Shown piece by piece: positions 1-45,440 of a stretch of DNA of 45,440 nucleotides. Position 1 is the stretch's first letter, and each line of letters starts with the position of its first letter. Below the pieces are notes generated by a model, which was not told the origin of the DNA, ran no database searches, and was given only the letters and a program-made list of their open reading frames with translations. This DNA comes from an uncultured Clostridia bacterium (GTDB lineage: Bacteria > Bacillota > Clostridia > TANB77 > CAG-508): the NCBI GenBank assembly GCA_947627755.1, contig CANQXD010000007.1:1-45440 (forward strand), written 5' to 3'. Both the position numbers and the translations under genes were made by a program.

Positions 1-54
1 TACTATATTAGCAAGCTAATTTAAAGAGGTTTACTTTTTTTATACGCATTTAGG

Positions 55-84
55 TTGCGGACATAGTCTGCCGTATGGTATAAT
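55..84 (+). promoter_or_regulatory. Putative promoter of mutS2
   Basis: A TTGCGG -35 element (55-60) and a TATAAT -10 element (79-84) are separated by 18 bases, about 37 bases before the chosen mutS2 start. The -10 is a perfect match and the -35 is weak. Nothing else is recognisable in the first 54 bases. Confidence 0.5.
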
Positions 85-121
85 AAAAAAACAAAGTTAG
101 AAATTATATTTGAGGAATGAA

Positions 122-2656
122 ATGAACTTACACGATTTAGAAGTATTAGAATATAATCAAATATTAGAAAAACTTTCCCTATTTTGCACCACTTATATAG
201 GGAAAAATTTTGCTATGCAATTAAAGCCAAGTTTTAAAAAAGAGCAAGTAGAAAAATTATTAGAAGAAACACTAGAAGCTTCTATTTTAAATGTACAAAA
301 AGGTTCTCTTCCTATGCTTGAAATTGCGGATATTTCTGTTAGTTTAAAAAAGTTAGAGAGCAATCTTTCTATTTCTGCAAAGGCACTTTTAGATATTGCT
401 TTGGTTTTAAGACTTTCAAGAGAATTAAAAGAATATTTCTATGAAGATGAAAATTTTGATAGAACTCCTTTTGTTTTGTTAGAAGCTATGTTTTGTAAAT
501 TATATAGCAATGTGGATGTAGAAAATTCTATTTTTTCTTCTATTATAGATGAAAATACTATTGCAGATACCGCATCTAGCACGCTTGCAGCTCTTCGCAA
601 AAATAGAAAAAAGTTAGAATCACAAATTAAAGATAGTTTGAATCATATTCTTCATTCTAGCCAATATTCTAAAGCTATTATGGAGCCTATTGTAACTATT
701 CGTAATGAGCGCTATGTTATTCCTGTAAAAGAGGAATTTAGAGGGCTTATTAAAGGTTTCATTCACGATATGTCTGCTAGTGGTTCAACTGTGTTTGTAG
801 AGCCTTTACAAGTTTTTGAGTTAAATAATCAAATTCAATCTTTAAAAGTTGAAGAAAATGCAGAGATAGAGTGCATTTTAACAAATTTATCTAACAAACT
901 AATTCCTTATCTGAAGGAATTAGAAAATGATGTTTATTTAATTGGAAAGTTTGACTTTATATTTGCAAAAGCAAGTTTAGCTAAAAGTATGGAAGCAGTT
1001 TTACCTATCTTAACAGAAGAAAAGCAAATTGATTTAAAAAAGGCACGTCATCCTTTTATTGATAAAGATAAGGTTGTTCCTATTGATATTCATATTGGTA
1101 AGGATTATTCTTCTTTAATTATTACTGGTCCTAATACTGGTGGAAAAACTGTTACTTTAAAAACAACCGGACTTTTATGCTTAATGGCTTATAGTGGGCT
1201 ATTTATTCCTGTAGAAGAAAAAAGCAGTCTTTATGTTTTTGATTGTGTTTTTGCAGATATTGGCGATGAGCAAAGTATTCAAGAGTCTTTAAGTACTTTC
1301 TCTGCTCATATAACAAATATTATTCATATTACGAAAAAAGCAACAAGCAATAGTCTTATTTTGATTGACGAGCTTGGCTCTGGAACAGATCCAATTGAAG
1401 GCTCTAGCCTTGCTATTAGCATTTTAGAGTATTTTTATAATTTAGGATGTCTTACTTTAACAACAACGCATTATTCAGAAATAAAAAATTATGCTTTAGT
1501 TACTGATGGCTTTGAAAATGCTAGTTCTGCTTTTGATGTTGAAAGCTTAAAACCAACATATCAGTTGTTAATTGGTGTTCCCGGAAAAAGTAATGCTTTT
1601 GCTATTAGTAAGAAATTAGGCCTTCCTAATGAAATTTTAGAAAAGGCAGAAAGTCTTTTAAAAGAAGATCATACTCGTGTGGAGGATTTATTAAAAAATA
1701 TTTATGATGATAAAATTGCTATTGAAAATGAGAAAGAAGAAATACAAAAGAATTTATCGCAAGTAGAAATTTTAAGAAAAAGTTTAGAACATGAAAAAGA
1801 CGCTCAAAATGAGTTAAAACAAAATCAACTTGAAAAAGCAAAATTAGAAGCTAAAAATATTTTACTTTCTGCCAAAGATACAGCAAATGATACTATTAAA
1901 GAGTTAAATGCTTTGTATGAAAACAATAAACAATTAGAGGAAATGGATTTAGAATCTTGGACTGATTCTCAAATTGCTAGTTTTGTAAAATCTCATTTTC
2001 AAAAAGGCTCTTTAAAAAAAGCAAATGAATTAAGGCAACATTTGAATAGTTCTTTTGATTTAGTTGGTACTTTTTCAGATGAGGTAAAAAATGATGTTGA
2101 AAAACAAATGAAAGCCTTGAAAAAAGAAGATTTAAAAGTTGGTATGCAATTAAAATTAAAGAATTTCTCTGAGATTGCAACAGTTACTTCTTTATCTGGA
2201 AAAAAAGATGTTTTCCAAGTGCAAATAGGAAATGCAAAAATGAATGTTCATTTAAATGATATAGAAGAAATTTTGGAAGATAAATCAGATCTTAGCCTTT
2301 CATTTGGCTCTTCTAATGCTTCAAGTTTTAAATCATCTTCTAAAGTATCTTCTAATTCTTATAAAGCTTCTTCAAATTCTTCTTTTAGCAGTTCTTCTTT
2401 TAAAGCAAAAAATGTTTCAACAGAAATTAATGTTATTGGTCAAAATATAGATGAAGCTTGTTTTGTAATTGATAAATATTTAGATGATTGTTATTTAGCT
2501 AAAGTAAGCCCTGTTCGCATTGTGCATGGTAAAGGAACCGGAAAATTGCGAGAAGGAATTCATATATTTTTACGCAAGCATCCTCATGTAAAAAGCTTTC
2601 GTTTAGGTACCTTTGGTGAGGGTGAAATGGGTGTAACTATTGTAGAATTAAAGTAA
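122..2656 (+). CDS. mutS2: Endonuclease MutS2 (ribosome rescue / anti-recombination ATPase)
   Basis: MutS2-family ATPase of 844 residues. In Firmicutes the family acts on branched DNA and on collided ribosomes. Visible are a clamp/lever region, the Walker A motif GPNTGGKT near residue 340, a Walker B region (LILIDELGSGTDP), a long coiled coil after the ATPase, and a C-terminal Smr domain with HGKGTGKLREG. The ATG at 122 was chosen because GAGG lies 6 bases upstream; an in-frame TTG at 110 overlaps that site. The protein is longer than the usual ~785 residues, mainly through a serine-rich linker (about residues 725-765) between the KOW-like and Smr regions. It stands alone on the plus strand and converges on the dCMP deaminase gene across a shared terminator. 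Confidence 0.95.
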   Translation: MNLHDLEVLEYNQILEKLSLFCTTYIGKNFAMQLKPSFKKEQVEKLLEETLEASILNVQKGSLPMLEIADISVSLKKLESNLSISAKALLDIALVLRLSRELKEYFYEDENFDRTPFVLLEAMFCKLYSNVDVENSIFSSIIDENTIADTASSTLAALRKNRKKLESQIKDSLNHILHSSQYSKAIMEPIVTIRNERYVIPVKEEFRGLIKGFIHDMSASGSTVFVEPLQVFELNNQIQSLKVEENAEIECILTNLSNKLIPYLKELENDVYLIGKFDFIFAKASLAKSMEAVLPILTEEKQIDLKKARHPFIDKDKVVPIDIHIGKDYSSLIITGPNTGGKTVTLKTTGLLCLMAYSGLFIPVEEKSSLYVFDCVFADIGDEQSIQESLSTFSAHITNIIHITKKATSNSLILIDELGSGTDPIEGSSLAISILEYFYNLGCLTLTTTHYSEIKNYALVTDGFENASSAFDVESLKPTYQLLIGVPGKSNAFAISKKLGLPNEILEKAESLLKEDHTRVEDLLKNIYDDKIAIENEKEEIQKNLSQVEILRKSLEHEKDAQNELKQNQLEKAKLEAKNILLSAKDTANDTIKELNALYENNKQLEEMDLESWTDSQIASFVKSHFQKGSLKKANELRQHLNSSFDLVGTFSDEVKNDVEKQMKALKKEDLKVGMQLKLKNFSEIATVTSLSGKKDVFQVQIGNAKMNVHLNDIEEILEDKSDLSLSFGSSNASSFKSSSKVSSNSYKASSNSSFSSSSFKAKNVSTEINVIGQNIDEACFVIDKYLDDCYLAKVSPVRIVHGKGTGKLREGIHIFLRKHPHVKSFRLGTFGEGEMGVTIVELK

Positions 2657-2743
2657 GGTAGAAACTTTTTGTGGCTATGTTTATTAAATTTTCATTTCAT
2701 AAGCATAGCTTTTTATGTTTCTACCTTATTTTTATATTTTTTT
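2655..2743. terminator. Bidirectional terminator between mutS2 and comEB
   Basis: An 11-bp stem AAGGTAGAAAC (2655-2665) pairs with GTTTCTACCTT (2717-2727), with an inner GCTATG/CATAGC pairing. It is flanked by T-rich sequence on the plus side. It overlaps the mutS2 stop codon and lies just before the end of the opposing gene, so it probably serves both. Confidence 0.7.
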
Positions 2744-3251
2744 ACTTTAACTCAATTTTTATTTCTTTTTCTTGCTTTAATTCTATTTTTTTATATGTAA
2801 CTTTACATTCATCAAATAATTTTCTAGATGCAATATTATTTTCTGAGTTAGCATATTTATCAGATAAGTAAATTACTTCTTTAATACCAGATTGTATAAT
2901 AATTTTTGCACATTCATTGCAAGGAAATAAATCTACATATATTTTAGAATTTTCTAAATCTTTTTTACTTCCTCTATAATTTAATATGGCATTTAATTCT
3001 GCATGGCATACGTAAGGGTATTTTGTATTTAAATTTTCTCCTTCTCTTGCCCATGGAAATCTTTCATCGTCAAAACCATTTGGTGCTCCATTGTAACCAA
3101 TAGATAAAATACGATTATCATTACTTACAATACATGCACCTACTTGTGTAGAAGGGTCTTTGCTTCTCATAGCTGATAATTTTGCTACAGCCATAAAATA
3201 TTCGTCCCAACTAATATAGTCTTCTCTTTTTTTGTTCTTGTCTTTCTCCAT
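2742..3251 (-). CDS. comEB: dCMP deaminase family protein (ComEB-like)
   Basis: Zinc-dependent cytidine/deoxycytidylate deaminase of 169 residues, normal for dCMP deaminases, which convert dCMP to dUMP for thymidylate synthesis. The zinc site is visible as HAELNAI (His and the proton-shuttle Glu) near residue 84 and PCNECAK near residue 111. The N-terminal [25 protein letters not shown] is typical. The start has AAAGGAGG at good spacing. In Bacillus the homologue sits in the late competence operon; here it is alone, so the comEB symbol reflects family only. The charged, Lys-rich tail is unremarkable. Confidence 0.9.
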
Positions 3252-3383
3252 ATTTTTTCCTCCTTTTTATTTATATTACAGTATTTTTTATTTTCCTTTT
3301 TTGTTTATTATTAGATTATTATTTTTAATTTTTTTTAATTTTTATTTTTTTACTGCATTTTCCAATATAATATTATTTCTTTA

Positions 3384-3426
3384 TAGCAAAAAAGAGACAG
3401 CATTTTATTATTGTTTTGTCTCTTTT
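3384..3426 (-). terminator. Terminator after the cyclophilin gene
   Basis: On the minus strand, AAAAGAGACA (3417-3426) pairs with TGTCTCTTTT (3390-3399) and is followed by a T-run. It lies directly behind the cyclophilin stop and would end the radA-disA-cyclophilin transcript. Confidence 0.65.
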
Positions 3427-3435
3427 GTTTTTTTA

Positions 3436-4254
3436 TTATTCCCTTAAACCAGAACCATATAATTGCATTAAATAATTATAATAGTTAAATGGTTCTACTG
3501 TATCTGGCATACCATAATCTACACCAAAAGTTTCAACAGTAATTTTATTAATTACTGGTTTATTAATTGGCATATCAGCTGTTAATGTATTTCCTTCTTC
3601 ATCTTTTGGAGCCTCAGCACCTTCTTCTAATTCTGAACTTCTATAAGTAACTTCTACATTTGCAATAGCATCTACTACTTCCATTCCTTCTATTACCTTA
3701 CCAAAACCTGTATATAATCCATTTAAAGAAGTGTTGTCTTTATGCATAATAAAGAATTGAGAACCTGCTGAATTATAGCTTTCTTCTGTTAAACTACTGC
3801 TAATACCCGTATAATCAGAACGAGCCATTGCAATAACTCCTTCTTGCATTTTTATTTTATTTTTCGTGTAATTGTTTGCTATCATTTCTCCTTCAATACT
3901 ATAGTCTGAAGTATCTCCATTTCCAAGTAAATCATCTAAAGTAGGAGAACCTGTACCATCGCCATTCTTATCTCCACCTTGAATCATAAAACCTGGAATT
4001 GTTCTATGGAAAGTTAATCCATCATAAAATCCACGATTTGCTAAAGCAATAAAATTCGTTACTGTATTTGGTGCTTGATTTGGATATAGTTCTACTTTAA
4101 TAGTTCCATAACCTTCTACTTCAATTGTTGCAATTGGATTTTGTGCTTTGTTTGTTAGTTTTTTTATAATTCCATAACTTACAAAACATATTCCTGTAAT
4201 TACCAATATAATTGCAATTATCATTATTATTTTAATTACTAATTCTTTTTTCAT
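3436..4254 (-). CDS. Membrane-anchored cyclophilin-type peptidyl-prolyl isomerase
   Basis: Protein of 272 residues with one N-terminal membrane segment (about residues 5-30, isoleucine-rich) followed by an extracytoplasmic cyclophilin domain. The catalytic region FHRTIPGFMIQGGD and the SQFFIMH strand are clear, so proline isomerase activity is likely. There is no lipobox cysteine, so it is an anchored rather than lipidated enzyme. It begins 21 bases after the disA stop and is probably co-transcribed with radA and disA. It may assist folding of secreted proteins, but no substrate can be read from the sequence. Confidence 0.88.
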   Translation of the reverse strand: MKKELVIKIIMIIAIILVITGICFVSYGIIKKLTNKAQNPIATIEVEGYGTIKVELYPNQAPNTVTNFIALANRGFYDGLTFHRTIPGFMIQGGDKNGDGTGSPTLDDLLGNGDTSDYSIEGEMIANNYTKNKIKMQEGVIAMARSDYTGISSSLTEESYNSAGSQFFIMHKDNTSLNGLYTGFGKVIEGMEVVDAIANVEVTYRSSELEEGAEAPKDEEGNTLTADMPINKPVINKITVETFGVDYGMPDTVEPFNYYNYLMQLYGSGLRE

Positions 4255-4275
4255 TTTATATTTACCTCTTTCTTA

Positions 4276-5352
4276 TTATAATATTAAATTGTCAAATACA
4301 AATTGCTCTTGCATTCTTCGTAAAGACTGTTTAATAGTTCTTGCTCTTACTTCACCAATTCCTTCTACGTCGTCTAAATCTGGAATGTCTGCTGCTAGAA
4401 TGTGTTGGAAAGATTTGAAAGATTTTATTAAATTATCCACAATATTATTTGGCATTCTTGGTATTTTGTTTAATACACGATATCCTCTTGTATATACAGC
4501 AACTTCTTCGTAATTGTCGAAATCTTCGTAACCAAGAATACGTGCCATTATTTCTGGCTTCATTAGGTCTTCATGTGTTAGACTTTCAATTTCTTTTAAT
4601 ACCTTTTCAGAAGTTCTTTTCTTTCCTGGTGCAATATAATCTTTTATAATAAGTAGTTCTTCTTTTTCAAGACCTCCTACTAATTCTTCTAATTGCATTT
4701 CTAGCAATCTTCCTTCTGCTCCTAACTCATAGATAGATTTTTGTACTTCATCTACCATTTGCATTACCATTTCTGCCCTTTGAATAGCAGTAATGACGTT
4801 TTCTAAAGTGACAATATCATTAAATTCATATTCATTTAATATATTCAACTTGCTATCAAATACTTTTTTATATTTTTCAATAGTTTGAAGAGCTTGGTTT
4901 GCTTTAGAAATTACTTTTGATGTATCTTCCAATACATAGCGAGAGTAACCTTTGAAAATAGTAATAATATTTCTTCTTTGTGAAATGCTAATAACTATTT
5001 CTCCTGTTTGCTTTGCGGTACGTTCTGCTGTTCTATGCCTCGTTCCTGTTTCTGTTGTAGCAATTGCAGAGGATGGAATTAACTGAGTATTAGCATATAA
5101 TATTTTTTTGAAATCTGAACTTAAAATAATAGCTCCATCCATTTTAGCAAGTTCATACAAGCGAGATGGTGTATAATCAATGTTTAGGCTAAAGCCTCCA
5201 TCAACAAGGTCTAGCACCTCTTTGCTATCCCCTATAACAATTAAAGCACCTGTTTTTGCTTTTAATATATTTTCTAACCCGTCACGTATTGGTGTGCCCG
5301 GAGAGATTAACTTTAATACATCAGTAATGCTATCTTCTTTAAATGTGCCCAT
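4276..5352 (-). CDS. disA: DNA integrity scanning protein DisA (diadenylate cyclase)
   Basis: DisA of about 358 residues makes c-di-AMP from two ATP and reports on DNA lesions and branched structures. The cyclase domain shows KMDGAIIL (DGA motif) and GTRHRTAER (RHR motif). A helical spine and a C-terminal helix-hairpin-helix DNA-binding region (DLDDVEGIGEVRARTI) follow. Start choice: the open frame begins at 5373, but the first seven codons touch a REPIN. The ATG at 5352 has GGGAG 8 bases upstream and gives the usual N-terminus. The gene lies after radA, a common Firmicute order, but a 114-bp REPIN (5375-5488) separates the two. Confidence 0.95.
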   Translation of the reverse strand: MGTFKEDSITDVLKLISPGTPIRDGLENILKAKTGALIVIGDSKEVLDLVDGGFSLNIDYTPSRLYELAKMDGAIILSSDFKKILYANTQLIPSSAIATTETGTRHRTAERTAKQTGEIVISISQRRNIITIFKGYSRYVLEDTSKVISKANQALQTIEKYKKVFDSKLNILNEYEFNDIVTLENVITAIQRAEMVMQMVDEVQKSIYELGAEGRLLEMQLEELVGGLEKEELLIIKDYIAPGKKRTSEKVLKEIESLTHEDLMKPEIMARILGYEDFDNYEEVAVYTRGYRVLNKIPRMPNNIVDNLIKSFKSFQHILAADIPDLDDVEGIGEVRARTIKQSLRRMQEQFVFDNLIL

Positions 5353-5374
5353 TTTTTCAACTCCCATTACCATC

Positions 5375-5488
5375 GTACCATTGGGGACGTTTCCTTTTGG
5401 TATATCTGTCCCTTTTGGATATTCGTTTTATAATTAACAATGTACCAAAAGGGACAGATGTACCTTTAGGAAACGTCCCCGATGGTAA
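5375..5488. repeat. REPIN between radA and disA
   Basis: Two REP units face each other. The left unit starts GTACCATTGGGGACGTTTCC and continues with TTTTGGTATATCTGTCCC. The right unit is its near-perfect inverse, ending GGAAACGTCCCCGATGGTAA. The spacer is about 25 bases (TATTCGTTTTATAATTAACA). It fills the whole radA-disA gap, lying one base from the radA stop and just upstream of the disA ribosome binding site. It belongs to the family near the RAYT gene at 6886-7650. Confidence 0.85.
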
Positions 5489-6854
5489 CTAATGAAGTAT
5501 TTTTAATGCTTCATTTATATTTCTAACGCCTATTATATCTAATTTATAACTATCTTTCAATAGTTTTTTGTTATTTTCTGGAATAATACATTTTTTGAAG
5601 CCTAATTTTTCCGCTTCTTTTAATCTTTTTTCTATCATGTTGACTGCTCGTACTTCGCCAGTTAAGCCGTACTTCACCAATTGCTACTAGGTCAGTTTGA
5701 ATGCTAATGTTTTTAAAACTAGAACTTACAGCTAAAATAATTCCTAAATCGATGGCAGGTTCTGCTATACGAATTCCACTTACTACATTTAAATACACAT
5801 CTTGTGAGCCTAAATTTAAATTGGCTCTTTTTTCTAAAACTGCCATTAACACAGTAAGCCTATTATAATCGATTCCATTTGCTGTTCTTCTTGGAAGTCC
5901 AAATGTAGTTGGCGTAGTTAAAGCTTGAAGTTCAATTAAAAGTGGTCTTGTTCCTTCCATACTGGCTACAATTACGCTTCCGAGAAGGATTGTCTTCTCG
6001 TTCGGAAATTAAGATGGAGGATGGATTTGTAATTTCTACCATTCCTTCATTTTGCATTTCAAACATTCCTACTTCATTGGTAGAACCAAAACGATTTTTT
6101 ACGCCTCGTAAAATACGATACGAAAAATAGCGTTCTCCTTCTAAGTATAAAACTGTATCTACCATGTGTTCTAACACTCTTGGTCCTGCAATGTTTCCCT
6201 CTTTTGTAACGTGTCCAATAATAATTGTTGTAATGTTTTGTTGCTTACAAATTTTCATTACTCTTGCGGTAATTTCACGTACTTGGCTTACTGTACCTGC
6301 TGCTGAAGTAATTTCGTCACTATACATCGTTTGAATAGAATCTATAATAACTAATTTAGGGTTTAGCTCTTGAATATTTTCTGCAATAATATCTATATCG
6401 GTCTCGCCTAGAAATAAAATATCTTCATTTTTAATATTTAATCGATCTGCACGAATTTTAATTTGCTCTGCCGATTCTTCCCCCGAAACGTATAAAACTT
6501 TCCCTTCACCTTGCATTTTATTACAAATTTGAAGAATAAGTGTAGACTTTCCGTATGCCCGGTTCTCCACCAAGTAACACTAATGAGCCTTTTACAATTC
6601 CGCCACCTAATACTCTATCTAACTCGCCAACACCGTGTAGAAATGCGAACTGCTTCTTTTCCTTCCACACTGTTTAGTGAGGTTGGTTTTGTCGTTCTTG
6701 TTTTTTTATCTGCAAGAAAAGCACCATCTTTATCCTTTACTACTTTTTCTTCGTAAAAAGTATTCCATTCATTACAAGCTGGGCATTTTCCAAGCCACTT
6801 AGGTGATTCATATCCACAGCTACTACATACAAAAACTGTCTTTGCTTTTGCCAT
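5489..6854 (-). pseudogene. radA: DNA repair protein RadA/Sms, interrupted by four +1 frameshifts
   Basis: RadA is a RecA-like DnaB-type helicase acting in recombination and branch migration. With four single bases removed the frame gives about 453 residues, the usual RadA length. It then has an N-terminal zinc finger (CSSCGYESPKWLGKCPAC), Walker A (GGEPGIGKST), Walker B (LVIIDSIQTM), the RadA motif KNRFG, and the Lon-like C-terminal region. The start at 6854 is preceded by GGGAGG. The shifts lie near 6635, 6553, 5982 and 5669. Each creates CGG directly before a conserved Gly codon (ACA-CGGT, ATA-CGGA, TCT-CGGA, GTA-CGGC). No nonsense or other decay is visible, so this may be recoding, a sequence artefact or a recent inactivation. 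I call it interrupted rather than dead. Confidence 0.85.
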
Positions 6855-6864
6855 ATTTCCTCCC

Positions 6865-6897
6865 ATGTCTCTTTAGGGACGTTTCCTAAAGAGACAT
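6865..6897. repeat. REP hairpin on the transposase 3' side
   Basis: A perfect 13-bp palindrome (ATGTCTCTTTAGG / CCTAAAGAGACAT) surrounds the core GACGTTT. It shares the GGGACGTTTCC core of the REP family but has its own flanks. The RAYT stop codon (6886-6888) lies inside it, and its left edge touches the radA ribosome binding site. Confidence 0.75.
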
Positions 6898-7650
6898 TTT
6901 CTTTTCTATTCTTTCTATCGTTTTTTTATTCAAGCCTAATATTCTAGCAATTTGTATTTTCTTAATGCCTTCTATTTGAATAAATTTTTTTATTATTTCA
7001 TATTTCTTTTCTTTATCATAATTCTGAATTCTTATTAAATTCTCTTCTTTTGCAATTTCTTTCATGCACTTAATTGCTTCTTCGTCTCCTATTTTGCTTA
7101 TCAATTCATAAGAATTTCCTAAATCTTGATTTTTGTTATAATTATCATGAAAAATTTTAAAGTTTGAAATATTATAATCAAAAAGCTTCATGATAAAATT
7201 TTTGTCCGTTATTCCTTCTTTATTTTGAACATATTCATGATAACTAATCCAAGGATATTTTTTTGACATACCTGCATTTTCTGGGTTCTTGTGAATATAT
7301 CTTACCACATTTTTTAAGTATGACTCTTCTTCTATATTCTTACTCTTAAATCGATTTTCAAATAAATGTCCGACTCTTTCGTACTTTTGATTAAAATAAT
7401 AAGAATAACTTACATTCAAGCTTTGTATAATCGTCGATAAATTCTCCGTTGGATCGTGAATAACAAAATGAGCATGATTTGGCATTAGTACATAGGCATA
7501 TAGCTCATATTTATAAAATTCTTTTGTTCTTTTCAACTCTTTTAAAAATTTTCTAAAATCTTGGTTATCTAGGAAGATATCTTGTCTATTGATACCTCTT
7601 ATAATAACATGATAAACATTAGTATTTGCTTTTTTTCTTTGGGCTCGCAT
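6886..7650 (-). CDS. REP-associated Y1 (IS200-like) transposase, RAYT
   Basis: Single-strand DNA transposase of the Y1/HUH type, about 254 residues. Visible are the HUH motif in MPNHAHFVIH (about residue 60) and the tyrosine-bearing helix with YYFNQKYERVGHLFENRF (about residues 90-110). A C-terminal helix-turn-helix (IQIARILGLNKKTIERI) resembles other RAYTs. The ATG at 7650 was chosen; an in-frame TTG at 7662 abuts AAGGAG too closely, although the ATG spacing of 12 is longish. The gene is bracketed by REP hairpins at 6865-6897 and 7824-7867. Related REP/REPIN copies occur elsewhere in the window, fitting a domesticated transposase that mobilises or maintains them. No second transposase gene or IS ends are seen. 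Confidence 0.9.
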   Translation of the reverse strand: MRAQRKKANTNVYHVIIRGINRQDIFLDNQDFRKFLKELKRTKEFYKYELYAYVLMPNHAHFVIHDPTENLSTIIQSLNVSYSYYFNQKYERVGHLFENRFKSKNIEEESYLKNVVRYIHKNPENAGMSKKYPWISYHEYVQNKEGITDKNFIMKLFDYNISNFKIFHDNYNKNQDLGNSYELISKIGDEEAIKCMKEIAKEENLIRIQNYDKEKKYEIIKKFIQIEGIKKIQIARILGLNKKTIERIEKKMSL

Positions 7651-7823
7651 ATTAGTATTCAACTCCTTTTTAATTAAATTTTTAATTTTTGAGCCCTAAA
7701 CTAATAAAAATATAGCACATTTTTATGTATATTGCTATATTTTTATTAAAATTTTTTTAATTTTTCTTGATTTTTTTTGATTTTCTTTCTTTTTTTACAT
7801 TTTTCTACTTTTTTCTTAGTAAT

Positions 7824-7867
7824 GTACCTTTAGGAAACGTCCCCAAAGAGACACCCAAAGAGACATG
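7824..7867. repeat. REP sequence on the transposase 5' side and at the GH15 3' end
   Basis: This stretch carries the REP core TTTAGGAAACGTCCCC followed by two tandem CCAAAGAGACA blocks, related to the hairpin at 6865-6897 in inverse orientation. The last residues and the stop codon (7830-7832) of the GH15 gene are encoded by it. Confidence 0.7.
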
Positions 7868-9788
7868 ACAAAGCAATAATATACATGGCATGTGACCAGC
7901 CTAAACCAATTACCCATTTAGATTGCATGGTTTCATTATCTATTTGCTCTGCAAGAAAGCCATGTTTAGTTGCTGTTTTTGTAATAAGTTCAACTTGGTT
8001 TCTAGCTTCTTCTTTTTTTCCTATTTTCATGTTATATAATGCCATCCATAGTGTTGCAATTGGCCATGGATTATTTCCACCCATATAATTATCATTTTGA
8101 AATCTCAAATATCCTCCAGTATATGTTCTTAATGTCATATTTATTTTTTCAATTGTGTTTTTTACTTCTTTTTGTTCTGCATCTAGCATAGAGAATGGTA
8201 CTATAGTTCCTAATAAACTAATATCCATAATGTTGTCTTTATTGTTTCTTTTTAATGTTTTACTTTGCTCATCGCAAAAATTTTTTATGCAATAGTCTTT
8301 GATTTCTCTTGTATTTTCTTCCAATTCCTCTATTCCTTTTGTTTCATTTAATTCCTGTTTTATTGCTATCATTGCCTTCAATGCTGCATAGATTGCACTT
8401 AATGAATATAAATGAACTCCCTCATGCATTTCCCATAAGTCGTAGCTTTCTTGTGTACTTGCATTATCTTTATTAGATGTACCAAAAGTGACAGATATAC
8501 CAAAAGGAAACGTCCCCAATGGTACTTTTTGGCACATTGGATAGACTTGCTTTAGAAATTCTTTGTCTTTGGTCATTTTGTAATGTTCGTATATGCCATA
8601 TATAATGCTGGCTGTTTCGTCTATTTGATAGCCCCAACATGGTGCTAATCTTCCGTCTGTGTAGAAGCGTTGCTCCCACATTCCGTTTTTGCTTTGTGTT
8701 TTTTTACAGAAGTTTGTATAGAATTTTGTAGTTTGGTCTGTCATGTTTAATATGTCTAGTGCTTTTGTTACAAAGACTGCATCTCTTGGCCAACAGTATG
8801 AATAGCGCCCACATTTACTTCGTTCTTCATCTACTTCTATTGCTGCTGATATGCCACCAGTTTCGGTATTTGAAAGAAGTGGAAATAGCAGGATGCTTCT
8901 TACGTAAATTTTTTTTATACTTTCGTATTTTTCGTATGTAATTTTGTCTATTTGATTGTTTTTTTCTTCTGTCCCTATTAGCTTTTGTTGCCATTCTTCT
9001 TTTTGACTTAAGACTTTTAGTCCGTCGTGTTCTTTTACATAGTTATTCCAATATTTTTCTACTTTCTTTTGTTCTTTTGTGGTATCTATGTTTTTTATTT
9101 TTTCTACGTCTTCTATTATTTCGTCCATTTGATATTTTTCTTGATTATTATTTATGTATATGAATATTTCAAATTCTTTGCTTTCTCCTGGCTTTAGGTT
9201 TCCTATTTTATAGCTTATGGCTGAATCGTTTGCCATTCCAATATAATCTTTATCCTGTAAGTAGCCTGATTTTATTTCTTCTTCACTATGATTTAAACGA
9301 TATCCTAATATTGGTAGTTTTGAGAAAATGCAATATGTATAGTCATGGCTGTATTGAAGTAAAGTATCTTTCTCTATTTTACTTCCTACCATGTTATTAT
9401 TGTTGGATAATAGTTTTGAATATAATAAGAAATCTACTTCTAAATTTATACTATTTTCATTTGTTAGTTTATACTTTTTTATTATGACGTTTTTTGATGT
9501 GCTGACAAAATCAGTTTGTAAAATGGATAAATTGAAATATGTATTTTTTATTTTTGTATTTAAGATATTTGTATTTTCGGTGTAATATTGCTCGTATTCG
9601 TTGTTTATATCTTCATGCAAATAGATTAACGCAGAGTCATTGATTTTTACTCCTGCTTGCATTGTATCTATAAACTGCCTATAATCTCTTGTTGGATAAA
9701 ATAGCCTTAGCATTTCTCCCTGATAGCTAAAACTTGCTACCATTTTTTCATTTCCAATTATTGCTTCATTATAATATTTCTCTTTCAT
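7830..9788 (-). CDS. Glycoside hydrolase family 15 protein (glucoamylase/glucodextranase-like)
   Basis: Protein of 652 residues with no signal peptide, so probably cytoplasmic, acting on alpha-glucans or trehalose-like sugars. An N-terminal beta-sandwich domain precedes an (alpha/alpha)6 barrel with GH15 motifs: YCWPRDAVFVTKALD (about 330), WGYQIDETASI (about 387), YDLWEMHEG (about 445, a catalytic Glu region) and NPWPIATLWMALY. It starts behind GAGGAG. Two REP insertions shaped it. A 47-bp unit adds VPLGTFPFGISVTFG in frame before the catalytic loop, and the terminal CLFGCLFGDVS is REP-encoded. Whether the enzyme tolerates these is unknown. Substrate cannot be assigned from sequence. Confidence 0.88.
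   Translation of the reverse strand: MKEKYYNEAIIGNEKMVASFSYQGEMLRLFYPTRDYRQFIDTMQAGVKINDSALIYLHEDINNEYEQYYTENTNILNTKIKNTYFNLSILQTDFVSTSKNVIIKKYKLTNENSINLEVDFLLYSKLLSNNNNMVGSKIEKDTLLQYSHDYTYCIFSKLPILGYRLNHSEEEIKSGYLQDKDYIGMANDSAISYKIGNLKPGESKEFEIFIYINNNQEKYQMDEIIEDVEKIKNIDTTKEQKKVEKYWNNYVKEHDGLKVLSQKEEWQQKLIGTEEKNNQIDKITYEKYESIKKIYVRSILLFPLLSNTETGGISAAIEVDEERSKCGRYSYCWPRDAVFVTKALDILNMTDQTTKFYTNFCKKTQSKNGMWEQRFYTDGRLAPCWGYQIDETASIIYGIYEHYKMTKDKEFLKQVYPMCQKVPLGTFPFGISVTFGTSNKDNASTQESYDLWEMHEGVHLYSLSAIYAALKAMIAIKQELNETKGIEELEENTREIKDYCIKNFCDEQSKTLKRNNKDNIMDISLLGTIVPFSMLDAEQKEVKNTIEKINMTLRTYTGGYLRFQNDNYMGGNNPWPIATLWMALYNMKIGKKEEARNQVELITKTATKHGFLAEQIDNETMQSKWVIGLGWSHAMYIIALSCLFGCLFGDVS
8479..8525. 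repeat. REP unit inserted in frame inside the GH15 gene
   Basis: A single 47-bp REP unit runs from GTACCAAAAGTGACAG to CCCCAATGGTAC with inverted GTACC/GGTAC ends. It lies wholly within the GH15 coding sequence and adds about 16 in-frame codons without a stop. It differs from other copies by GTGAC in place of GGGAC. Confidence 0.85.
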
Positions 9789-9888
9789 ACATTCTCCTCA
9801 ACATTTTTATTATTGGCTAATTTTTCATTATTGTAAAAATAAAAAATTATTATTTTACAATATTTATTAAAAAAATTTGCATTATTTG

Positions 9889-9917
9889 TTGACATATTAT
9901 ATTTTTTTTGCTATAAT
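9889..9917 (+). promoter_or_regulatory. Consensus sigma-A promoter of a gene-free transcription unit
   Basis: A perfect TTGACA (9889-9894), a 17-base spacer and a perfect TATAAT (9912-9917) point rightward. It is the strongest promoter match in the window and drives a region with no protein gene. Confidence 0.75.
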
Positions 9918-9923
9918 AACATT

Positions 9924-10257
9924 GTTAAATTTGTTACACCAAATTAAATTCTCTCTTTTGTATACGTAATTTTTGCAAAGAGGCGTTACAGAATTTAAGA
10001 GGGTAAGCACTATCTTAAGATAAATAGAATATTACTTTTTTCTTTTTATTCTTGAGAGCGAATATGAGTACATACCAAAAACTCTACCCTTGCAAATGTG
10101 CTATAAATAAAGATAGAAAAAAGTTTTAAAATGTACCTTGAAAACTGAATATAGGACAATTTAATCGGTTTTATCGGTTATTGTCAATTTAAGTAGTGTG
10201 TAAGTATCAAAAATTTTTCTATCTTTTCCCCACCAAGATTGGTGGGGTTTTCTTTTT
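9924..10257 (+). ncRNA. Putative structured RNA or orphan rRNA-type leader with boxA-like motif
   Basis: About 330 bases between a consensus promoter and a strong terminator, lacking any ORF with a ribosome binding site. At 10132-10152 it reads TGTACCTTGAAAACTGAATA, which resembles the boxA-like sequence found in leaders and spacers of Firmicute rRNA operons. AAGATAGAAAAA (about 10110-10120) can pair with TTTTTCTATCTT (about 10214-10225), like an rRNA processing stem. GGGTA and AGCAC (about 10000-10015) can pair with TACCC and GTGCT (about 10085-10105) in a crossing arrangement. No 16S, 23S, 5S or tRNA sequence is present. It may be a stand-alone ncRNA or the remains or misassembly of an rRNA operon. 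It is not recognisably RNase P, SRP, 6S or T-box RNA. Confidence 0.45.
10228..10257 (+). terminator. Terminator of the putative ncRNA unit
   Basis: CCCCACC (10228-10234) pairs with GGTGGGG (10241-10247) around AAGATT and is followed by TTTTCTTTTTG. This is a classic rho-independent terminator for the plus-strand unit starting near 9924. The rest of the gap to 10365 is AT-rich with nothing recognised. Confidence 0.85.
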
Positions 10258-10365
10258 GTCTATTAAATAATTTCTATTTTATAAAAAATTTTATATATCA
10301 CCATATATTTTTGTATTTTTAAGTATAACTTTATTTATAAAAGATTAAAGATTAAATTTTAATTT

Positions 10366-12018
10366 TTATCCTTCTACAATTTTCACAATTTGTTGTTCTA
10401 ATTCTTTAATTCTGTCATTTAGTTTTGCAATATCTTCGTCACTTGCATCTTCTACTAACATCTCTTTTTCTACAATATTGGACATATCTTCTAATTCTTC
10501 TTTTAAAGTTTGAATTCTTCCTAATACCTCTAGGCGAATATATTTTCTTTCATGCTCTTTTGCACCTTTGATTCTTCCTAAACGTTGTACTTGTTTATTT
10601 AGTTCATATTCTTCTCCATATTCTGGTATAATAACAGGAATTTGAGTTGTACCTTGAATTTTTTGCTTTAATGCAATTTGTCCTTCTGGCTCGCCATGTA
10701 CTAAGAAGATAGTTTTTGGTTTTTCAAAGAATGAATAAATGAAGTTTAATAACCACTCTTGGTCAGCATGACCAGAATAGCCTTCAATATACTCTATTCT
10801 TGCATTGACTGCAATTTCTTCACCAAATATTTTTACTGTTTTTGCCCCTTCTACAATTTTTCTTCCTAATGTTCCTGGTGCTTGATATCCTACAAATAAA
10901 ATTGTGCTATTTGGATTCCATAAATTATGTTTTAAATGATGTTTTATTCTTCCTACTTCGCACATGCCACTAGCAGATATAATAATAGAAGGCTCGTCTT
11001 TTTCATTTAATTCTTTTGATTCTTCTGCTGTTCTTGTAAATTTTAACCCTGGAAATTCTAGTGGATTATCTCCTCTTTTCATAAGCTCTTGTGTTTCTTC
11101 GTCAAATAAATCCATATTATTGCGAAATACTTCTGTTGCAGAAATTGCAAGTGGACTATCTACATACACAGGTGCACCCATTAAAGTATAATATTTTTCT
11201 CTAAATTCTTTGTCTTTTCTATTTTCTTTTAAATTGTTTAGTTCATATAGAATTTCCTGAGTTCTTCCTACAGCAAAAGATGGGATAACAACTGTTCCGC
11301 CCTTATTTAATGTTTCTGCTACTATGTTTAAAAACATTTCTGCTTTTTCATCATTTCTAGTATGTAATCTTCCACCATAAGTAGATTCCATTACCAAATA
11401 ATCTGCACTTTCTATCATTGTTGGAGAAGAAAGAAGTGGAATATCATTATTTCCTATATCTCCTGTGAATACAGTTTTGGTTACTTTTCCATCTTCACTT
11501 GCCCATACTTCTATAATGCTAGAACCAAGCATGTGTCCAGCATCATTGAAACGTACATGAATTTTATCACTAATTTCAATAATTTCATCATATTTCACAG
11601 GTTCAAATATTTCAAGGGACTCTATAGCTTCTTGCGCTGTATATAACGGTGGCTCTGGCTCTAAACCTTTACGCACTCTTTTTCTGTTTTTCCATTCAAT
11701 TTCCATTTCTTGAATGTGTCCACTATCTGGTAGCATAATGCCACACAAATCACAAGTTGCTTTTGTTGCATAGATTTTTTTTCTAAATCCTTCTTTATAT
11801 AATTTTGGTATTCTGCCAGAGTGATCAATATGTGCATGAGTTAGTAGCATAAAATCAATGTCATTTACATCAAAAGCGAATGGAGCTGAATTTTCCCACT
11901 CATCTTGCGCTTGACCTTGATACATTCCACAATCTACTAAAAATTTTTTTCCTGCCGCTTCTACTAAAAAATTTGAGCCTGTTACTGTTTTCGTTGCACC
12001 TAAAAAGGTTATTTTCAT
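10366..12018 (-). CDS. Beta-CASP metallo-beta-lactamase family ribonuclease-like protein
   Basis: Protein of 550 residues with a metallo-beta-lactamase core (LTHAHIDHSGRIPKL near residue 60, the HxHxDH zinc motif) and a beta-CASP insertion of the CPSF/YSH1 type. Further metal ligands are visible in FNDAGHMLGSS, FTGDIG and YSGHADQEWLL, and a helical tail follows. Family members process RNA; unlike RNase J there is no large C-terminal domain. The gene starts with GGAGAGGAG upstream. A REPIN sits immediately upstream (12036-12325), separating it from the coiled-coil gene. The RNA target is not known from the sequence. Confidence 0.88.
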   Translation of the reverse strand: MKITFLGATKTVTGSNFLVEAAGKKFLVDCGMYQGQAQDEWENSAPFAFDVNDIDFMLLTHAHIDHSGRIPKLYKEGFRKKIYATKATCDLCGIMLPDSGHIQEMEIEWKNRKRVRKGLEPEPPLYTAQEAIESLEIFEPVKYDEIIEISDKIHVRFNDAGHMLGSSIIEVWASEDGKVTKTVFTGDIGNNDIPLLSSPTMIESADYLVMESTYGGRLHTRNDEKAEMFLNIVAETLNKGGTVVIPSFAVGRTQEILYELNNLKENRKDKEFREKYYTLMGAPVYVDSPLAISATEVFRNNMDLFDEETQELMKRGDNPLEFPGLKFTRTAEESKELNEKDEPSIIISASGMCEVGRIKHHLKHNLWNPNSTILFVGYQAPGTLGRKIVEGAKTVKIFGEEIAVNARIEYIEGYSGHADQEWLLNFIYSFFEKPKTIFLVHGEPEGQIALKQKIQGTTQIPVIIPEYGEEYELNKQVQRLGRIKGAKEHERKYIRLEVLGRIQTLKEELEDMSNIVEKEMLVEDASDEDIAKLNDRIKELEQQIVKIVEG

Positions 12019-12035
12019 ATCTTATTCTCCTCTCC

Positions 12036-12325
12036 TACCATTGGGGACGTTTCCTTTTGGTACATCTGTCCCTAATGGATATTCGTTTTATAATGATAAT
12101 ATAAAATTTTCAAAAATGCTTGTTCAAGATGATTTATCGCAGAAATTCTAGATAAATTTTACGGCACCCTTCCATTAAAATGAACTCTTTCCGTAAAATT
12201 TATTTAGAATTTCTAAGTTCAATCACTTTCAATACGCTTTTTTCAAATTTTATATTATCATTATAAATAATTAACAATGTACCAAAAGGGACAGATGTAC
12301 CAAAAGGAAACGTCCCCAATGGTAC
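12036..12325. repeat. REPIN split by a 181-bp palindromic element
   Basis: The outer parts are a REPIN as at 5375-5488: TACCATTGGGGACGTTTCC on the left and GGAAACGTCCCCAATGGTAC on the right. The spacer is interrupted by the palindrome at 12087-12267. ATAAT occurs at both junctions (12090-12094 and 12267-12271), compatible with a short target duplication. It fills the space between two minus-strand genes. Confidence 0.8.
12087..12267. mobile_element. Palindromic MITE-like element nested in a REPIN
   Basis: Perfect 23-bp outer arms (12087-12109 and 12245-12267, beginning TTTATAATGATAATATAAAA) enclose near-perfect 23-bp inner arms (12142-12164 and 12191-12213). The inner arms differ at one base (TTCTAGATAA versus TTCTAAATAA). 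It encodes nothing. The nested-hairpin form and its position inside another repeat suggest a small non-autonomous element. No transposase is identified for it. Confidence 0.6.
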
Positions 12326-12326
12326 T

Positions 12327-14075
12327 TCACTCCCATATTTTGATTTTTTTGTTTAGCTTGACTTGTAATTCTACTTTTTTGGTAATTGGTATTTCTTTGG
12401 TTTCTTCTTCTATTGTGCCATCATAGATTTGTATTTTTAAGATTCCTTTATGATATTTTAATACATAAATTGTATTTTCTAAATTTATTATTTTACTTTG
12501 AAATTGGTTTGCTAAGATAGCTTCATTTGTTTCTTCTTCCTTACTAAATGTTATGAAAATTTTTGCAAGGCACGCTTTTTTTATTAGTTCTTTTTCAACT
12601 TGTTTTAACTTTTGTTGTATTTGTTGTATTTGTTGTTTCTGTTGTTTTTGCTGTTTTTCTTGACTTTCTTGAATTTCTTTATTTTCTTGATTTGATTGAT
12701 TTACTTCGCTTTGTTCATTTTTCTGATATGGTATTTGTTCATAATAACGTAGTTCATAAATTAAATCTCGAATGTACTGCTTTCCTTCTGCTTTTTTTAT
12801 TTTTATTAAGAAACAATCTAAGAATATGTTTTGTAATAATTTAATTTGTTTTGTTTCATCTACTTTTTCTGTTTCTTTTACTCCTATTGATTCAAAAAAT
12901 TGTAGCTTTTCTTCTAATTCTTTCTTTTTATTTACAAATTCTTTTGGTTCCATTTGCTTGTTACATTCTTTGGTTTCTTCTAGTAAACTTTCTCTTTCTT
13001 TTTCTAGCATAATTCTTAAATGACTTACACTAAATATTTTTTCTTTATTTGGTAATTTACGATTTCTTTCTGAATATTCTTCTTTTAGCAATGTTTCATC
13101 ACTTAACATTGTATCTATTTTTTTGATATGCAAATTGATTTCTTTTTTTCGATTTGATAAACTTTCTAAATATTTTTTATTATCTTGCATTAAGGTTAGC
13201 ATTTGTTGATTTTCTTGCTGCTTTTCTATTATTTTTTGTTTTTGAATTTTATTTCTATTAGCACTTATTGCTATTACTGTTTTTATGAATTGTTCTACAA
13301 ATAATTTTGCTAACTCTTCTCCGTATTTTTGGCTTAAAATTTCTTGCATTGCTTGCACATAGTCTATTTTTTCTTCTTGTTGTACTTCTTCTTGTGTTAA
13401 TCCAAAACTATTATTGTATTTACTTCTTAATATTTCATTATTTGGAAGTAATGTTTCTTCATCATCTTTACTTATATCGTCTGTTATCCATTTTCTTAAG
13501 AATTGATTTCCAAGTAGCAAAAGTAAATTTTGATATACTATGTTGATATTTTTACTTTCCATTTGACTTGTGGTAATATCCCATGACCAGCCATTAAAGT
13601 CACGAATTACTTCTACTAAATTCATTCGATTTCCTATTGTTAATACTTCTTTTAAGCCAATGTAAAAAAGTTCATATTTATCTTCTATTTCTATCTCTTT
13701 TTGGTTTAATGTAACTAAGGCTTCTAGCATCATTCTTTCATTTGGATAAACAGAAATAATTGCTTTTTCTTTATCTATAATATAATTTACCTGTTTTTCT
13801 TCTAATTCTTTACTTTCTTCGCTTAATGGCTTTATTAGTTTGATTTGCTTACATTCTTTTTGAATAATTTGCACGATTTTCTTTAGAAATGATTTTTTTG
13901 TACTTACATTTACTTTTACCATTTCATAATCTTGATAGCCATTTTCAATTTTGTATAGCATACTAAGCAGAAGGTTTTTCACATCACTTGAAAAATCCTT
14001 CTGCTCTAATATATTCTCTAATTCATTATTATAGTCTTTGAAATTGATTTTAGAAAAAATATCCTCTTTTGCCAT
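12327..14075 (-). CDS. Uncharacterised coiled-coil protein
   Basis: I do not recognise a family. The 582-residue protein is soluble, with no signal or membrane segment. An N-terminal helical part (1-210) includes a Trp-rich patch (NGWSWDITTSQ). Residues about 240-400 are long coiled coil, followed by a Gln-rich stretch (about residues 460-500, repeated KQQ/IQQ). A final beta-rich portion of about 70 residues ends the protein. It starts behind AAAGG and ends 2 bases from a REPIN. It follows ftsK on the same strand, so a cell-envelope or chromosome role is conceivable but unsupported. Confidence 0.75.
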   Translation of the reverse strand: MAKEDIFSKINFKDYNNELENILEQKDFSSDVKNLLLSMLYKIENGYQDYEMVKVNVSTKKSFLKKIVQIIQKECKQIKLIKPLSEESKELEEKQVNYIIDKEKAIISVYPNERMMLEALVTLNQKEIEIEDKYELFYIGLKEVLTIGNRMNLVEVIRDFNGWSWDITTSQMESKNINIVYQNLLLLLGNQFLRKWITDDISKDDEETLLPNNEILRSKYNNSFGLTQEEVQQEEKIDYVQAMQEILSQKYGEELAKLFVEQFIKTVIAISANRNKIQKQKIIEKQQENQQMLTLMQDNKKYLESLSNRKKEINLHIKKIDTMLSDETLLKEEYSERNRKLPNKEKIFSVSHLRIMLEKERESLLEETKECNKQMEPKEFVNKKKELEEKLQFFESIGVKETEKVDETKQIKLLQNIFLDCFLIKIKKAEGKQYIRDLIYELRYYEQIPYQKNEQSEVNQSNQENKEIQESQEKQQKQQKQQIQQIQQKLKQVEKELIKKACLAKIFITFSKEEETNEAILANQFQSKIINLENTIYVLKYHKGILKIQIYDGTIEEETKEIPITKKVELQVKLNKKIKIWE

Positions 14076-14229
14076 TTGATTACCTTTCTTTTGTGTTTCT
14101 TAAAAAATTATTTTTTTGATTTATTTTTCTTTTGAAATCTCTTAATATCTTTCAACTACATATTTTTATGTGTCTTCTATATGTTTGCATATTATTTTCA
14201 TATTTTATTCTATATTTTTATTCTATTTT

Positions 14230-16671
14230 CTATTCTTCTGTTTCTGCTACTTCTTCTTTATTTTGCGCTACTTCTGGTGTTGTTCCCATTTTTAGTTCTG
14301 CTAGTCTTTCTTTTGTCATTAAAACCTCTCTTGGTTTACTTCCTTGATAGCCTGAAATAACGCCTCTTTCCTCCATTTGGTCTATAATTCTTCCTGCTCT
14401 TGCATAGCCTACTTTGAATTTTCTTTGTATAAATGAAGTAGATGCTTGCCCTGTTTCTACTACAACGTCAATAGCATCCATTAAGAATGGATCTGTGTCA
14501 TCATCTGACATATCTTCTTCTGCAATTTCTTTATCTGTTTTATTTGCATTTTCAATGCTTTCTAGAATGTCCTCATTGTAGGTTGCTTCTCCATTTGCTT
14601 TTAAGAAGTTGACGATTTTTTCTACTTCTCCATCTGAAATGAAGGCTCCTTGAATTCTTGTTGGCTTTGGTGCGCCTGCTGGGTAGAATAACATATCTCC
14701 TTTTCCAAGTAATTTTTCTGCTCCTACCATGTCTAAAATAGTTCTAGAATCTACTTGTGATGATACTGCAAAGGCTATTCTTGATGGAATATTTGCTTTG
14801 ATTAAACCTGTAATTACATCAACAGATGGTCTTTGCGTTGCAATTACTAAATGCATTCCTGCTGCTCTTGCTTTTTGTGCTAAACGACAAATAGCATCTT
14901 CTACGTCTTTTTTTGCTACCATCATTAAGTCCGCAAGCTCATCTATAATAATTACAATATGTGGCAATTTGCCAATTCCATCTGATTTTTCTACTGCTTC
15001 ATTATAACCTTTTAAATCTCTTACTCCTTTTGCTGCAAAGGTTGCATATCTATTTTCCATTTCTTGTACTGCCCAAGCAAGTGCTCCTGCTGCTTTTCTA
15101 GGATCTGTTACAACTGGAATTAGTAAGTGTGGAATTCCATTATATACAGATAATTCTACTACTTTTGGATCTACCATTACTAATTTTACTTCACTTGGTT
15201 TTGCCTTATAAATGATACTTGTGATTAAAGTGTTAATACATACACTCTTTCCAGAACCTGTTGCTCCTGCTATCATAACGTGTGGCATTTTTGCTATATC
15301 TGTTACAATTTCTTTTCCTGCTACGTCTTTTCCTAAGGCAAAGGCAAGTTTTGATTTATGATTTTCAAATTCTGATGTATCTATAATGTCTCTTAAATGT
15401 ACTACTTCATTTTCAGCATTTGGAACTTCTATACCTACTGCATTTTTCCCCGGAATTGGTGCTTCTATACGAATTGTTTCTGCTGCTAAATTTAAAGCAA
15501 TGTCATCTGCTAAATTTGCTATTTTGCTTACACGCACTCCTTCTGCAGGTCTTAACTCATATCTTGTGATGGCAGGTCCTACTGAAACATTTTCTACTTT
15601 AGCAGAAACTCCAAAACTATATAAGGTTTTCTGTAATTTGCTTGCTGTATCTGCTACTGCTTTTTTGCCACCTTTTAATCCTTGTTTACTTCCTTCACTT
15701 AGCATTTCAATAGGTGGAAATTCGTAAGTGTCGTTTCCATCTTCTACAGTCATAGTATGCTCTAAATTTAAAACTTCTTTCACTTTTTCTTCTTTTGTTT
15801 CTACTTCTTGCTTAAATAAGTTTCCAAGTTCGTTTGGAGATGGCATTTTTTCCATTCCTATTGGATTTAAATCATCTTGTTCATGATTATATTTTTTTAG
15901 TTTTCCACTTTTTATTTCATTTTCTAACCCTGCTAAATTGATGCTTAATTGGTCTTCATCAATTTCTAAGGCACGTCTTCTTGCTTCTTCTTTTTCACGT
16001 GCTTTTCTTTCCTTCAAGGTTTCCTTCTTTGGCACAATTTCTTCTACCATTTCTACTTGTCTTACAGGTTTGCGTATCTGTTTTCTTTCTTGCTCACGTA
16101 ATTTTCTTCTCTCTTCTTTTTTGTCGATGAAATAATCTACAATGTTATAAATTAAATTTGTTGGTTTAATTGCAAACATAAATACAAAAGTAATAAGGGC
16201 AAGTCCAATGGATAGGACAATGGTTCCTAAAGTTCCTAAAAATTTGATAAGTGGCACAGCAATTACAGTTCCAATGATACCTCCACCAATATCTCTTGCT
16301 CCTAAATAGTAGGCATCTTTTATACTTTGTTCCATTCCTTTTGCAGTATTGATATTTCCTGCTGATATTTGAAATACGCTAAGCATAACTGCAATGCAAA
16401 TTAAGAAAATTGCATATTGTAATAATTTTGTGATTAGATATTCTTTTTTATCGTACGCCAAGTAAATACCAATTGCAAAAGTTCCTATTGGTATAATGTA
16501 TTTTATAAATCCCATAATACCACCTAGGGCTGGGCTTAAATGTTCTCCTAAAAATCCTGATTTTCCGTATATGAAAACTGCAAGTAATACGCTAATAAGT
16601 AGCATAAATACTACTGCAACATCTATATTTACCTTTGGTTCTTGTTTCTTTTTTCTTCCTCTTTTGGCCAT
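14230..16671 (-). CDS. ftsK: FtsK/SpoIIIE-type DNA translocase
   Basis: Double-stranded DNA pump of 813 residues. Four membrane segments lie in the first ~180 residues, followed by a charged linker (180-330). The RecA-like motor has Walker A AGATGSGKS (about 470), Walker B HIVIIIDELADLMM and an ATQRPSVDVITG region. A C-terminal gamma winged-helix (KFKVGYARAGRIIDQMEERG) reads polar DNA motifs. Length and domains fit SpoIIIE/SftA-class proteins, which clear chromosome DNA from the septum and move it into the forespore. Because the organism has spore genes, SpoIIIE is as plausible a name as FtsK. It is monocistronic, with a terminator just upstream of it for the rsmD unit. Confidence 0.93.
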   Translation of the reverse strand: MAKRGRKKKQEPKVNIDVAVVFMLLISVLLAVFIYGKSGFLGEHLSPALGGIMGFIKYIIPIGTFAIGIYLAYDKKEYLITKLLQYAIFLICIAVMLSVFQISAGNINTAKGMEQSIKDAYYLGARDIGGGIIGTVIAVPLIKFLGTLGTIVLSIGLALITFVFMFAIKPTNLIYNIVDYFIDKKEERRKLREQERKQIRKPVRQVEMVEEIVPKKETLKERKAREKEEARRRALEIDEDQLSINLAGLENEIKSGKLKKYNHEQDDLNPIGMEKMPSPNELGNLFKQEVETKEEKVKEVLNLEHTMTVEDGNDTYEFPPIEMLSEGSKQGLKGGKKAVADTASKLQKTLYSFGVSAKVENVSVGPAITRYELRPAEGVRVSKIANLADDIALNLAAETIRIEAPIPGKNAVGIEVPNAENEVVHLRDIIDTSEFENHKSKLAFALGKDVAGKEIVTDIAKMPHVMIAGATGSGKSVCINTLITSIIYKAKPSEVKLVMVDPKVVELSVYNGIPHLLIPVVTDPRKAAGALAWAVQEMENRYATFAAKGVRDLKGYNEAVEKSDGIGKLPHIVIIIDELADLMMVAKKDVEDAICRLAQKARAAGMHLVIATQRPSVDVITGLIKANIPSRIAFAVSSQVDSRTILDMVGAEKLLGKGDMLFYPAGAPKPTRIQGAFISDGEVEKIVNFLKANGEATYNEDILESIENANKTDKEIAEEDMSDDDTDPFLMDAIDVVVETGQASTSFIQRKFKVGYARAGRIIDQMEERGVISGYQGSKPREVLMTKERLAELKMGTTPEVAQNKEEVAETEE

Positions 16672-16803
16672 TTTTATTTATTCATCCTTTTCTTCCATTT
16701 TTTCATTTTTATTCTATCATTGTACGTTATGATTTGCAAGGAATTACTAGAAAAAATATTACGAATTTTACTAAAAAGATTGTTGTAAATTTTTATAACT
16801 TAA

Positions 16804-16840
16804 GTACAAAAAAAATTACAACTTTTTGTGTTGTAATTTT
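16804..16840 (-). terminator. Terminator of the rsmD unit
   Basis: On the minus strand AAAATTACAAC (16830-16840) pairs with GTTGTAATTTT (16812-16822) and is followed by a run of T. It begins 8 bases beyond the stop codon of the coiled-coil gene at 16848. Confidence 0.75.
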
Positions 16841-16847
16841 GGATTTT

Positions 16848-17285
16848 TTATTGTAATTCTTTTCTATTGTTTTGGATAGTTTCAAGTGCATTTTGAAGAG
16901 CTGCTTCTATGTTTTGTAAAATGCTATCTGCATAATCTTTGGTTCCTTTTGAAATTTCCCTTGACATTTCATTTGCTGTTTCTATAATTTCTGCTTTTTG
17001 TTCATAAGCTTTTCTTGTAATTTCATGTTCATCAATCATAGATATAATTCTATTTTCTGCTTCTTTTACAATGTCATCTGCTTCTTTTTGTGCTTCTACT
17101 AAAATACGTTGTCTTTCTTCTTTTACCCATTTTGCTTGTTTTAATTCGTCTGGTAATTTTAAACGTATTTCTTTGATGATTTCTAACATTTCTTCTTTAT
17201 CAATAATTCCTTTATTTGAAAAAGGAATTGATTTGCTAGCTTCTAGCATTTCCTCCAATGTTTCTAATAATGTAAATAATTCCAT
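16848..17285 (-). CDS. Small coiled-coil protein downstream of rsmD
   Basis: The 145-residue, almost wholly helical protein has charged heptads typical of ATP-synthase b-subunit or DivIVA-like coiled coils (KWVKEERQRILVEAQKEADDI). It has no membrane segment, which argues against a true F0 b subunit. It starts 3 bases after the rsmD stop with AGGGGC as ribosome binding site and is surely co-transcribed. Its function is unknown; similar small coiled-coil genes near rsmD/coaD are familiar in Clostridia. Confidence 0.75.
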   Translation of the reverse strand: MELFTLLETLEEMLEASKSIPFSNKGIIDKEEMLEIIKEIRLKLPDELKQAKWVKEERQRILVEAQKEADDIVKEAENRIISMIDEHEITRKAYEQKAEIIETANEMSREISKGTKDYADSILQNIEAALQNALETIQNNRKELQ

Positions 17286-17288
17286 GGT

Positions 17289-17840
17289 TTAGCCCCTTTC
17301 GCGTATGAATAGAAGGTTTACTCTTCCATACTTTCTGATATCATATATTTCTATTTCTAATTCTTTTAGTTCTTCTAATTCTCTTTCTTGCTCATCTGTT
17401 TCTAAAATGATAATTCCATCTTTTTGAAGTAAATGAAGATTTAAAATTCTTTTTATAGCATCTACTGCAATGTTTAGCTTATATGGTGGATCTATAAAAA
17501 TAATGTCAAATGCTTCTTTTTGTGCTTCTAAACATTTTTTATAATCTTCGTTTACAATTGTACTTTTTTCTTCCATTCTTGTTTTTTGAATGTTTTGTTT
17601 TAACATTTGAATGGATTTATATGATTTATCGCAAAATATGCAATGCTTTGCACCTCTACTTAATGTTTCAATACCAAGTGCACCACTTCCTGCAAATAAA
17701 TCTAATACTATTGCTCCTTCTATATGAGTTTGAATAATACTAAACAAAGGCTCTTTGACTCTATCTAGTGTAGGTCTTGTTGATAAGTCATCAATTGAAT
17801 GTAATTTTGTACCTTTTGCTGTTCCACTGATTACTCTCAT
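17289..17840 (-). CDS. rsmD: 16S rRNA (guanine(966)-N2)-methyltransferase RsmD
   Basis: SAM-dependent methyltransferase of 183 residues that modifies G966 (E. coli numbering) of 16S rRNA. Motif I is DLFAGSGALGIETLSRGA near residue 46, and the catalytic IDPPY tetrad region is near residue 120. The N-terminal MRVISGTAKGTKL is diagnostic, and AAAGGAG precedes the ATG. It is the first gene of a two-gene unit with the coiled-coil protein. In many Firmicutes coaD follows; here it does not. Confidence 0.93.
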   Translation of the reverse strand: MRVISGTAKGTKLHSIDDLSTRPTLDRVKEPLFSIIQTHIEGAIVLDLFAGSGALGIETLSRGAKHCIFCDKSYKSIQMLKQNIQKTRMEEKSTIVNEDYKKCLEAQKEAFDIIFIDPPYKLNIAVDAIKRILNLHLLQKDGIIILETDEQERELEELKELEIEIYDIRKYGRVNLLFIRERG

Positions 17841-18025
17841 TGTTTGCTCCTTTGTTCTATTATTATTTTATCCGTTTTACCATATATGTCAAGAATATTC
17901 ATAAAATTGTAATATACATTTAATAAAGTTGTAATACATTAACATTTATGTAATAATCATAGCTATTATATACTATTATTTTAAATTTTGCAATATGTAA
18001 ACTATAATTTTGTTATGTTTTTCCA

Positions 18026-18054
18026 TTGAATTTGTTTGTTTTCTGTTGTATAAT
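18026..18054 (+). promoter_or_regulatory. Promoter of tmRNA
   Basis: TTGAAT (18026-18031) and TATAAT (18049-18054) are separated by 17 bases. Transcription would begin near 18061, leaving a short leader to be removed before the mature GGGG 5' end at 18074. The preceding stretch from 17841 shows nothing else. Confidence 0.7.
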
Positions 18055-18073
18055 TATTTTGTATTATATTTAT

Positions 18074-18429
18074 GGGGGCGTATTTGGTTTCGACAGTATG
18101 TTAGAAATACCAATGGCGAGTAGTGGATGGCTGCTTTGGCCACTTAAAAAAAGCAGGACTAAAAATAAACGCTGATAATAGAGAATTAGCATTCGCTGCC
18201 TAGTCGCGGCGACGTTTTACCATAGTGCCCACAGCTATGGATAAGGCGTCGATTTTGTGGGAAACAAAACTATTTCTTGCCATGGAAATAGTGGGTATTT
18301 TTATGGCTACTTTTTTCTTTCCTTTGTTTGTTAAGAAAAGTTAAAGGGAATTTTAATAACAAACTACACTCGTAGAAGTTGATATGGAAAATGTATTGGA
18401 CAGGAGTTCGACTCTCCTCGCTTCCACCA
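18074..18429 (+). ncRNA. ssrA: Transfer-messenger RNA (tmRNA)
   Basis: The 5' end GGGGGCGTATTTGG and the 3' end GGAGTTCGACTCTCCTCGC followed by TTCCACCA form the tRNA-like part, with the TTCGA T-loop and encoded CCA. The resume codon is GCT at 18171, after TAAAC. The tag reads ADNRELAFAA and stops at TAG (18201-18203), giving a hydrophobic AFAA-type degron. The tag tail is LAFAA rather than the common ALAA. It rescues stalled ribosomes together with SmpB, which is not in the window. An accessory region begins directly behind it. Confidence 0.95.
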
Positions 18430-18478
18430 AATTGAATTTGCTAAAATTAATAAAGCAAAAAATAACTATTGAAGAATG

Positions 18479-18525
18479 CAAAGTATCATGGTATAATTAT
18501 GATACTTTAAAAAATAAATTTATTT
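18479..18525 (+). terminator. Probable terminator after tmRNA
   Basis: AAAGTATCAT pairs with ATGATACTTT around GGTATAATT and is followed by an A/T-rich run. It lies about 50 bases behind the tmRNA CCA end. The U-tract is interrupted, so the call is moderate. Confidence 0.5.
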
Positions 18526-18596
18526 TTATTATCTTCTTTTGGAGTTAACTATAAGAAACTGTTCACAACACAATAATTATTGAAGGAGGAAATTAT

Positions 18597-18797
18597 ATGG
18601 CAAAAATCACTTTTTTCTCTGTTTTAAAGAGCAACTTGAAATGTGCCTTTTGTAAAAAAAAGTATTGCTTGGTACGGTATATGCCTGAAAGAAAAATAAA
18701 ACAATATTATGACGGACATCGCTATTTTATAAGCTGTGAGAAAGACACGGAATCATGTAAAAATAAAAATGAAAAAAATCGCTTTCATAAAATGTAA
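18597..18797 (+). CDS. Small Cys-rich protein, accessory
   Basis: The 66-residue basic protein has an excellent ribosome binding site (GAAGGAGG) before its ATG. CAFCKKKYC near residue 16 and later Cys residues (SCEKDTESC) could bind zinc. It has no recognised family. It contains an in-frame CGG (Val-Arg-Tyr), a codon I did not find in most core genes here, consistent with an acquired origin. A terminator follows at 18815-18843. Confidence 0.55.
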   Translation: MAKITFFSVLKSNLKCAFCKKKYCLVRYMPERKIKQYYDGHRYFISCEKDTESCKNKNEKNRFHKM

Positions 18798-18814
18798 AAT
18801 TGACACACATTATA

Positions 18815-18843
18815 AAAAAGGTTTCTATTTAGAAACCTTTTTT
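18815..18843 (+). terminator. Terminator after the Cys-rich ORF
   Basis: AAAAAAGGTTTCT pairs with AGAAACCTTTTTT around ATTT. It is a compact perfect hairpin with a T-run and may act in both directions. Confidence 0.75.
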
Positions 18844-18850
18844 ACATAGA

Positions 18851-19033
18851 AAAAAATGTAGCTGTTGTGGAAGAAAAAGTAGGAAATATACAAAAGTGGA
18901 AGTTGAATGCATAAGCTATCAGGATGGAAGCACAGTATATGATTATGTTTGTGAAGAATGTGCTAATACGCAGCAAGAAGCTTATAATAAAGTTAATAAC
19001 CCATACCCACAAAAAGTTTTTGTGAATTATTGA
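18851..19033 (+). pseudogene. Fragment of a zinc-ribbon-like protein
   Basis: An open stretch encodes KKCSCCGRKSRKYT and later VCEECANTQQ, so two CxxC pairs typical of a small zinc ribbon, and ends with TGA at 19031-19033. The frame is closed upstream by TAG at 18830-18832, with no ATG, GTG or TTG and no ribosome binding site. It is probably a 5'-truncated remnant left in the accessory island. Confidence 0.4.
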
Positions 19034-19063
19034 TAATTTTTCGTAAATTTGTAATATAACCTA

Positions 19064-19319
19064 TTAAAATAAATCAGAATGGGAACCTGTTCTAGAAATA
19101 GTTAATATTAATTTATCTTTTTCAATACAATAAATTAAAAGCCAATCAGGCTGAATATGACATTCTTTGAATCCGTTTATAATTACCAGTTAAATAATGA
19201 TCTTTGTATTTAGCTAGCAAAGGTTTTTCTTCTAATAATAATTGATTAATATCATAACCTCTTTTTTGAATTGATTTATAATCTTTCTTAAATTGATTGC
19301 TATATCTAATTTTTAGCAC
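19064..19319 (-). pseudogene. YafQ/RelE-type mRNA interferase toxin with one +1 frameshift
   Basis: It starts at a GTG overlapping the antitoxin stop (TAGTG) with VLKIRYSNQFKKDYKSI, then LLEEKPLLAKYKDHYLTGNYK. One extra base near 19175 (AAA-CGGA) shifts the frame. Removing it restores GFKECHIQPDWLLIY and the C-terminal RTGSHSDLF, which carries the conserved His-containing end of YafQ-like RNases. Corrected length is 84 residues. The intact rest and the coupled antitoxin gene suggest recent or apparent inactivation. The shift has the same form as the four in radA. Confidence 0.8.
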
Positions 19320-19588
19320 TATTTATCCAACTCCTCAAACATTTCATTTACACTATCAAAGGTTTTACTTAAATTTTTACCATTCTTTGTATCTTCAATT
19401 GCTTGTATAGTTTCTTTATTAAATTTAGGTTTTCTAATTTCAAAAGGAATTCCATCATTTAATATAACTTGATTTAAAAAAACATTAATAGCTTCAGTAA
19501 TAGATAAACCTAAATCGTTTAATGTTTCTTCAGCTCTTTGCTTAACACTAGGTTCTATTCTTATATGCAAAGTATCTGTTTTAGCCAT
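19319..19588 (-). CDS. RelB/DinJ-family antitoxin
   Basis: The 89-residue protein has an N-terminal ribbon-helix-helix (TDTLHIRIEPSVKQRAEETLNDLGLSITEAINVFL), which would bind its own promoter, and an acidic C-terminal tail for toxin binding. The ATG at 19588 is used because AGGAGG lies 8 bases upstream; an in-frame GTG at 19597 overlaps that site. It is translationally coupled to the YafQ-type toxin. If the toxin is truly frame-broken, this antitoxin may be orphaned. Confidence 0.88.
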   Translation of the reverse strand: MAKTDTLHIRIEPSVKQRAEETLNDLGLSITEAINVFLNQVILNDGIPFEIRKPKFNKETIQAIEDTKNGKNLSKTFDSVNEMFEELDK

Positions 19589-19618
19589 AATTAACACCTC
19601 CTATATTTTATTATATGT

Positions 19619-19652
19619 ATTGTATCACATTCTATACACAAATGCAATACAA
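19619..19652 (-). promoter_or_regulatory. Toxin-antitoxin promoter with operator-like inverted repeat
   Basis: On the minus strand, TTGCAT (19642-19647) and TACAAT (19619-19624) are spaced by 17 bases. TGTATTG and CAATACA form an inverted repeat at the outer edges of the promoter, a plausible site for the ribbon-helix-helix antitoxin. Confidence 0.55.
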
Positions 19653-19859
19653 AGCATAAGTTTTAATAAAGTTGTACTATATTTATTTAATAGTATAAAT
19701 ATAGTAATAATGACCAATAATTTTATATTTTATTTCAATTAAAACCTGTTGACAAACTTTGATTCTATGTTATAATCATTATGTTAATAATTATTTTTCC
19801 TGTTTTTCAGGTTGACATATAGACTTTTAATAAAAATAATTTTTTCAGGAGGGAAAAAA

Positions 19860-20423
19860 ATGGATAGAAACGAATTTTTAAGAATTTGCTTTGCAAAGAC
19901 ACTTAATGAGTGTGGCATCCACCGTATATGCAATTTAGATGGATATTCAGAAGATATGCTTTGCCTTGTAGATGATAAATCACCTTTTATTGTCTACGAC
20001 AATCACTACGATAAACACACAAAGAGAAAGGAAAAGCACTTTGATAGCATCATTGATGCCTATCATTATATGATTCATCTTGCTTGTGTTGATTCTTTTG
20101 ATTATAAAGTACGGAAAAACTATCTGATGAAAACATTCTGGCATTATATCTACATGGATGCGCTCAAAACCATCTTTGAAATTACCACAGATGTTAGTAT
20201 AGGCTCTTATTGCGAAGAAGCATTTTGCTTTGAGCAAACAGTCTATGGCGCTTATATTGTATATGTTGGTGAAAAAGGATCCAAAAATCAGATTAAGTCT
20301 TTTCCGGCATCTGAATTAAAAAAAGCTTGTGAATATTTAATTACCATTTATTTTGATGGTAATGATGATTTAAGTCTTGAAGAAGCAATCAAAGAGTTTT
20401 CTTATTTAACCAGTTCAAAATAA
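19860..20423 (+). CDS. Unknown accessory protein
   Basis: The 187-residue protein, starting at the ATG at 19860, has GGAGGG just upstream. The longer open frame from 19812 has no ribosome binding site. It is soluble, mixed alpha/beta and rich in aromatic and charged residues (YHYMIHLACVDSFDY). I recognise no domain. Its codon use is less AT-extreme than neighbouring core genes, including ACC, GGC and an in-frame CGG, so lateral acquisition is likely. It is a single-gene unit ended by a strong terminator at 20426-20458. Confidence 0.65.
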   Translation: MDRNEFLRICFAKTLNECGIHRICNLDGYSEDMLCLVDDKSPFIVYDNHYDKHTKRKEKHFDSIIDAYHYMIHLACVDSFDYKVRKNYLMKTFWHYIYMDALKTIFEITTDVSIGSYCEEAFCFEQTVYGAYIVYVGEKGSKNQIKSFPASELKKACEYLITIYFDGNDDLSLEEAIKEFSYLTSSK

Positions 20424-20425
20424 AA

Positions 20426-20460
20426 TATCGAGGGTTCCTAATTTGGAGCCCTCGACATTT
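20426..20460 (+). terminator. Terminator after the accessory gene
   Basis: TCGAGGGTTCC pairs with GGAGCCCTCGA across a TAATTT loop and is followed by CATTTT. It is GC-richer than other terminators here, matching the foreign look of the gene. Confidence 0.75.
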
Positions 20461-20546
20461 TATGGCTAATTTAAGATGGTACTTTTTTTGTTATTTAAAA
20501 TAATATAGAAATTAGTTAACTTATATAAAAAATATATTAAAAAGGC

Positions 20547-20575
20547 TTGACTTTTGCAAACATTTGTTTTATAAT
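20547..20575 (+). promoter_or_regulatory. dinD promoter with LexA-type SOS box
   Basis: TTGACT (20547-20552) and TATAAT (20570-20575) are 17 bases apart. Between them CAAACATTTGTTTT (20557-20570) matches the Firmicute LexA/DinR box pattern (GAAC-N4-GTTC type, here AAAC-N4-GTTT). LexA bound there would block RNA polymerase directly. Confidence 0.65.
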
Positions 20576-20632
20576 TGGTATCTAATAATAATTTTTTTAT
20601 TATTAAATATTAAGAAATGGAGATGATTTCAA

Positions 20633-21469
20633 ATGAACGAGTTAGAAAAAGTTCAAGATTATACTAATGAAAATTTTGAAGATATTAAACATATTGATGA
20701 AAATGGTATTGAATTTTGGTATGCTAGGGAACTTATGATAATGTTAAAATATCACAAATGGGAAAATTTTATGAAAGTAATTGATAAAGCAAAAGAATCT
20801 TGTCAAAATAGTGGTATTAGCGTGTTTGAACATTTTCCTGACGTCAGGAAAACGATAAAAATGCCAAAAAGAGCCGAAAAAACGATTTTAGATTACAAAC
20901 TAACTCGTTATGCTTGCTATTTAATAGCACAAAATGGAGATAGTAGAAAGAAAGTAATTGCTCTTGCACAAACCTATTTTGCTGTTCAAACAAGGAAACA
21001 AGAAATTAGTGAAAAGGAATATAGTTCTTTAACAGAAGATGAGAAAAGATTTTATCAAAGAAACTTAACAAGAAAAGGAAATTATTCTCTTAATCAAACT
21101 GCTAAAAAAGCAGGAGTTAAAAATTTTGATCAATTTCATAATGCTGGGTACAAAGGTTTATACAATGGTGAAACTGCTAATGACATTGCTAGAAGAAAGG
21201 GATTACGATACAGAGAAGACATTTTAGATAATATGGGAAGTACCGAATTGATTGCAAATTTATTTCGAATATCTCAAACTGAAGAAAAACTGAAAAGAGA
21301 TAATGTAAATACAGAAAAAAAAGCAAATAAAACTCATTACGAGGTTGGCTCTAAAATAAGAAATACAATAAAAGAACTTAGAGGAACTATGCCAGAAGAT
21401 TTACCTACACCTCAAAAGAGTTTAAAACAACTTGAGAAGGAAAATTCTAAACAATTAAAAATTAAATAA
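20633..21469 (+). CDS. dinD: DNA damage-inducible protein D (DinD-like)
   Basis: Protein of 278 residues with an N-terminal BRO/DinD-like region (GIEFWYARELMIMLKYHKWENFMKVIDKA) and the family's middle and C-terminal parts (LNQTAKKAGVKNFDQFHNAGYKGLYNGE; RKGLRYREDILDNMGSTELIANLFRISQTEEKL). E. coli DinD inhibits RecA filament activity in the SOS response. The gene has a GGAGATG ribosome binding site and its own LexA-box promoter. DinD is often carried on accessory DNA, in keeping with the island behind tmRNA. Confidence 0.88.
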   Translation: MNELEKVQDYTNENFEDIKHIDENGIEFWYARELMIMLKYHKWENFMKVIDKAKESCQNSGISVFEHFPDVRKTIKMPKRAEKTILDYKLTRYACYLIAQNGDSRKKVIALAQTYFAVQTRKQEISEKEYSSLTEDEKRFYQRNLTRKGNYSLNQTAKKAGVKNFDQFHNAGYKGLYNGETANDIARRKGLRYREDILDNMGSTELIANLFRISQTEEKLKRDNVNTEKKANKTHYEVGSKIRNTIKELRGTMPEDLPTPQKSLKQLEKENSKQLKIK

Positions 21470-21488
21470 CTATGTTCATAACAATAAA

Positions 21489-21532
21489 TAAAAAACTACT
21501 ACTAACAACAAAATTAGTAGTAGTTTTTATTT
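21489..21532. terminator. Bidirectional terminator between dinD and the zinc-ribbon gene
   Basis: AAAAACTACTACTAA pairs with TTAGTAGTAGTTTTT across CAACAAAA. A-runs and T-runs flank it on both sides, so it can end both convergent genes. Confidence 0.8.
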
Positions 21533-21534
21533 TT

Positions 21535-22029
21535 TTACATATCATCTTCATTATCTTCTTCATCTTGCTCGTCTTCTGCAAAATCTTCCTCTTCTTCTTC
21601 GCAGCCATGACAACCAGAGCAATGTCCTGTGCAACCATCTTCCTCTTCTTCGTTCCAATCTAGTTCAATAATATTGTTACATTCTGGACAAGTAATTTCG
21701 TCTTTTCCTGTAATTTCTGCAGTAAATTCATAGTTACAATAAGGACAAATAATTTCAAAATCAAAGTTTCCATCTTCTTCGTAAATATCGCCTTCAATTT
21801 CATTTACAGCGCTTTCTACCATATTGATTTTATCTTCGATTTGTTTTTGTTTTTCTTCCATTTGCTTCATTTTTTCTTCTGTCTTATCTGCTAGGTTATC
21901 AATAATATCCATAAATAGCATAGATAATTCTGCTACTTTTTCTTTTACAAATTCTAATTCTTCTGGATTTGTAATTTTTCCTTCTATTTCTGAAACAATT
22001 CTTTTGTAGTTATCACTTAATACTGACAT
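21535..22029 (-). CDS. CD1247-like zinc-ribbon and coiled-coil protein
   Basis: 164 residues: an N-terminal helical part (about 1-85) with coiled coil, then a zinc ribbon with CPYCNYEF near residue 95 and CPECNNII near residue 114. A very acidic tail holds a Cys/His cluster (CTGHCSGCHGCEEEEE). The resemblance is to the Clostridia family annotated from C. difficile CD1247; its function is unknown. It starts 22 bases after the efp stop and is likely in one operon with efp. The acidic metal-binding tail might chelate metal, which is inference only. Confidence 0.75.
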   Translation of the reverse strand: MSVLSDNYKRIVSEIEGKITNPEELEFVKEKVAELSMLFMDIIDNLADKTEEKMKQMEEKQKQIEDKINMVESAVNEIEGDIYEEDGNFDFEIICPYCNYEFTAEITGKDEITCPECNNIIELDWNEEEEDGCTGHCSGCHGCEEEEEDFAEDEQDEEDNEDDM

Positions 22030-22050
22030 GTAAGGTCTTCCTCTTTTCTT

Positions 22051-22617
22051 TTAAACTCTTTCCATATACTCGCCAGTTCTTGTATCAATACGAATAACAT
22101 CTCCAATGTTAATGAATAATGGTACAGAGATTTCATATCCATTTTCTAGTGTTGCTGGTTTTCCAGAGGTTGTTGTTGTATTTCCACTAAATCCTGGTTC
22201 TGTATATGTTACTTCTAGTTCCACAAACATAGGTGGTTCTACAGCGAATACATTTCCTTTATAAGAAAGTATTTTAACTGACATATTTTCTTTTATGTAC
22301 TTTAGAGCATCTCCAATTTGTTCTTTGTTTAAAGGCATTTGCTCATAAGTTTCATTATCCATAAAATAATATAAGTCTCCATCTGCATATAAATATTGCA
22401 TTTCTCTTTTTTCAATTTCTGCTCCTGGATATTTTTCAGATGGGTTAAATGTTTTTTCTAATACTGCCCCTGTAATAACATTTTTTAATTTTGTTCTTAC
22501 GAATGCTGCTCCCTTTCCTGGTTTTACGTGTTGGAATTCTACTACTTTAAATACGTTTCCTTCCATTTCAAATGTTGTTCCATTTCTAAAATCTCCTGCC
22601 ATATATACCTCTGCCAT
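22051..22617 (-). CDS. efp: Translation elongation factor P
   Basis: 188 residues, standard for EF-P, which relieves ribosome stalling at polyproline. The three beta-barrel domains are present. The first carries the tip loop [12 protein letters not shown] with the lysine that is modified in many bacteria. The C-terminal signature [24 protein letters not shown] is complete. The start has AAAGGAGG. It precedes the zinc-ribbon gene and follows an M24 peptidase, an arrangement common in Firmicutes (pepP/papA-efp), but a large palindrome separates it from the peptidase. Confidence 0.97.
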
Positions 22618-22736
22618 GTTTATTTCCTCCTTTTATTTCTATTTTTTCTTTCTCTTTTTGGTTAACGTTTGTTATTTTACCATATATTTGGCTAAAAAGC
22701 AAGTGTTTTTAATTATTTTATAACTTTCGATTTACC

Positions 22737-22885
22737 ATGATGATATAGATATTATATTTTGTAGTGAGCTCGTGTGGGGACCGACAAATTAGAAACTTTT
22801 GACAAAATTGAGATTTTTCTCAATTTTGATTAAAGTTTCTTATGTAGTTGGGACGAACGAAAAAATATAATATCTATATCATCAT
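22737..22885. repeat. 149-bp long palindrome between efp and the M24 peptidase
   Basis: Perfect 24-bp outer arms (22737-22760, beginning ATGATGATATAGATATTA, and the inverse at 22862-22885) enclose an inner stem-loop. The inner arms are CAAAATTGAG / CTCAATTTTG (22803-22812 / 22819-22828), with GAAACT and AGTTTC outside them. It encodes nothing. The nested arms resemble the element at 12087-12267 in architecture but not in sequence. It could be a MITE or a long structured 5' region of efp. Confidence 0.65.
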
Positions 22886-22905
22886 AGCAAAATAGAAATT
22901 ATATT

Positions 22906-23976
22906 TTACTTTCCTTCTACTACAATATAATTTTTATCCGATTTTGTTAAATTTATACAACCAGATTTTGTAATTAACACCGTATCTTCTATACGAACCC
23001 CAAATTTACCCGGAATATAGATTCCCGGTTCATCTGTTACAACCATTTTTTCTTTTAGAAAACTATCATTTTTTCCATGTAAATATGGATATTCGTGAAT
23101 ATCTAATCCTACGCCATGTCCTAAACTATGAACTAAATCGTATCCATGTAGTTTAAAATCATTTTCTACCATACGAGAAATAACTTTGATATTAGCACCA
23201 TCTTTTAGTTCTTTTAATGTTTGCAACTGATTTTTCAAGACTAAATCATAAACTGGCTTTATTTCTTCTGGCACATATCCTACAAATATAGTTCTTGTCA
23301 TATCAGAGCAATATCCTTGATATATACAGCCAAAATCTAAAGTAATAGGATCTCCTAAATCAATTTTTCTATCTGTTGGAACAGCATGAGGTTTAGAAGA
23401 ATTGCTTCCAGATGCTACAATAGAATCAAATGAGTTTCCTTCTGCTCCATGCATTTGGAAAAATTTTTGAATTTCAAAAGCAATTTCTTTTTCCGTTTGC
23501 CCTACTTTTATAAACTTTAATAAGTGTGAAAAACATTCATCTGTAATTTCAGATGCTTTTGTGATTTTTTCAATTTCTTCCTCATCTTTTATCATTCGTT
23601 GCTTTTCAATGGCTTTTTCTGTTTCTTGCAAATTATTTACTTTATATTGATGCATATATTGCTTATACTGACTATAAGTCACATAGTCTTCTTCAAAACC
23701 TACATTTTCACAAAATAGAAAGAAGTTTTCATATTCTTCCTTGCTAAAGTCTTGAAATTGATGCACAATGATCTCATCATCTATGGTAAGTATAGAATTT
23801 ACTTCTTCTACATATCTACCATCTGTTAAAAAGATATTTTCTTTTCTTGTAATTAGTAAAATTCCTTCTGCTACAATTCCTGTTAAATAGTGGATGTTGA
23901 CTGGATTTGTTACAATCATTCCTTGCATATCTAACATTTTCATTTTTTCTCTTAACCATTTTAGTTTTGTATTCAT
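22906..23976 (-). CDS. M24-family Xaa-Pro aminopeptidase
   Basis: 356 residues with an N-terminal creatinase-like domain and a C-terminal pita-bread metallopeptidase domain. Metal-binding positions are recognisable in DFGCIYQGYCSDMTRT (two Asp), HSLGHGVGLDIHEYP (His), TDEPGIYIPG (Glu) and GVRIEDT (Glu). It would remove N-terminal residues preceding proline, in the cytoplasm. It is smaller than E. coli PepP and of the size of Bacillus YqhT/PapA-type enzymes. It is followed by the 149-bp palindrome and then efp. Confidence 0.93.
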   Translation of the reverse strand: MNTKLKWLREKMKMLDMQGMIVTNPVNIHYLTGIVAEGILLITRKENIFLTDGRYVEEVNSILTIDDEIIVHQFQDFSKEEYENFFLFCENVGFEEDYVTYSQYKQYMHQYKVNNLQETEKAIEKQRMIKDEEEIEKITKASEITDECFSHLLKFIKVGQTEKEIAFEIQKFFQMHGAEGNSFDSIVASGSNSSKPHAVPTDRKIDLGDPITLDFGCIYQGYCSDMTRTIFVGYVPEEIKPVYDLVLKNQLQTLKELKDGANIKVISRMVENDFKLHGYDLVHSLGHGVGLDIHEYPYLHGKNDSFLKEKMVVTDEPGIYIPGKFGVRIEDTVLITKSGCINLTKSDKNYIVVEGK

Positions 23977-24024
23977 AGGACTTATTCTCTCTTTCTTCCT
24001 ATATTTTTCTATTTTTTCGCTTTT

Positions 24025-24783
24025 TTATACGATTGTTTTATACATTCCTAGTGTAAAAATTTTCGATAGCACTAAGAATAAAATATCAAATGGTACAAAT
24101 ATAACAGTAAATGAAGCTATTACAATAAATGGTCCAAATGGAATGTAGGCATCTGTTTCTTTCTTTTTAGTTATGATTAGCCCAATGCTAATGATAGCAG
24201 CAAGTAAAAATGCAATTAATGAAATTAAAATCATATTAAGCCATCCAAAGAATAACCCTAGAGCGCCCATTAGTTTTACATCTCCAAAGCCCATGGCTTC
24301 TTTTCCTGCAATAACGCCTCCTATTAAAGTAATTAGTAAAAATATTCCTGCTCCTGTAAGACTTCCAAGTAGCATATCAATTCCTACTTGTATGTTGAAA
24401 ATGCCTTGCACAAATGCGAACAATAAACCAACTTCAAAAATAGTTAAGTTTAGTCTGTTTGGAATAATTTGTAGTTTCAAATCAATGCAAAAAGCAGATA
24501 CTAGCATTGGTGCTAAAATAAAGTATTTGATTAAGGTTATTTGGTCAATTAAGTTAGATTGCCAACCTATAAAGTATAATAAGGCAATGTAGATTCCTGC
24601 CATAGCCACCATAAGAATATAGTTTGGTTTGAAGTTTTTTAAGTAGATTGTAAAAAATTCTTTTGAAAATACTTTTTTATATTCTGGCAGTCTTATATTG
24701 CACCATTCTACGAATTGTCCTACAATTAAGCCAAGTAGGCCCACTAATACATAGTAGATAATAGAAATGTTATTTAGGTACAT
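24025..24783 (-). CDS. Type IV prepilin peptidase (A24 family)
   Basis: Integral membrane aspartyl protease of 252 residues with about seven to eight membrane segments. The two catalytic aspartates are expected in FCIDLKLQIIPN and in the GxGD motif GFGDVKLMGALG. It cleaves class III signal peptides of pilins and pseudopilins. The N-terminal part has one Cys but not the paired CxxC motifs of the zinc-binding methylase region. It starts 3 bases after the yqeG stop with AGAGG as ribosome binding site. The prepilin-like protein at 43954-45249 is a possible substrate. Confidence 0.9.
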   Translation of the reverse strand: MYLNNISIIYYVLVGLLGLIVGQFVEWCNIRLPEYKKVFSKEFFTIYLKNFKPNYILMVAMAGIYIALLYFIGWQSNLIDQITLIKYFILAPMLVSAFCIDLKLQIIPNRLNLTIFEVGLLFAFVQGIFNIQVGIDMLLGSLTGAGIFLLITLIGGVIAGKEAMGFGDVKLMGALGLFFGWLNMILISLIAFLLAAIISIGLIITKKKETDAYIPFGPFIVIASFTVIFVPFDILFLVLSKIFTLGMYKTIV

Positions 24784-24786
24784 TTT

Positions 24787-25305
24787 TTATTTCCTCTTTT
24801 CTTCAGTTTGCTTTTTTATTTTTTTCTCATATTTTCGAATAACATAGTTTTCTAATGGTCTTTTTATTCTTGTTATGAAGATGTCTTTTTGTCCAATTGG
24901 TTTTACTAAAATGGAATATAGTTTTGCATGGTTTGCACCTATTACATCTGTAAAGATTTGATCCCCTACTGCTGCTATGTTTTCCTTTTTTTCGTTTAGT
25001 TCTTTTATTGCTTTTTTAAAGCCTCTTTTTAGTGGTTTTGTAGCAAAGTAAAAGTAAGGAAGTTCTAGTTTTTCTGCTACCATTTTAACTTTTTCCTTTT
25101 GGTTGGTATTAGATAAAATGCACATTTTGATTCCTTGCTTTTTTAAGTCTTCACACCACTCTTTTACTCCTTCTGGAATGTTTTTGTCAAAGTCTAAAAT
25201 AGTGTTATCTACATCTAAAATTAACGCTTTTATTTTATTTTCCTTTAAGAAGGAAATTGTTATTTCTTTTACACTTTGAAGATAGGCTTTTGGGTATAAT
25301 ATCAT
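24787..25305 (-). CDS. YqeG-family HAD IIIA phosphatase
   Basis: 172 residues with HAD motifs: DVDNTILDFD (nucleophile Asp) near residue 31, LSNT near residue 67, a Lys region, and GDQIFTDVIGAN near residue 116. It matches the YqeG (PGP-phosphatase-like) group common in Firmicutes, often beside aroE/yqeH. Substrate is uncertain; homologues in phototrophs and mitochondria dephosphorylate phosphatidylglycerophosphate. It is first in a unit with the prepilin peptidase. Confidence 0.88.
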   Translation of the reverse strand: MILYPKAYLQSVKEITISFLKENKIKALILDVDNTILDFDKNIPEGVKEWCEDLKKQGIKMCILSNTNQKEKVKMVAEKLELPYFYFATKPLKRGFKKAIKELNEKKENIAAVGDQIFTDVIGANHAKLYSILVKPIGQKDIFITRIKRPLENYVIRKYEKKIKKQTEEKRK

Positions 25306-25437
25306 TTTTAAGTATCCTTCCTATTAATTTCAACCTTATCTTATCAATATGTATGTTATTTGTCAAGAAAAAATGAATGGAAGAATTGCTATGTGGTAGC
25401 AATTACAAAGTTATTTTAATTATTTTTCTAGGAAAAA

Positions 25438-25470
25438 ACAAACCGATAGAAATATCCTACCGGTTTGCTT
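25438..25470 (-). terminator. Terminator of LRV-like gene 1
   Basis: AACAAACCGATAG pairs with CTACCGGTTTG across AAATATC. Near-identical hairpins follow LRV-like genes 2, 4 and 5 (26546-26580, 28960-28996, 30700-30734), so the terminator was copied with the genes. Confidence 0.7.
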
Positions 25471-25475
25471 TGTTA

Positions 25476-26357
25476 TTAACTTACTAAATTATGAATCCAA
25501 TTTTTTTTCGATACTTTACATATTCTCTTGTTTTCTTCTGTAATTTCAAAGTCTTCTCTTGCAAAGATAGTTCCAAGAACATCAGGATCTTGCTTATATT
25601 TATCTGTTACTTCTTCCTTCAATATTTCGTTAAGAAGTTCATTGGAGGTATTTTTATCTTTTACTATCAAAAGACGAATATTCCAAGCACTTGACTTTGC
25701 ACAAAGTTTTTTGTTTTCTTTTGTAATTGCAAAGTCTTTTCTTTTAAAGATAGCTGCAATAACATCAGGATCTTGCTTATCTTCATTTGTTACCTCTTCC
25801 TTAAACATTTCGTCAAGAAGTTCACTGGAAGTATTTTTATCTTTTACGATCAAAAGACGAATCTCCCATTCACTTGACTTTGCACAAAGTTTTCGGTTTT
25901 CTTCTGTTATTGTAAAGTCTTCTCGTGCAAAGATAGCATCAATAACATCAGTATCTTGCTTATCTTCATTTGTTACTTCTTCCTTCAATATTTCGTTAAG
26001 AAGTTCATTTGAGGTATTTTCATCTTTTACTATAAAAAGACGAATCCTCCAATCACTTGATTTTGCACAAAGTTTTTGGTTTTCTTCTGTACTTGTAAAG
26101 TCTTCTCTTGCAAAGATAGCTTTAAGAACATCAAAATTTTGCTTATTTTTACCTGTTCCTTCTTCCTTAAGTATTTCGTTAAGAACTTTATTTGAAGTTG
26201 TTTCGTCTTTTGCTACAAGTTCCCGAATTGATGCAAATTGTGACTTAGAAGCATCTTCTCTAAATTCATCTTTTTTTGCTTCATAAAACTTTTTTTGCGC
26301 TTCTTCTGTAAAATCGTTAAATCTTACCTCAATTCCTCCTAAAAACATTGTTTTCAT
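25476..26357 (-). CDS. LRV/HEAT-like repeat protein, paralogue 1
   Basis: The 293-residue soluble protein has a conserved N-terminal segment (VRFNDFTEEAQKKFYEAKKDEF) and then about four repeats of 61 residues. Each repeat reads roughly NTSNELLNEILKEEVTN, then KQ..DVIxAIFxREDF, then ITEENRKLCAKSSxW and IRLLIVKD. The (W-x-I/V-R-L-x-I-V) step resembles leucine-rich-variant or HEAT solenoids. No catalytic or membrane motif is seen. The promoter at 26407-26442 and AGGAGG precede it. It is first (leftmost) of a local family. A scaffold or binding role is inference. Confidence 0.8.
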   Translation of the reverse strand: MKTMFLGGIEVRFNDFTEEAQKKFYEAKKDEFREDASKSQFASIRELVAKDETTSNKVLNEILKEEGTGKNKQNFDVLKAIFAREDFTSTEENQKLCAKSSDWRIRLFIVKDENTSNELLNEILKEEVTNEDKQDTDVIDAIFAREDFTITEENRKLCAKSSEWEIRLLIVKDKNTSSELLDEMFKEEVTNEDKQDPDVIAAIFKRKDFAITKENKKLCAKSSAWNIRLLIVKDKNTSNELLNEILKEEVTDKYKQDPDVLGTIFAREDFEITEENKRICKVSKKNWIHNLVS

Positions 26358-26406
26358 ATTACTTCCTCCTTAAAATATAATTATATTTTTAAGTTACTAA
26401 TAAAAC

Positions 26407-26442
26407 TGACAATATTATATAAAAACTACATAATATTGTCAA
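26407..26442 (-). promoter_or_regulatory. Promoter embedded in a perfect inverted repeat (gene 1)
   Basis: TGACAATATTAT (26407-26418) and its inverse ATAATATTGTCA (26430-26441) surround 11 bases. On the minus strand TTGACA (26437-26442), 17 bases, and TATAAT (26414-26419) form a consensus promoter exactly within the repeat. It is therefore a likely operator. Confidence 0.65.
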
Positions 26443-26582
26443 CCTTTTTACATTAAAGTTTGTGAAAAATTGCAGTCTTTTGCTGCACTTTTATTGCACC
26501 TTTTTTTCCTTAAATTCTTAAAAACACTTCCTAAAAAGCATAAAACAAACCGATAGGAATATCCTACCGGTTTGCTTTGTTG

Positions 26583-27464
26583 TTAACTTACTAAATCGCG
26601 AATCCAAGTTTCTTTTGATTTTTTACATATTCTTTTGTTTTCTTTTGTTATTGCAAAGTCTTCTCTTTCAAAGATAGCTGCAAGGACATCATCATTTTGT
26701 TTATCTTCATTTGTTACTTCTTCCTTCAATATTTCGTTAAGAAGTTCATTGGATGTATTTTTATCCTTTACTATCCAAATACGAATCTCCCAATAACCAT
26801 TTTTTGCACAAAGCTTTTGTTTTTCTTCTGTTATTGTAAAGTTTTCTCTTGCAAAGATAGCTTCAAGAACGTAAAGAACTTGCTTATATTCATTTGTTAC
26901 TTCTTCCTTCAATATTTCGTCAAGAAGTTCACTAGACGTCTTTTTATCTTTTACTATCCAAATACGAACCTTCCAATCACTTGACTTTGCACAAAGTTTT
27001 CGGTTTTCTTCTGTTATTGCAAAGTCTTCTCTTGATAAAATAGCTCTAAGGACTCTAGAACATTGCTTATCTTCATTTGTTACTTCTTCCTTAAGTATTT
27101 CGTTAAGAAGTTCATTGGATGTATTTTTATTCTTTACTATCCAAAGATGAGTCTCCTCATCAGTTGACTTTGCACAAAGTTTTCGGTTTTCTTCTGTTAT
27201 TGTAAAGTCTCCTCTTGATAAAATAGCTTTAAGAACATTAGAATTTTGCTTGTTTTTATCTGTTACTTCTTCCTTGAGTATTTCGTTAAGAACTTCATTT
27301 GAAGTTTCTTCATCGTTTGCTACAAGTTCCCGAATTGATGCAAATTGTGACTTAGAAGCATCTTCTCTAAATTCATCTTTTTTTGCTTCATAAAACTTTT
27401 TTTGCGCTTCTTCTGTAAAATCGTTAAATCTTACCTCAATTCCTCCTAAAAACATTGTTTTCAT
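26583..27464 (-). CDS. LRV/HEAT-like repeat protein, paralogue 2
   Basis: A second 293-residue copy with an N-terminus identical to paralogue 1 over the first ~48 residues and about four divergent 61-residue repeats (for example KDKKTSSELLDEILKEEVTN and AKNGYWEIRIWIVKD). The upstream 120 bases, including the inverted-repeat promoter and ribosome binding site, are almost the same as for paralogues 1 and 5. That pattern suggests duplication followed by repeat divergence, with conserved regulation. Function unknown. Confidence 0.8.
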   Translation of the reverse strand: MKTMFLGGIEVRFNDFTEEAQKKFYEAKKDEFREDASKSQFASIRELVANDEETSNEVLNEILKEEVTDKNKQNSNVLKAILSRGDFTITEENRKLCAKSTDEETHLWIVKNKNTSNELLNEILKEEVTNEDKQCSRVLRAILSREDFAITEENRKLCAKSSDWKVRIWIVKDKKTSSELLDEILKEEVTNEYKQVLYVLEAIFARENFTITEEKQKLCAKNGYWEIRIWIVKDKNTSNELLNEILKEEVTNEDKQNDDVLAAIFEREDFAITKENKRICKKSKETWIRDLVS

Positions 27465-27513
27465 ATTACTTCCTCCTTAAAATATAATTATATTTTTAAG
27501 TTACTAATAAAAC

Positions 27514-27549
27514 TGACAATATTATATAAAAATTACATAATATTGTCAA
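27514..27549 (-). promoter_or_regulatory. Promoter embedded in a perfect inverted repeat (gene 2)
   Basis: TGACAATATTAT (27514-27525) and ATAATATTGTCA (27537-27548) flank the TTGACA/TATAAT promoter with a 17-base spacer, exactly as upstream of paralogue 1. A REP-like remnant with CCGTCCCC inside a CTGTTTTT/AAAAACAG hairpin lies nearby at 27606-27631. Confidence 0.65.
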
Positions 27550-27644
27550 CCTTTTTATATTAAAGTTTGTGAAAAATGTCAGTCTTTTACTGCACTTTTA
27601 TTGCACCTGTTTTTTTCCTCCGTCCCCAAAAACAGTTAAAAAAA

Positions 27645-27682
27645 TAACCGAGAACCAGTGGAAATAATTCCACTGGTTCCTT
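27645..27682 (-). terminator. Terminator of LRV-like gene 3
   Basis: GAACCAGTGGAA pairs with TTCCACTGGTTC across ATAA. The sequence differs from the terminator of genes 1, 2, 4 and 5 but resembles the one behind the broken copy (30088-30115). Confidence 0.7.
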
Positions 27683-27688
27683 TGGCTT

Positions 27689-28765
27689 TTAGTATATGAT
27701 TGCTTTTATTTTTTTCAAACATTCTACTGCTTGGTTTTCAGAAGAGAAATAACCTTTTAGCACCTCTAACATTTGCTTGTTCTTTTCCTTATAGGAAAAA
27801 TTGGTGTTAATTGCGTCTTTTACAGCCCCATTTTCTTCTCCTTTACTCATTGCTTCTAAGAGTTTCTTTGGGGTTTCTACATCTTTTGCTATTATCAAGC
27901 GAACTTCCCAATTATTAAACTCTGCGCAAGCATTTCTTAAGTCATCCTGCAAAAGCAAATTTTTATTACTTAAAATTGCTTTTATTACATCTTTATCTTG
28001 CTTGTCTTCGTTAGTGATTTCCTCACGAAGCATTGCATTTAAGAACTCAGAAGATGAGCCTTTATTCTCGGCTGCTATTATGCGGCATTCCCAATTATCT
28101 GACTCTGCACAAAGTTTTCTGGTTTCCTCCTCCATTGTAAATTTTGGATTAGACAAAATAGCTTTTATTACATCTTCATCTTGCTTCTCTTCATTAGTGA
28201 TTTCCTCGCGAAGCATTGCGTTTAAGAATTTAGAAGATGAGCCTTTATCTTCAGCTGCTATTATGCGGTATTCCCAATTATCAGACTCTGCACAAAGTTT
28301 TTTTGTTTCTTCATCCATTGTAAATTTTGGATTAGCTAAAATAGCATGTACTATGCTATTACTCTGCTTATCTTTGTTAGTGATTTCCTCGCGAAGCATT
28401 GCATTTAAGAATTCAGAAGATGAGTTTTCATCTTTGGCTACTATTTCGCGGTATTTCCAATAGCCCGACTCTGCACAAAGTTTTCTTGTTTCTTCCTCCA
28501 TTGTAAATTTTGGATTAGACAAAATATCATTTATTACATCTTCATTTTGCTTATATTTGTTAGTGAGTTCTTCGCGAAACATTGCATTTAAGAATTCAGA
28601 AGATGAGTCTTCATTCTCTGCAACCATTCGTCTAATAGAAATATACATTGAGTTAGCCGCCTCATTTTTGAATTTTTCTTTATTTGAAAGATAAAGACGC
28701 TCTTGTGCTTCCTTTGTTAAATCCCGAAATTCTACCTCTACTTTTTGCAATTCTACATTTGCCAT
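27689..28765 (-). CDS. LRV/HEAT-like repeat protein, divergent paralogue 3
   Basis: 358 residues, with the same architecture but only distant sequence identity. The N-terminal segment is VEFRDLTKEAQERLYLSNKEKF. About four to five 61-residue repeats read SSSEFLNAMLREEITN, KQ..DVIKAILSNPKFTMEEETRKLCAES and NWEYRIIAAEDK, and a distinct C-terminal cap of about 60 residues (YKEKNKQMLEVLKGYFSS) follows. Adjacent repeats inside the gene are highly alike, pointing to internal duplication. Its promoter keeps TTGACA and TATAAT (18-base spacer), but only one arm of the inverted repeat remains. Confidence 0.8.
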   Translation of the reverse strand: MANVELQKVEVEFRDLTKEAQERLYLSNKEKFKNEAANSMYISIRRMVAENEDSSSEFLNAMFREELTNKYKQNEDVINDILSNPKFTMEEETRKLCAESGYWKYREIVAKDENSSSEFLNAMLREEITNKDKQSNSIVHAILANPKFTMDEETKKLCAESDNWEYRIIAAEDKGSSSKFLNAMLREEITNEEKQDEDVIKAILSNPKFTMEEETRKLCAESDNWECRIIAAENKGSSSEFLNAMLREEITNEDKQDKDVIKAILSNKNLLLQDDLRNACAEFNNWEVRLIIAKDVETPKKLLEAMSKGEENGAVKDAINTNFSYKEKNKQMLEVLKGYFSSENQAVECLKKIKAIIY

Positions 28766-29011
28766 AATTTTTCCTCCTTAAAATTTTAAGATTGGTTTTT
28801 TCTACGTTTCTTTATAAAAGACTGGTTATATTATATAGTAAATTACATAATATTGTCAACCTTTTTATATTAAAGTTTGTGAAAAGTAGCATTTTACTGC
28901 ACTTTTATTACACCTGTTTTTTTCTTTAAGTTCCAAAAAGCAGTCCTAAAAAGCATAAAACAAACCGATAGTGATATCCTATCGGTTTGCTTTGCTATTA
29001 GCTTACTAAAT

Positions 29012-29893
29012 TTAGTAAGCTAACTTATGAATCCAATGTTTTTTTAATCGTTTACATATTCTTTTGTTTTCTTTTGTAATAGCAAAATCTTCTCTTTCAA
29101 AGATAGCTAGAAGAACTTCATCATCTTGCTTATCTTCATTTGTTACTTCTTCCTTCAATATTTCGTTTAGAAGTTCATTGGATGTATTTTTATCTTCTAC
29201 TATAAAAAGACGAGTCCTCCAATTACTTGACTTTACAAAAAATTTTTGGTTTTCTTCGGTTATTGCAAAGTCTTCTCTTGAGAAAATAGCTTTAAGAACA
29301 GCAAGCTCTTGCTTATCTTCATTTGTTATTTCTTCCTTAAGCATTTCGTTAAGAAGTTCATTGGAAGTATTTTTATCTTTTACTATTAAAAGACGAATAT
29401 ACAGATTACTTGACTTTGCACAAAGCTTTTGGTTTTCTTCGGTTATTGCAAAGTCTTTTCTTTCAAAGATAGCATTAAGAACAGCAAGATCTTTCTTATC
29501 TTTATCTGTTACTTCTTCCTTCAATATTTCATTAAGAAGTTCATTGGAGGTATTTTCATCTTTTACTATCCAAAGACGAGTCGTCCAATTACTTGACTTT
29601 GCACAAAGTTTTTGGTTTTCTTCTGTTATTGTAAAGTGTTCTCTTTTAAAGATAGCTTCAAGAACAGCAGGCTCTTGCTTATCTTCATTTGTTACTTCTT
29701 CCTTAAGCATTTCGTTAAGAACTGCATTTGACGTTCCTTCGTCTTCTGCTACAAGTTTCCGAATTGATGCAAGCTGTGACTTAGAAGCTTCCTCTCTAAA
29801 TTCATCTTTTTTTGCTTCATAAAACTTTTTTTGCATTTCTTCTGTAAAATCGTTAAACCTTACCTCAATTTCTTCTAAAAACATTGTTTTCAT
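29012..29893 (-). CDS. LRV/HEAT-like repeat protein, paralogue 4
   Basis: A 293-residue copy of the paralogue 1 type (MKTMFLEEIEVRFNDFTEEMQKK start) with four repeats. The upstream region differs from the other copies: the inverted-repeat promoter is absent, and an unrelated AT-rich leader with a TCCTCC ribosome binding site complement follows. Regulation is therefore probably different. Terminator at 28960-28996 as in genes 1, 2 and 5. Confidence 0.8.
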   Translation of the reverse strand: MKTMFLEEIEVRFNDFTEEMQKKFYEAKKDEFREEASKSQLASIRKLVAEDEGTSNAVLNEMLKEEVTNEDKQEPAVLEAIFKREHFTITEENQKLCAKSSNWTTRLWIVKDENTSNELLNEILKEEVTDKDKKDLAVLNAIFERKDFAITEENQKLCAKSSNLYIRLLIVKDKNTSNELLNEMLKEEITNEDKQELAVLKAIFSREDFAITEENQKFFVKSSNWRTRLFIVEDKNTSNELLNEILKEEVTNEDKQDDEVLLAIFEREDFAITKENKRICKRLKKHWIHKLAY

Positions 29894-30159
29894 ATTATTT
29901 CCTCCTATTAAAAAATTTTTTATTCTATGTAGTTTCTCCTTAGATGAAAAAGTAGGATTCTACATTAATATAATTTAATTATATCATATTTTACATAATT
30001 TGCAAATATTTGGTAAAAAAATTAAATTAAAGTTTATGAAAAGTAATATTAATTACAAAGTGATTTTAGTTATTTTTCTATATAGAAAAACCAGTGAAAA
30101 TAATTCCACTGGTACCTTTGGCTTTTAGTTCATAATTACTTTTATTTAACCTTTATACA

Positions 30160-30512
30160 TTACATCTTTATCTCGCTTTCTTTTAAAATTTCCCGTTTAC
30201 TTTCTGCCTCTAAAGCTTCCAGTAAGCGCAATAAATCTGCTTTTGATGTTTCTTTTGCCATTTTAAAAACTTCACCTAGTATATCTTCATCATATTGCTT
30301 ATTTTCATTTGTTCCTTCTTCCTTAAGTATTTCGTTAAGAACTGCATTTGAAGTTTCTTCGTCTTTTTGCTACAAGTTCCCGAATTGATGGAAATTGTGA
30401 CTTAGAAGCTTCCTTTCTAAATTCATTTTTTTGCTTCATATAGCCCTTTTTGCGCTTTTTCTGTAAAACTATTAAAACTTACCTCAATTTCTTCAAAAAA
30501 TCTTGTTTTCAT
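30160..30512 (-). pseudogene. Broken LRV-like repeat gene
   Basis: It begins MKTRFFEEIEVSFNSFTEKAQKGLYEAKK and then hits a stop in an A-run; the frame changes at least twice more (for example at a T-run near 30365). The 3' part encodes a single repeat start and an unrelated-looking tail (SKADLLRLLEALEAESKREI). The upstream inverted-repeat promoter (30557-30592) survives with one change in the first arm. The terminator is of the gene 3 type, so this copy looks like a recombinant of two lineages. Confidence 0.75.
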
Positions 30513-30736
30513 ATTACTTCCTCCTTAAAATATAATTATATTTTTAAGTTAATAATAAAACTGATAATATTATATAAAAATTACATAATATTGTCAATCT
30601 TTTTACATTAAAGTTTGTGAAAAAAGTGGCCTTTTACTGCACTTTTATTACACCTTTTTTTCCTTAAATTCTTAAAAACACTTCCTAAAAAACATAAAAC
30701 AAACCGATAGGAATATCCTACCGGTTTGCTTTTTTG

Positions 30737-31801
30737 TTATTTTACTAAATTGCGAATCCAATTTTTGTCTGATTTTTTACATATTCTTTTGTTTTCTTTT
30801 GTTATTGCAAAGTCTGCTCTTTCAAAGATAGCTACAAGAACATTTTCATCTTGCTTATCTTCATCTGTTACTTCTTCCTTAAGTATTTCGTTAAGAAGTT
30901 CATTAGATGTATTTTTATCCTTTACTATCAAATAACGAATATACCATTTACTTGACTTTGCACAAAGCTTTTGTTTTTCTTCTGTTATTGTAAAGTCTTT
31001 TCTTTCAAAAATAGCATCAAGAACAAACAAATTTTGCTTATCTTCATTTGTTACCTCTTCCTCAAGTATTTCGTTAAGAAATTCATTGGAGGTATTTTCA
31101 TCTTTTACCATCCAAAGACGAGTCCTCAAATTACTTGAATCTACCCAAAGTCTTCGATTTTCTTTTGTTATTGTAAAGTCTTTTCTTTCAAAGATATCTG
31201 CAATAACAGCAGGCTCTTGCTTATCTTTATTTGTTAATTCTTCCTTAAACATTTCGTTAAGAAGTTCATTGGAGGTATTTTCATCTTCTACTATCCAAAG
31301 ACGAGTCCCCAAATCACTTGACTTTGCACAAAGTTTTCGGTTTTCTTCTGTTATTGTAAAGTTTTCTCTTGATAAAATAGCTTTAAGAACAAACAAATTT
31401 TGCTTATCTTTATTTGTTACTTCTTCCTTAAGCATTTCGTTAAGAAATTCACTAGACGTATTTTCATCTTTTACTCTTAAAAGACGAATCCTCCAATTAC
31501 TTGACTTTGCACAAAGTTTTTGGTTTTCTTCTGTTATTATAAAGTCTTTTCTTTCAAAGATATCTGCAATAACAGCAGGCTCTTGCTTATCTTTATTTGT
31601 TACTTCTTCCTTAAGTATTTCGTTAAGAACTTTATTTGAGGTTTCTTCGTCGTTTGCTACAAGTTCCCGAATTGATGCAAATTGTGACTTAGAAGCATCT
31701 TCTCTAAATTCATCTTTTTTTGCTTCATAAAACTTTTTTTGCGCTTCTTCTGTAAAATCGTTAAATCTTACCTCAATTCCTCCTAAAAACATTGTTTTCA
31801 T
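30737..31801 (-). CDS. LRV/HEAT-like repeat protein, paralogue 5
   Basis: The longest copy of the paralogue 1 type, 354 residues with about five 61-residue repeats. Its N-terminal ~48 residues match paralogue 2 exactly (including ANDEETSN). It has one repeat more than its sisters, so repeat number varies between copies. Its promoter at 31851-31886 has both arms of the inverted repeat, and it abuts the sleB-type gene at 31892, leaving no room for a separate terminator of that gene. Confidence 0.8.
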   Translation of the reverse strand: MKTMFLGGIEVRFNDFTEEAQKKFYEAKKDEFREDASKSQFASIRELVANDEETSNKVLNEILKEEVTNKDKQEPAVIADIFERKDFIITEENQKLCAKSSNWRIRLLRVKDENTSSEFLNEMLKEEVTNKDKQNLFVLKAILSRENFTITEENRKLCAKSSDLGTRLWIVEDENTSNELLNEMFKEELTNKDKQEPAVIADIFERKDFTITKENRRLWVDSSNLRTRLWMVKDENTSNEFLNEILEEEVTNEDKQNLFVLDAIFERKDFTITEEKQKLCAKSSKWYIRYLIVKDKNTSNELLNEILKEEVTDEDKQDENVLVAIFERADFAITKENKRICKKSDKNWIRNLVK

Positions 31802-31850
31802 ATTACTTCCTCCTTAAAATATAATTATATTTTTAAGTTACTAATAAAAC

Positions 31851-31886
31851 TGACAATATTATATAAAAATTACATAATATTGTCAA
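31851..31886 (-). promoter_or_regulatory. Promoter embedded in a perfect inverted repeat (gene 5)
   Basis: This is the same TGACAATATTAT...ATAATATTGTCA arrangement as before genes 1 and 2, with TTGACA, a 17-base spacer and TATAAT inside. It ends five bases before the stop codon of the upstream cortex hydrolase gene. Confidence 0.65.
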
Positions 31887-31891
31887 CTGTT

Positions 31892-32578
31892 TTATTTACA
31901 AAATCTATGATTTCCTATGGTTACGGTTGTTGGTCTTGACCAAATCCATTTATTAGTTGCAGTATTTGGGTTAAAGTAATAAATGGCACCATAAGAAGGG
32001 TCCCAACCATTTAAAGCATCTTGTGCTGCTTTTGTTGCTGTGCTACCGGGAGCTAAGTTAATTTGTCCATCACTTACTGCATCAAATGCTCCTGCTTGGT
32101 AAATTACTCCTGCTATGGTATTAGGAAAACTTGAACTTTTTACTCTATTTAGTACAACGGCAGCTACGGCTACTTGCCCTGTATATGGCTCTCCTCTTGC
32201 TTCTCCGTGCACTAATCTTGCTAATAAATTGACATTATTGGAATTACTAGAAGAACTAGAACTAGAAGAAGATGTATAAATTCCCATTGCTTGTAAAGTT
32301 TTAGTTCCTGCAATTCCGTCTGCTGTTAGTCCATTCTTTCTTTGAAAGTATTTTACAGCAGCTAGTGTTTGACTTCCATATATTCCATCTACACTTCCAT
32401 TATAATAACCCCAACGTTTTAGTTTTGTTTGTATTTGTATTACTTCATTTCCTCTTGAACCATATTTGGAAAGTGCTTCTACTTCTTCATTTCTAATAAA
32501 AATATGGTAAGAAATAAAAATAGCAAATAACATGCTTATTATGATAATTGGTTTTATTTTTATAAATTTTTCTTTCAA
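31892..32578 (-). CDS. sleB: Spore cortex-lytic enzyme, SleB-like cell wall hydrolase
   Basis: 228 residues: an N-terminal membrane/signal segment (about 9-25), a PG_binding_1 domain (GNEVIQIQTKLKRWGYYNGSVDG...KYFQRKNGLTADGIAG), a serine-rich linker and a Hydrolase_2 (SleB/CwlJ) domain. The likely catalytic Glu lies in LVHGEARGEPYTGQVAVAAV. SleB enzymes cut cortex peptidoglycan during germination. The start is a TTG with GAGGTGG 7 bases upstream. CwlJ lacks the peptidoglycan-binding domain, so SleB is preferred, though a vegetative paralogue is possible. Confidence 0.88.
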   Translation of the reverse strand: MKEKFIKIKPIIIISMLFAIFISYHIFIRNEEVEALSKYGSRGNEVIQIQTKLKRWGYYNGSVDGIYGSQTLAAVKYFQRKNGLTADGIAGTKTLQAMGIYTSSSSSSSSSNSNNVNLLARLVHGEARGEPYTGQVAVAAVVLNRVKSSSFPNTIAGVIYQAGAFDAVSDGQINLAPGSTATKAAQDALNGWDPSYGAIYYFNPNTATNKWIWSRPTTVTIGNHRFCK

Positions 32579-32638
32579 ACTAATTCCACCTCATTTGAAG
32601 TTATTTTCTCCAAATTTGGTGGTTTTATACAATTTTCA

Positions 32639-34243
32639 TTATTTCTTTCCATTTTTAGCAGCTTTCACTAAAGCTACAAATAATGGTGCTGGTCTATCTG
32701 GTCTTGATTTAAATTCTGGATGGAATTGTCCTGCAATAAAGAATGGATGGTCTCTTAATTCTACCATTTCTACTAACATACCATCTGGTGATGTTCCAGA
32801 CGCTATTAGTCCCGCTTCTTCCATTTGCTCACGATATGTGTTATTATACTCAAAACGATGACGGTGTCTTTCTTCTATATCGGTTGTTTTATATATTTTT
32901 TCTGCTAATGTTCCTTTTTTAATTGTGCATGGGTAACTTCCAAGTCGCATGGTTCCGCCTTTTTTGGTAATTACTTTTTGGTCTTTCATAATGTGAATAA
33001 CCGGATTTTTACATTCTGGGTTGAATTCTTCTGAGTTTGCATCTTCTAATTTTAATACATTTCTTGCAAATTCTACTACTGCCATTTGCATTCCTAAACA
33101 GATTCCTAAAAATGGAATGTTGTTTTCTCTTGCATAGCGTATTGTTTCTATTTTTCCTTGCACGCCTCTATTTCCAAAGCCACCCGGTACAATAATGCCA
33201 TCTATCCCTGCTAATTTTTCTTTTGCATTTTCTTTGGTGATTTCTTCTGAATCAATATATTTTATTTGTACTTTTACTCCATTTTCAAAACCTGCATGCC
33301 TTAAACTTTCTGCTACTGATAAATAAGAATCTTCTAATCTTACATATTTTCCAACTATTGCAATGGTTACTTCTTTGTCTGTTACATTGTTGATTTTTTC
33401 CATTAGTTTTTCCCATTCTTGGTTATTTGGCTGCTGTTTTTCTAGCCTTAAATGTTTACATGCTTGAAGTGCTAGTCCTTCTTTTTCTAGCATTAAAGGT
33501 ACTTCATATAAGCAAGAAGCCGTTCTATTTGCAATAATATTTTCTTTTCTTACATTACAGAATAGTGCCATTTTTTCTCTTAAGTTTTCTGGAATTTCAT
33601 TTTCTGAACGACATACTAAGATATCTGGCTTAATTCCAAAAGATTGTAGTTCCTTTACTGAGTGTTGTGTTGGCTTCGATTTTAATTCATTAGAGCCATG
33701 TATATAAGGAAGAAGTGTTACGTGAATATATAGTACATCTTCTGGTGCATTTTCAATTCCTACTTGGCGAATAGCTTCTATTAAAGATAAACCTTCAATA
33801 TCTCCTACTGTTCCGCCTAATTCTGAAATAACGATATCAACATCAGTATCTTCAAAAGCATAAATTTTTTCTTTTATGGCATTGGTAATGTGGGGAATGA
33901 CTTGTACTGTCTTTCCTAAATAGTCTCCCCTTCTTTCTCTATCTAATACTTCTTGGTAGATTTTTCCCATAGTGATACTTGAATTTTTACTTAAATTTTC
34001 ATCTGTGAATCTTTCGTAATGTCCTAAATCTAAATCTGTTTCTGCTCCGTCATCTGTTACGAATACTTCTCCATGTTCGTAAGGGCTCATCGTTCCCGGA
34101 TCCACATTGATATAAGGATCAAATTTTTGATTTACTACCTTATAGCCTCTGTTTTTTAAAAGCCTTCCTAAAGATGCTGCTGTAATTCCTTTTCCAAGTC
34201 CTGATACTACTCCTCCTGTGACAAAAATGTACTTTGTTTTCAT
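32639..34243 (-). CDS. pyrG: CTP synthase
   Basis: 534 residues, normal for CTP synthase, which aminates UTP using glutamine and ATP. The amidoligase domain has [17 protein letters not shown] and [15 protein letters not shown]. The glutaminase domain has the nucleophile in LGICLGMQ and the His/Glu pair in [11 protein letters not shown]. The ATG at 34243 is used because GGAGGAAG precedes it; the open frame to 34294 lacks one. A terminator hairpin in the leader (34270-34322) suggests attenuation, as known for Bacillus pyrG. Confidence 0.96.
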
Positions 34244-34269
34244 GTTTCTTCCTCCATTTATTTCCTTAT

Positions 34270-34322
34270 AAAATAAAAAAAGATTAAAAAGCAAACCAAA
34301 AAATGCGGTTTTTTTTTAATCT
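34270..34322 (-). promoter_or_regulatory. Leader terminator / attenuator of pyrG
   Basis: On the minus strand AGATTAAAAA (34313-34322) pairs with TTTTTAATCT (34281-34290), with AAACC/GGTTT inside, followed by a T-run, about 27 bases before the pyrG start. In Bacillus, CTP shortage causes G-repeat addition that prevents such a leader terminator forming. The initiating sequence here is not an obvious GGG, so the mechanism is unproven. Confidence 0.55.
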
Positions 34323-34449
34323 ATTCTTTATTTGTTCTATTGCATTTATATTATCATTAACATTTTTAAAATGCAATATTTTTTATCAAAATTTGTAGTA
34401 TTTTTTTTATTTGTTTGATATACTATAGAAAAACAAAGGAGGAATTAGA

Positions 34450-35172
34450 ATGACCCCACACAATGAAGCAAAAAAAGAAGATATTGCAAATATTGTTATT
34501 ATGCCTGGAGACCCTCTTCGTGCTAAATATATTGCAGAAATTTTTTTAGAAAACGCTAAACTTGTTAATTCTGTTCGTAATATGTATGCTTATACTGGAA
34601 ATTATAAAGGAAAAAGAATCACTGTTATGGCTTCTGGCATGGGAATGCCAAGTATGGCGATTTATGCCTACGAATTATATCATTTTTATGATGTAGATAC
34701 TATTATTCGTATTGGCTCTTGTGGTGCTTACGATAAAGATTTAAAACTATTTGACATTATTCTTTCTGAAAATTGTTTTACAGAAGGAAACTTTGCTTTA
34801 ACTTTTCATAACGAAATTTGCCATATTGTAGAATCTAATAATGAGTTAAATAAAGTCATTGAAGAAACAGCAAAAGAAAAACAAATTAATGTAATAAAAG
34901 GAAATACTGTTTGTGCTGAATTTTTTGATGTGTATTTAGAAGATATCAATCAATTTTTATCTAGAATTCCAAAGGATTTTCATCCAATTGGAGCAGAAAT
35001 GGAAGCCTTTGCCCTATTTTATATTGCAAAAGTTTTAAATAAAAAAGCTTCTTGCTTAATGAGTGTAGTAGATTCCAAATATATAGATGAAGTTGCTACC
35101 CCAGAGCAAAGAGAGACTGGCTTGAAAGATATGATTTTACTTGCTTTAGAAAGTACTTTAAAATTAAGTTAA
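34450..35172 (+). CDS. deoD: Purine nucleoside phosphorylase, DeoD type
   Basis: 240 residues of the trimeric-fold (hexameric) PNP-UDP family. MPGDPLRAKYIAE supplies the phosphate site, IRIGSCGAY is the family signature, and GAEMEAFALFYIAK holds the ribose-binding Met-Glu. The expected catalytic Asp lies in SVVDSKY. It splits purine nucleosides to base and ribose-1-phosphate for salvage. It is monocistronic and divergent from pyrG, with AAAGGAGG at the start. A GGCCTGTCCC-type repeat follows at 35201. Confidence 0.95.
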   Translation: MTPHNEAKKEDIANIVIMPGDPLRAKYIAEIFLENAKLVNSVRNMYAYTGNYKGKRITVMASGMGMPSMAIYAYELYHFYDVDTIIRIGSCGAYDKDLKLFDIILSENCFTEGNFALTFHNEICHIVESNNELNKVIEETAKEKQINVIKGNTVCAEFFDVYLEDINQFLSRIPKDFHPIGAEMEAFALFYIAKVLNKKASCLMSVVDSKYIDEVATPEQRETGLKDMILLALESTLKLS

Positions 35173-35200
35173 AAGTATTTCTTAGTTAATTTTTTATAAT

Positions 35201-35260
35201 AGGCCTGTCCCAAATGGCAATTTATTGCCAAAAAGGGGCGTCCCAAATGGCAATTTAGGC
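35201..35260. repeat. Second palindromic repeat family, copy A
   Basis: AGGCCTGTCCCAAATGGCAA is followed by TTTATTGCCAAAAAGGGGCG and TCCCAAATGGCAATTTAGGC. A matching copy lies at 42162-42216. TGGCAA/TTGCCA arms form a hairpin. Short GGGGCGTCCC similarity to the REP core suggests a related but distinct family. It lies just behind the deoD stop. Confidence 0.7.
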
Positions 35261-35266
35261 AAAAAA

Positions 35267-35306
35267 GTAAGGTACTCATGCGTTATACAACGTGAGTACC
35301 TTTTTT
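35267..35306. terminator. Bidirectional terminator between deoD and greA
   Basis: AAGGTACTCATG pairs imperfectly with CGTGAGTACCTT around CGTTATACAA, with A- and T-runs on the two sides. It would end greA on the minus strand and deoD on the plus strand. Confidence 0.8.
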
Positions 35307-35316
35307 CATCCGCTTT

Positions 35317-35796
35317 TTATTTTGTAATAGATAAAACTTTATATTTAATAACACCTGCTGGTGCATTTACTTCTACAATTTGACCTTTCTTTGCTCCCAT
35401 TAAGGCAGATCCTATTGGAGATTCATTTGAAATTTTATTTTGTGCTAAATCTACTTCTGTTGAGCCAACAATTGTATAAGTTTCTTCTTCTTCAAATTCC
35501 ATGTCAAATACTTTTACTACATTGCCTACTTGTACTGTTTTAGTATCAATTTCAGATTCATCTATAATTTTTGCATAGCGAATTTTATTTTCTAAATCTG
35601 CTATTTTTGCTTCATTTTCTGCTTGTGCTGTTTTTGCTTCGTCATATTCAGAGTTTTCTGATAAGTCGCCAAAACCTAGAGCAACTTTAATACGCTCTGC
35701 TACTTCTGCTCTTTTTTCTGTTCTTAAATAATTTAATTCCTTTTCTAATTTATCATAACCTTCTTGTGTTAATAATACTGCTTTATCTTCTTCCAT
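35317..35796 (-). CDS. greA: Transcription elongation factor GreA
   Basis: 159 residues. An N-terminal antiparallel coiled coil (LTQEGYDKLEKELNYLRTEKRAEVAERIKVA) is followed by the acidic tip SENSEYDEAK, which stimulates RNA cleavage by backtracked polymerase, and a C-terminal FKBP-like domain (ESPIGSALMGAKKGQIVEV). The ATG at 35796 is chosen because AAGGAGG precedes it; the open frame extends 11 codons further without one. Transcription ends at the hairpin 35267-35306. Confidence 0.96.
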   Translation of the reverse strand: MEEDKAVLLTQEGYDKLEKELNYLRTEKRAEVAERIKVALGFGDLSENSEYDEAKTAQAENEAKIADLENKIRYAKIIDESEIDTKTVQVGNVVKVFDMEFEEEETYTIVGSTEVDLAQNKISNESPIGSALMGAKKGQIVEVNAPAGVIKYKVLSITK

Positions 35797-35900
35797 AGTC
35801 CTTCCTCCTTGTATATAATAAGTTTTCAAAATCGATAAAAATTATACATAAAATTCTATGTATAATTTTTTTAGTCGCCCTTTATATTAATCTAATTTTT

Positions 35901-36806
35901 TTAATTTGTCAATATTTTTTGCCAATTTCGTAGTTCTTTTTTATCAATTTTTCCATGATTGCCATATAAATTTTCTATTTTTGCTACAGTTTTACCTGTA
36001 TTGCTCTCTTGCAAGCTTTCATATATTTCTAATTGCACAAATTCATCTTCTAGTTTATTTTGCTGTATCCACTGCATATTTTCTTCGTTTAGTTGTAGTT
36101 CTATTGTTTGTACCATAATTCCTTGAAATCCTTGTATTTGAATTGTTTTTTCTTGTGCTATATTAATGAAAATACTATTTCTAAAAATTGAATATTCGGT
36201 CAGTTGTTCATTTGAAAAATCTAAATTAATAATAATTTTTGCTTTTTTTAAGCTTTTTTTCTTATTGTTCGAAACACTCATCATAATTCCTTGTTCTTGT
36301 AATATTTCTTCTAATGCTTTATATTTTTCTATTTCTTTTGTGATGATATTCATAGTTTTTACTTTTGGTGCTATTTTTTTTATTAAATTTGTACTTTCTG
36401 CCGTATATTGGTTAGCTAATAAATAAATGTCTTGTAAAGCAAGTGGCTGTTCTTCTAATATATTTTCTAATAAATTTTCTATTGAATATATGTAAGTTAA
36501 TTTACCATCTACTATTTTATAACCTTGAAAATATGCCTTATATGGTTTTATCTTTTTGGCTAATACTATTTGCATTTTTTGTGTTTTTGTTTTTTCTTTT
36601 TCTAACTTTTTTATTATTTTTTTATATGTTGTTTCTTTTTCTACATTAGAAATAAGGTATAATTTCTTATTTTCTCCTATTTCTTTTTTACGAATGTAAT
36701 TTATTTTTTTTATGATGTTATATGTAATATTTTTTATCCAATTAGGAAGATTATATTTGGTAAAAATTTCTTCTTTTTTCCATTCTTTTATATATATTGT
36801 AATCAT
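35901..36806 (-). CDS. Uncharacterised protein, possibly Rossmann-like
   Basis: I recognise no family. The 301-residue basic protein has no signal or membrane segment. Lys-rich N-terminal helices are followed by a middle part whose alternating strands and helices (QDIYLLANQY...VKTMNIITKEIEKYKALEEIL...KAKIIINLDF) resemble a dinucleotide-fold or shikimate-dehydrogenase-like layout. The C-terminal LRNWQKILTN is short. It directly follows the GH18 gene. Its GGTAGGTG ribosome binding site is buried in a hairpin (36810-36856). Confidence 0.7.
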   Translation of the reverse strand: MITIYIKEWKKEEIFTKYNLPNWIKNITYNIIKKINYIRKKEIGENKKLYLISNVEKETTYKKIIKKLEKEKTKTQKMQIVLAKKIKPYKAYFQGYKIVDGKLTYIYSIENLLENILEEQPLALQDIYLLANQYTAESTNLIKKIAPKVKTMNIITKEIEKYKALEEILQEQGIMMSVSNNKKKSLKKAKIIINLDFSNEQLTEYSIFRNSIFINIAQEKTIQIQGFQGIMVQTIELQLNEENMQWIQQNKLEDEFVQLEIYESLQESNTGKTVAKIENLYGNHGKIDKKELRNWQKILTN

Positions 36807-36809
36807 AAA

Positions 36810-36856
36810 TAAACACCTACCTATAACTTGTTTTATTATATGTAGGTGTTTGTCTT
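36810..36856 (-). promoter_or_regulatory. Hairpin masking the ribosome binding site of the 301-residue gene
   Basis: AAACACCTAC (36810-36819) pairs with GTAGGTGTTT (36841-36850). On the minus strand the 3' arm holds GGTAGGTG directly upstream of the ATG. It may be a transcription stop for the GH18 gene, a translational control element, or both. Confidence 0.5.
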
Positions 36857-36865
36857 ATATTCCTA

Positions 36866-38539
36866 TTATTTTATTTCTTCTGCAACTACATTCCAAAAAT
36901 TAGATGTTTCAAAATCTTTTTGCCAGTAAGCTGCTCCTGCTAAATTATATTGTTTCATTAATGCAAATTTTGCTTTAATTGATGTTTCTTCTTCTAACCA
37001 CATTTTATAGGTTTTACCACTTTTTTGATATTCAACATAGTATTGTTTTTTACTATCGTCCCATTTTCTTTCTACATCTGCTGGAAGTGTAGAATCTATA
37101 CTTTTCATTAGAACAACTTCACTACTCAAATTGCTTCCACTTTCTTTCCATAGTCTTGTATAAAGTGGCATTCCTAAAATTATTTTACTTGGAGCTACTT
37201 CTTCTCTATCAATAAATTTATTAAGATTTAATTCTACCCAGTCTGCTCCTGCTGTTGTTCCTGCTTCTTTTGAAGCATTTCCATATTGGTCATAAGCCAT
37301 AAAAATTAAATAATCTGCTACTTTTCCTAATTTATTTCTGTTGTAACATTCTGACCAATCTTCACTACCATCTGGCGCTGTTACATCAACAGAAAGCACT
37401 TTTCCATAGTCTCTTAACCTTGGAGCAAGTTCTATAATGAATTGAGAAAACATATCTTTATTAGAAATTTTCATATATTCAAAGTCGATGTTAATTCCGT
37501 CTAACTGATAAGTTAGTACAAGATTTACAATATTATTGATTAGTTTTTCTCTTAATTTGTAGTCTTGCAATATTTCTGTTGTAGTATCTTGAATGTCTGG
37601 AGAGCATGCATTGGAAATCATAGGCCATACTTTATAGCCATTGTCGTGTGCCCACTGAATATATTCCTTACCTTTTTCTCCAATTTTTACGTTTAATTCA
37701 CCTTTTCCCAAATTGACTAATTCAGCAAAAGATGGAGAAACTACATTTATACCTTTAATGGTAGTTCCTGTTCTGTTTGGTACAGCACTTGTATAATAGT
37801 CCCAAGCAATGCTTACTTTTCCTTCAATTTGTTTCGTTGGCTCCATATTTTCTCGTAATGTATAAACATTTGCTATATCCTTTGTATATCCTATGTATCC
37901 TAGTGAAGTTCTTACTTTATTCCATCCACTTTCTAATTCTTCTATTACAATAATACTCTTTCCTTGCTCTACTTTGTCTAAAGTTTTTGAAAAAATAGTT
38001 GGCTTATATTTTATAGAAATATTTTTTGAAGCATTTGCATTTTTTTGTTCTCTGTCTAATGAATCAATAGTTAAAATGTTGCTTTCTTTTTGATAATCTA
38101 CTTCTACATGATAAACGTTTTCCATTTCTGAAAATGGCACATAAAGCTCTCCATCTTTTTTGGTTGCTGCTCCACTTATTTTTATTTTACTACCATTTAT
38201 TGATATTTCATTTTTGCCAATTGGTAGTATAGCAAGCTTTGTTTCTGATGATGTAATGATTTGGTCATATTTGTTATCATAAAAAACATCTTCATCAAAA
38301 AAATTTGCTATATCTTTTGTTGATATGTAAATAATATCATTTTCTATAAATGCGTCTAATTTCATACTTTCGGTTACATCATTATTGTTTATAATAACGC
38401 TTATTTTTCCTTTTGTATTTTTTCTAATATAATTTGGTGCTAAGTTAATAACAACGCCAATGAAAGCTATAAATATAGCTACTATAATAAATTTTTTAAG
38501 CCAATGCGATTTTTCTTTTTTTCCTTTTTTTGCTCTCAT
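36866..38539 (-). CDS. Membrane-anchored GH18 glycoside hydrolase with copper-amine-oxidase-like N-domain
   Basis: 557 residues: an N-terminal membrane segment (about 16-36), a copper-amine-oxidase-N-like domain (about 40-165), an SH3-like region (about 175-230) and a C-terminal GH18 barrel. The catalytic signature is LDGINIDFEYM (DxxDxDxE). The layout resembles spore and wall enzymes such as YaaH/YdhD, which hydrolyse peptidoglycan N-acetylglucosamine bonds, but the targeting domain is not LysM. It starts behind AGAAGGAG. A cell-wall or cortex role is likely but not proven. Confidence 0.85.
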   Translation of the reverse strand: MRAKKGKKEKSHWLKKFIIVAIFIAFIGVVINLAPNYIRKNTKGKISVIINNNDVTESMKLDAFIENDIIYISTKDIANFFDEDVFYDNKYDQIITSSETKLAILPIGKNEISINGSKIKISGAATKKDGELYVPFSEMENVYHVEVDYQKESNILTIDSLDREQKNANASKNISIKYKPTIFSKTLDKVEQGKSIIVIEELESGWNKVRTSLGYIGYTKDIANVYTLRENMEPTKQIEGKVSIAWDYYTSAVPNRTGTTIKGINVVSPSFAELVNLGKGELNVKIGEKGKEYIQWAHDNGYKVWPMISNACSPDIQDTTTEILQDYKLREKLINNIVNLVLTYQLDGINIDFEYMKISNKDMFSQFIIELAPRLRDYGKVLSVDVTAPDGSEDWSECYNRNKLGKVADYLIFMAYDQYGNASKEAGTTAGADWVELNLNKFIDREEVAPSKIILGMPLYTRLWKESGSNLSSEVVLMKSIDSTLPADVERKWDDSKKQYYVEYQKSGKTYKMWLEEETSIKAKFALMKQYNLAGAAYWQKDFETSNFWNVVAEEIK

Positions 38540-38765
38540 ATTTGCTCCTTCTTTTTACTTCATTTTGATATTTCTATCTTATCTTATCTTTTTAGACTTT
38601 TCAAGTTTTTTCTTTTTATTTAAGAAAAAAATTTTTTATCTCTTTTTCTTATTTGCTATTTTAATTGTTTTTTTATAAAAATCAATCTTTTTAAGAATTT
38701 GTATAAATTTCAAATTTTAGGAAAATATATAGGTAGAAAAAAACGTAAAGAAAGGATGATAATTC

Positions 38766-38975
38766 ATGGAAAAACATATTCACGTTACAGGAACTTCTGT
38801 AGTATCTTGGAAAGATGCAATTTTACAAACAATTTCAGAGGCTTCTAAAACATTAGATTATTTAACTGAGGTAAAAATTTTAGATCAAAGAGCAAAAATC
38901 AATGGTAAAAAGATTGATGAATACATTGTTGATTTAGATTTATCTTTTACTATTGACCGCGATAGAGATGAATAG
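38766..38975 (+). CDS. Dodecin family protein
   Basis: 69 residues, matching dodecin size and pattern: VTGTSVVSWKDAILQTISEASKTLDYL (strand-helix), then EVKILDQRAKINGKKIDEYIVDLDLSFTID (strands). Dodecins are flavin-binding dodecamers, but the usual Trp stacking position cannot be confirmed and other small ligands are possible. AAAGAAAGG lies about ten bases before the ATG. It lies 19 bases before spoVAC on the same strand and may be expressed with the spore operon, which would be unusual. Confidence 0.75.
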   Translation: MEKHIHVTGTSVVSWKDAILQTISEASKTLDYLTEVKILDQRAKINGKKIDEYIVDLDLSFTIDRDRDE

Positions 38976-38994
38976 AAAGGAACGTGATGGATAA

Positions 38995-39438
38995 ATGAAT
39001 CCAATAGAAACACAAAAACAATATAGTGATTATGTGGATAAAAAATCACCTAATTCCCCTATTTTAAAAAACTGTTTTAATGCGTTTTGGGTAGGTGGCC
39101 TTATTTGTTCCATTGGACAAATTATTTTTGATTTTTGTAAATACAAAGAAATGGATGTAACTTCTTCGAATACGGTTGTATCTATTGTTTTAATTGGTAT
39201 CGCTGCCTTTTTAACAGGGCTTAATATTTTTAATAAAATAGGAAAATTTGCAGGAGCAGGCTCTTTAATTCCAATTACCGGATTTGCTAACTCAATTGTA
39301 TCTCCTGCCATTGAATATAAATCAGAAGGCTACGTAATGGGCGTAGGTGGCAAAATGTTTACTGTTGCAGGTCCTGTTTTAGTATTTGGTATATCTGCCT
39401 CTGTTATTATTGGTATTATTGCTACTTTATTTGCGTAA
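38995..39438 (+). CDS. spoVAC: Stage V sporulation protein AC
   Basis: 147 residues with four membrane segments and the family features NAFWVGGLICSIGQI and a conserved Gly-rich AGAGSLIPITGFANSIVSPAIEYKSEG. SpoVAC forms part of the inner spore membrane channel for calcium-dipicolinic acid. It is the first spoVA gene of the operon here. AGAAAGGA lies upstream. It ends at a REPIN separating it from spoVAD. Confidence 0.93.
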   Translation: MNPIETQKQYSDYVDKKSPNSPILKNCFNAFWVGGLICSIGQIIFDFCKYKEMDVTSSNTVVSIVLIGIAAFLTGLNIFNKIGKFAGAGSLIPITGFANSIVSPAIEYKSEGYVMGVGGKMFTVAGPVLVFGISASVIIGIIATLFA

Positions 39439-39548
39439 TTACCATTAGGGACGTTTCCTTTTGGTATATCTGTCACTTTTGGTATATTATAAAATTTAAA
39501 GTTACCATTAGGGACAGATATACCAAAAGGAAACGTCCCCGATGGTAA
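39439..39548. repeat. REPIN between spoVAC and spoVAD
   Basis: TTACCATTAGGGACGTTTCC on the left and the inverse GGAAACGTCCCCGATGGTAA on the right flank a short AT spacer; inner arms are TATATCTGTCACTT and GGGACAGATATACC. It begins immediately at the spoVAC stop and ends just before the spoVAD ribosome binding site. Confidence 0.85.
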
Positions 39549-39567
39549 CTAAGAAAGGATGATAATT

Positions 39568-40581
39568 TTGAATCGATTAGGTAAACAAACTATTCATTTT
39601 GATAATCCACCCACAATTGTAGAAACTGCCTCTATTGTTGGTCCAAAAGAAGCACAAGGTCCTATGGCTGGCTATTTTGACCAATGTTTAGAAGATGAGT
39701 TTTGGGGTGAAAAAACATGGGAAAAAGCAGAAAGTAAGATTATAAAAGAAACCGTCAATTTGGCTGTTACGAAATCTGGAATTCCCGCAAGTAATATAGA
39801 TTTCTGCTTTGCAGGTGATTTGCTCAACCAATGTATTTCTTCTAGCTTTGGTTTAAGAGAACTAAATATTCCGTTCTTTGGAATTTTTGGTGCTTGCTCT
39901 ACTTTTGTTGAAGGTATATGCCTTGCTAGTATTTGTATTGAAGCAGGTGCGGCAAATAATGTTTTATGTGCTACTTCTAGCCATTTCTGCAGTGCTGAAA
40001 AGCAATTTCGCTTTCCTTTAGAGCTTGGAAATCAAAGACCTCCAACAGCACAATGGACTGTTACTGGTTCTGGCGCAGCTGTGTTATCTTCCTCTGGAAA
40101 TGGCCCTTTTATTACACACATTACTCCTGGTAAAATTGTAGATATGGGAATTAAAGATGCTAATAACATGGGAGCTGCTATGGCCCCTGCTGCTTTTGAT
40201 ACTTTGATTACTCATTTTGAAGACACTGGAAGAAAGCCAAGTTATTATGATGCTATTATTACTGGAGATTTAGGTCATATAGGTAAAGATATTTTAGAAG
40301 ATTTATGTAAGACAAAAGGATATAATATCAATGCTAATTATGATGATTGTGGTGTTTTAATTTTTGATAAATCAAAACAAGATACTCATAGTGGTGGTAG
40401 CGGTTGTGCTTGCATTGGTACAGTATTTTCTGGCTATTTCTTCAAACAACTACGTGAGAAAAAAATAAATAAAATTTTGCTTATGGCAACAGGTGCTTTA
40501 ACAAATGCCACTACTTCTCAACAAGGTGAGTCTATCCCTGGCATTGCCCATGCCATTGCTATTGAAAATGAAAAATGCTAA
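39568..40581 (+). CDS. spoVAD: Stage V sporulation protein AD
   Basis: 337 residues with a thiolase-like fold (IPFFGIFGACSTFVEGICLAS; KAKNNAAH-type segments absent). SpoVAD binds dipicolinic acid and delivers it into the forespore. A TTG at 39568 is taken as start because AAGAAAGGATGATAATT is the same leader as before the dodecin ATG and gives the normal N-terminus NRLGKQTIHFDNPPT. The ATG at 39559 overlaps the ribosome binding site. REPINs lie on both sides. Confidence 0.93.
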   Translation: MNRLGKQTIHFDNPPTIVETASIVGPKEAQGPMAGYFDQCLEDEFWGEKTWEKAESKIIKETVNLAVTKSGIPASNIDFCFAGDLLNQCISSSFGLRELNIPFFGIFGACSTFVEGICLASICIEAGAANNVLCATSSHFCSAEKQFRFPLELGNQRPPTAQWTVTGSGAAVLSSSGNGPFITHITPGKIVDMGIKDANNMGAAMAPAAFDTLITHFEDTGRKPSYYDAIITGDLGHIGKDILEDLCKTKGYNINANYDDCGVLIFDKSKQDTHSGGSGCACIGTVFSGYFFKQLREKKINKILLMATGALTNATTSQQGESIPGIAHAIAIENEKC

Positions 40582-40592
40582 TGTACCATTTG

Positions 40593-40702
40593 GTACCATT
40601 GGGGACGTTTCCTTTTGGTATATCTGTCCCTTTTGGTATATTATAAAATATAAAATTACCTTTAGGGACAGATTTACCTTTAGGAAACGTCCCCAATGGT
40701 AC
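40593..40702. repeat. REPIN between spoVAD and spoVAE
   Basis: GTACCATTGGGGACGTTTCC and its inverse GGAAACGTCCCCAATGGTAC face each other across a short AT spacer. An extra partial GTACCATTTG lies at 40583. It separates spoVAD from spoVAE and is read through in frame upstream of spoVAE, though not translated under the chosen start. Confidence 0.85.
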
Positions 40703-40726
40703 AATGGTAAGGAAGGAGATTTTAAA

Positions 40727-41113
40727 ATGGAATTTATACAGAGTATTGACTGGATGCAATTATTGCGTTGCTTTGTGGTTGGAGGTCTTATTTGCATTGT
40801 TGGTCAAGTTTTAATTGATAAAACAAAATTAACCCCTGCTAGAATTTTGGTCGTGTTTGTTACTTTAGGTGCTATTTTAGGTGGGCTTGGTATTTATAAA
40901 TATATTATTGATTTTGCTGGCTGTGGCGCTACTGTTCCTCTTACTGGCTTTGGTGCTAATCTTGCTAAAGGTGCAATAGAATCTGTACAAGAAAATGGTT
41001 TACTTGGAGCCTTTATTGGAGGAGTAAAAGCATCTGCTGGTGGTATTGCTGCTGCAGTATTCTTTGGATACTTAGCTTCTTTAATTTCAAAGCCAAAAAT
41101 GAAGAAGCAATAG
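40727..41113 (+). CDS. spoVAE: Stage V sporulation protein AE
   Basis: 128 residues with three to four membrane segments and the motifs CFVVGGLICIVGQVLID and GCGATVPLTGFGANLAKGAIES typical of SpoVAE/SpoVAEb, a partner of SpoVAC in the DPA channel. The ATG at 40727 follows GGAAGGAG. The open frame runs back to 40505 only because REPIN sequence happens to lack stops. A terminator follows at 41121-41162. Confidence 0.93.
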   Translation: MEFIQSIDWMQLLRCFVVGGLICIVGQVLIDKTKLTPARILVVFVTLGAILGGLGIYKYIIDFAGCGATVPLTGFGANLAKGAIESVQENGLLGAFIGGVKASAGGIAAAVFFGYLASLISKPKMKKQ

Positions 41114-41120
41114 ACTTTAA

Positions 41121-41164
41121 TAGACACGAAAAAAACTTGCAAGTTTGCAAGTTTTTTCATGTCT
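41121..41164. terminator. Terminator of the spoVA operon
   Basis: AAAAAAACTTGCAA pairs with TTGCAAGTTTTTT around GTTT or a shorter loop, extended by GACACG/CATGTC. A- and T-runs on either side suggest use in both directions, with the small gene at 41187 converging on it. Confidence 0.8.
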
Positions 41165-41186
41165 TAAACTACAATCGTTCTTAATT

Positions 41187-41357
41187 TTAAGTTTTAGCCT
41201 TTCCTTCTAAGAGTTCTACCAAGTCATTGGAGTAAATTCCAGCCTCATCTAAAACATAGGCTATATGACTATTAGTGGCTTCAATGTGCTTGGTGATACT
41301 CCGTCCTTCCTCGTTCGTAACAATAATCGTCATAGATGCTTTTTTTCCTTCTGCCAT
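41187..41357 (-). CDS. Small uncharacterised protein
   Basis: 56 residues from the ATG at 41357, with AAGGAG about ten bases upstream; the open frame to 41402 has none. The sequence (ASMTIIVTNEEGRSITKHIEA...YVLDEAGIYSNDLVELLEG) looks like a small beta-alpha fold. I cannot assign a family. It contains an in-frame CGG (Gly-Arg-Ser). It lies 14 bases beyond the spoVA terminator and is transcribed against it. Confidence 0.6.
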   Translation of the reverse strand: MAEGKKASMTIIVTNEEGRSITKHIEATNSHIAYVLDEAGIYSNDLVELLEGKAKT

Positions 41358-41415
41358 ATTGTTTAAGCTCCTTTCAAAGTTTATAAAAAAATTATAACAC
41401 AAATTATGTTGATTT

Positions 41416-42000
41416 TCAATATATTTTCTTTATTTTATCATACACATCATACCAACTAAATACTCTTGTAATGTTATTTCCTTCTAAGTTTTTGTTATAT
41501 TGATTGTCAAAACAGAATACTGGTAATTTTTCTGCTACATTTTTAATTTGTTCTGGACTATCTTCTATTAAAAGTTCTATATAATTTCCTACACAATATG
41601 GAAGTTTGTTACCTTCTGTATAAATTATTTTATCATAACAAATATCATTATCTTTTAGCCATACATCTACTAATTCTTTCATTTTTCCGTAATATTCATC
41701 TGGCATTCCATATTCATTTCTTGCTGTTACAATACAAATTTCATGTCCTTCTTCTTTTAGTTTATGAATTACCTCTGTTGCGAAGTCTCTTACTGGATAC
41801 TTTGTTGCATAATAAACTAAATATTCATTCCAAAACTTTAATGTTTGTTCTTCTGTCCAATGAAATGCTTTTGCTTCATCATAATAACCTGTTTCTATTT
41901 CAATTGGTAAATTATTTTCTATGCAGAATTTTGTTCCATAATCTACGATAAATCTTTCTATATCTGTTAGTACTCCATCAATATCAATTCCTATTCTCAT
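41416..42000 (-). CDS. HAD-family 5'-nucleotidase-like protein
   Basis: 194 residues with HAD motifs IDIDGVLTD (nucleophile and acid Asp, residues 4-12), VTARNEYG (motif II Thr) and LLIEDSPEQI (motif IV acidic). The cap insertion is short and helical (EAKAFHWTEEQTLKFWNEYL). The pattern is that of the NT5C/YqfW-type putative nucleotidases of Firmicutes; the substrate is unproven. AAAGGAGG precedes the ATG. Confidence 0.82.
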   Translation of the reverse strand: MRIGIDIDGVLTDIERFIVDYGTKFCIENNLPIEIETGYYDEAKAFHWTEEQTLKFWNEYLVYYATKYPVRDFATEVIHKLKEEGHEICIVTARNEYGMPDEYYGKMKELVDVWLKDNDICYDKIIYTEGNKLPYCVGNYIELLIEDSPEQIKNVAEKLPVFCFDNQYNKNLEGNNITRVFSWYDVYDKIKKIY

Positions 42001-42161
42001 TTGTTTCTTCCTCCTTTTTAATTTGCGTCATATTTACAATATGTGAATTTTACTAATATTACTATATTTTATTTTTGTTATTGATATATTACCTTTAATT
42101 ACAAAATTCGTCAAGATTCTACAATGTATTTTTTAACTTATTTTTCACTATTTTTAAATAA

Positions 42162-42216
42162 GAGGCCTGTCCCAAATGGCATTTTATTGCCAAAAAGGGG
42201 CGTCCCAAATGGCAAT
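42162..42216. repeat. Second palindromic repeat family, copy B
   Basis: GAGGCCTGTCCCAAATGGCA is followed by TTTTATTGCCAAAAAGGGGC and GTCCCAAATGGCAAT. It matches copy A at 35201-35260 apart from a few bases. It lies between rplT and the nucleotidase gene. Confidence 0.7.
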
Positions 42217-42296
42217 AAAAAAATGCAAAACACGATTTTGTATTTTACATTTCTTTATATTTTTGAATTATTATTTTATAATTTTTTATTTAAGTT

Positions 42297-42647
42297 TTAT
42301 GCTTTTTTTGCAATTTCTACAATTTCAGTAAATGCTTTTGGATCGCTAACAGCTAATTCTGCAAGCATTTTTCTGTTTACTACAATATTTGCTTTTTTCA
42401 TTCCAGCAATTAGTTTGCTGTAAGTTGTTCCATTCATTCTTGCTGCTGCATTGATTCTTGCAATCCATAATTTTCTGAAGTTAGATTTTTTATCTTTTCT
42501 TCCTACATAAGCATACATTCCTGATTTCATAACAGCTTGTTTTGCCATTCTGAATCTATAATGTTTTGCTCCATAATAACCTTTTGCTCTTTTTAATATT
42601 TTTTTATGTTTTTTACGAGTTATTCTTGCTGTTTTTACTCTTGCCAT
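42297..42647 (-). CDS. rplT: Ribosomal protein bL20
   Basis: 116 residues from the ATG at 42647 (ribosome binding site AAGGAAGGTG). The sequence ([19 protein letters not shown]...[19 protein letters not shown]) is full-length bL20, an early-assembly 50S protein that also represses its operon by binding the leader RNA. It is third in infC-rpmI-rplT. The three extra codons in the open frame to 42656 precede the ribosome binding site region. Confidence 0.97.
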
Positions 42648-42772
42648 TTTTTTCACCTTCCTTAATTACTTAATTATTTGTAAGGGATATTTCTTTTTTA
42701 GGTCTTTCTCTAAGAACAAAAAATGTCCTTTTCCCCCTATTATAATTTTTGACCTTTATTATTTGAATTTTT

Positions 42773-42976
42773 TTAATTACCATAAGGTAACATTCTTTTG
42801 ATTCCTGCTTCGCAAGTTTTGTCTGCATAAGCATCTTGTATTTTTCCTCTAGATTTTGCTCTTGAAGTTTTATTAGCTAAAAGATGTCTTCTATTTGATT
42901 TTGTTCTTTTAACTTTACCTGTTGCTGTATAAGAATATCTTTTCTTTGCAGCTTTATTTGTTTTTAGCTTTGGCAT
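42773..42976 (-). CDS. rpmI: Ribosomal protein bL35
   Basis: 67 residues from the ATG at 42976 (AAAGGAGG upstream): MPKLKTNKAAKKRYSYTATG and the basic NRRHLLANKTSRAKSR are standard bL35. It lies between infC and rplT with intergenic spaces of about 125-150 bases, which contain partly self-complementary sequence but no gene. Confidence 0.97.
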   Translation of the reverse strand: MPKLKTNKAAKKRYSYTATGKVKRTKSNRRHLLANKTSRAKSRGKIQDAYADKTCEAGIKRMLPYGN

Positions 42977-43123
42977 AATATTTCCTCCTTTTTTATATGT
43001 TAGGGGACACACTTACCATTTGCTTACTTTCACTTAAGTTAAGGTATGCCCTAACCTTATGAATTAGTATTCAAATAGTTAAAGTATTCTCCTAAAATTT
43101 TTATTATTATTAGCTTTTGAAAG

Positions 43124-43639
43124 TTATTTTTCTACTTTTTTGGCTAATATTATAAACATATTTTTACCTTCTAATATTGGCTTTTTCTCTGGAGTTGCAA
43201 CATCTGCTAATTCTTCAATAAATTTGTTCAATGCGGTTTCTCCAAGTTTGACATAGTTTAATTCTCTTCCACGGAAACGTACAGTTATTTTTACTTTGTT
43301 TCCGTCTTCGATGAATTTTTTTGCATTTTTGCATTTGAATGCAAAATCGTGTTCTTCAATATTAGGCGTAATTCTAATTTCTTTTAGTTCAAAGGTTTTT
43401 TGCTTCTTTTTTGCTTCTTTTTCTCTTTTGGCTTGTTCAAATTTATATTTGCCATAATTCATTAATTTGCAAACTGGAACTTCTGCATTTGGTGCTACTA
43501 ATACTAAGTCTAATTTTTTGTCGTAAGCCATATCTAATGCTTCATGAATAGAAATTGGTCCTACTTTTTTTCCTTCATCGTCAATAATTTGAACTTCCTT
43601 TGCTCTAATTTGTTCGTTAATTGGTAAATCTTGTTTGAT
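43124..43639 (-). CDS. infC: Translation initiation factor IF-3
   Basis: 171 residues: N-domain (LPINEQIRAKEVQIIDDEGKKVG), a Lys-rich linker, and the C-domain (KEIRITPNIEEHDFAFKCKNAKKF...VTVRFRGRE-like). No ATG fits. The best start is ATC at 43639, 8 bases behind GGAGG; an in-frame TTG at 43654 overlaps the ribosome binding site. Rare start codons on infC are well known and allow IF-3 to repress its own translation. First gene of infC-rpmI-rplT behind an L20-type leader. Confidence 0.93.
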   Translation of the reverse strand: MKQDLPINEQIRAKEVQIIDDEGKKVGPISIHEALDMAYDKKLDLVLVAPNAEVPVCKLMNYGKYKFEQAKREKEAKKKQKTFELKEIRITPNIEEHDFAFKCKNAKKFIEDGNKVKITVRFRGRELNYVKLGETALNKFIEELADVATPEKKPILEGKNMFIILAKKVEK

Positions 43640-43669
43640 ATAAAACACCTCCAATATTTTTCATAAAAA

Positions 43670-43800
43670 AAAGATTAACTTTGATAAGTTAATCCACTAG
43701 CCTCACATAAATATACCTTAAGTTTGCCTTAAGAATACCATATTTATTAACCTTTTTCCAATAAGATAAGGTGAGAAGTGGATAACTCCTTCTTTTTTAA
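43670..43800 (-). promoter_or_regulatory. L20-type leader with terminator upstream of infC
   Basis: On the minus strand the leader holds GTTATCCAC (near 43780), which can pair with GTGGATTAAC (near 43690), and a terminator GATTAACTTATCAAAGTTAATC followed by eight T (43663-43692). The competing pairings are the layout of the Firmicute L20 leader, where L20 binding favours termination. Confidence 0.75.
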
Positions 43801-43807
43801 CATTATT

Positions 43808-43836
43808 ATAATAATACATTCTTTCTAATTTGTCAA
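43808..43836 (-). promoter_or_regulatory. Promoter of infC-rpmI-rplT
   Basis: On the minus strand TTGACA (43831-43836), 17 bases, then TATTAT (43808-43813). Transcription would start about 8-10 bases before the L20-type leader. Confidence 0.7.
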
Positions 43837-43868
43837 CAATTTTTCTGAAATTTTTGTAAAATGATTAT

Positions 43869-43904
43869 GCACTTTTATTATGTTTTTAAACACAATAAAA
43901 GTGC
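43869..43904 (-). terminator. Hairpin behind the prepilin-like gene
   Basis: GCACTTTTATTATG pairs with CACAATAAAAGTGC with one mismatch around TTTTTAAA. It lies about 50 bases after the stop at 43954. The following sequence is only moderately T-rich, so termination is likely but not certain. Confidence 0.5.
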
Positions 43905-43953
43905 CATATTAGTAAAAATCTCTATTCTTTTAACTCTTCCTACTTTTTCTTTT

Positions 43954-45249
43954 TTAGGATTTAGAGTCACCTAGGTAAAGTGTAGACCTAAAAGTGACAC
44001 TCGAGTCGTTGATGGTCACAACGTCGCCATAACGACTGCTCGTGTAGTAGCTGTTGTCGTCGTAGCCACCTCCTCTATTGACACAAGGACTGACGTTAGA
44101 ATTACGAATTATTGTAGATGTCTCTGTAGTCCATTCCCAACAATTACTTGCCATATCATAGATATTACATACTTTATCTGTTGTACCATCGTCCCTTTCT
44201 CCAGTATTATCAGGTAATAATTTTTTAGATACATAATTTTTGGCTGTCTGTCTTGAATAATCTGCATCTCCTGAATATTCCTGTATAAACACGATTGCGG
44301 TATCCCATGCATAACTATTAACTAAATCACTGGTAAAATTGTCATTTTCAGCATACATTGCTTGAGCCGCTTTTGCTGCATTTGATTGAGTTATCCAATT
44401 CCATAAGTCTCCTTGAGTACGTGTTGATGGTTCTAAACTTCCTCCTAACGCCTGTTTTGATACCTGACTTAATGGTTTAATTCCATCTTTATAACTTGCT
44501 TCATATCTTGCTAGATAATAGCCATGATTAATAGTTGCACTACTTTTAAACGCTTCTATATCTTTTGCTATTGCATTTTTTTTATCACTTTTTGTATGCT
44601 CTTCTTGTGTTTCCTCAGTATAATTATTTGCTATAGTAGTTCCGTTTGTAATTGGATCTGATGGAGTTCCATTATCACCAAATGTATATCTTCCCAATGT
44701 GATGGTGGTTTTAGGTTCTCCTTTTTTATTATTTATATCCCCTACTGGTATCCATACAAATTGATTGCCTTCATTATCTTCTACTACAATTCCATCTTGC
44801 ACGGATGGATTATTACCATCTCCTGTATATTTATATTCTACATCGTCTTCTTCATTTGGTACTATATGGAATCCGGCTGGAATAACGACTGGATTATCAT
44901 ATTCATCTTTTACTGTTATATTTTTATCATATATCTGTTTTGGTTGTTTTAAAGCCTCTTCTATCGTAGTAGGAATTTTGGTTAATGTTTCTTGATTTTC
45001 TGGTAGATTTCCTTCCCCATAAGTTTCAATTTCGTCATACAAATCATTAAAACCTTCTTGTTCATTTATGGCTGCTTGCTGATAGTCCTCTGCTGCTTTC
45101 CTTGCTCTTGCAAATAATCCATTTTCTCCTAGCACTAAATTTATACTTATTCCTGCTAAAATGATTAACACTATAATAGTTATTACTAACGCTACTAAGG
45201 TAATACCTTTATTTTCTGTTTTTTTGTATTTTTTGTTTTTTTCTTTCAT
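43954..45249 (-). CDS. Prepilin-like protein with FGE/C-type-lectin domain, candidate DGR target
   Basis: 431 residues. The N-terminus (NKGITLVALVITIIVLIILAG) is a class III prepilin-type signal with a hydrophobic helix; the usual Glu at +5 is missing. After a helical stalk, about residues 95-431 carry FVWIPVGD, YLARYEASY, IYDMASNCWEWT and VNRGGGYDD, the pattern of formylglycine-generating-enzyme (C-type lectin) folds used by many DGR variable proteins. The final ~45 codons are strikingly GC-rich with C-ending codons. AAAGGAGG precedes the ATG. A surface-exposed, possibly diversified binding protein is inferred. No reverse transcriptase or template repeat is in the window. Confidence 0.8.
   Translation of the reverse strand: MKEKNKKYKKTENKGITLVALVITIIVLIILAGISINLVLGENGLFARARKAAEDYQQAAINEQEGFNDLYDEIETYGEGNLPENQETLTKIPTTIEEALKQPKQIYDKNITVKDEYDNPVVIPAGFHIVPNEEDDVEYKYTGDGNNPSVQDGIVVEDNEGNQFVWIPVGDINNKKGEPKTTITLGRYTFGDNGTPSDPITNGTTIANNYTEETQEEHTKSDKKNAIAKDIEAFKSSATINHGYYLARYEASYKDGIKPLSQVSKQALGGSLEPSTRTQGDLWNWITQSNAAKAAQAMYAENDNFTSDLVNSYAWDTAIVFIQEYSGDADYSRQTAKNYVSKKLLPDNTGERDDGTTDKVCNIYDMASNCWEWTTETSTIIRNSNVSPCVNRGGGYDDNSYYTSSRYGDVVTINDSSVTFRSTLYLGDSKS
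43960..44100 (-). other. Candidate DGR variable region
   Basis: The 3' end of the prepilin/FGE gene runs GGC TAC GAC GAC AAC AGC, then TAC TAC ACG AGC, and later GGC GAC, ACC ATC AAC GAC. Tyr, Asp and Asn elsewhere in the gene use mainly TAT, GAT and AAT. A block of NNC codons is what adenine-directed mutagenesis of AAC codons produces. The terminal TFRSTLYL resembles the conserved end of such regions. Confidence 0.55.
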
Positions 45250-45333
45250 TTTTTTGTCCTCCTTTGTTTCTTTATTAGCTTTCTTTTTTCTAAAGTATTT
45301 TATGTATATAAGCTATTACATATTTGTGTTTTT

Positions 45334-45362
45334 ATTTTATTATTTCTTTACTTCTTTGTCAA
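45334..45362 (-). promoter_or_regulatory. Promoter of the prepilin-like gene
   Basis: On the minus strand TTGACA (45357-45362), a 17-base spacer and TAAAAT (45334-45339) lie about 85 bases before the start codon. Nothing further is recognised to the window end. Confidence 0.65.
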
Positions 45363-45440
45363 GATTTTACCAAGAAGATCTTTTTAATTATAAATGGCAA
45401 TAATAAATTTCCGGTTTATTATGCACATAATTCACTTAAG

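What the first reader, a model, noticed from the sequence alone, without database searches (positions are those of the whole stretch)
25476..31801. Local amplification of an LRV/HEAT-like repeat family
Five intact genes and one wreck in 6.3 kb encode the same N-terminal segment followed by four to five 61-residue repeats. Upstream regions and terminators are nearly identical between several copies, repeat number differs, and the repeats diverge most at the solvent-type positions. This looks like an expanding, recombining family of binding solenoids with no assigned function. It could serve recognition, inhibition or immunity, but nothing here decides.
Basis: partly seen in the sequence, partly recalled or inferred. 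Interest (0 to 1): 0.65.

Follow-up and report, generated by a model that had tools for sequence, protein, structure and literature searches.

The report
Tandem array of hypervariable binding solenoids
A gut Clostridia chromosome carries a string of five related genes plus one ruined copy, each with its own promoter, whose coil-shaped proteins are nearly identical except for a few fast-changing amino acids on one face of every repeat, a pattern typical of proteins that keep adapting to a changing binding partner such as a rival's toxin.

Summary
Five intact genes (A, B, C, D, F) and one wreck lie at 25476-31801, all on the minus strand. Each intact gene encodes a 58-residue cap and 61-residue repeats. 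Each repeat is two diverged leucine-rich-repeat-variant (LRV) units. AlphaFold models of F and C are confident all-helical solenoids (pLDDT 89.6 and 92.7).

Variation is not spread over all exposed positions. It sits at 16, 17, 18, 21, 25, 44 and 46 of each repeat, before and on one face of two helices. There pN is 0.54 against pS of about 0.15; elsewhere pN is 0.11. The same sites vary in the second subfamily and between single-copy orthologues of two other species.

In species 93-98% identical in most flanking genes, copy number and order differ (two intact copies in G013, at least four in G018). Other species have none at the site. Each copy has its own promoter.

Best reading: a cytoplasmic repertoire of inhibitor or immunity-type solenoids under diversifying selection, working like EsaG/TipC immunity strings. 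No toxin partner was found, and LXG and WXG100 families are absent from the genome, so the ligand is inferred. I class it as a new variant of a known kind.

The parts
25476..26357 (-). Gene A: A-type LRV solenoid, 293 aa, cap plus 3 full and 1 truncated 61-aa repeat
26583..27464 (-). Gene B: A-type LRV solenoid, 293 aa
27689..28765 (-). Gene C: second subfamily (about 40% identical), 358 aa, with a different helical C-terminus; Pfam LRV 22.2 bits against a cut-off of 21.6
29012..29893 (-). Gene D: A-type LRV solenoid, 293 aa, with a different promoter/leader shared with copies in G018 and G011
30090..30512 (-). Wreck E: A-type 5' end, about 84% identical to A/F with stops and frameshifts, followed by a C-type 3' end and terminator
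30737..31801 (-). Gene F: A-type LRV solenoid, 354 aa, 4 full and 1 truncated repeat; repeats 1-2 and 3-4 look like a duplicated pair
26407..26442 (-). Promoter of A: TTGACA-17-TATAAT, 12 of 12, inside a 12-bp-arm palindrome
27514..27549 (-). Promoter and palindrome of B
28830..28859 (-). Promoter of C: TTGACA-18-TATAAT, 12 of 12; palindrome imperfect
29978..30006 (-). Promoter-like site of D (10 of 12), a different leader sequence
30562..30597 (-). Promoter and palindrome of the wreck E, retained
31851..31886 (-). Promoter and palindrome of F
25439..25469 (-). Terminator-like hairpin after A (AAACCGGTAGGAT...CTATCGGTTTG)
   Evidence: read from the sequence
26542..26578 (-). Terminator after B
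27651..27680 (-). Terminator after C
28957..28993 (-). Terminator after D
30090..30113 (-). Terminator after the wreck, C-type sequence
30696..30732 (-). Terminator after F

Best explanation
The locus is a tandem repertoire of small cytoplasmic LRV solenoid proteins that act as stand-alone binders. Shown here: each protein is a cap plus LRV-type repeats. A conserved scaffold (helices a and c) carries a hypervariable face (the loop before helix b and the exposed side of helices b and d). That face has excess amino-acid change at the same seven positions per repeat in three comparisons, two of them independent of the choice of sites. Copy number and order differ between close relatives. Each copy has its own promoter-like site and terminator, most of them perfect housekeeping-type promoters. 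Inferred: the variable face binds a variable protein partner; because the proteins have no effector domain and no evident export signal, binding itself is the function; the partners are most likely incoming antagonists, above all toxins of neighbouring gut bacteria, so the array works like an orphan immunity (polyimmunity) string. New variants probably arise by point change under selection and by unequal crossing-over through the near-identical promoter-plus-N-terminus blocks and shared terminators.
For: Architecture. LRV register and confident all-helical models. Hypervariable positions 16, 17, 18, 21, 25, 44, 46: A-type pN 0.535, pS 0.136 at the sites and pN 0.11, pS 0.165 elsewhere. C-type, not used to choose the sites: pN 0.361, pS 0.256 against pN 0.089, pS 0.208, with 36% of non-synonymous change in 11.5% of positions (permutation p below 1e-5). 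G021/G026 single-copy orthologues: 15 of 37 non-synonymous changes in 26 of 272 codons (Fisher p 6e-4 against synonymous sites). Other helices are nearly invariant. Flanking genes are mostly 93-98% identical between G000, G013, G018 and G011 while the arrays differ. Species without the gene have intact pyrG-sleB-yqeG or DUF1846-sleB-yqeG order. N-termini of A, B and F are 97-98% and promoters 98.7-100% identical while repeats 1-3 are 77-86%. The precedent EsaG/TipC strings behave this way (PMC9484751), and orphan immunity genes gain non-synonymous changes at the toxin interface (PMC12247911).
Against: No toxin gene lies beside the array and no LXG or WXG100 protein was found in the genome, although orphan immunity does not require one. 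No Pfam, NCBIfam or PADLOC immunity or defence family matched convincingly. Described polyimmunity loci are thought to be polycistronic (PMC3482391), whereas here every copy looks like its own transcription unit. Nothing ties the variable face to any particular ligand. NG86 counts ignore relatedness among repeats, and the A-type sites were chosen on the same data.
Confidence: 0.4

Rival explanations
1. Anti-phage repertoire: the same variable solenoids bind phage proteins (or phage counter-defence proteins) in the cytoplasm and neutralise or sense them. The evolutionary logic is the same, with a different ligand.
For: Diversifying face and copy-number turnover. The best viral structure match is a phage protein annotated as leucine rich repeat variant (A0A6J7WYX0, Foldseek E 1e-5), so phages carry this fold.
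Against: No convincing PADLOC match, no effector domain, no defence-gene neighbours. The viral match reflects fold class only (TM-score 0.22). No sequence relative in viral contigs.
Confidence: 0.2
2. Adaptors for the cell's own variable partners (for example variable surface or secreted proteins, or peptides), with a conserved scaffold face docking to a common machine.
For: Helices a and c are unusually invariant (mean entropy 0.35 and 0.60 bits), which suggests a second, conserved contact. Strong housekeeping-type promoters imply regular use.
Against: No co-varying partner array found. The neighbours are conserved housekeeping genes that are present without the array in other species.
Confidence: 0.15
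3. Sequence-specific nucleic-acid reader, in which two variable patches per repeat read bases as in TALE, PPR or PUF repeats.
For: Modular repeats with few variable positions each; 19 distinct seven-residue combinations among 20 A-type repeats.
Against: All eight proteins counted are acidic overall (for example F: 62 K+R against 76 D+E). The variable residues include hydrophobic, acidic and aromatic types without the restricted alphabet of known codes. Fold matches are general alpha-solenoids.
Confidence: 0.05
4. Near-neutral drift: duplicated repeats diverge at unconstrained surface positions and turn over by slippage, without a selected binding role.
For: Tandem duplication and repeat-number change occur readily. 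One copy is already a wreck, and truncated genes or remnants exist in G020, G025 and G024.
Against: Non-synonymous change at the seven sites exceeds synonymous change, which drift does not produce, and other positions on helices a and c are conserved. Reading frames, promoters and terminators are intact in five copies.
Confidence: 0.15

Closest known systems
LRV repeat proteins (Pfam PF01816; canonical 24-residue LRV proteins occur in the same genus, G012 and G004)
   Same: Same half-repeat register: variable residues, then V/I-R-x-x-V-A, then a turn and a T/S-x-E-L-L-x-x-L helix. The variable positions of the canonical repeats (3-5, 8, 12) fall on 16-18, 21, 25 and, in part, 44-46 here.
   Different: Two diverged LRV units make a 61-residue super-repeat, with a distinct N-terminal cap. 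Most copies fall below Pfam's LRV cut-off.
EsaG and TipC strings (T7SS immunity genes of Staphylococcus and Streptococcus; Garrett et al. 2022, PMC9484751)
   Same: Tandem non-identical paralogues, shared blocks at gene ends and intergenic regions, variable centre, copy number differing between close relatives, occasional wreck, mosaics.
   Different: No sequence relationship detected; no toxin or secretion locus beside it; each copy has its own promoter and terminator.
Homogeneous polyimmunity loci and rAID orphan immunity arrays (PMC3482391; PMC12247911)
   Same: One locus in the genome, co-directional paralogues never interrupted by toxins, differing between close relatives; non-synonymous change at the binding face in orphan immunity genes.
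   Different: No recombinase found in the stretch around the array; not an operon; not a known immunity family.
Fungal NLR repeat domains of high internal conservation (WD, ANK, TPR; PMC4986451)
   Same: Near-identical repeats with a few positively selected positions each, on the binding surface, with repeat-number change and concerted evolution.
   Different: There the repeats are part of large receptors with nucleotide-binding and effector domains; here they stand alone in a bacterium.

Membership tests
LRV (PF01816) repeat class | Score above the curated cut-off | tested here: inconclusive
   C passes (22.2 against 21.6 bits); A, B, D and F give no listed LRV match; G018 C-type gives 16.4 bits.
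LRV (PF01816) repeat class | LRV motif register with the conserved V/I-R pair and alternating helices | tested here: met
   Position-by-position correspondence with canonical LRV repeats of the same genus; all-helical solenoid models.
LRV (PF01816) repeat class | Structural match to the solved Azotobacter LRV protein | tested here: inconclusive
   General HEAT/ARM solenoids fill the listed PDB matches. The best viral model match is annotated LRV.
EsaG/TipC-type immunity string | Tandem non-identical paralogues with shared end blocks and copy-number change | tested here: met
EsaG/TipC-type immunity string | Homology to EsaG, TipC or another catalogued immunity family | tested here: not met
   No match above cut-off to an immunity family in Pfam or NCBIfam.
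EsaG/TipC-type immunity string | Cognate toxin or T7SS in the genome | tested here: not met
   No LXG and no WXG100 in the 97%-complete genome; both searches detect B. subtilis as a control.
EsaG/TipC-type immunity string | Protein neutralises a toxin | not testable with these tools
   Needs expression and toxicity assays.
Polyimmunity locus (Zhang et al. 2012) | Same orientation, uninterrupted by toxins, varying between close relatives | tested here: met
Polyimmunity locus (Zhang et al. 2012) | Small intergenic gaps implying one polycistronic message | tested here: not met
   Each copy has its own promoter-like site and terminator.
Diversity-generating retroelement target | Reverse transcriptase nearby; adenine-biased variable codons | tested here: not met
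   No reverse transcriptase among the window ORFs scanned; variable codons differ by all four bases, without a common adenine-rich parent.

The most novel reading that the evidence does not exclude
An uncharacterised bacterial recognition repertoire: LRV solenoids in which about seven positions per repeat form a modular binding code that is diversified by selection and reassorted between tandem genes, giving gut Clostridia a heritable panel of stand-alone binders, comparable in logic to the hypervariable repeats of fungal NLRs but without receptor or effector domains.
Probability: 0.25. Interest if true: 0.75.

Novelty: new variant of a known kind. Interest (0 to 1): 0.55.

Why it matters
If right, it adds LRV solenoids to the small set of bacterial protein families shown by sequence to be in a fast recognition arms race, in Gram-positive gut bacteria where the antagonists are poorly known. 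The defined variable face gives a direct handle: the proteins are small, probably soluble and confidently modelled, so their partners can be fished out. They would also be natural examples of a binder scaffold with a conserved frame and a variable face.

Tried and rejected
DUF5680, SirC_C, STK_08120, DnaB_2 and similar weak Pfam hits: partial and inconsistent between copies, no profile covered end to end; treated as chance summed over repeats. PADLOC and PHROGs: only weak, mutually inconsistent hits. PDB by sequence: none for F; a repeat profile hits only an engineered cytochrome trimer over 17 residues and saccharopine reductase at E 1.5, taken as spurious. PDB by fold: only general HEAT/ARM solenoids at Z about 11-13, in the range expected for repeats, so no function is inferred. 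Viral contigs: no sequence relative. A first pattern search for the palindrome used the wrong spacer and was repeated. The diverse alignment A2 could not be used to scan named collections. Sporulation or germination role by adjacency to sleB: rejected as weak, because species without the array keep sleB and yqeG in order and promoters match the housekeeping consensus. Palindrome as a repressor site: left open, since an antisense promoter-like site of 10 of 12 overlaps it. A paper search for LRV immunity proteins found nothing relevant.
Full report
OBSERVATION. The window is one whole contig (45,440 bp) of a 1.64-Mb, 69-contig, 97%-complete genome. At 25476-31801 five intact minus-strand genes and one wreck lie between yqeG and sleB. 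A, B and D encode 293 aa, F 354 aa and C 358 aa. Each has a 58-residue cap and 61-residue units. A, B and D are about 74-78% identical to F; C is about 40% identical to it and has another C-terminus. No further copy was found in the genome. The wreck (about 30090-30512) has an A-type 5' end (204 of 243 positions) and a C-type 3' end and terminator, so it looks like an A/C hybrid.

FOLD. AlphaFold2 with a 13-sequence alignment gives confident all-helical models: F pLDDT 89.6, pTM 0.70; C pLDDT 92.7, pTM 0.77. There are four helices (a to d) per 61 residues. Foldseek and VIA-align find general HEAT/ARM solenoids, at scores ordinary for repeats; the only viral match with E below 0.001 is a phage protein annotated leucine rich repeat variant. 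C passes Pfam's LRV cut-off. Canonical 24-residue LRV proteins in the same genus (G012, G004) align with the half-repeats: V6-R7 of the canonical unit equals V19-L20 and I47-R48 here (the alignment is mine). I therefore place the repeat in the LRV class, as two diverged units per 61 residues.

WHERE IT VARIES. Among 20 A-type repeats from three species, amino-acid entropy is concentrated at positions 16, 17, 18, 21, 25, 44 and 46. At these sites pN is 0.535 and pS 0.136; at the other 54, pN 0.110 and pS 0.165. Helices a and c, which must be partly exposed, are nearly invariant (mean entropy 0.35 and 0.60 bits; exposed side of b 2.36). Because the sites were chosen on these data, I tested them on two sets that played no part in the choice. 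In the C subfamily (7 repeats, 2 species) they hold 36% of non-synonymous change against 11.5% expected (p below 1e-5), with pN 0.361 and pS 0.256. In the single-copy orthologues of G021 and G026 they hold 15 of 37 non-synonymous changes in 26 of 272 codons; pN 0.233 exceeds the gene-wide synonymous rate (Fisher p 6e-4). The same positions vary in canonical LRV proteins of the genus and family, so this is probably the general variable face of LRV repeats. The counts treat repeats as independent, which they are not.

LOCUS HISTORY. Sequence relatives: 12 of 27 genomes of the genus including this one, and 5 of 48 genera in a sample of the order, weaker outside the genus. Named relatives are rabbit-gut ('Lapin') and other MAGs of uncultured Clostridia. 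In G010, G021, G026, G009 and G020 a single gene lies between DUF1846 and sleB; in the rabbit clade the array lies between sleB and yqeG. G023 has DUF1846-sleB-yqeG, and G005, G008, G012 and G015 have pyrG-sleB-yqeG, with no LRV gene detected between. G020 and G025 keep a 106-residue version and G024 only remnants. Flanking yqeG and pepP are 93-98% identical between G000, G013, G018 and G011 (pilD of G011 is an exception at 85%), yet G013 has two copies on a contig that spans the site, G018 at least four (its contig ends in the array), and G011 pieces at two contig ends. The copy with D's leader lies downstream of C in G018 but upstream of C here.

RECOMBINATION. A, B and F are 98.7-100% identical over 75 bp upstream and 97-98% over the N-terminal 174 bp, but 77-86% in repeats 1-3. 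G013 repeats 2 and 3 are identical over the first 90 bp and 87% over the rest, while repeats 1 and 2 are 83% and 98%: a mosaic. F repeats 1-2 and 3-4 look like a duplicated pair. A PHI-like test excluding the hypervariable codons is only weakly positive (p 0.02-0.04 at short range, not at long range). Recombination is therefore likely but not proven.

EXPRESSION. A, B, C, F and the wreck have perfect TTGACA/TATAAT promoters with 17-18 bp spacers; D has a 10-of-12 site and a different leader. In A, B, F and nearly so in the wreck, the promoter lies inside a palindrome (TGACAATATTAT-11-ATAATATTGTCA) found nowhere else in this genome within three mismatches, and again before copies in G013 and G018. 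It could be an operator or a two-way promoter. Each copy ends in an intrinsic terminator, so these look like separate transcription units.

FUNCTION. Shown: stand-alone solenoids, a conserved frame, one fast-evolving set of positions, copy-number turnover. Inferred: binding of a variable protein. The proteins are acidic, which argues against nucleic acid. The closest working precedents are EsaG and TipC immunity strings (PMC9484751), polyimmunity loci (PMC3482391) and rAID orphan immunity (PMC12247911); the closest for repeat evolution are fungal NLR repeats (PMC4986451). Membership in an immunity family is not met: no immunity-family match, no neighbouring toxin, no LXG or WXG100 in the genome. 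I give about 0.4 to immunity-type inhibitors, 0.2 to anti-phage binders, 0.15 each to adaptor and neutral readings and 0.05 to nucleic-acid readers.

LIMITS. MAG assemblies can misjoin repeats, although five intact frames argue against this here. One genome per species was available, so within-species variation is untested.

Noticed in passing
L093 1141-2154 (G012); L094 1063-1707 (G004); L095 1237-1791 (G012): Canonical 24-residue LRV proteins occur in other species of the genus; in the G012 protein on L093 variability falls on the equivalent positions just before and after the V-R pair.
   Followed up: partly
L084 1495-2079 and 2213-2899; L083 1498-2055: In the related genus g29 a short (about 185-194 aa) relative lies next to a protein with peptidoglycan-binding-like repeats and to dxr; in the home genus the gene lies next to sleB, another peptidoglycan-binding hydrolase. 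Possibly coincidence.
   Followed up: no
L087, L088, L089 (genus g9): Single-copy relatives of about 292 aa or more in three species appear to differ notably at the same two repeat positions (around V-x-x-A-I and before W/L-E-I-R).
   Followed up: partly
window 24025-24783 and L052 6347-7105: The prepilin peptidase gene of G011 is only about 85% identical to the copies of its close relatives while flanking yqeG and pepP are 93-97%, suggesting a local replacement.
   Followed up: no
window 26340-26390, 27450-27490, 28766-28795: AT-rich palindromes (such as CTTAAAATTTTAAG) directly precede the ribosome-binding site in several copies and in deeper orthologues; might affect mRNA stability or translation.
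   Followed up: no
window 20633-21469: BRO-N domain protein (Pfam Bro-N, E 1.8e-10) about 4 kb from the array; ORFs at the same relative place beyond efp in G018 and G011 may be pieces of a similar protein (not compared).
   Followed up: no
window 5932-7662: IS200-like transposase (Y1_Tnp, 6886-7662) beside an ORF (5932-6573) that matches only the later part of KaiC/AAA ATPase profiles and sits next to disA; possibly an interrupted radA-like gene.
   Followed up: no
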